Shown here: positions 1-27,209 of the stretch, in pieces
Layout of the letters: every line of letters starts with the position of its first letter
How positions within the stretch are numbered: the first letter of the stretch is position 1
IMG/VR virus record: IMGVR_UViG_3300037963_002346
Coordinates: 1-27,209 of that record
Strand: one strand, 5' to 3'
Length of the DNA stretch: 27,209 nucleotides
Source: a virus
Notes under the pieces: model-generated
Told to the model about the DNA's origin: nothing
Seen by the model: only the letters and a program-made list of their open reading frames with translations
The model's database searches: none
Made by a program: the position numbers and the translations under genes

Positions 1-253
1 GAGCGCCTTTAATTAAAAAGCTACGGTCTGTCATATGAACTTTTGTTCTATCTTCTAAAAACCTAAACTGAGAATCAGTTGTAGGTACTTTTCCTACTTT
101 TGACAAGTATACAAAAAATGGTGACTCATCTGGGGCTAAGTCTGCGATTCTATCGCTAAAGTCATACAGTCTTCTTGTGCTTAAACTAGCACTATCTGTA
201 GTATTGCCTCCTGGAGTTCCAAAATTAACTTGCCCTTGATTAAATGTCGGCAT
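1..253 (-). CDS. Major capsid protein (N-terminal part, cut by window edge)
   Basis: This is the first 84 codons of a gene that runs off the left edge. The start is an ATG at 251-253 preceded by a strong ribosome site (AAAGGAG, 5 bases before the ATG). The N-terminus has a Gly/Asn/Thr-rich lead, then SDRIADLAPDESPFFVYLSK, then a segment ending in FRFLEDRTKVHMTDR. This pattern (ordered N-arm followed by 'aspartate-rich, proline, PFFVYL') is what I recognise from HK97-fold capsid proteins of marine phages. The protein would form the icosahedral head. It is the last gene of the portal-scaffold-capsid series, the standard order in tailed phages, which supports the call. The fold itself cannot be confirmed from the fragment. 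Confidence 0.8.
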   Translation of the reverse strand, partial: MPTFNQGQVNFGTPGGNTTDSASLSTRRLYDFSDRIADLAPDESPFFVYLSKVGKVPTTDSQFRFLEDRTKVHMTDRSFLIKGA

Positions 254-280
254 GTTATCTCCTTTACCGTTTTATATTAT

Positions 281-1012
281 TTACAATACATTCGTACGAC
301 TGCCAGCATTTAAAACTCTATCCCACATAGATTGTTCGTCAGTCTTAGGAGTTTCAGGAGCTTGTCCTTGTAATACACCGCCTTGTGCTGGTGTTCCTTG
401 AGTTTGACGTACACCGTCTAATGGATTTTGTTTTTGTTGCTCTCCAGCTTCATTAGCTTCTACAGCTCTCCACATTTTAATAGCGCCATCAACACCATAC
501 TCAGCAGGATTCTGATTAGCAAAATTCATAAAAGAGTCTACTTCTTGTGGGCTTAAGCCTCTCTGTTGTAGTTCGGTCTTTAATTTCATCTCACCTTGAG
601 TTCTTTGTAATCCTTGCATTTGTTGGTTAACAGCTCCATTTATAGAGTCTTGTAGTTCTTGCTGTCTGAATTTGTACGATTTAGACTGAGGGTCATTATA
701 GGCTTCCCATGGGTCAAATTCATCTTTATCTAATGCTATACGTTGCGATTCTGGTTGTGCTGGTTGGCCTTGACCTTCTACCATACTAGTTATAGTTTGA
801 GTAATATCTGGTCTAGACTCCAACAATTGTCCAATTTGCTCGTATTGCTTTAGTTTAGAGTTTTCCGCTGCGAGTTTATCCTTTTCACTTTGGAAGTACT
901 TTGCTTGTTCTTCCCAGTTGTTAGAACTCTCTTGCGTATTTGAGTTATCGTCTTGCCCTACATTATCAACGGTTTCACCTTCAAGATGTCCGTTTTCATA
1001 TGCGTCATTCAT
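281..1012 (-). CDS. Probable capsid scaffolding protein
   Basis: This 243-residue hydrophilic protein has no cysteine and is rich in Gln, Glu and Asn. It has an acidic N-terminus, a heptad-like stretch at about residues 33-60 (EEQAKYFQSEKDKLAAENS), a mid-region with FDPWEAYNDP, and a Gln/Gly/Pro-rich C-terminal third. This composition and its place between portal and major capsid genes match tailed-phage scaffolds, which guide head assembly and leave before packaging. I chose the ATG at 1010-1012, not the one at 1058-1060, because AAAGGA lies 9 bases upstream. The start then overlaps the portal stop by only 8 bases. There is no sign of a fused head protease. Identity rests on position and composition, not on a signature motif. 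Confidence 0.7.
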   Translation of the reverse strand: MNDAYENGHLEGETVDNVGQDDNSNTQESSNNWEEQAKYFQSEKDKLAAENSKLKQYEQIGQLLESRPDITQTITSMVEGQGQPAQPESQRIALDKDEFDPWEAYNDPQSKSYKFRQQELQDSINGAVNQQMQGLQRTQGEMKLKTELQQRGLSPQEVDSFMNFANQNPAEYGVDGAIKMWRAVEANEAGEQQKQNPLDGVRQTQGTPAQGGVLQGQAPETPKTDEQSMWDRVLNAGSRTNVL

Positions 1013-3044
1013 TAGTTGTGTTTCCTTTCTGCAATCTCTCTCGTCTTCTTTGAGCTTCACTACTATTCATACGTAATTTCTCTGACTCAAGTTTAACTGC
1101 GTCTTTTAACCTACCTGTTGCCAATCTGTTAGCGGCACGAGATTCATACTTCTGCTCTGCCAATTGACTTTTGAATTTTTCAACTTCAGTACGTTTTCTT
1201 GCTGCAATACTTTCTCTATCTGCAGTTTGTAAGTCGCCTGAAAGCTTTTTAAGTTCTTGTTGTGCTTGTGAAAGCATACCTTGTAATTTACCAATTTCGT
1301 CAGTTCTTTGCAATACCCCTTGTTTATCAAAAATTTCTGTTTTCTTCAATGCTTCTACCCTATCTATTAATCCAGCTTGATAAGCTTCCATATATAATTG
1401 GAACTCACCATATTTATTAGATGGTAATGTAGAACCTCCAAGAATACGTATATCAAACTGACCTACTGTTATATCATTTTCTATTGTCATCAACTCATTG
1501 GTTTTGTCATCATATAAACGTTTGTTTACTGTATATTCACTTATATCATTATTAGGTTGAACTATTCTAAATGTTTTCTTAAATGTATAATGTTGTCTAG
1601 CCATATTATATACAACTTGACCTAATCTTTTCATTGAACCTTCAATATCTCTAAGTTTAGATTTTGAACGTCTTTGACCTACATTCTCCATCATCATTGT
1701 AGCTGAGTAAGTTCTAGGAGCTGCTTCTGAGCTACCTTGCATCATTTCAAAAATACCAATATTTAAATCAATATAACCTTCAATCATTTTAGGTAACGAT
1801 AATATGCTACCTGATAAAGGCTGTGGTGCTGGAAAATGAGGCTCCCCAAAAGATGGGTCATATTCGATAGTAGCATTAGGATTTGCCCAATCTCTTTCAA
1901 GTTCTTCAATATCGCTAACACTACCTTGGGGAACTAGCAGTTTTAAACCTGCTGAAGCCTGTGCGTGTGATGTGATAAGAGATACCGTCTTGTTGAGGAA
2001 CCTTTGAAATGCTTTATTTTTTCTTACGTCACTCATTGGATATGGAGTATTAGTCCAAATGTTAGGAACTGGAATGATTGGATAAATATCTGTATCACAT
2101 ATCATTTCATATAAAACTATTTGCCCAACAGTACATGTTAATTTTATTCTTGTTTGTGTTACTTCTACAAAATCAATTAATTTATTTTCTATAGCTGCAG
2201 CAAAATCTCTATCTTGAGCCATTGCAGCAAACTGTTCTTGAGTCATGATTCTTTCATCACCACTCCTAGAATCTACAACTCTATAATAAGGAACTCTTAC
2301 CTTTTTGTAATGTTCAAGAAGTCTATACTTTTCATTATGATAGTCTTTATCTTTGACATTATCTGGAGTAAAGCTTTCCATAGTTGTTTTATTGGTTGCA
2401 TCAGGATAATCCTCCTCTTTATCAAATGTTTGTATTTCGTCTATTAATAATTTATCTGACTCTTCATTTATTGGTTGAGTCATTTGTGGATACAAATCTA
2501 CTAATTGTTGTTTACTTAGTATTGTTGATACTATAATACCTGAAGCGTCATCAAAATATTTATGTCTTGAGTTAGGGTCTACATAAACTCTAAAAGGGTC
2601 AACGTATGTAAATTTTACCTCACCTCTACCAAAGTCACCATCTCTATCAAGGTATGCATAAAAATACCCAAGACCAGTAATAGCATAATCATGTACTACT
2701 TGCTTGAATACTTCATTACCATCAGACTTATCCCAAATATATTCTAATATAGTTTTCCAAACATTAGCCATTTTACTATCAGAGTCTTCTCTTCCGATTG
2801 CGCTAAATTTTGGTTGTTTAGATGTAACAATAGCTTTAAACTGTTCAATAGCAGCATAAAGTCTATCCATTGGCATTGATGATTGATTTCTTGAGTCGAG
2901 CTCATCAAGCTCTGCTTGAGAAAAATGATTACCTAAATAAAAGTCAATATCTTCTCTAGCGGCAGTATCCCATTCTTTTCGGGCATCTTTCCACCTATCG
3001 AACAGTTGTTTTATGTCTTTTACCCTTAAATCTTCTTGTATCAT
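1005..3044 (-). CDS. Portal protein (P22-like family)
   Basis: This 679-residue protein would form the dodecameric ring through which DNA enters and leaves the head. The N-terminal region (WKDARKEWDTAAREDIDFYLG, followed by MPMDRLYAAIEQFKAIV) and the YFYAYLDRDGDFGRGEVKFTYVDPFRVYVDP region are typical of P22-type portals. So is the later IPIIPVPN segment, and the order of stem and crown is as expected. The last ~90 residues are a charged Gln/Lys/Glu-rich helix with coiled-coil character (SQAQQELKKLSGDLQTADRE), which fits the portal barrel. It lies 17 bases downstream of terL and overlaps the scaffold gene by 8 bases. No Shine-Dalgarno sequence precedes the ATG. Instead TATATTAT ends 5 bases before it, an arrangement also seen at terS. 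Confidence 0.9.
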   Translation of the reverse strand: MIQEDLRVKDIKQLFDRWKDARKEWDTAAREDIDFYLGNHFSQAELDELDSRNQSSMPMDRLYAAIEQFKAIVTSKQPKFSAIGREDSDSKMANVWKTILEYIWDKSDGNEVFKQVVHDYAITGLGYFYAYLDRDGDFGRGEVKFTYVDPFRVYVDPNSRHKYFDDASGIIVSTILSKQQLVDLYPQMTQPINEESDKLLIDEIQTFDKEEDYPDATNKTTMESFTPDNVKDKDYHNEKYRLLEHYKKVRVPYYRVVDSRSGDERIMTQEQFAAMAQDRDFAAAIENKLIDFVEVTQTRIKLTCTVGQIVLYEMICDTDIYPIIPVPNIWTNTPYPMSDVRKNKAFQRFLNKTVSLITSHAQASAGLKLLVPQGSVSDIEELERDWANPNATIEYDPSFGEPHFPAPQPLSGSILSLPKMIEGYIDLNIGIFEMMQGSSEAAPRTYSATMMMENVGQRRSKSKLRDIEGSMKRLGQVVYNMARQHYTFKKTFRIVQPNNDISEYTVNKRLYDDKTNELMTIENDITVGQFDIRILGGSTLPSNKYGEFQLYMEAYQAGLIDRVEALKKTEIFDKQGVLQRTDEIGKLQGMLSQAQQELKKLSGDLQTADRESIAARKRTEVEKFKSQLAEQKYESRAANRLATGRLKDAVKLESEKLRMNSSEAQRRRERLQKGNTTNE

Positions 3045-3060
3045 AGTGTATAATATAAGA

Positions 3061-4617
3061 TTACTTTCTTGCTCCAGTCAACCAATTATATGCTTTTCTT
3101 GGTTTTGTCCAAACACCAGACTTGCTTTTTGATTTCTTTTTCTTTTTAGCTTGACCTTTAGCAAACTGTGTAGCAAGCCAAAATGCATCTATTGTATCAT
3201 CATGACTACCTTTAGGAAAATCTAGTAATTCACCAATAAATTCATGCATTTCTTTTTTAATGTGTACAGCTCCAGCTTTAAACATTGGTTGTAAGCCTTC
3301 AAATAATCTATCCTTTTTCTTTTGGTTATAATTTTTAATACCTTTTTCTATGCCTGGTAAAAACATTCCTTCATCTTTACTACGTTTCATAACATAGTCT
3401 CTTAACATTTCTTGGTATGCTATAGTTTCTATATTTATTCTTCGTATCGGCTGGTATCGTTTTGTAATTTCAAATATCTTGTCAGCACAGTCCATCGGTA
3501 AAACTCGTTCCCTCCAATATTCAATAACATAGTAATCATGGCTATCAGTAACGCCAATAACCATAATAACACTATAGTCGTTCCTAGCACCAACTGTTGA
3601 GGCAGGGTCAACACCAATGTATATATTAACGTATTCTTTTCTCCCGTCATCCAGTTTAATGTACCATGAATCATATTCATTATCAAATCTCGCATAACCT
3701 TTATACTGTGCATTATTTATATCTTCCTCACTAAATATTTGGTCTTCAGGCGATTTAGCCTGATTCATATACTCTTGGTAAAACTTTGCAGGTGTACCTG
3801 AATCTATGTAAAACTGCTTACGTTCTTCTAATTTTTTAATAGGCCATCTTGAAGGCCATATAGGAGTTCCATCTTCTATTGCTTTTCTAGTAAACACCTC
3901 CCAAGCAAACTCTTCACCTGTTTTTTGACATTCTTGATGTTTAGTAACTAGTCCATTTAAAAAACTATCATAATGAACAATAGTTCCATTACACCATAAA
4001 AATCCTTTTTTATCAAAATCAATAGCAGGATATACTGCAGCAGTAACCCACTCTTTAATCTGACGTCTAGAATCAGGAGTTTTAGTATTTAGCTCTGATT
4101 CAAAGTCATCAAGTACAATTCCAGTATATCTAGTAGAGTTTTGTTTTTTACCTCTTAATCTTTGAGATGCACCTTTACCAATCATTCTGCATCCATTTTT
4201 TAAAGTAAATTCTGTTTTAGTCCACTTATCGCCTTCAAGGTCTCCAAAATAATAATGTATAGCTGGATTACTATATATATGGTTTTGAATCCAAGATATA
4301 TTATCTACAGCTTGGTCTTGTGCTTCACCTACCCATGCTATAAACTGTGGTTCATCTTTACTTGCAAACAAAAACTTATGCATAATAGCTGTTGCAGCTA
4401 ATGTAGATTTTGCATGGTCTCTAGGTAATACTAATGCTAATTGTTGTTTTGTAGGACTTAAAAATAAATTTCCTACTTCTTTATGAAAGTCTGGAGTAGC
4501 TGAAGCTAAAAAATCTTGTGGGCTAAAAAGTTTTCCAAATGTAATTAAATCATTGTATGCTAAATGAAGAGCTTCTTCATTTTTACTAACATTTCCATTA
4601 AGATTTAAATTGGCCAT
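3061..4617 (-). CDS. terL: Terminase large subunit (ATPase-nuclease packaging motor)
   Basis: This is a full-length 518-residue TerL. The ATPase half shows a variant Walker A, LPRDHAKST, at residues 64-72, Walker B IVLDDFE at 167-173 and a coupling motif CNGT at 209-212. The nuclease half has the RNase H-like acidic residues D337 in GVDPAS, E397 in IETIA, and D473/D474/D477 in HDDTID. The C-terminus is a Lys/Ser-rich tail (about 490-518). The protein pumps DNA through the portal and cuts the concatemer. The ATG overlaps the stop of the preceding gene by one base (TAATG), implying translational coupling, which may explain the lack of a ribosome site. The strict headful or cohesive-end type cannot be read from the sequence. 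Confidence 0.96.
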   Translation of the reverse strand: MANLNLNGNVSKNEEALHLAYNDLITFGKLFSPQDFLASATPDFHKEVGNLFLSPTKQQLALVLPRDHAKSTLAATAIMHKFLFASKDEPQFIAWVGEAQDQAVDNISWIQNHIYSNPAIHYYFGDLEGDKWTKTEFTLKNGCRMIGKGASQRLRGKKQNSTRYTGIVLDDFESELNTKTPDSRRQIKEWVTAAVYPAIDFDKKGFLWCNGTIVHYDSFLNGLVTKHQECQKTGEEFAWEVFTRKAIEDGTPIWPSRWPIKKLEERKQFYIDSGTPAKFYQEYMNQAKSPEDQIFSEEDINNAQYKGYARFDNEYDSWYIKLDDGRKEYVNIYIGVDPASTVGARNDYSVIMVIGVTDSHDYYVIEYWRERVLPMDCADKIFEITKRYQPIRRINIETIAYQEMLRDYVMKRSKDEGMFLPGIEKGIKNYNQKKKDRLFEGLQPMFKAGAVHIKKEMHEFIGELLDFPKGSHDDTIDAFWLATQFAKGQAKKKKKSKSKSGVWTKPRKAYNWLTGARK

Positions 4618-5051
4618 TAAGGTTGATAAGGGTTGTTTCTGGCGGCCGCTAATAAAAATGCAGCTAAGTTTTTATCCATCCCTTTATATTCTGGTCTTTC
4701 TTTCATTGATTGAACTGCTCTAGCTCTAAGAGCATTATCTAGGCTACCATATCTATCATCATCATAATATCTATGACCTAAATTTGATATTAATTTTATT
4801 GTGCTATCTGGATTTAAAACTCTAAATAACCTTTCTATATCTTCACCCATAGATATAGTTGCAACTTCTGCTATTTTAGCTTTAGGGTCTGCATTTTCTA
4901 TTAATCTGTCTATCGCTGAGTGAGCACCTCTTAGTTCACTTGGAGAAACACCATATGCTCCATAGTTATACAAAGCCTCTAAAAGACTACGTTCACGATA
5001 AGGTTGAGATTTAAAGTCTTCGTATTTGTATCCAGCTTGTTTTTGTTTCAT
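4617..5051 (-). CDS. Hypothetical protein between endolysin and terL
   Basis: This 144-residue protein is charged and mostly helical in appearance, rich in Arg, Ala, Tyr and Asp, with no membrane segment and no cysteine. The start is supported by AAAGGA 8 bases upstream of the ATG. The stop shares one base with the terL start, so the two are probably co-translated. Recognisable stretches are SELRGAHSAIDRLIENADPKAK in the middle and a C-terminal LAAFLLAAARNNPYQP. I do not recognise the family. The position just before terL might suggest a terminase small subunit, but a better candidate lies at 7537-8292. A virion-assembly role is only a guess from context. Confidence 0.8.
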   Translation of the reverse strand: MKQKQAGYKYEDFKSQPYRERSLLEALYNYGAYGVSPSELRGAHSAIDRLIENADPKAKIAEVATISMGEDIERLFRVLNPDSTIKLISNLGHRYYDDDRYGSLDNALRARAVQSMKERPEYKGMDKNLAAFLLAAARNNPYQP

Positions 5052-5052
5052 A

Positions 5053-5451
5053 TTAAAAATCCTTTACAAGTTCAAAATGAGGAAAATCATCAAAATTATT
5101 ATCATCTACCTCAAAGTTTTTATTCCAGTCACCACCCCAACGAATATTTATTTCCATAGACTGAGCAACGCCCAAGACAAAGCCAGCAAAAAGGTGGAAA
5201 CGCTCTCTATCATCCCAATCAATAGGATAGGGAACAACATCAACAGCCATAGAAGGCTTAGCGTTATGACGACCATTAGGATATTTGACTTTAGTTCTTT
5301 TCTCTTCAAAAGCTTTGTTTTGCTCCTGTTTATTTCTATGCCCGCAAATAACCGAACAATCAACGTGTTTAATAACTTCATTAAATAAATCTTGTAAATC
5401 TTCATCGCATGTTGCTAAGTTTTTTCTAGACCTACTTCCAAATCTTGGCAT
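5053..5451 (-). CDS. Endolysin, M15 family zinc peptidase
   Basis: This 132-residue protein matches the single-domain M15 endopeptidases (L-alanyl-D-glutamate type) used by phages to cut peptidoglycan stems. The zinc ligands are visible as H62 and D71 in RHNAKPSMAVDVVPYPIDW and H125 in DFPHFEL, with D122 as the likely general base at the usual spacing of three before the last histidine. There is no signal peptide, so release to the wall would need a holin; the membrane protein at 6238-6486 is the nearest candidate. The start is well supported (AAGGAGG, 5 bases before the ATG) and overlaps the preceding stop in a TAATG junction. It sits inside the late operon, as expected for a lysis gene. Confidence 0.9.
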   Translation of the reverse strand: MPRFGSRSRKNLATCDEDLQDLFNEVIKHVDCSVICGHRNKQEQNKAFEEKRTKVKYPNGRHNAKPSMAVDVVPYPIDWDDRERFHLFAGFVLGVAQSMEINIRWGGDWNKNFEVDDNNFDDFPHFELVKDF

Positions 5452-5651
5452 TATCCCTCCTTACCACATTCACATTTAAATTTCTTAGGCAATTGTTGCA
5501 TTACTTCTAGTAACTCAATCCTACCTTCAATCTCTTTGACTTTCTTATCTAAATCATTTTCATCAAATACATATGACATAATTTTATCTAAGCTAAAATG
5601 TTTAGCTAATTTTGTTGCTATAGCATTTACTATAAACTTAGACACTACCAA
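5451..5651 (-). CDS. Small protein with C-terminal CxCG, unknown function
   Basis: This 66-residue protein probably starts with TTG at 5649-5651, immediately after the stop of the upstream gene, with AAAAGG 11 bases before it. An in-frame GTG two codons later is an alternative. The N-terminal half is hydrophobic/helical (SKFIVNAIATKLAKHF). The middle is an acidic heptad-like helix (DLDKKVKEIEGRIELLEVM) and the end is KKFKCECGKEG, a half zinc-ribbon. It is placed directly before the endolysin, with a one-base overlap, so a lysis role such as a regulator or spanin-like part is conceivable but not shown. There is no clear transmembrane helix or lipobox. Confidence 0.65.
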   Translation of the reverse strand: MVVSKFIVNAIATKLAKHFSLDKIMSYVFDENDLDKKVKEIEGRIELLEVMQQLPKKFKCECGKEG

Positions 5652-5825
5652 CTACTTGCCAACCTTTTTCATAGCCATTTTATGAGACTGGCCAAATGTT
5701 GCGCCCTTTTTCATAGCATCAACCATAGACTTTAAATGATTACCTGTATGATGAACAGAATGTCTTTTCATAGCATTTCTTTGTTTAATATTTAAACTTG
5801 ATACATCTACACCTTTAATTTTCAT
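5652..5825 (-). CDS. Small basic His/Met/Lys-rich protein
   Basis: This short 57-residue gene has an ATG at 5823-5825 and GGAG 5 bases upstream. It encodes a basic peptide with a clustered HSVHHTGNH motif and a C-terminal repeat-like end (GATFGQSHKMAMKKVGK). I recall very similar short proteins in many marine phage genomes ('HSxHHTxxHxxxM...G.TFxxAHxxAMKKVGK'), always without known function. It belongs to the run of small basic genes between terS and the endolysin. DNA- or membrane-binding is a guess from the charge. The next gene begins directly after its stop. Confidence 0.75.
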   Translation of the reverse strand: MKIKGVDVSSLNIKQRNAMKRHSVHHTGNHLKSMVDAMKKGATFGQSHKMAMKKVGK

Positions 5826-5857
5826 TTTAACTCCATAAGTATAATTTTTTAAAAGTA

Positions 5858-6241
5858 TTACTTATCTTCAAATAATCCATGACGTTGTAATAGCCTTAAT
5901 TCATCTGTTGTAATTGAATCTGCTGGAAACATAACAGACCTAAGCGCAGCATCTATACTTGATAATTGTCTAGATGTATTTCTATCAAAAGCCATATCTT
6001 CTCCTAAATAGTTTCTTGGTCCATCAGGAGTTTGCACTTCTTGTATACTTCTACTTAACCAAGAACCGCCAAAATCGTCAATTAATTTATCAGAAAAAGC
6101 TTGATTGTATGATGGTCCGCTATAACTATACTCGCCTTCCATTTTTTGTCTAGACAATATTTCTGCTAAATGCTCATAATTAGGTTTAGTGCTTCTTAAA
6201 TAAGCTTCTTCTTGTAAAGTTTTTAATAAAGACTTCATCAT
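5858..6241 (-). CDS. Hypothetical virion-operon protein
   Basis: This 127-residue protein is of mixed charge with no cysteine and no membrane helix. Two adjacent ATG codons (6239-6241 and 6236-6238) overlap the upstream stop in an ATGATGA junction, so either could be used. The sequence has a helical N-terminus (MKSLLKTLQEEAYLRS), a Ser/Tyr-rich centre (SYSGPSYNQAFSDK) and a C-terminal helical part (ITTDELRLLQRHGLFEDK). I do not recognise the family. The place among late genes suggests a structural or assembly role, but nothing in the sequence proves it. About 30 bases separate it from the next gene. Confidence 0.75.
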   Translation of the reverse strand: MMKSLLKTLQEEAYLRSTKPNYEHLAEILSRQKMEGEYSYSGPSYNQAFSDKLIDDFGGSWLSRSIQEVQTPDGPRNYLGEDMAFDRNTSRQLSSIDAALRSVMFPADSITTDELRLLQRHGLFEDK

Positions 6242-6486
6242 TCCAAACCCATAAGTATATCTTCTAATCTATCAAATCTATCGTCAAGTTGAGTTTCTAT
6301 CTTAGCAACGCTAATTTTTAAGTTAACTATACTTTTTTCATTAGATTGAACTTTTTTTACAATGTTTTGTTCTTTATTTTCTAAATTACTAATTCTATTA
6401 AAGTTTGTTCCATAAGATATTGCAGCACCTATAAGAACTACGCCTATTGTAATTATTGAACCAATGTCAATTTTTTTAACTATCAA
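6238..6486 (-). CDS. Small membrane protein, candidate holin or spanin-like
   Basis: This 82-residue protein has one clear transmembrane segment at about residues 9-26 (GSIITIGVVLIGAAISYG), then a coiled-coil-like hydrophilic helix with heptad Leu/Ile spacing to the end. No lipobox is seen. A one-helix protein with a long coiled tail beside an endolysin fits holin/antiholin-type or hemolysin-XhlA-like membrane proteins, or an i-spanin. I cannot choose among these. The start codon is TTG at 6484-6486, overlapping the upstream TGA stop (TTGA) with AAGGGG 5 bases ahead. There is no ATG or GTG near the N-terminus, so TTG is the only sensible start. Confidence 0.75.
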   Translation of the reverse strand: MIVKKIDIGSIITIGVVLIGAAISYGTNFNRISNLENKEQNIVKKVQSNEKSIVNLKISVAKIETQLDDRFDRLEDILMGLE

Positions 6487-6731
6487 TACATCCCCTTCAT
6501 TTTACTTTTAACAGCTTTACCGTATTTTGCTTTTTGTTTTCCTGCTTTTGTAGCTGTTTTCTTTTTTTTGTTTTCAGCAGCTTTTTGAGATGGTGTTAAA
6601 CTTTTTCTAACAGATTTAGGTAAATACCTTCCTCTTTCTGATTTAGGTTTTCTTCTGTCTGCAGCACTAATATAGTCCCACTCTTGCTCTGTCCAGTTTT
6701 TTAATGATTTTTGTGATTTTTTTAAAACCAT
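6483..6731 (-). CDS. Small Lys/Arg-rich protein with WTEQEWDYIS motif
   Basis: This is an 82-residue, very basic protein. The N-terminal half holds a conserved-looking block (WTEQEWDYISAADRRKPKSE, followed by GRYLPKSVRKSLTPSQKAA). The C-terminal half is almost entirely Lys, Ala, Gly and Thr. I have seen this block in small proteins of marine phages and in some large-virus proteins, where it is annotated only as a domain of unknown function. Histone-like DNA or RNA binding is plausible from charge. The ATG follows the preceding stop by two bases, and the ribosome site is weak (AAAGATG). The next gene starts inside its stop codon. Confidence 0.8.
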   Translation of the reverse strand: MVLKKSQKSLKNWTEQEWDYISAADRRKPKSERGRYLPKSVRKSLTPSQKAAENKKKKTATKAGKQKAKYGKAVKSKMKGMY

Positions 6732-6733
6732 AG

Positions 6734-6862
6734 TTATTTCATCTTTTTCATACGCTTACGAGCGTCATTAGACTTTAATGCTTTAAAATCAGCAGCAGTA
6801 ATTTTATTTCTAGGTTCTGCAGCTCTTGCAATTTTCATTTGTTTTTTAGAATAACCTGGCAT
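6734..6862 (-). CDS. Small basic protein, 42 residues
   Basis: This very short gene has an ATG at 6860-6862 that shares one base with the upstream TAA (TAATG) and has GGAGG about 9 bases before it. The product starts MPGYSKKQMKIARAAEP, continues with NKITAADFKALKS and ends in MKKMK. Many marine phages carry similar tiny 'MPG...K' proteins with the 'NKITAxDFxAL' stretch in the same run of small genes, so I think it is real. Function is unknown. Net charge is strongly positive. Confidence 0.7.
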   Translation of the reverse strand: MPGYSKKQMKIARAAEPRNKITAADFKALKSNDARKRMKKMK

Positions 6863-7044
6863 TACTTATATCCTCCGCCTTTAGCTTTATACTGTTTAGC
6901 TAGCATTTGTGCTTTACGAGCTGACCATTGCCCTGCTCTTCCGCCTTTGCTACCAGCTTTTATAGACTCAAAAAGTCTTTTACGCATAGTTGGTTTAGTA
7001 TAGTTACCTGCTTTGTTAACAGTACTTTTTTTACCTCTAGCCAT
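6862..7044 (-). CDS. Small basic protein, 60 residues, KAGSKGGRAGQWSARKAQ family
   Basis: This 60-residue basic protein contains TKPTMRKRLFESIKAGSKGG followed by RAGQWSARKAQMLAKQYKAKGGGYK. I recognise this C-terminal half as a widespread conserved block in marine phage small proteins, with no known function. The Gly-Gly-Arg and Trp-Ser-Ala-Arg-Lys pattern resembles nucleic-acid-binding peptides. The start has GGAG 5 bases ahead of the ATG. It is adjacent to the similarly basic protein at 7054-7341, and the two often occur together, suggesting a joint role (inference). Confidence 0.8.
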   Translation of the reverse strand: MARGKKSTVNKAGNYTKPTMRKRLFESIKAGSKGGRAGQWSARKAQMLAKQYKAKGGGYK

Positions 7045-7053
7045 ACAAACTCC

Positions 7054-7341
7054 TTACCATTTTTCTTTATCTGCCCAATATGCAGCAGACATTTTACCTT
7101 TAGCGATGTTTTTAGCGTGCCTAGCTTTAAAAGATTTTCTTCTGTTCTTTTGTTTTTGAGACTCGCCTTTTTTTGGTTTGCCAGCAGTTTTAACTCCTTG
7201 CTGCCCAAATCTTATAGTTTTTATTTTGTCGCCTTCTTTAGCAACAACAATATGAGACTTTTTAGGATGTCCAGGTGTACGTTTAGGTTTGTTATAACCA
7301 CTAACTCCTGCTCTTCTTAGTCTTGCATCTTTAACTTTCAT
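7054..7341 (-). CDS. Small basic protein of the conserved 'RRAGVSGYNKPKRTPGHP' family (DUF6321-like)
   Basis: This 95-residue basic protein begins KVKDARLRRAGVSGYNKPKR, then TPGHPKKSHIVVAKEGDK and IRFGQQGV. It ends with NRRKSFKARHAKNIAKGK and MSAAYWADKEKW. This is a very conserved phage family that I associate with DUF6321; the family name is from memory and unverified. The SHIVVAKEGDKIKTIRFGQQG part looks like a small beta fold. The C-terminal RRKSFKARHAKNI helix is likely to bind nucleic acid. It starts in an ATGA overlap with the zinc-ribbon gene and has AAGGTGG upstream. Function is unknown. Confidence 0.85.
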   Translation of the reverse strand: MKVKDARLRRAGVSGYNKPKRTPGHPKKSHIVVAKEGDKIKTIRFGQQGVKTAGKPKKGESQKQKNRRKSFKARHAKNIAKGKMSAAYWADKEKW

Positions 7342-7577
7342 GCTTGCCCACCTTCTGTTTCGCTGCCATAAATATACAAAATATTATCCTCTAAATCAAA
7401 CTCTGATTTGCATGCTGGACATTTCCATGATTCTATCTCACCATTTGGCTCTATAACGCCTATTCTTTTACTACAATCTTCATCATAGTATAAATTCTTT
7501 TCGCATATAGGACAAGGGTCTACCTTATCAGATATATCACTCTTTTTCTTTATGTGCAAGTACTTTGGTTTCCCCAC
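7338..7577 (-). CDS. Zinc-ribbon protein
   Basis: This 79-residue protein has two Cys pairs typical of a zinc ribbon, C22-x-x-C25 (CPICEKN) and C53-x-x-C56 (CPACKSEF), with an extra C35 between them. The start appears to be GTG at 7575-7577, preceded by GGAGG with a 9-base spacer. This places the first 13 codons inside the end of terS in another frame. A TTG at codon 7 would shorten it. The gene follows terS directly and could be a DNA-binding accessory of packaging or a late transcription factor, but there is no direct evidence for either. Confidence 0.75.
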   Translation of the reverse strand: MGKPKYLHIKKKSDISDKVDPCPICEKNLYYDEDCSKRIGVIEPNGEIESWKCPACKSEFDLEDNILYIYGSETEGGQA

Positions 7578-8292
7578 CTTTAATAGCCTCCAGTTGTTCA
7601 GGACTAAAACCAGCCCATACAGTTAATTCTTCACGTTTCTTTTCTGTTTCAAATAAACCAGACATCTTAGCTAAAGCATCTAAACTTCTAAGTCTGTCTT
7701 GGTCTCTTTCTGAAACATCTGCTATATCTTTATACTTTTGTATAATATATTCTGGTGTAACACCTTCTTCTTTTAATATTAATGATATTTCTTCTTTTAC
7801 CATTTGCATTACCTTTTTTTGTTGTAGTAATTTGTTAGCCGCATTGCGGATATACTGCTTATCGTTAGCTTTAGGGTACACACGACTGTAAGCTTCTTCC
7901 ATATCTATCCCTGCCGCTACATATTTAGCAAATAATAGCTTTTTAGATGACAATTTAGTAGAACGTATTTTATTTATAGACTCATAATTGCCAGAAAACG
8001 TATATATATTCTCTGCAACGCCATTTTCCCCTAATATCTGCGCATTTTTCTGCTTACATACAAAACTACCGCATATTGTGCGCACACACTTACGTTTTTC
8101 TTTAGAGTTGGGGACTGTAATGTAGTATACTTTAAGGATTTGCACTACATAATGGTCATCTGTGTAAACCCAATCACCTTCATTAGCCTTACGCCAGTCA
8201 GGTTTAGGTGTTAACGCACCCTGAAAGGCACAAAACTCTTCATGACTATCATATAGCCTATGTTCTACACCTTTTATCTTTTTGATTTCCAT
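7537..8292 (-). CDS. terS: Probable terminase small subunit with extra N-terminal domain
   Basis: This 251-residue protein has two parts. Residues ~1-105 look beta-rich (GDWVYTDDHYVVQILKVYY, then VRTICGSFVCKQ and YTFSGNYES). From ~112 on it is helical: LSSKKLLFAKYVAAGIDMEE, AYSRVYP and YIRNAANKLLQQKKVMQMVK form the helix-turn-helix and arm region typical of phage small terminases. That is followed by SERDQDRLRSLDALAKMSGL, also common in TerS. TerS oligomers recognise the packaging site and load TerL. It is the first gene of the leftward late block, directly beside the repeat-rich non-coding region. I chose ATG 8290-8292 over one at 8305-8307. Neither has a ribosome site, but TATATTAT lies 4 bases before the chosen ATG. 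Confidence 0.8.
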   Translation of the reverse strand: MEIKKIKGVEHRLYDSHEEFCAFQGALTPKPDWRKANEGDWVYTDDHYVVQILKVYYITVPNSKEKRKCVRTICGSFVCKQKNAQILGENGVAENIYTFSGNYESINKIRSTKLSSKKLLFAKYVAAGIDMEEAYSRVYPKANDKQYIRNAANKLLQQKKVMQMVKEEISLILKEEGVTPEYIIQKYKDIADVSERDQDRLRSLDALAKMSGLFETEKKREELTVWAGFSPEQLEAIKGGETKVLAHKEKE

Positions 8293-8356
8293 TAAAATAA
8301 TATACATTCAATTAATTATTATTGCATACAATATTTATTTTTAGTAATATTACTGC

Positions 8357-8414
8357 GCTATATGGGTTGGTTAAACACTTCTAGCGTATAGCATTAAGAA
8401 TTGACTACTAGAAG
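8357..8414. other. Possible H-type pseudoknot (interlocked inverted repeats)
   Basis: Two inverted repeats interlock. GCTATA (8357-8362) can pair with TATAGC (8387-8392). CTTCTAG (8378-8384), inside the first loop, can pair with CTAGAAG (8408-8414), outside it. The connecting loops are 15, 2 and 15 bases. This geometry is that of an H-type pseudoknot if transcribed. As DNA, the same elements are nested protein-binding repeats. The pairing is equally possible on either strand. Confidence 0.4.
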
Positions 8415-8510
8415 GGGATAAGTTACACAGTCAGAAGCAAGTCGAAGGTAATTGAGCTAGTAACAGAAAAGATTACCCTACCATAATGAACAGGCTCCGA
8501 AACAGCTATA

Positions 8511-8569
8511 TGGGAATTGAGACTAATCTCTTTGTATTTATTATAAGGGGATTAGATAGTCTCTACCCA
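8511..8569. other. Long bulged hairpin next to terS
   Basis: On the + strand TGGG (8511-8514) pairs with CCCA (8566-8569), GAGACT (8519-8524) with AGTCTC (8558-8563), and the nine bases 8525-8533 with 8545-8553 (two G-U pairs). That makes 19 base pairs with one internal loop, a four-base bulge AGAT and an 11-base loop. No T-run follows on either strand, so it is not a terminator. A cruciform or structured RNA at a packaging/replication site is possible. Confidence 0.5.
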
Positions 8570-8669
8570 AAACTCACCAAAACAGCTATAATAATTAGTA
8601 ATAATAATAAAGAAAAGGGAAACTTTTAAAAATAGTATTAGAATGTGTGTGGGTGTTTTTTTGCGCATA

Positions 8670-8697
8670 CCCCCCGTCATAATTTCCCCCATACCCC
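8670..8697 (-). other. G-tract cluster
   Basis: On the - strand there are runs of four, five and six G (complements of 8694-8697, 8686-8690 and 8670-8675) within 28 bases, in an otherwise very AT-rich region. Three long runs, the largest divisible in two, could support a G-quadruplex or act as a polypurine recognition tract. Confidence 0.45.
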
Positions 8698-8770
8698 TCT
8701 TGGTTAGGTTGAAAATTCTGTAAAATATTATAATATTTATCTTTTTATTTAGGAATTTAAAGTAAAAGAC

Positions 8771-8803
8771 AAGCCCCAACCATAATAGTCGGGGCTTTTT
8801 TTT
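8771..8803 (+). terminator. Intrinsic terminator, best in + direction
   Basis: AAGCCCC (8771-8777) pairs with GGGGCTT (8791-8797) across a 13-base loop and runs into eight T (8796-8803) on the + strand. In the - direction the stem is followed by a weaker T-rich tail (TTGTCTTTTACTTT), so it may also stop the leftward genes that end at 8901. No + gene precedes it, which is odd. Confidence 0.7.
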
Positions 8804-8900
8804 GTGGGGTTGTTGTGGGCTTTGTATAGTGCGAACTATGGAAGTCTATATAGTATATCACCATTTAATTTATCTATAATAATATTATCCTTAAACTCGC

Positions 8901-9149
8901 TTATCTGTTTAGGTGTTTGTACATACCACACCCACCCCTTTGATATACTAAGTAATTTAATTTATATACTTCACTTGCTTGATTCATTCTACGTTTAGTA
9001 GTTGGCGTACTCCAACCTCCACTATTTAATATTACATACCTATCATTAACTACTTGTACGACTGCCGTATTATGAAACGTAACTATTAATCTAGACTGTT
9101 CTGTTTCCATTGGTACATTTGCTATGGTTGTTCTATGTGTTCCTATCAT
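8901..9149 (-). CDS. Small conserved phage protein, 'LNSGGWSTPTTKRRMNQAS' family
   Basis: This 82-residue protein has a beta-rich first half (RLIVTFHNTAVVQVVNDRYV) and a strongly patterned middle ILNSGGWSTPTTKRRMNQAS, then LNYLVYQR. I recognise this as a common small family in phages and plasmids, annotated as a domain of unknown function (perhaps DUF8033, from memory). The Thr-Thr-Lys-Arg-Arg-Met segment suggests nucleic-acid contact. The start has GGAG 9 bases before the ATG. It is the last gene of a short leftward early-type set and ends about 100 bases before the terminator. Confidence 0.85.
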   Translation of the reverse strand: MIGTHRTTIANVPMETEQSRLIVTFHNTAVVQVVNDRYVILNSGGWSTPTTKRRMNQASEVYKLNYLVYQRGGCGMYKHLNR

Positions 9150-9195
9150 TTTTATATACTCCTTTTGTTATACTCTTTATTTGTAAGTTATCTAA

Positions 9196-9453
9196 TTAAT
9201 TATCAATTGATTCTTTTAGCATATCAAGCCTTTTTAATACGTCCTCATATGCTCCAATACTACCGTTTATGCTTTCTATTTCTAGGTCTATATGGTATGC
9301 GTCAACGTCTACAACTTCATTGCCATATTGGTCTTGTATTACGTCAACGTCTAACTGTTCACGCTTTTCATATTTACTTTTTAATAAGGTTTCTAGTGCG
9401 TTTACATCATCTTGAATACGGTTTATAACTGCTTGTAATTTTCTCTTATTCAT
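9196..9453 (-). CDS. Small acidic coiled-coil protein, unknown function
   Basis: This 85-residue, acidic, helical protein begins MNKRKLQAVINRIQDDVNAL and has a Tyr/Asp-rich centre (YGNEVVDVDAYHIDLEIE) and a C-terminal helix (YEDVLKRLDMLKESID). The ATG at 9451-9453 is chosen because GGAG lies 7 bases upstream. An in-frame ATG at 9480 would overlap the upstream gene and lacks a ribosome site. I do not recognise the family. It is in the middle of three leftward genes that start from the divergent promoter region. Confidence 0.75.
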   Translation of the reverse strand: MNKRKLQAVINRIQDDVNALETLLKSKYEKREQLDVDVIQDQYGNEVVDVDAYHIDLEIESINGSIGAYEDVLKRLDMLKESIDN

Positions 9454-9457
9454 ATTA

Positions 9458-9751
9458 TTACTCCATTTCTGAGGTATCAAAACCCCACTTTTTCAACTGT
9501 TCTTTTATTATGCTAGGCAAATCAAATATACCATCATAATCTGTAAGCACTCCACGTGTAAACCATAAACCGCCCTCCGCATAATATGCTCCATCATCAC
9601 AATACATTTCAAAAAAACCATATTGTTTTATTGCATCAACTTCTATGTTATATGTTATTTCTTTTTCTTCTCTTTCTGTACTGCCCCAAGAATAATCATA
9701 ACATATATTCTCTATTTTCTTTATGGTTGTTTTAAATTTTAATTTATTCAT
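9458..9751 (-). CDS. Hypothetical protein, 97 residues
   Basis: The protein starts MNKLKFKTTIKKIENICYDY with ATG 9749-9751 and AAAGGA 9 bases upstream. An ATG at 9811 in the same frame has no ribosome site and would lie in the promoter region. The product is acidic and mixed beta/alpha, with aromatic stretches FFEMYCDDGAYYAEGGLWFT and a C-terminal YDGIFDLPSIIKEQLKKWGF. The latter reminds me of small plasmid/phage proteins ending in 'DGVFELPxxVxxxLxxxG', of unknown role. First gene of the leftward early-type set. Confidence 0.75.
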   Translation of the reverse strand: MNKLKFKTTIKKIENICYDYSWGSTEREEKEITYNIEVDAIKQYGFFEMYCDDGAYYAEGGLWFTRGVLTDYDGIFDLPSIIKEQLKKWGFDTSEME

Positions 9752-9833
9752 ATTAATACTTCCTTTTATTTGTTTTAGTTCGCAATAATAATATAATACT
9801 TTTTTATACATTAACCTAATAAATATATATATG

Positions 9834-9862
9834 TTGTTTATTAGTTATATATATGATATATT
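9834..9862 (+). promoter_or_regulatory. Early rightward promoter
   Basis: TTGTTT (9834-9839), a 17-base spacer, then TATATT (9857-9862), with TG two bases before the -10 box (extended -10). It is placed to transcribe the gene at 9921 and the rest of the early block. A sigma-70-like host polymerase is assumed. Confidence 0.6.
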
Positions 9863-9877
9863 ATTAAGTGCTTTCAA
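9848..9877 (-). promoter_or_regulatory. Possible leftward early promoter
   Basis: On the - strand TTGAAA (complement of 9872-9877), an 18-base spacer, and TATATA (complement of 9848-9853) precede the genes at 9751-8901. The region is so AT-rich that chance -10 matches are common. The -35 box lies inside the palindrome at 9868-9881. Confidence 0.4.
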
Positions 9878-9881
9878 GCAC
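9868..9881. promoter_or_regulatory. Palindromic candidate operator between divergent genes
   Basis: GTGCTT-TC-AAGCAC is a six-base inverted repeat with a two-base centre. It starts five bases after the rightward -10 box and covers the leftward -35 box, so one bound repressor could control both promoters. The half-site TGCTT/AAGCA recurs at 13660-13677 in front of a ribbon-helix-helix gene. Confidence 0.45.
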
Positions 9882-9920
9882 AATAACACGAAAAAACAAC
9901 AAAGAGAAAGCGAACTAATC

Positions 9921-10337
9921 ATGGAAAATAAAATAGTAAGAGAATGTGTTCAAGGTCTTATAAATGACAGTAAAATAGTAGATAAATTGTCTAAGCTACT
10001 TGATTGTCATCGTACAGAACTTGAAGAAAAAATAGTAGCATTACAAGGAAATGCTAATAATAACATATCCCTAGATACTATGAAGTCTTTACTAAATACA
10101 GTAAAAGATTTACAGTACAAAGTAGAGAGTGCACAAAGCTATGCAGATGAAGCTAAGAGCCAAGCAGACTACGCTATGGACGAAGCGTCTGACGCAGATT
10201 ACAAGTGTGACAAAGTAATAGAGTCAATAGAGGATATTATGTCTAATATGGAAAAAGAAGAAGAAGAAGCGGAAGAGCAAAAAGAGATAGATAACAGTAA
10301 CCAATACACAAAAGTAACAGTAGATACAAACAAATAA
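9921..10337 (+). CDS. Acidic coiled-coil protein, first early gene
   Basis: This 138-residue protein begins MENKIVRECVQGLINDSKIV. It has a long helical region with Ala/Asp/Tyr repeats (SAQSYADEAKSQADYAMDEA, then SDADYKCDKV) and a very acidic Glu-rich tail (MEKEEEEAEEQKE). I chose the ATG at 9921, not 9831, because the longer form would translate through the -10 region of the promoter. The upstream purine-rich AAAGAGAAAG is a moderate ribosome site. An intrinsic terminator follows the stop within 20 bases, so this may be a separate, highly expressed early transcript. Family not recognised. Such proteins often act on host targets, but that is a guess. Confidence 0.8.
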   Translation: MENKIVRECVQGLINDSKIVDKLSKLLDCHRTELEEKIVALQGNANNNISLDTMKSLLNTVKDLQYKVESAQSYADEAKSQADYAMDEASDADYKCDKVIESIEDIMSNMEKEEEEAEEQKEIDNSNQYTKVTVDTNK

Positions 10338-10355
10338 ATAAGAGAGGACTAAAAG

Positions 10356-10382
10356 CCTAGCTATTAATTTAGCTAGGTTTTT
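10356..10382 (+). terminator. Intrinsic terminator or attenuator after first early gene
   Basis: CCTAGCTA (10356-10363) pairs perfectly with TAGCTAGG (10370-10377) over a six-base loop TTAATT, followed by five T (10378-10382). It sits between the first early gene and the next gene at 10406, for which I see no convincing separate promoter, so partial read-through or antitermination is likely. Confidence 0.75.
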
Positions 10383-10405
10383 ATTATATATAGAAAGGGA
10401 AAAGA

Positions 10406-11008
10406 ATGAAAGACAATTATTTATTATATGCAGGAAATGGAACTGCTACTTATATACTACCTACAAAAGATGTTTTACATAATACATATTTAGGTATAAG
10501 TGCAATACACGAATGGGAACTTAGCTTTATTGATAGACATTTAGATAGAGTTAGATATGGTAGTCAACAACTTAAAATTAATAAGTATGGAGAGTTGCCT
10601 ACATACCACGCAAAAAGAATGGCATCTGCTCTTGATTTAATAAAACATAATGTTGTGTTTTTTGATGGTAAAATAGATATTGATATTGATAAATTAATAA
10701 CTATTGCATTGTTGCACGACTTATTAGAAGATGGTAGATGGAGAGCAGAAACATACATAGATATATTAAAACAAGAAAACAAAGAATGGGCAATAGAGCC
10801 ATTATTAGAACTAACAAGATTAGAATATGATACTTACTTTAATTATATAGAAAAAATAAACAACCCTTATGCTTTAATAGTAAAATCATTAGACATTAAC
10901 GACCATTTGGTTTTTGGGGATAAAATACCACAAAGTTTAGTAAAAAGGTATAAAAAGGCACAAGATATAATTAATAGAAAAATAGATACAAAAAGAATAG
11001 GAAAGTAA
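10406..11008 (+). CDS. HD-domain hydrolase, RelA/SpoT-hydrolase-like (MESH1-like)
   Basis: This 200-residue protein has the metal-binding pattern of HD hydrolases. H68 is in TYHAKRM, H104-D105 in ALLHDLLEDG (with E108-D109, as in the SpoT hydrolase 'HDxxED' motif), and D163 and D166 are in VKSLDINDHL. The 'LLHDLLED' and 'VKSLDxxDxL' motifs together are characteristic of small (p)ppGpp hydrolases and related nucleotide hydrolases. No synthetase domain is attached. It would act in the cytoplasm, perhaps blunting host starvation signalling or altering nucleotide pools (inference). It follows the terminator at 10356-10382, has AAAGGG upstream, and opens a run of small early genes. Confidence 0.8.
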   Translation: MKDNYLLYAGNGTATYILPTKDVLHNTYLGISAIHEWELSFIDRHLDRVRYGSQQLKINKYGELPTYHAKRMASALDLIKHNVVFFDGKIDIDIDKLITIALLHDLLEDGRWRAETYIDILKQENKEWAIEPLLELTRLEYDTYFNYIEKINNPYALIVKSLDINDHLVFGDKIPQSLVKRYKKAQDIINRKIDTKRIGK

Positions 11009-11009
11009 T

Positions 11010-11273
11010 ATGATAATAGGAAATTTTGATAAATGGAAAATAGTAAAAGACGGAAGAACTTTAAGAGCAATGGAAAAAAGAGGCTTAATAAGTCAATCAA
11101 AATATAGTGTATTTCCACAAGTAGATGCCGATTTAAGTCAATTTGTATATAAAGACAGAACGTATTGGATAAAGTATTTTGAAGGCTCATTTTTTCCGTT
11201 TGTAGTTACATTGACAGATGAGTATATACACGCAAATTGGAATAATCTACAAAGAAAAAGGAAAGGAAAGTAA
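11010..11273 (+). CDS. Hypothetical protein, 87 residues
   Basis: This mixed basic/aromatic protein begins MIIGNFDKWKIVKDGRTLRA, has GLISQSKYSVFPQVDADLSQ and a Trp/Tyr/Phe-rich centre (TYWIKYFEGSFFPFVVTL), and ends in a basic RKRKGK tail. The start lies one base after the stop of the HD gene, with AGGAAAG upstream. I do not recognise the family. Its compact size and sheet-like aromatic core suggest a small globular domain. It forms a tight pair with the gene at 11275. Confidence 0.7.
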   Translation: MIIGNFDKWKIVKDGRTLRAMEKRGLISQSKYSVFPQVDADLSQFVYKDRTYWIKYFEGSFFPFVVTLTDEYIHANWNNLQRKRKGK

Positions 11274-11274
11274 T

Positions 11275-11418
11275 ATGGAAAAGAAAAAAAGCTTACATCT
11301 TTACATTAAAAAAGATGATGTATTTGGATTTACAAAAGCAATCGATACAGACGAAATAAATAAGCTAAGTATGGAAGAGTTAAATAAAATAAAAAGAATA
11401 CTTAAAAACGTAAAATAA
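11275..11418 (+). CDS. Small basic protein, 47 residues
   Basis: ATG at 11275 with AAAGGAAAG just upstream, one base after the preceding stop. The product begins MEKKKSLHLYIKKDDVFGF and ends in a charged helix MEELNKIKRILKNVK. Family not recognised. A longer in-frame start at 11218 would overlap the upstream gene by 56 bases and is less likely. Confidence 0.65.
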   Translation: MEKKKSLHLYIKKDDVFGFTKAIDTDEINKLSMEELNKIKRILKNVK

Positions 11419-11513
11419 TGTCGAAATACCTACAATCTAAATTGTGGGTATATAGTATAGAGTGGTTATCTATATTACTGATGAGACAAACCAAGAAAGA
11501 AAAAGGAAAAAAT

Positions 11514-11777
11514 ATGCTAAAAAAAATAAAATTAGTTAATGGTTGGGACGAAGCAACAGAAAGTTACAGATGTAACTATGGTTGTGGTAGAAACATAGAA
11601 GAAACAGAAATATCGGAAACCCCGTACGCAACATATATCTGCGGGGACATAGAATGTTGGAATAGTTTTTGTTTAGAATTTTGGTCTCCACTAGATGTAG
11701 AAGAAAAAGAAGTGGAAGCTTGTCAAGATTGCGAAGAAAAAATAGAAGAATGTTATTGTGAAAGTGAGGAGGAATAA
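11514..11777 (+). CDS. Cysteine-rich acidic protein, probable zinc-binding
   Basis: This 87-residue protein has nine cysteines in three groups: C20 and C24 (CNYGCGRN), C43, C48 and C53 (CGDIECWNSFC), and C70, C73, C80 and C82 (CQDCEEKIEECYC). This spacing suggests one or two zinc sites, and the tail is strongly acidic. I chose ATG 11514 because AAAGG lies 7 bases upstream. An in-frame ATG at 11418 overlaps the preceding stop but has no ribosome site and would add 32 unrelated-looking residues. Bases 11419-11513 are otherwise without a gene. No family recognised. Confidence 0.7.
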   Translation: MLKKIKLVNGWDEATESYRCNYGCGRNIEETEISETPYATYICGDIECWNSFCLEFWSPLDVEEKEVEACQDCEEKIEECYCESEEE

Positions 11778-11778
11778 T

Positions 11779-11967
11779 ATGAAAAAGAAAATTAAAGGAG
11801 AGCCTTTTACAAAGTTTGAAGAATTGTTAATTAGTGTAATAGATAATTTTATACTATGGAATACAACAGAATCAGATAGAGGTATAGCAGAAGAATATAT
11901 AGCCAATGAACACATTGATTATAACGATTGGTTAGTAGATTTTTTAAAAGAAAGGATAAACAGATGA
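11779..11967 (+). CDS. Small hypothetical protein, 62 residues
   Basis: ATG at 11779 follows the previous stop by one base, with GAGGAGG nearby. The product begins MKKKIKGEPFTKFEELLISV. It has an acidic aromatic middle and ends WLVDFLKERINR. Its stop overlaps the next start (ATGA). Function unknown. Confidence 0.7.
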   Translation: MKKKIKGEPFTKFEELLISVIDNFILWNTTESDRGIAEEYIANEHIDYNDWLVDFLKERINR

Positions 11968-12263
11968 AAGTAACAATTAATTTTGATGGATTTGAGAGAG
12001 CATTTCAAAGATATGGAAGAGGCGAACAATTTTCATATGAGGGTTTACAAGCATTATTTGAATGGTTGGAAGACATAGAATCAGATATGGGAGAAGAACA
12101 AGAACTTGATGTTATTGGGCTTTGTTGTGAATTTGCAGAATTTGAAAGCTTAAAAGAATTTCAAGATGATTACGGAACGGATTACGAATCTATTGAAGAT
12201 ATAGAAAACGATACAATAGTAATACCAATTGACAAAGAATCATTTATAATACAACAATTTTAA
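11964..12263 (+). CDS. Acidic protein of the 'YGRGEQFSYEGLQALFEWLE' family
   Basis: This 99-residue, acidic protein begins KVTINFDGFERAFQRYGR. It has the block GEQFSYEGLQALFEWLED, then ELDVIGLCCEFAEFESLKEF, and ends with IPIDKESFIIQQF. I recognise this as a widespread small phage/plasmid protein that is never assigned a function. Its strong negative charge and 'GLCCEFAEF' core might point to a DNA-mimic or antirestriction-type protein, but that is speculation. ATGA overlap with the preceding gene; AAAGGA 7 bases upstream. Confidence 0.8.
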   Translation: MKVTINFDGFERAFQRYGRGEQFSYEGLQALFEWLEDIESDMGEEQELDVIGLCCEFAEFESLKEFQDDYGTDYESIEDIENDTIVIPIDKESFIIQQF

Positions 12264-12272
12264 AGGAGTAAT

Positions 12273-12437
12273 ATGAAAATAGAAGACAATTACACAAAAG
12301 ACGAGATTGATTATATATGTATGTATTACGGGCAAATACCCGAAAATTTAACATACAATATGAAAGTTATGTTAGTAGAAAAATTAGAGAATGAAATTGT
12401 TAGTAAAGTAGAGAAAATAAAGAGAGAGAGGTCTTAA
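12273..12437 (+). CDS. Small hypothetical protein, 54 residues
   Basis: ATG at 12273 with AAAGGAG 5 bases upstream. The product begins MKIEDNYTKDEIDYICMYYG and ends in a basic helix KVEKIKRERS. The gene is coherent with its neighbours in spacing and ribosome site. Family not recognised. Confidence 0.65.
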   Translation: MKIEDNYTKDEIDYICMYYGQIPENLTYNMKVMLVEKLENEIVSKVEKIKRERS

Positions 12438-12438
12438 G

Positions 12439-12567
12439 ATGGGTAAAAGAAAAAAAGAAGAATTTAGTATGGTGGAATATGCAAATAGCTTATTCGACTT
12501 TCATAAAACAATAGACTTATCAAAAGTAAAACCAAAAGAAAAGAAAAGAAAAAGGGGTAAAAAGTGA
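12439..12567 (+). CDS. Very small basic protein, 42 residues
   Basis: ATG at 12439 is one base after the preceding stop, with AGAGG upstream. The product is MGKRKKEEFSMVEYANSLF followed by a Lys/Arg-rich tail. Its TGA overlaps the GTG start of the next gene (GTGA). Its function is unknown, and it may be a short peptide of no great conservation. Confidence 0.55.
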   Translation: MGKRKKEEFSMVEYANSLFDFHKTIDLSKVKPKEKKRKRGKK

Positions 12568-12719
12568 AAAAGAAAACGTTTAAGCTTGTAACAAAAAGAA
12601 AAAACCCTCAAGATGAACTAGATATATTTACCGCATGGCTATATTGTTGCCCAGTTAAATGGGAAAAGCTAGATGGTGAGCATACTTATTTCTTTGATAA
12701 GGAGGATAATAATGAGTGA
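12564..12719 (+). CDS. Small protein with GTG start, 51 residues
   Basis: GTG at 12564 overlaps the previous stop (GTGA) and has AGGGG 6 bases upstream. The product begins MKKKTFKLVTKRKNPQDELD and holds a TAWLYCCPVKWEKL segment with adjacent cysteines. The end overlaps the next gene by 8 bases. Family not recognised. Confidence 0.6.
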   Translation: MKKKTFKLVTKRKNPQDELDIFTAWLYCCPVKWEKLDGEHTYFFDKEDNNE

Positions 12720-12831
12720 TGTTACATATGAAGCTATGTATGCAATAGATTTAATTATAACAATAATACTAAAAGTAATAGGCATATTGTGCTTATGTCT
12801 TTGGGTGATATTAAGAAAAGGAGAAAAGTAG
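12712..12831 (+). CDS. One-helix membrane peptide, 39 residues
   Basis: ATG at 12712, 5 bases after GGAGG. The product has a hydrophobic segment from about residue 11 to 34 (AIDLIITIILKVIGILCLCL and onward) and a short basic end RKGEK, predicting a single membrane helix with the C-terminus inside. Small membrane peptides in early phage blocks often affect superinfection or host membrane functions. No specific assignment is possible. Confidence 0.6.
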   Translation: MSDVTYEAMYAIDLIITIILKVIGILCLCLWVILRKGEK

Positions 12832-13023
12832 ATGAGCATAAATGAAATATCGAAATGGCTAAAAGAAAGTGGTTTAGTAGCTATGTCGGGTGAAGACCTA
12901 GAACTAGTCAAAGATTATATAGATGATAAATGTATAATAATAATACCGAAAAAATACTATAAAAGCGCTAGTCTTGATATGGGTACATCACATATCGAAG
13001 AAGCGCAGAAAAGGAGAAAGTAA
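12832..13023 (+). CDS. Small hypothetical protein, 63 residues
   Basis: ATG at 12832 follows the TAG of the previous gene directly, with AAAGGAG upstream. The product begins MSINEISKWLKESGLVAMSG and has an acidic helix LELVKDYIDDK, a short beta-like CIIIIPKKYY and a basic tail. It ends in a TAATG junction with the next gene. Not recognised. Confidence 0.7.
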   Translation: MSINEISKWLKESGLVAMSGEDLELVKDYIDDKCIIIIPKKYYKSASLDMGTSHIEEAQKRRK

Positions 13024-13166
13024 TGGAGTACAAGTCAATACAAATACCAATATCAGAAGAAGATATAAGAATGTTCCAGGAGTTAGTACATTATGGTCGA
13101 GAGCCATTTATGTGGACATTTGATGGAGTAGATGTTGAGTTTATCAAAGAAGAAGAGGAGGAATAA
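13023..13166 (+). CDS. Small acidic protein, 47 residues
   Basis: The ATG shares a base with the preceding stop, with AGGAG upstream. The product starts MEYKSIQIPISEEDIRMFQE, has FMWTFDGVDVEF and ends in a poly-Glu tail whose codons form the GGAGG ribosome site of the next gene. Function unknown. Confidence 0.65.
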   Translation: MEYKSIQIPISEEDIRMFQELVHYGREPFMWTFDGVDVEFIKEEEEE

Positions 13167-13375
13167 TGGAAAAAGCAATAGGTTTATACGAATATGACTA
13201 TTCTATAATGGTAGTTGCAGACACCTTAAAGAAGCGTGGCAATAAATACGAATCATACGAAGAAATGTATGATGACGCCACAATGGTTTATGAAGGTTTT
13301 GTTAGGTCAGATTCAAGCTTTGAAGTTGATTGGATGACATCATTAAATGAATATATAGAAAGGAGTGGGAAATGA
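13166..13375 (+). CDS. Small acidic/aromatic protein, 69 residues
   Basis: TAATG junction with the preceding gene and GAGGAGG just upstream. The product begins MEKAIGLYEYDYSIMVVADT and is rich in Tyr, Glu and Asp (YESYEEMYDDATMVYEGFV). It has no cysteine. Family not recognised. Its stop overlaps the next start (ATGA). Confidence 0.7.
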   Translation: MEKAIGLYEYDYSIMVVADTLKKRGNKYESYEEMYDDATMVYEGFVRSDSSFEVDWMTSLNEYIERSGK

Positions 13376-13575
13376 GAAAGCCCGATTACGCAGAAATGCG
13401 AAACATGCTATCTTTTAGAGAAGCAGAAGACATGACATATAGGGACATACAAGAAATATTATTATTTGGTACTAGACCATATTCAGAAGTGCCAGATGAT
13501 GAGATTTTAGATATGTTTGTAGCAACATTTGGTACAGCTTATATACCTAAGAAAAAAGTAAAGGAGGATAAATGA
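13372..13575 (+). CDS. Small hypothetical protein, 67 residues
   Basis: ATGA overlap with the previous gene, with AGGAG upstream. The product starts MRKPDYAEMRNMLSFREAED and continues MTYRDIQEILLFGTRPYSEV, then PDDEILDMFVATFG. The helical, acidic pattern with 'YRDIQEILLFG' could be a small helix-turn-helix-like fold, but the match is too weak to call. Ends in ATGA with the next peptide gene. Confidence 0.7.
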   Translation: MRKPDYAEMRNMLSFREAEDMTYRDIQEILLFGTRPYSEVPDDEILDMFVATFGTAYIPKKKVKEDK

Positions 13576-13655
13576 CAGAACTTTTAGCTAATTTAGCAAC
13601 CTTGTATTTGCTGGCTGTATTTATTGAAATGATAATAAATATATTTAAAAAATAA
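13572..13655 (+). CDS. Tiny membrane peptide, 27 residues
   Basis: ATG at 13572 inside the preceding stop (ATGA), with AAGGAGG 5 bases upstream, a near-ideal ribosome site. The product is nearly all hydrophobic (LLANLATLYLLAVFIEMIIN) and ends IFKK, predicting one membrane helix. The excellent start signal argues for real translation despite the length. Confidence 0.55.
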   Translation: MTELLANLATLYLLAVFIEMIINIFKK

Positions 13656-13658
13656 ATG

Positions 13659-13687
13659 TTGCTTATTATATTAAGCATTAATAAAAT
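13659..13687 (+). promoter_or_regulatory. Promoter of the replication/recombination block
   Basis: TTGCTT (13659-13664), a 17-base spacer and TAAAAT (13682-13687). It lies 70 bases before the ribbon-helix-helix gene that opens the block. Confidence 0.55.
13660..13677. promoter_or_regulatory. Inverted repeat overlapping the promoter (operator candidate)
   Basis: TGCTTA and TAAGCA, six bases apart, cover the -35 box and half of the spacer. The half-site TGCTT/AAGCA also occurs in the palindrome at 9868-9881, though with a two-base rather than eight-base gap, so a shared regulator is possible but not certain. Confidence 0.45.
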
Positions 13688-13695
13688 ATATAACA

Positions 13696-13730
13696 ATATG
13701 TGGGGTGATTACTTTAATTACCCTACATAT
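13696..13730 (+). promoter_or_regulatory. 15-bp leader hairpin upstream of the RHH gene
   Basis: ATATGTGGGGTGATT (13696-13710) pairs with 13716-13730 over a five-base loop, with two G-U pairs in 15. It is followed by an A/G-rich ribosome-site region, not a T-run, so it is not a terminator. It may stabilise the mRNA or be an operator or RNA switch for the downstream gene. Confidence 0.5.
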
Positions 13731-13759
13731 AAAAAAAGAAAAAGGAGAGCGATTTAATA

Positions 13760-13927
13760 ATGAGAAATCTTGAGACTCAAGAACAGAATAAAACAAAAAA
13801 GAATGTAATCATAACAAATATGGATAAAAATCTTTGGAATAAATTCAAAGGAACATGCTATTCTCGTGGAACTTCTATGAATAAAGCGATAGCAGAACTT
13901 ATCGAATCATTTGTTTCTGAAAATTAG
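13760..13927 (+). CDS. Ribbon-helix-helix DNA-binding regulator
   Basis: This 55-residue protein has a flexible polar N-terminus, then a short beta strand (KNVIITNMD), a helix (KNLWNKFKGTCYSRG) and a second helix (SMNKAIAELIESFV). This is the layout of Arc/MetJ/CopG-type ribbon-helix-helix repressors, which bind inverted repeats as dimers. The start ATG has GGAG 12 bases upstream, a rather long spacing. It lies right after a promoter with an overlapping inverted repeat and a strong leader hairpin, so autoregulation is likely (inference). It directly precedes the nuclease-annealing protein-SSB genes and probably controls them. Confidence 0.8.
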   Translation: MRNLETQEQNKTKKNVIITNMDKNLWNKFKGTCYSRGTSMNKAIAELIESFVSEN

Positions 13928-13935
13928 GAGAAGCC

Positions 13936-14757
13936 TTGAAAAATAAATGTCCCGTTGATGTAGAGTCAATCTATAACGACTATATTGTAAGAAAAAACGA
14001 AGAAAACTACAAAGAGAGATATGATGGTAAAGAAAATCATTATCATGCCTCTGGAGCGGGTACTTGTTCAAGAAAACTTTATTACGAATCTATTGAGCTT
14101 GCTCCTACTACAAATCCAGCTAATGAAAAGTCATCTAGAATTATGAGATTAGGTACAATTGTACATGATGATTTACAACAAGCTCTTTCCGATACTACTA
14201 TATATAGTACTACTATAAATAGTAATACTACATATGAAGAATCTATATATAGTAAAGAAAAAGATATAAAGAATATCCAAAAAGAAAGTTTCAAATTCCA
14301 CATTGAAGGTGAAGTGTTTATTGCTTCCTTAAACGTCAGAGGTTTTTATGATTTAGTGGCGGTTAGTGAAGTTGATGGTAGCGTACATCTTATTGATTTT
14401 AAAACTATGGCTAGCTATTCGTGGTCAAGGAAGTTTGGATATAAAAATAGAGACCCTTATGCGTCTGTTCATCAAGAGTTACAGCTTGGAACTTATGGGT
14501 TAGCTATAAAAGAAAAATTTGGTAGGCTTGACAGTATGTGGTTGTACTACTACAATAAGGACAATTCACAGATGAGGTCTTACCAAGTTCCAATGGTTAT
14601 GCTTGAAAGAGCAAAAGCTTTTTGGACTAACGTAAACGAAGAACATAAGAAAGGTCTTCCAATGTTTAGAGAAAAATTCAGTCCAGTAGAGGATTGGAAT
14701 TGCAGTTACTGTAGATTTCTAGACCATTGTAAACCGCCTTTCTTTAAGAAAAAGTAA
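13936..14757 (+). CDS. Cas4/RecB-like PD-(D/E)XK exonuclease with four-Cys Fe-S site
   Basis: This 273-residue nuclease shows all core motifs: H77 in LGTIVHDDL, D139 in RGFYDLV, D154-x-K156 in LIDFKT, and the QxxxY motif Q183-Y187 in QLGTYG. C44 and the C-terminal C256, C259 and C265 (NCSYCRFLDHC) are spaced as in AddB/Cas4-type [4Fe-4S] nucleases. It would resect DNA ends for the annealing protein encoded just downstream. The start is TTG at 13936-13938, with AGGAG 5 bases ahead. An ATG 5 codons in is not correctly framed with a ribosome site. No Cas1/Cas2 or repeats are near, so this is a recombination enzyme, not a CRISPR gene. Confidence 0.85.
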   Translation: MKNKCPVDVESIYNDYIVRKNEENYKERYDGKENHYHASGAGTCSRKLYYESIELAPTTNPANEKSSRIMRLGTIVHDDLQQALSDTTIYSTTINSNTTYEESIYSKEKDIKNIQKESFKFHIEGEVFIASLNVRGFYDLVAVSEVDGSVHLIDFKTMASYSWSRKFGYKNRDPYASVHQELQLGTYGLAIKEKFGRLDSMWLYYYNKDNSQMRSYQVPMVMLERAKAFWTNVNEEHKKGLPMFREKFSPVEDWNCSYCRFLDHCKPPFFKKK

Positions 14758-14768
14758 AGGAGATAAAC

Positions 14769-15317
14769 GTGAGTGTATTTCAAAAACTAAAAGACGTTGA
14801 CATCTCTAAATTAGCAGAGCAAAAAGGTAAGTTTGATTACTTGTCTTGGGCACATGCAGTAAGAGAGATGTTAAAAGTATTTCCAGAGGCAACTTGGGAA
14901 GTACATGAATATGATAGTATGCCTTACATGCAAACAACTACAGGCTACTACACAAAAGTAAGTGTAACAATTGATGGTATTACAAGGACTCAGATACATC
15001 CTGTTCTTGATAATAAGAATCAAACTATTGACACACCTAACGCTTTTCAGATAAACACATCAATTCAAAGGTGTTTAGCAAAAGCAATAGCATTACATGG
15101 TCTTGGTCTTTCATTATTTGCTGGTGAGGATTTACCAGACAATATAACAGATAAGCAAGAAAAAGAGTTTACTAAGCTTGCTAATCAAGTTAAAGATGAA
15201 AAGGCTAAAAAGGCTATGTTAAGCGCTCTTAAGAGCGGTAAGATAAACGAATCAAACTATGCAAAAAGTTTGGAACATTGTAAAACAATTATCAAAAATG
15301 AAAAAGGAGATAAATAA
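14769..15317 (+). CDS. Single-strand annealing protein, Sak3/DUF1071 type
   Basis: This 182-residue protein matches the DUF1071 (Sak3-like, RAD52-superfamily) annealing proteins. The N-terminal YLSWAHAVREMLKVFPEATW (24-43), the central TGYYTKVSVTIDG (58-70), and the highly typical INTSIQRCLAKAIALHGLGL (95-114) followed by SLFAGEDLP are all present. Annealing proteins pair complementary single strands and promote phage recombination. Here it would act with the upstream Fe-S nuclease and the downstream SSB. The C-terminus is a Lys/Glu helix. The start is GTG (14769) with AAAGGAG 6 bases upstream. The stop shares one base with the SSB start. Confidence 0.9.
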   Translation: MSVFQKLKDVDISKLAEQKGKFDYLSWAHAVREMLKVFPEATWEVHEYDSMPYMQTTTGYYTKVSVTIDGITRTQIHPVLDNKNQTIDTPNAFQINTSIQRCLAKAIALHGLGLSLFAGEDLPDNITDKQEKEFTKLANQVKDEKAKKAMLSALKSGKINESNYAKSLEHCKTIIKNEKGDK

Positions 15318-15943
15318 TGGCTAGTGAAACAGCTAAAATGTTTGACGATATGTTAAACGATACAGAGAGTTTCTTTGTTCCAGGCGAAGAAGCTGAAACA
15401 CAAAAACCAAAAAATGCACCAAACGTAAGAGGTGAGTTTTATGGTCACATGCAAGGAGCTACAAGCAAAGAAGTTTCATGGACTAGAGATGGTAAAACAT
15501 TTAAAGCTTTAGTTTATAATTATGAGTTTGTAGTAGATGCAAAAAACGAAGAGAATGAATATACAAAAGGTGATAATACCTATAGCGGTAAAGAGTATGT
15601 TGGCAGAACTTATAGGTCTAATGGTATATTTAGGTTTTTAGAACCAAAAGAGGGCGATGACTTTGTATCAAACTCTACTGGTAATAAAAGGTACTTTCAG
15701 TTTTGTGAGACCATTGGTGTAGAGATACCTAGAAAAGTAGTTAAAATGGACGGTAAAGATGTTGAGGTTCAAGTTTTACCACCACTTAAAGGAACTGATA
15801 TTGATGGAGCTCCAGTAATAGCTCTTATAGATGCTGGAAAACCATATAAAAATAAAGATGGTGAAGAGAGAACACCACACGTTGTTAAATTTGTAAAGCA
15901 ATGGGAAGGAGGGGTAAGGAAAGATGCAGACATCCCATTCTAA
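15317..15943 (+). CDS. ssb: Single-stranded DNA-binding protein (SSB-like)
   Basis: This 208-residue protein has an acidic N-terminus, a beta-rich core and a C-terminal tip DADIPF, the hallmark acidic-aromatic tail by which SSBs recruit partner proteins. The core has strand-like segments (ALVYNYEFVVDA, YVGRTYRSNGIFRFL, RYFQFCETIGVEIP) consistent with an OB fold, but the typical OB signature is not obvious, so the SSB call leans on the tail and on the operon (nuclease-annealing protein-SSB). It is longer than bacterial SSB. The start is in a TAATG junction with the annealing gene. The last 20 bases also encode the start of the next gene. Confidence 0.75.
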   Translation: MASETAKMFDDMLNDTESFFVPGEEAETQKPKNAPNVRGEFYGHMQGATSKEVSWTRDGKTFKALVYNYEFVVDAKNEENEYTKGDNTYSGKEYVGRTYRSNGIFRFLEPKEGDDFVSNSTGNKRYFQFCETIGVEIPRKVVKMDGKDVEVQVLPPLKGTDIDGAPVIALIDAGKPYKNKDGEERTPHVVKFVKQWEGGVRKDADIPF

Positions 15944-16079
15944 GAGAAGATACAGAAAAGTAGGATGGTCCAGAGAGTTTCTTATCAATGCCTTGTATGG
16001 TTTTGGTATGAAGGGCAAAAAAATAAGTAGAATTGTTGGAGTTTCTCCAGCAACAGTCTACAGACACATAAAAAGATAA
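15924..16079 (+). CDS. Tiny helix-turn-helix protein overlapping ssb
   Basis: This 51-residue basic protein contains a resolvase-type helix-turn-helix: ALYGFGMKGKKISRIVGV followed by SPATVYRHIKR, with the usual 'I-x-x-x-x-G-V-S-x-x-T-V-Y-R' spacing. The start ATG at 15924 lies inside the final codons of ssb in another frame, with GGAGG and AAGGAAAG just upstream. It would bind DNA as a regulator. The structured element at 16084-16179 follows immediately. Confidence 0.75.
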   Translation: MQTSHSKRRYRKVGWSREFLINALYGFGMKGKKISRIVGVSPATVYRHIKR

Positions 16080-16083
16080 TTAT

Positions 16084-16179
16084 ATGGGAGACTTTGTATA
16101 TCGTGAGAATACATGGGTGGTTTTAACGTGGTCCTCTCTACCGCAATTCTTTTCCGCCTTTTCGGGTCTCCCATTTTTT
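16084..16179 (+). ncRNA. Multi-armed RNA-like element ending in a T-run (terminator or small RNA)
   Basis: ATGGGAGAC (16084-16092) pairs with GTCTCCCAT (16166-16174) as a 9-bp closing stem, followed by six T (16174-16179). Inside it are three possible arms: TGTAT/ATACA (16095-16113), GTGGT/ACCGC with a seven-base loop (16128-16144, one G-U pair), and CCG/CGG (16154-16165). The layout is cloverleaf-like, but it lacks the GG of a D-loop, a U before the anticodon and the TTC of a T-loop, so it is not a recognisable tRNA. It could be a terminator with a structured loop, a small RNA or a regulatory leader. Confidence 0.45.
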
Positions 16180-16192
16180 AAAAGGAGAGAGT

Positions 16193-16351
16193 ATGAAATG
16201 TTGGCATTGTAATTCAGAATTAATTTGGGGTGGTGACCATGATTATGAGGATTATGGCAAAGAGGGTGAAGGTATAGTAAGTAACTTCAGCTGTCCAGAT
16301 TGTGAGTCGTACTATGAGTGTTACCTACCTTTAGGTGGGCAAAGTGATTAA
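16193..16351 (+). CDS. Small zinc-ribbon protein, 52 residues
   Basis: C3-x-x-C6 (MKCWHC) and C34-x-x-C37 (CPDC) form a zinc-ribbon pair around an acidic His/Asp-rich loop (GGDHDYEDYGKEGEGIV). Very similar short proteins beginning 'MKCWHCxxELIWGGDHD' occur widely in phages, with no known function. The start has AAAGGAG 7 bases upstream. Confidence 0.8.
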   Translation: MKCWHCNSELIWGGDHDYEDYGKEGEGIVSNFSCPDCESYYECYLPLGGQSD

Positions 16352-16377
16352 TTTATTTAATATTATAGGAGAGTAAA

Positions 16378-16518
16378 ATGAAAAACCGTACATGGAAAAA
16401 GGTTCAAAAGATAAGGGCAGAATTAGAAAAAAGCCCTAATGGATGGCCATTATGTAAGATGATAGGCGTTGAATACTTTGAGGTAAATAGAACAAGAAAA
16501 GGTTGGAAGGATGCGTAG
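16378..16518 (+). CDS. Small basic protein, 46 residues
   Basis: ATG at 16378 with AGGAGAG 6 bases upstream. The product begins MKNRTWKKVQKIRAELEKSP and ends in a basic RTRKGWKDA tail, with an LCKMIGVEYF segment that might be part of a helix-turn-helix. The stop overlaps the next start by 8 bases. Family not recognised. Confidence 0.65.
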   Translation: MKNRTWKKVQKIRAELEKSPNGWPLCKMIGVEYFEVNRTRKGWKDA

Positions 16519-16861
16519 GTCAGATATGCAAGCCTTAATGACAAGAATTATGGATAAAATATCCGAAACAAGAGACGCAGGTCAGAAAGAATATGCAAGA
16601 GATTTAGATAATGTATTTGCAAATTTTGAACGAGTCGCCTCCTTTGTAGGCGTTAATAGAGAAAAGGCTCTGTTAACTTACATGATAAAACATGTTGATG
16701 GTCTATGCGCTTATGCTGATGGACATCAATCACAAAGAGAAGATGTAAGAGGTAGGCTTACAGATATTATAGTATATTGTATTTTAATGTGGGGTATGGT
16801 TGAAGATAATGAAAACCCATTAAGTGGTAAATCTGCTCCAGGATATGAGCTCAAAGACTAA
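16511..16861 (+). CDS. MazG-like all-alpha NTP pyrophosphatase-type protein
   Basis: This 116-residue, all-helical protein has RDLDNVFANFERVASFVGV near residues 30-48, then a conserved KH pair (K60-H61 in MIKHVDG) and EDVRGRLTDIIVYCILMWG (E77 and D85 on one helix). This is the layout of small phage proteins in the MazG/dUTPase all-alpha pyrophosphohydrolase superfamily ('KHxxs...E.i..Ri.DxxxY.xL'), which remove non-canonical nucleotides or act in nucleotide modification. The call is by pattern and the substrate is unknown. The start ATG at 16511 overlaps the preceding stop with AAGG upstream. Confidence 0.6.
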   Translation: MRRSDMQALMTRIMDKISETRDAGQKEYARDLDNVFANFERVASFVGVNREKALLTYMIKHVDGLCAYADGHQSQREDVRGRLTDIIVYCILMWGMVEDNENPLSGKSAPGYELKD

Positions 16862-17324
16862 AAAGTGTAGCAATTGTGAAAAACATTATAAAATATCCGA
16901 CTTTAGTTGGAAGATTAAGAGACTCAATAAAAGGAGCAACAAGTGTAAACAATGTACAAATGAGTACTCTAGAAAACATTATCATAAATATAAGTATAGC
17001 TATAAAAAAAGAGCTAAAATTAATAATGAAAAATACAAGAATGAAAGAAGAGATTTAGTTTATGAGTTTAAGCTTAGTAATCCTTGTTCTTCTTGTGGTG
17101 AAAGCAATCCTATCGTCTTGGAATTTCACCATCTTGACCCGAAAGAGAAAAGAAATGATGTATCGAATATGGCATCACATGGATATTCAGTCGAGAGTAT
17201 TGAAAAAGAAATTGAAAAATGCGTCATATTATGCGCAAACTGTCACAGAAAGAAAACAGCCAAACAACAGAATTGGCACTCACATAAGCGAAAAGAAAGG
17301 AGCAAAACGTGGGAAGAGCAATAG
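16845..17324 (+). CDS. Free-standing HNH endonuclease
   Basis: This 159-residue protein (ATG 16845) has an N-terminal CxxC pair (C8, C11 with C34, C37: CSNC, CKQC) forming a zinc finger and a very basic Lys/Tyr/Arg linker. The HNH fold is framed by two CxxC pairs (C81-C84 and C130-C133) around LEFHHLDPKEKRNDV and CVILCANCHRKK. H95/H96 and H134 are the probable catalytic and metal ligands. This is the usual make-up of phage-borne homing or intergenic HNH enzymes. Its start overlaps the upstream gene by 17 bases and its end overlaps the next, so it was probably inserted late. GTG 16824 is an alternative start. Neither has a good ribosome site. Confidence 0.8.
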   Translation: MSSKTKKCSNCEKHYKISDFSWKIKRLNKRSNKCKQCTNEYSRKHYHKYKYSYKKRAKINNEKYKNERRDLVYEFKLSNPCSSCGESNPIVLEFHHLDPKEKRNDVSNMASHGYSVESIEKEIEKCVILCANCHRKKTAKQQNWHSHKRKERSKTWEEQ

Positions 17325-17512
17325 ACATGGAAAACGATATTATCAAGCTACAGCAAGAGGTATCAAAACTAAAAGAAATATTAGAACAAATATTAAATGA
17401 GGTAAAGAAAGATGAAAAGAAAAAAACCAACGTCAAGAGAAGTACAGACGGTAATAGAAAATCTGATAATGGAAAAGATGAAGCTGGAACAGCTGATAAC
17501 GGGTCTAAGTAA
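17309..17512 (+). CDS. Small coiled-coil protein with GTG start
   Basis: GTG at 17309 with AAAGGAG 6 bases upstream is a strong start, overlapping the HNH gene by 16 bases. The first 35 residues form an amphipathic helix (MENDIIKLQQEVSKLKEILE, then QILNEVKKD). The rest is a polar low-complexity tail rich in Lys, Asn, Asp and Gly. The tail overlaps the next gene by 101 bases in another frame, so one of the two frames is under weak constraint there. An ATG at 17327 is also possible. Family not firmly recognised. Confidence 0.6.
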   Translation: MGRAIDMENDIIKLQQEVSKLKEILEQILNEVKKDEKKKTNVKRSTDGNRKSDNGKDEAGTADNGSK

Positions 17513-17633
17513 CGCTTTGATGGAGTATATAGACTTTAAGAAGGATACTAAAAAGTTTGAAACTTATTTAATGAAAAAGGAGAAAACTAATGATAGACAG
17601 AAAACTACTAGAAAAAATACTAACAGAAAATAG
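17412..17633 (+). CDS. Small protein, 'KPTSREVQTVIENLI' type
   Basis: ATG at 17412 with GAGG 9 bases upstream. The 73-residue product begins MKRKKPTSREVQTVIENLIM, followed by a helix (LEQLITGLSNALMEYIDFK) and a Lys-rich end. I have seen similar 'KPTxxEVxxxIxxLI...LxxYIxxK' proteins in marine phages, so this is probably the genuine frame even though it overlaps both neighbours by 101 and 44 bases. The function is unknown and the pattern is coiled-coil-like. Confidence 0.7.
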   Translation: MKRKKPTSREVQTVIENLIMEKMKLEQLITGLSNALMEYIDFKKDTKKFETYLMKKEKTNDRQKTTRKNTNRK

Positions 17634-17775
17634 TTGGGGTCTATACTTAAAAGGCAGACCTCTTGATGAAATAAATACTAATGTAGGTGTTATCTACAAG
17701 ATATGTGAAGTGTCTGTAGAAAAATTAGTAGACGAATACAATCAAGGTGTAGCTAATATGCAAAATGAAGAATAA
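17590..17775 (+). CDS. Small hypothetical protein before dnaB
   Basis: ATG at 17590 with AAAGGAG 7 bases upstream. The 61-residue product begins MIDRKLLEKILTENSWGLYL and contains KGRPLDEINTNVGVIYKICE, followed by an acidic helix. The 'LDEINTNVGVIYKICEVSVEKLV' part could be a small helical domain (helix-turn-helix-like). It lies 15 bases before the helicase gene and may be a helicase loader or accessory, by position only. Confidence 0.7.
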   Translation: MIDRKLLEKILTENSWGLYLKGRPLDEINTNVGVIYKICEVSVEKLVDEYNQGVANMQNEE

Positions 17776-17790
17776 ATAAAAGGAGAAAAG

Positions 17791-19137
17791 ATGCAAGAGA
17801 TAGCTGATGTAGCCACAGAAGATGTGGTTTTAGGGAGCGTTATCTTAAACCCAGAGACATATAGTACAATAGCGCCATATGTGCCAGATAGAAGAGTTTT
17901 TACACAGATAAAAGCTAAGAACTTATGGGACAAACTAACTGATATGGTGAAAGAAAATAAAAATATAGATTTACCTATACTTTGCTCTTCACTTACGAGA
18001 GAAGATAATTTAAATGGTATAACTACAGGTTACTTGGTAGACATAACAAGCGATACAGGTAGTACCTCAATGGTAGAAGCTTATGCACAGGTAATCTATG
18101 AGAAGTATTTACTAAGAAAGATTGTACAAGAAACAGAGAATATTAGGCAAAACGCACTACATAAAGGTAGCGATGTCTATACACTAATCAACCAGGCCCA
18201 CACACTTATGGGTGAGCTTATAAGAGTTAAGCCAGGTGAAAAATTTACTATCGACAAAGCTATGTCAGATACCCTTAACACTATGCAAGAGGGTAACAAA
18301 AAGATGATTAAGACTGGTTTTAAGGAGATAGATGGACTTGCAGGGGGGCTAACTAGAGGAGAGATAAGTATAGTTGGGGGTAGACCTGGACATGGCAAAA
18401 CAACTTTTCTTGTCAACCTCTTAGCTTCCCTTGTAAAAGGTGGTTATAAAGTAGCTATGTTTAATAGGGAGTTACCTAATAGTGAGGTTATAAAAAAATT
18501 AATATGCATAGAGAATCCAAGATTAAATTACAGAGATGTTAGAAAAGGTATTATTGATAAAACAAATATAGGATTTATCAATGAGCTTAAAAAATCTTCT
18601 AGAAAAATAGCAGACATATATGGTGAAGACAGGTTTGTTATGTTTGACAGTATTAGAGATTTAGCTAAAACCGCATCAGAGGTAAAGAAGTTTGAGCCAG
18701 ATGTAATCATAGACGACTACATACAGCTTGTAACTCCTGCTGGAAAAGAAACTGAGAGAAGGTTACAGTTAGAGCGTATCTGTAATGAATATAAATGGTT
18801 GGCAAAAGAGGCAAACTGTGCAGTTGTGTTAGCATCACAGTTGAACAGGTCATTAGAATCTAGAAATAAAGAAGCTAAAAGGCCACAATTGTCTGACCTT
18901 GCAGAGTCGGGAGCTATAGAGCAGGTAGCAGAGAATGTATTCTTTGTATACTATTCTTATAAAGTAGACCCGTCAATGCACTCAAAAAATGAAATAAGAT
19001 TAATCGCAAGCAAAGTAAGATATGGAGAGTCTTCTGAGATTACGCTTCACTACAATGGTGATATATGTACAATCTATGATAACTGGTCCATACCACACGC
19101 AAGGGAGCTAGATGAAACAAAAGAACTACCATTCTAA
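17791..19137 (+). CDS. dnaB: Replicative DNA helicase, DnaB family
   Basis: This 448-residue protein has an N-terminal helical domain typical of DnaB (VATEDVVLGSVILNPETYST) and a RecA-like C-terminal domain. There, Walker A GGRPGHGKT is at 196-204, the catalytic Glu E226 is in FNREL, Walker B VIIDDYIQL at 305-313, and the sensor SQLNRSLESR at 349-358. The SGAIEQVAENV segment (373-383) matches DnaB motif H4. The C-terminus ends ELDETKELPF, an SSB-tail-like acidic end. It unwinds DNA at the phage fork. No phage primase or DNA polymerase is encoded in this window. Strong ribosome site (AAAAGGAG, 7 bases before ATG). The resolvase gene overlaps its end by 26 bases. Confidence 0.93.
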   Translation: MQEIADVATEDVVLGSVILNPETYSTIAPYVPDRRVFTQIKAKNLWDKLTDMVKENKNIDLPILCSSLTREDNLNGITTGYLVDITSDTGSTSMVEAYAQVIYEKYLLRKIVQETENIRQNALHKGSDVYTLINQAHTLMGELIRVKPGEKFTIDKAMSDTLNTMQEGNKKMIKTGFKEIDGLAGGLTRGEISIVGGRPGHGKTTFLVNLLASLVKGGYKVAMFNRELPNSEVIKKLICIENPRLNYRDVRKGIIDKTNIGFINELKKSSRKIADIYGEDRFVMFDSIRDLAKTASEVKKFEPDVIIDDYIQLVTPAGKETERRLQLERICNEYKWLAKEANCAVVLASQLNRSLESRNKEAKRPQLSDLAESGAIEQVAENVFFVYYSYKVDPSMHSKNEIRLIASKVRYGESSEITLHYNGDICTIYDNWSIPHARELDETKELPF

Positions 19138-19609
19138 AGCATTTATAGGTATAGACCCAGGAAAATCTGGTGGTATATGCTGTATTAAAGGAAACTTATT
19201 AAGGTCTGCTAAATGCCCAGACTCTGTATTAGGAATGTCTGAACTCCTCCGAGATATACTACAAGACACATCTGTTGAGAATGTAATCCTATGTATGGAA
19301 AAGGTCTGGGCTAGACCTCATGACGGTAGAAGTTCAGTCTTTACTTTCGGACAAAATTATGGTCAATGGGAGGGGGTTATAGCATCGTTTAACATAATCC
19401 CTACATATGTAACCCCTTCTCTTTGGATGAAGCACTTTGATATACAAAAGGGATTAGATAAAAAAGATAGAAAAAACTTAATAAAAAGTATGGCGCAAGA
19501 CTTTATGGAATCAAATAAGTATGTAGCACATCAATGGAAAGGAGTCGCTACATTAGCAACAGCAGATGCTATTATGTTAGCGAAGTATGCAATTGATAAA
19601 ACTGACTGA
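19112..19609 (+). CDS. RuvC-like Holliday junction resolvase
   Basis: This 165-residue protein has the RNase H-like RuvC pattern: D15 in FIGIDPGKSGG, E63 in CMEKVWA and D152 in ATADAIMLAKYA. It also has the VFTFGQNYGQWEGVIA and VTPSLWMKHF motifs seen in phage RuvC-like proteins. It would cut branched recombination or replication intermediates before packaging. The start ATG at 19112 lies within the end of dnaB in another frame, with AAGGGAG 4 bases ahead. The length is close to RuvC of bacteria (about 170). Confidence 0.88.
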   Translation: MKQKNYHSKAFIGIDPGKSGGICCIKGNLLRSAKCPDSVLGMSELLRDILQDTSVENVILCMEKVWARPHDGRSSVFTFGQNYGQWEGVIASFNIIPTYVTPSLWMKHFDIQKGLDKKDRKNLIKSMAQDFMESNKYVAHQWKGVATLATADAIMLAKYAIDKTD

Positions 19610-19667
19610 TGTACATGAAGTGTTTGGCAGCCTAAGTTTAATAACAAACGATTGGAGGAAAATACCG

Positions 19668-20045
19668 TTGGATTACGAAGAAATGAAAAAGTTTGACCTT
19701 GATTTAAAGTTTGGACAGATGGGAGAGAAATTTGTAGAAGACCTGCAAAATGGCAACACCATGATTGAGGTAAAAACAGAGAGAGATATATGGAAAACTA
19801 CAGGTAATATAGCTGTAGAAATAAGATGTAGCGGAAAGCCTAGTGGTATCTCTACTACAGGTTCTGCGATATGGATTCATTTACTGTCTGATAATGACAA
19901 GATTGTAGGTGGATATATATTTAGTGTAGACTACTTAAAACAAAAGATAATAGACCTTAAAAAAGAGGGTAAATTAAAAATGACTATGGGTGGTGACTTT
20001 AATGCTAGTCAGATGGTATTGATACCTAGAACAGAATTATTTTAG
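19668..20045 (+). CDS. PD-(D/E)XK endonuclease-like protein
   Basis: This 125-residue protein begins after a near-ideal ribosome site (GGAGG, 9 bases before TTG 19668). A longer form from ATG 19587 would overlap the resolvase and has a weak site, but cannot be excluded. The core has GQMGEKFVEDL (E20), a strand-loop ending in IEVKTERD (E34-x-K36), and GNIAVEIRCSGKPSGISTTG, a pattern typical of small PD-(D/E)XK enzymes in phages, where 'GxPSGIxxT' is strongly conserved. Probable DNA nicking, cutting or resolving activity. It ends convergent with the giant gene, the last 9 bases of each overlapping. Confidence 0.75.
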   Translation: MDYEEMKKFDLDLKFGQMGEKFVEDLQNGNTMIEVKTERDIWKTTGNIAVEIRCSGKPSGISTTGSAIWIHLLSDNDKIVGGYIFSVDYLKQKIIDLKKEGKLKMTMGGDFNASQMVLIPRTELF

Positions 20046-23000
20046 TTTCTTTAGCTCTTTCATCACCATTTGTTGCAACTCTTTATCTTGCATCATAGAT
20101 GGAAGAAGTTCTTTGAATTTTCTAACTCTATAATTATAAAAGGTATCAAGGTCTTTTAATTCTTGAGCATACTCAGGTGCTCGATTTTTATCTTTGGTTA
20201 ACCATTTAATCCAGGCAAGCCTTGTAGCTTTGTCTTTCATAAATCTAGATGGATTAGGGTTTACAGTTTTTAGTTTATTTTCAAGATTTCTTAGAGCTTG
20301 TTTGAAAGCTTGATTGAAATTTTTGTATTTTGTTGGAACACCTTCAGAAGTAACATTTTCATTGTATAGGTCTGTCGCAACAGCATATGTCATAATTATT
20401 GCGTGTTTTGTAAATTCTTCAATCGAACCTTTGTAAAATTTATTATTAAAATCTGTATAATAAGGACTTCTTCTATTTAATTTTCTTTCTCCTATTGAAT
20501 CAGATTCTTTGTCAGGGAATGTTTCATTAAGAAAATCGTAATAAAGTTTTCTGTATTGCTTTTTATTGAGAAACTCTTTACTATCTCTTTTCTCTATTAA
20601 CTTACTAACTCCACGATAAGCTCCAAATGTAGATTGGAATATTTCATGTTGAGCTTGACCCCAATTTTTTTGACCTTTAGATAAAGGAATTAATGTATCA
20701 CCAATTAAGTTGGTGTAATTCCAAACAGCAGGATATAAAGTAGTTGATGCATCTTCGCCTTCATATAGTCTTAAAAAGTCTGATAAAACACCTAGCGCCT
20801 CACCCCTTAGAAAAACTTGCCTCATGTGAGCCCATGAATCTGAATTTTCTTTAGGAGGTTTTTGACCAAAAACAGCATCATATACAGCCATTAAAGCTGT
20901 ACCAGTTAAGTATGGCCCCAATGCTAGCATGGTCATTCTAATTAAATCTCCATTTTTTCTTGCTATATTAAAATTCTTTAATGAGTTTGTTGTTGATGCG
21001 TACGCCATTCTTTTGAATAGAGTCAATGGTTTCATAAAGTTTCCATCTGCCCACTCTGGCATAAATATAGATAACGATGCACCTTGAGTTTTTATATGAG
21101 CCATACTACTCATTTTATTATAAACATTTTGTACAACTCTACGCTGTTTTGCTTTTTCAAATTTAGATTTAAATTGAACCCCATCTACATTATTCATACC
21201 ATATTTTTTCAATAAACCTATTTGCTGTTCATTTAAGTCATAAAAATCTTTTAATCTTCTTTCAGCTTTTTGAATTTGTTTTTGTGTAGAATATTTACTA
21301 CCTATTGTTTTTACTAATCTTTGTTGCTGTATTTTGCTGGCAGCCACAGACATGTAACGGTTAAAGTTTTCTGAAGGTTTCATACCTCCAAACCAAAATA
21401 TTTTATCTAAATACTTTCCAACTTTTAAATCTGTAATATGTCTTAATCCAATTTCAGTCGCACCCATACCCTTAACTTCATCTCTAAATTCTTTGCTCAT
21501 TACCATTGCAATAGCTCGGAAATAATCTCTAACTCTAAAAGCTTGTAATGTAGCCGCTTGTCCTAACACAGCATTTTTTAAACCAGAAGTTGGAAAAGAT
21601 AGTTGCGTTTTAGCCATAAACTGCGCAAAGCCAGCAAGTCCTTGAGTAAACATATCTCCATATTCAGTAAAATTCTTTCCGTAACCTAATTGCTTTTCTA
21701 CATTTTCTATAATAAACCTACCCCATTTTGGATTAGCACCTTCAAGTTTATTAAGTGCGGCTTTTTGACCTCTAAAATTATAACCTTTAATTTCAACAAA
21801 ATCTGGGAACACTTCTGTATTAGCCATAAATTTAGACATACCTAAAGCATATTTTTTAACTGTGCTTTCATAGCCAGTTTCATACACTTGTATTTTTTTA
21901 CCATCAATTTCAACAAATTCTGGTAGCTTAGTGTGTCTCTTTTTTAAGAACCGAGTACTATGCTTACCTTTTGCAAAATTCATCATATCATACATGTCTG
22001 ACCTAACATAGGTTTCCGCCTGCTCCATCATACTTCCTATTTGTTCGTCAGTAGGTTTGTCAGTTTTATACTTTTCTTTAGCTAATTTTTTAGCTTGTGG
22101 TACAGCTTGTTCTTCAACTAACTTATCTAAATTATTACTTGAAGCAAATACTCTTTTAAATTCAGGAGTAATTATTCTTGATACATATATGTTATCTCTT
22201 ATCCAATTAATTTTATTATCTGCTTTAAAGTTTGCATATTCAGCTTCACTAAGATTAGCTTTAACTGACTCTTTAAAAGCTTTGTAAACATAATCTGTGT
22301 AGTTATCCCACTCTAAAACTAACTTACCTTCTGGGGTATTTTCATTAACAGCTTTTATTAATTTTTTATATTTTGGGTTTTTAACAAGATTACCATCTTT
22401 ACCTGTAATAACCCAATCACTTTTAAAAGCTTTATCAATAAATTTTTGTTCTGATTTTTTTAATACGCCTAAATTTTTTCTTTCTATATATCTTTCAACA
22501 TCCATAAGATACAAGTTTTCTTTAGATTTAGTAAAATTACGTCTACCTAAAAGTCTTTCTCCAGCTACTTCAAATAATATAAATTTTCCAACATGGTTTA
22601 ATTCAATATCAACATGGTCAGTTAATTTACCAGCAATATCTTTAGCGCCTAATTTCCTAATAACTTCTTCAACTGGTAAAGCATATTTCGATGCACCCTT
22701 AATCACACCATCCATTTCTGACATTATTTTAGATAGCTCACCTTGTGTAGCTGATTCTGCTATGCCTGAGATTCTTTCTTGTTTAGGCATCCTTGTTGCA
22801 TTTATAACAGAAGCAAACGCTTTTAATTCTTTTATATCAGAGCCCCATAAAGTTTCTTTTTTAAATCCAAGCAATTTCATGACGTTTTTCTTTTGTTCTG
22901 GACTAAATATCTTTTTACCATTTAAGTCAATATTTCGTATGATTCTGGCTTTTTCTACAAGCTGTGCAGTACCTTTCATTTCTGTAAAAGGCATTTCAGC

Positions 23001-26000
23001 CATATTAACTCTGAATCTTTCTATATCACCTTCAGTCAACTCTGAGCTACCAAGTTTAAATGATTCTGGATTTTCAATGCCTGACGTTTCAGCTATATAT
23101 TTAACTAAAGCTTTCTTCTCTTTTGCACTTAAAGACACATTATTTTTTTCTAAAGCTGAATCAAATTCTTTTTTAACACCTTTAGATAACTCTTCTACTG
23201 AACCATATTTATATTTAGATAAGCTTGTAGCTCTAGCGTTTGCATTAAAAGCAAAACCTTGATATACTTTTTCTCCAAGTATATTTTTTACATCATTTTT
23301 AGTTAAATTTTCTTTTCCAAAAAATACTGACTTTATGTTTGACCATAACCTGTTTACCCAACCCTTCATTTTACTTTTTAAATTAGCAGGTTGTTGACGT
23401 TTAAGGCCATAATTACCTATTTCATCAGCAAGAAACTCTTCCATATTTCTACCTTTAGCTTCTTTTTTAAATAACTTTTCTGCTTGATTCCATACTTTAC
23501 TTAATCTTTTATTACCACTAGCATCTATCATAGCTTTTAATCTATGGGCATTTTCATGAAAGAATGTAAACTTATTAGCTTTACCCATAGTTACATCAAT
23601 AACGCCTTCATAAAATCTACCCACAAAGTCAGCATCTTTTAATTTTTTAAGAGTTAACCCAGGATTCTTTTTAATTTGAGAATCAAGCCATGGGGCTAAT
23701 GTTTTAACAGATTCTGGAGGTCCAACAACCTCTGCCTGAAACTTACCTTCTTTATGAATACCTAATTGTTTTTGTATTTCTTTGTGTCTTTTTAATAAAT
23801 CATTTAACTTAGGTTTAACATATATTTTTTCAAGAGCTGTTGCACCATGTCTTAAATAAACATCCATAGCCTCTTTAGGAATATTTAATTCAGAAGCCTT
23901 TGTGTTTAGTAAAGTCCTATTCAAATCCCACCTATCATATTCTTTACCTAATACTAATTGAGCTATTTTTTTCTTATGCGCAATTTTATCAATATTAAAG
24001 TTTTTAAATATAGGTTTATTTGGTTGTGAGTTTTTAGCAAACTCTTGTATTTGTAAACCTAATTTTTCTGGTATAGGAATAACTGTTGGGCGGGTATCTG
24101 ATTTACTTATAGTTGGAACATTCTTATCAAACCCTAGGTCTATATACCAACCTTCTTCTTTTGAAAATTTTAAATTTTTAGACTCCATCTTAGCTAATTC
24201 TTCACCTCTAAAGCCATATTTAATTAGTTTAGATAATATTATTGATTGGTCTAGTTTAACACCACTTAAAGACTCACTTAATTCTTTTACTACTTTATCA
24301 ACATTTTTATCAATGTTTTTTAATAGCTTAACATCTACACCTTTTTTAGGTCCACCTATCGTATTAAATCTGTTTTCATTTATTTCTTTCCAGCTAATTG
24401 CCTTTTGAACTCTAAGCCCATTAGGATGAAATTTATTATCTACATACTCATAAAATCTAGAAAATGGAGCAACATCATTAGGTCCAACTTTATTTTTACC
24501 AACCCTTTGCATTATAACTTTATCTACATATTCATGAACATCTCTAGCATCTGAACTTTCTACAGTTTTCTTTTTATTTTTATGTAACCAATTAACATAA
24601 TCTGCAACTTTACTGCTATAATCTCTATATAGTTTTTTACCACCTTCAAATTCTAACCCATAAGATAAAACAGCATTTATATCATCTTTACGACCTGTAG
24701 TTTTATCAACAACTACATCTTTCATTTTGTTTATTCTGTCATCTATAAATCTTTTATTTGAACTTGTTTTTGCTGTTTTCTTTTCAGTATAAGTAAAAAC
24801 TTCATCGTAAGCTTTTTCAATTAATTCTTGCGCTCTATTACTAGCTTTAGGCTTGTCAAGACCAACACCTCTTTTACCTAAACCTATGTCAACAGCTTCT
24901 TGCATTATTTTTTCTAGCGTAGGCTGTTCAGGGATAGAAACTTTTTCTGCAACTGGTTTTGCACCTATTTCATTAAAACCATCTTTTAAAAGCATATTAT
25001 ATTGTTCTTGCGTATAAGCAGTTTCTCTTTGCATGCCAAACTTTTCTTCACCAGGAAGCAAAATTTTTCTTTGTCTTTCTAATGTAACTGGAGTAAAGTC
25101 AGTTCCTGGTACAGTCTTTGCTTTTTTAGCAGAACTTATACCAGTCATTTGTCCATTTATTACATCAAAAGCATCTACATTTTCTTGTATAGTCTTTTTT
25201 AATGCAGTTTCATATGTTGCCATTTCAATATCATTAACAGTTCTTTTTTCAGTCTTTTCAATAATACTTCTAAATGTTTCTGGATTGTTTTCTAGTTCTT
25301 TCCATAATCCAATTTCTGCAAGTTTTACTGGCATAACATCACGTGCAAACTCACTCATTTCTTTATCTGAAAGTTTTTCACCTTTATTTAATTTATCAAT
25401 AGACTTTGCTACAGCTTTTTGTTTTTTAACAAAATTATTATAGTCTGACTCTGATACAAAAACCTCTTGATTTGTTTCAGATATTAATTTTAACATTTCA
25501 GGTTCAATTTTAACACCGACCTCTTCAAAACTATTTTGAACATTTTCTGCACTTTTTTGAGTTTTTTTAATATCTTTTTTTGCTTGTTCAAGTAATTTTC
25601 TAGCCCAAACATGAGTTTCGTCAATACCTTTGTATTTACGATAAGCATACCCTGTGCCAGTCATAGCTCCAATAACTATAGTATTTTGAAGTAACGCTTG
25701 AGTAAAACCTTCATCAAAAATAGATGGTGTATCAGGCATAACCTCAACGCCTGCAAGACTACCTAAACCTTTATACAAAGTTGGTAAAGTTGTAAATGCT
25801 AATGCTTCTGTACCTATTTGAGAAGGAACTCCATATAGAGCTTGTTTTGTTAATGATAAAGCTTCTTTGTCAGAAGCCATTTTTGCCATAGCATATTTGC
25901 TTCCTAAATATCCTTTTGCTACAACACCCGCTGGCGCACCAATAAGAAAGCTTTCACCAAAACCTTTTGCTCCATCAAGAAGAGTTTTAGTTAAATCTAT

Positions 26001-26774
26001 TTCTCCTGTTTCTGTTTTTTGTTTTGCAGCTGAATGAGCGGCTGAATGAGCAGCACCTAATGTACCTAAAGAAACACCAGTAGTTAATCCAGACTCAATC
26101 ATAGCTGCTTTCATAGTTCTGTCACTAAGCGTACCTTTAAGGTTTTTTTGATTTGCACTTACTTTCATACCTTTTGTAGCTGCTTTATGTAATTTAGAAG
26201 CTTTTCTTGCTCCTGTTGTAGCCCAAAGACCTAATTTAGCACCACTTAAATAAGCTACAGCTTCTGGGGCGTTAAACATGCCAAGCATAAAACTGCCAGC
26301 TTCACCAAGCCAGTCGGCTTTATAGTCTCCTATATCATATGCTGGTTGCCCATAAAGAGCTTGATAAGCTTGTCCAGCCAAAGATTCGTTGTAAGATTTT
26401 TGAAAAAACTCAGGTGAAATATCAAGCATATCTCCTGGCAAGTCAATACCTTCAGGAAAATATTCAGCTAAACCACCAGCTAAACTTATATCTGTTCCAA
26501 TACTTGCTGCAAGACCTAAGAGTCCTTCTATTTTTTTAGGTGATGTATCTATTTTAGATAATCTAGACTCATCAGAGTCCATAGGTAAAGTTCTTATTTG
26601 ACCGTTACTAGATGGAGGTAAGGTTGGAGCTTCATAAGGTTTAAAAGGTTTTCCAAAGTTGTTTACTGAATACTCACTAGCAAGATTATATACTTCTTCG
26701 TCTGATTGTCCATATAGATTTGCGTAGTTACGATACCAGTCAATAACTTCTTGTTGATTAAAAATTTTACTCAT
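20037..26774 (-). CDS. Giant internal virion/polyvalent protein with recombinase-like and metallopeptidase domains
   Basis: This is a 2245-residue protein. Residues ~84-380 are Ala/Gly-rich with several hydrophobic segments, as in ejection proteins. Residues ~716-990 read as a tyrosine recombinase: a helical core-binding-like part, R856 in GFRGEELAKM, K891, then WDLNRT at 949-954 where HxxR is expected, H976 in YLRHGATALEKIY and Y985. Spacing from N952 to H976 (24) and from H976 to Y985 (9) is canonical, but H and R of HxxR are replaced by W and N, so activity is doubtful. Residues 1073-1077 are HENAH with E1113 in MEEFLADEIG, a zinc-metallopeptidase arrangement. The rest is helical, with a likely membrane segment near 1940-1965. 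Neighbouring virion genes suggest packaging in the capsid and injection with DNA (inference). No ribosome site precedes the ATG. Confidence 0.85.
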   Translation of the reverse strand: MSKIFNQQEVIDWYRNYANLYGQSDEEVYNLASEYSVNNFGKPFKPYEAPTLPPSSNGQIRTLPMDSDESRLSKIDTSPKKIEGLLGLAASIGTDISLAGGLAEYFPEGIDLPGDMLDISPEFFQKSYNESLAGQAYQALYGQPAYDIGDYKADWLGEAGSFMLGMFNAPEAVAYLSGAKLGLWATTGARKASKLHKAATKGMKVSANQKNLKGTLSDRTMKAAMIESGLTTGVSLGTLGAAHSAAHSAAKQKTETGEIDLTKTLLDGAKGFGESFLIGAPAGVVAKGYLGSKYAMAKMASDKEALSLTKQALYGVPSQIGTEALAFTTLPTLYKGLGSLAGVEVMPDTPSIFDEGFTQALLQNTIVIGAMTGTGYAYRKYKGIDETHVWARKLLEQAKKDIKKTQKSAENVQNSFEEVGVKIEPEMLKLISETNQEVFVSESDYNNFVKKQKAVAKSIDKLNKGEKLSDKEMSEFARDVMPVKLAEIGLWKELENNPETFRSIIEKTEKRTVNDIEMATYETALKKTIQENVDAFDVINGQMTGISSAKKAKTVPGTDFTPVTLERQRKILLPGEEKFGMQRETAYTQEQYNMLLKDGFNEIGAKPVAEKVSIPEQPTLEKIMQEAVDIGLGKRGVGLDKPKASNRAQELIEKAYDEVFTYTEKKTAKTSSNKRFIDDRINKMKDVVVDKTTGRKDDINAVLSYGLEFEGGKKLYRDYSSKVADYVNWLHKNKKKTVESSDARDVHEYVDKVIMQRVGKNKVGPNDVAPFSRFYEYVDNKFHPNGLRVQKAISWKEINENRFNTIGGPKKGVDVKLLKNIDKNVDKVVKELSESLSGVKLDQSIILSKLIKYGFRGEELAKMESKNLKFSKEEGWYIDLGFDKNVPTISKSDTRPTVIPIPEKLGLQIQEFAKNSQPNKPIFKNFNIDKIAHKKKIAQLVLGKEYDRWDLNRTLLNTKASELNIPKEAMDVYLRHGATALEKIYVKPKLNDLLKRHKEIQKQLGIHKEGKFQAEVVGPPESVKTLAPWLDSQIKKNPGLTLKKLKDADFVGRFYEGVIDVTMGKANKFTFFHENAHRLKAMIDASGNKRLSKVWNQAEKLFKKEAKGRNMEEFLADEIGNYGLKRQQPANLKSKMKGWVNRLWSNIKSVFFGKENLTKNDVKNILGEKVYQGFAFNANARATSLSKYKYGSVEELSKGVKKEFDSALEKNNVSLSAKEKKALVKYIAETSGIENPESFKLGSSELTEGDIERFRVNMAEMPFTEMKGTAQLVEKARIIRNIDLNGKKIFSPEQKKNVMKLLGFKKETLWGSDIKELKAFASVINATRMPKQERISGIAESATQGELSKIMSEMDGVIKGASKYALPVEEVIRKLGAKDIAGKLTDHVDIELNHVGKFILFEVAGERLLGRRNFTKSKENLYLMDVERYIERKNLGVLKKSEQKFIDKAFKSDWVITGKDGNLVKNPKYKKLIKAVNENTPEGKLVLEWDNYTDYVYKAFKESVKANLSEAEYANFKADNKINWIRDNIYVSRIITPEFKRVFASSNNLDKLVEEQAVPQAKKLAKEKYKTDKPTDEQIGSMMEQAETYVRSDMYDMMNFAKGKHSTRFLKKRHTKLPEFVEIDGKKIQVYETGYESTVKKYALGMSKFMANTEVFPDFVEIKGYNFRGQKAALNKLEGANPKWGRFIIENVEKQLGYGKNFTEYGDMFTQGLAGFAQFMAKTQLSFPTSGLKNAVLGQAATLQAFRVRDYFRAIAMVMSKEFRDEVKGMGATEIGLRHITDLKVGKYLDKIFWFGGMKPSENFNRYMSVAASKIQQQRLVKTIGSKYSTQKQIQKAERRLKDFYDLNEQQIGLLKKYGMNNVDGVQFKSKFEKAKQRRVVQNVYNKMSSMAHIKTQGASLSIFMPEWADGNFMKPLTLFKRMAYASTTNSLKNFNIARKNGDLIRMTMLALGPYLTGTALMAVYDAVFGQKPPKENSDSWAHMRQVFLRGEALGVLSDFLRLYEGEDASTTLYPAVWNYTNLIGDTLIPLSKGQKNWGQAQHEIFQSTFGAYRGVSKLIEKRDSKEFLNKKQYRKLYYDFLNETFPDKESDSIGERKLNRRSPYYTDFNNKFYKGSIEEFTKHAIIMTYAVATDLYNENVTSEGVPTKYKNFNQAFKQALRNLENKLKTVNPNPSRFMKDKATRLAWIKWLTKDKNRAPEYAQELKDLDTFYNYRVRKFKELLPSMMQDKELQQMVMKELKKLK

Positions 26775-26777
26775 AAT

Positions 26778-27209
26778 TTATAAATTTTTATTTTTCCAAT
26801 ATTCTTGGACTAGCTGAGCATTTGACTTTCCTGTGCTCATCTGTTTCTTTAAATTTTTACTAGCCATAGTATCAAACCAAACAGCTATATCTGTATTATT
26901 TAATAACTTTTCTTTTTGATTTAATTGACTTTCTAAGCCTTTTATTTTATTAGCTATTACGTTTTTACGTTTAACTAAAGACTCTTTATTAAAAGAAGTG
27001 AGCCTATTCATTTTTTTTGTTTCATCAGAAATATTTTTTTTAATTACAGCTATCTCATTTTTAGTTTTGTCTTGAAATTTATTAAAACCTTTTTCTACTT
27101 GTGACATTACCTTTTTATTCATAACAGGAAGTTCAGCACGTTCAATCATGTCAGGAATATTATTATTATTTTCGTCTAAAAAATCTTTTGGTTTTTTATT
27201 ATCTACTTC
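26778..27209 (-). CDS. Probable virion protein, C-terminal part (cut by window edge)
   Basis: The frame is open to the right edge (20 codons upstream of the ATG at 27147-27149), and that ATG has no ribosome site, so the gene very likely begins beyond the window. The visible 143 residues are Lys/Asn-rich and helical (VEKGFNKFQDKTKNEIAVIK and IKGLESQLNQKEKLLNN), with coiled-coil character. They end in SNAQLVQEYWKNKNL. The stop lies 3 bases before the ATG of the giant gene, so both are co-transcribed. It is probably another internal or ejection protein, by position only. Confidence 0.65.
   Translation of the reverse strand, partial: EVDNKKPKDFLDENNNNIPDMIERAELPVMNKKVMSQVEKGFNKFQDKTKNEIAVIKKNISDETKKMNRLTSFNKESLVKRKNVIANKIKGLESQLNQKEKLLNNTDIAVWFDTMASKNLKKQMSTGKSNAQLVQEYWKNKNL

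Follow-up and report, generated by a model that had tools for sequence, protein, structure and literature searches.

Genomic context and repeats

What maintains a repeat-rich stretch beside the small terminase gene (terS) of a phage, and does it act as a site on the DNA or as something else? The question is raised by record IMGVR_UViG_3300037963_002346 (IMG/VR), of which 27,209 of the 28,579 bases were analyzed here (the window). It derives from a phage that we take to be marine, a guess based on sample numbers. The original prediction, made from the letters of the window, was that the repeats themselves form a packaging or replication site.

In the window terS (7537..8307, minus strand; PHROG 51 small terminase, 1.9e-6) is the first of the leftward late genes, being followed by terL and the portal gene according to profile annotation. 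The rightward early genes start at ~9.8 kb and include a Cas4-like exonuclease, a Sak-type annealing protein, a DnaB-type helicase and a resolvase. The repeats lie in the gap of ~590 bases that separates terS from a leftward gene at 8901-9149. Further on, at ~9150-9215, close relatives carry inserts of ~160 bases or more between leftward small genes. Searches of a phage collection, both with the nucleotide sequence of the repeat-rich stretch and with TerS, gave no match, and the best identity of TerL to isolate phages was only ~25%, so that the phage has no close cultivated relative.

All the elements first noticed were located where they had been described. The core GCTATA is found on the plus strand at 8357, 8505 and 8585, and there is one inverted copy (TATAGC) at 8387. 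Two of the direct copies, at 8357 and 8505, are part of GCTATATGGG, of which the window contains no other exact or one-mismatch copy. The longer AAACAGCTATA is present at 8500-8510 and 8580-8590, and between its two copies there is a hairpin that has a 4-nt bulge (stems 8519-8525/8557-8563 and 8526-8532/8546-8552). Finally, the inverted repeat GCTATATG (8357-8364/8385-8392) is interlocked with CTTCTAG 8378-8384/CTAGAAG 8408-8414. Judged from the window alone the case for these repeats and the hairpin is weak, because GCTATA is common in this AT-rich genome, with 28 occurrences on the two strands of the window, because folding of the single sequence did no better than shuffles (z of -1.1 for the plus and +0.25 for the minus strand, which is uninformative), and because the comparison of homologues found the GCTATATGGG pair only in the window's own clade.

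A conserved structured RNA

The comparison with related phages gave a much clearer picture, and we consider it very likely that positions 8357-8592 (plus strand) encode a structured RNA that is conserved among uncultured tailed phages. Searches with TerS retrieved 46, and later 80, related viral loci from IMG/VR, and the stretch beside terS could be aligned in relatives with TerS identities from 100% down to ~53%. About 46 distinct homologues beside terS define one conserved RNA of ~235 nt (core 8357..8592, transcribed away from terS), and covariation was examined on 39 distinct sequences.

The structure was derived from an untargeted scan for coupled alignment columns, in which the interlocked pairs rank high, plus inspection. 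Helix P1 (8357-8364/8385-8392) has two-sided AU/GC and GC/UG/CG changes and is 97-99% paired. The pseudoknot helix PK1 (8378-8384/8408-8414) is 100% paired, with two-sided change at four of its seven pairs, L084 having CTTGTTC/GAACAAG. It is followed by P3 (8402-8406/8429-8433; two-sided AU/GC change, 90% paired) and by a second pseudoknot helix, PK2 (8422-8426/8460-8464), that reads GUUAC/GUAAC, GUAAC/GUUAC, AUAGC/GCUAU or GUAGC/GCUAC depending on the homologue. P6 (8436-8438/8456-8458) is 100% paired, with AU, GC or CG at its first pair, and P5 (8447-8452/8472-8477), which crosses both P6 and PK2, has two-sided changes at three of six pairs and is 95% paired. Each helix crosses the next one, making P1, PK1, P3, PK2, P6 and P5 a continuous chain of pseudoknots. 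The bulged hairpin on the 3' side of the core, with its two stems (8519-8525/8557-8563 and 8526-8532/8546-8552), is 90-98% paired, also with two-sided changes.

In the alignment used for the covariation test (A3, 39 distinct sequences), 95.7% of the pair cells are standard pairs, and two-sided changes affect 23 pairs and 145 cells, these cells not being independent events since the sequences are related (effective number ~14 at 90% identity). When the partners were slid by 1-3 columns only 37-48% of cells were paired, with 4-10 two-sided pairs, and none of 500 shuffles reached the real value; since these same sequences had served to derive the structure, the control by sliding makes the paired percentage look better than it is, and more weight belongs to the two-sided changes. 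There are 181 G-U cells vs 25 A-C cells, which favors an RNA of plus-strand sense, and the alignment gaps are not multiples of three, which argues against a coding stretch. A pairing considered at first, P4 (GAGC 8454 with GGCTC 8493), was dropped because 8456-8458 covaries with 8436-8438, and the first RNAalifold consensus, obtained with the closer relatives, missed the pseudoknots since the method cannot draw them. With a covarying structure, a promoter conserved in position and a predicted non-coding character, the stretch has the features of a structured phage non-coding RNA. The suspicion that the interlocked inverted repeats could form a pseudoknot, and that a structure is maintained beside terS, was therefore right, as related phages show compensatory changes that keep the fold. 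The repeats behaved differently from one another in this comparison: the AAACAGCTATA pair belongs to a feature kept in all homologues, whereas the GCTATATGGG copies are specific to one clade.

Promoter, terminator and twin repeats

A putative sigma70-like promoter precedes the RNA (8322..8350, plus strand), with TTGCAT at -35 (8322-8327), a spacer of 17 nt and TAATAT at -10 (8345-8350). The start expected from it, at ~8357, is the first base of P1. The form seen in the aligned homologues is TTGCAT-17-TATATT, and that of L084 is TTGACA-16-TATATT, the position being kept and the match being best in other clades. The copy in the window fits the consensus poorly (7/12), and a match of this kind turns up in ~17% of mononucleotide shuffles; what speaks for the promoter is its positional conservation and not its score. 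Downstream, a predicted intrinsic terminator (8771..8803, plus strand) consists of a hairpin of -12.4 kcal/mol followed by TTTTTTTT, with a tail of eight Ts. A terminator on this strand was found in 42 of the 48 RNA-bearing relatives scored vs none of 17 without the RNA; L084, L177 and L178 have no convincing one. In the window's clade the unit that starts at the promoter would run to the terminator at 8803 and measure ~450 nt.

The two copies of AAACAGCTATA are both unpaired in the model. The second (REP2, 8580..8590) comes after an invariant CACCA (CTCACCA 8573-8579). Wherever positions 8502-8507/8582-8587 vary, it matches the first (REP1, 8500..8510) exactly in each of the 46 distinct sequences. 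Across clades there are at least six variants (AACAGC, AGAAAC, AGGAAC, AAGAGC, ATGAGC and TAAAAC). No complement of either copy was detected within the RNA by the coupling scan of all columns, nor did the genes and start regions of 12 phage genomes contain a consistent target complementary to the repeat.

Some relatives have a small gene (~80 residues, with a DExWNxxNPRP motif) right after the RNA, namely L087 (3622-3867), L109, L123, L038, L048, L050, L053 and L055-L059. All the distinct homologues with this gene directly after REP2 have the repeat AAGGAAC, which is Shine-Dalgarno-like, with the ATG ~10-15 nt past the start of AGGAAC, and most others differ. The protein of L087 had no match in Pfam or PHROGs, and in genome G006 the small gene sits far from the RNA. 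The window phage and most homologues have no small gene and yet keep the fold and the identical repeats. From this comparison a translational role of the repeats seems confined to some relatives and would come in addition to a shared one; part of the constraint on REP2 may be translational there, as a ribosome-binding site.

Distribution of the RNA

A scan by pattern alone found the same RNA in three further contigs, each time again adjoining terS, and with a second pattern the L084 group gained two members. The RNA is present once per genome in the 12 RNA-bearing genomes searched. A first pattern scan of bacterial genome contigs gave no matches, and none of the 47 pattern matches of a second scan of bacterial genomes had a profile match. 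The RNA is evidently old, as judged by its occurrence at TerS identities down to ~53%.

Phages that lack the RNA (19 distinct members, with TerS ~53-58% identical) group as a single clade in the TerS tree. Three other rows that scored negative were artefacts: the sequences of L061 and L028 are truncated at terS, and L025 in fact has the RNA. Where the upstream sequence of members of the RNA-less clade could be read, the promoter is present, as is the block that otherwise lies downstream of the RNA, with short AT-rich repeats in place of the RNA. These repeats, e.g. ATAATAGAGAT, are specific to the clade (L041, L067-L083 and L085) and located between promoter and block. Several genes are found in RNA-bearing genomes specifically, an association confounded by clade. 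In L051 (741-1029) a small hairpin insert, GCACTTAACAGTGTATCCAAT, is tandemly duplicated within the RNA.

The downstream block and the ends of the contigs

Outside the RNA core, positions 8628..8717 make up a conserved block with the arrangement AAAAATAG..TTAGAATG.GTGT..TTTT, a variable C-rich centre and TAGGTTGAAA, a candidate DNA site found in RNA-bearing and RNA-less relatives alike. Not far from it contig ends accumulate, with 31 of 60 left ends of terS-bearing contigs located 0.5-1.5 kb upstream of terS vs 1-7 per 500 bases elsewhere. In window coordinates this pile-up (~8857-9800) is scattered 90-1230 nt past the start of the block. These contig ends, an indirect counterpart of the physical ends that had been proposed as a check, cluster just beyond the downstream block and outside the repeats. 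We rejected them as evidence of cos, because they scatter over ~1 kb; the zone may correspond to an imprecise packaging cut or simply to a variable locus with insertions. As for the GC-skew inflection also suggested as a sign of such a site, composition skew merely tracks gene direction.

The block is a better candidate for a packaging site or origin than the RNA stretch. The latter is apparently not an obligatory packaging site, given that more distant relatives keep TerS, promoter and block and yet are devoid of the RNA; as a TerS that has diverged may recognize a different site, this absence counts against an obligatory site only. The view that the repeats are themselves the DNA site for packaging (by binding TerS) or replication did not hold up and we regard it as very improbable. 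The adjacency to terS and the nearby contig ends are in its favor, but the ends lie outside the repeats, in a stretch that also varies by insertion, one clade has TerS without the RNA, and the features are those of a transcribed molecule, covarying as single-stranded RNA with a chain of pseudoknots and strand-specific G-U pairs.

Comparison with known RNAs

All the families of Rfam 15 (including group I intron, pRNA, ROOL, GOLLD and tmRNA) were compared with the window and there was no match at gathering level. With relaxed thresholds, weak sub-threshold matches appeared, mostly to the terminator stretch, in the window and, among five related loci, in L029. GAGACTA at 8519 and TAGTCTC at 8557 pair and resemble, by eye and against the consensus, the R and S elements of group I introns. 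This identity was discarded, as there is no room for the 3' strand of P3 between R and P8 (the inner stem directly follows P7) and the coupling scan has no such pairing. A reverse transcriptase as partner was also discarded, none being present in 16 related genomes (G001-G016).

Packaging in phi29 requires the pRNA, which uses complementary loops. The RNA described here is similarly a phage RNA tied to a packaging neighborhood, but its phage has TerS, its repeats are direct and it has no Rfam match. The cabRNA of staphylococcal phages, which triggers CBASS, comes from the coding terS-terL region (PMC10686824). It resembles the present RNA in being structured, similar in size and encoded in the terminase region of a phage, but it derives from coding sequence, whereas the present RNA forms a unit of its own, divergent from terS and upstream of it, and shows deep covariation. 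GOLLD and ROOL are large ornate RNAs, associated with bacteria and phages, oligomeric and without known function (PMC12286853). They too are conserved structured RNAs of this kind, but are larger and oligomeric, and the present RNA has no sequence or Rfam match to them. ToxI-type antitoxin RNAs of type III systems (PMC5086642) combine pseudoknots and repeats and in some cases have a gene behind them, which is the resemblance; they differ in being organized as tandem full units, against one core, two short repeats and no known toxin here. Neither hallmark of a type III toxin-antitoxin system was found, each genome having one core with only short repeats 80 nt apart and no tandem units, and the adjacent small gene being absent in the window and, in L087, matching no Pfam or PHROGs family.

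Possible function of the RNA

Any explanation has to deal with two unpaired segments that change together. We propose that the knotted core would be a rigid scaffold displaying REP1 and REP2, unpaired copies of one short segment, and that both would touch the same partner during infection, either a stretch of nucleic acid or an RNA-binding protein. Such a shared contact would require the two copies to remain identical, although their sequence could drift along with the partner. This two-contact mechanism is plausible, and the structured RNA together with it is, on balance, what we favor as the best explanation of the whole. Only tentatively would we see here a new class of phage RNA, an interlocked chain of pseudoknots with two matching unpaired segments acting jointly on one partner, for instance by base-pairing one after the other with a single DNA or RNA strand. 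To our knowledge no such joint mechanism of two segments is known for any phage RNA.

The main rival, which we consider unlikely, is a preprimer in the manner of RNA II of plasmid ColE1, which is also a structured RNA close to its promoter and followed by a conserved AT-rich block, although with another fold and sequence and with priming by the present RNA being hypothetical. The transcript would fold, stay hybridized to its template in the AT-rich, GT-rich downstream block and prime the host DNA polymerase. REP1 RNA on the template strand of REP2 would explain matching direct copies without a complement in the RNA, and the block lies after the promoter in the relatives compared. Furthermore, no DNA polymerase of family A and no member of PHROG 100 was found in 14 related genomes, and the early proteins that were scanned include neither a primase nor an initiator, though a DnaB-type helicase is present. 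The missing polymerase or PHROG 100 member leaves initiation unexplained and is no proof of a preprimer. On the other hand the block is retained in relatives without the RNA, the main clade has a plus-strand terminator just past it, and the skew, as said, follows the genes.

Two further alternatives appear improbable to us. A leader RNA would control the translation of the ~80-residue gene, with REP2 as Shine-Dalgarno sequence and REP1 as a second copy of it; the fit of AAGGAAC and a suitably spaced ATG in every distinct homologue with the gene, and its absence from most of those without, would be accounted for, but not the fold and identical repeats of the window and most other gene-less homologues, nor the distant gene of G006 and its protein without Pfam or PHROGs match. 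An RNA antitoxin or anti-defense RNA, to which we give similarly little credence, would neutralize a phage toxin or a host defense enzyme by binding it through the two repeats. Pseudoknotted repeat RNAs act in this way in type III toxin-antitoxin systems (PMC5086642), and the unit is small with a separate promoter, but there is no tandem full-length unit, the gene next to the RNA in a relative matches no toxin family, and there is no Rfam match.

Whatever its role, the RNA represents an uncatalogued family, deeply conserved in a group of uncultured phages. It also corrects a natural misreading, as repeats adjacent to terS are not necessarily a packaging site. The repeats changing in concert represent a rare constraint, which makes the function testable by compensatory mutation.
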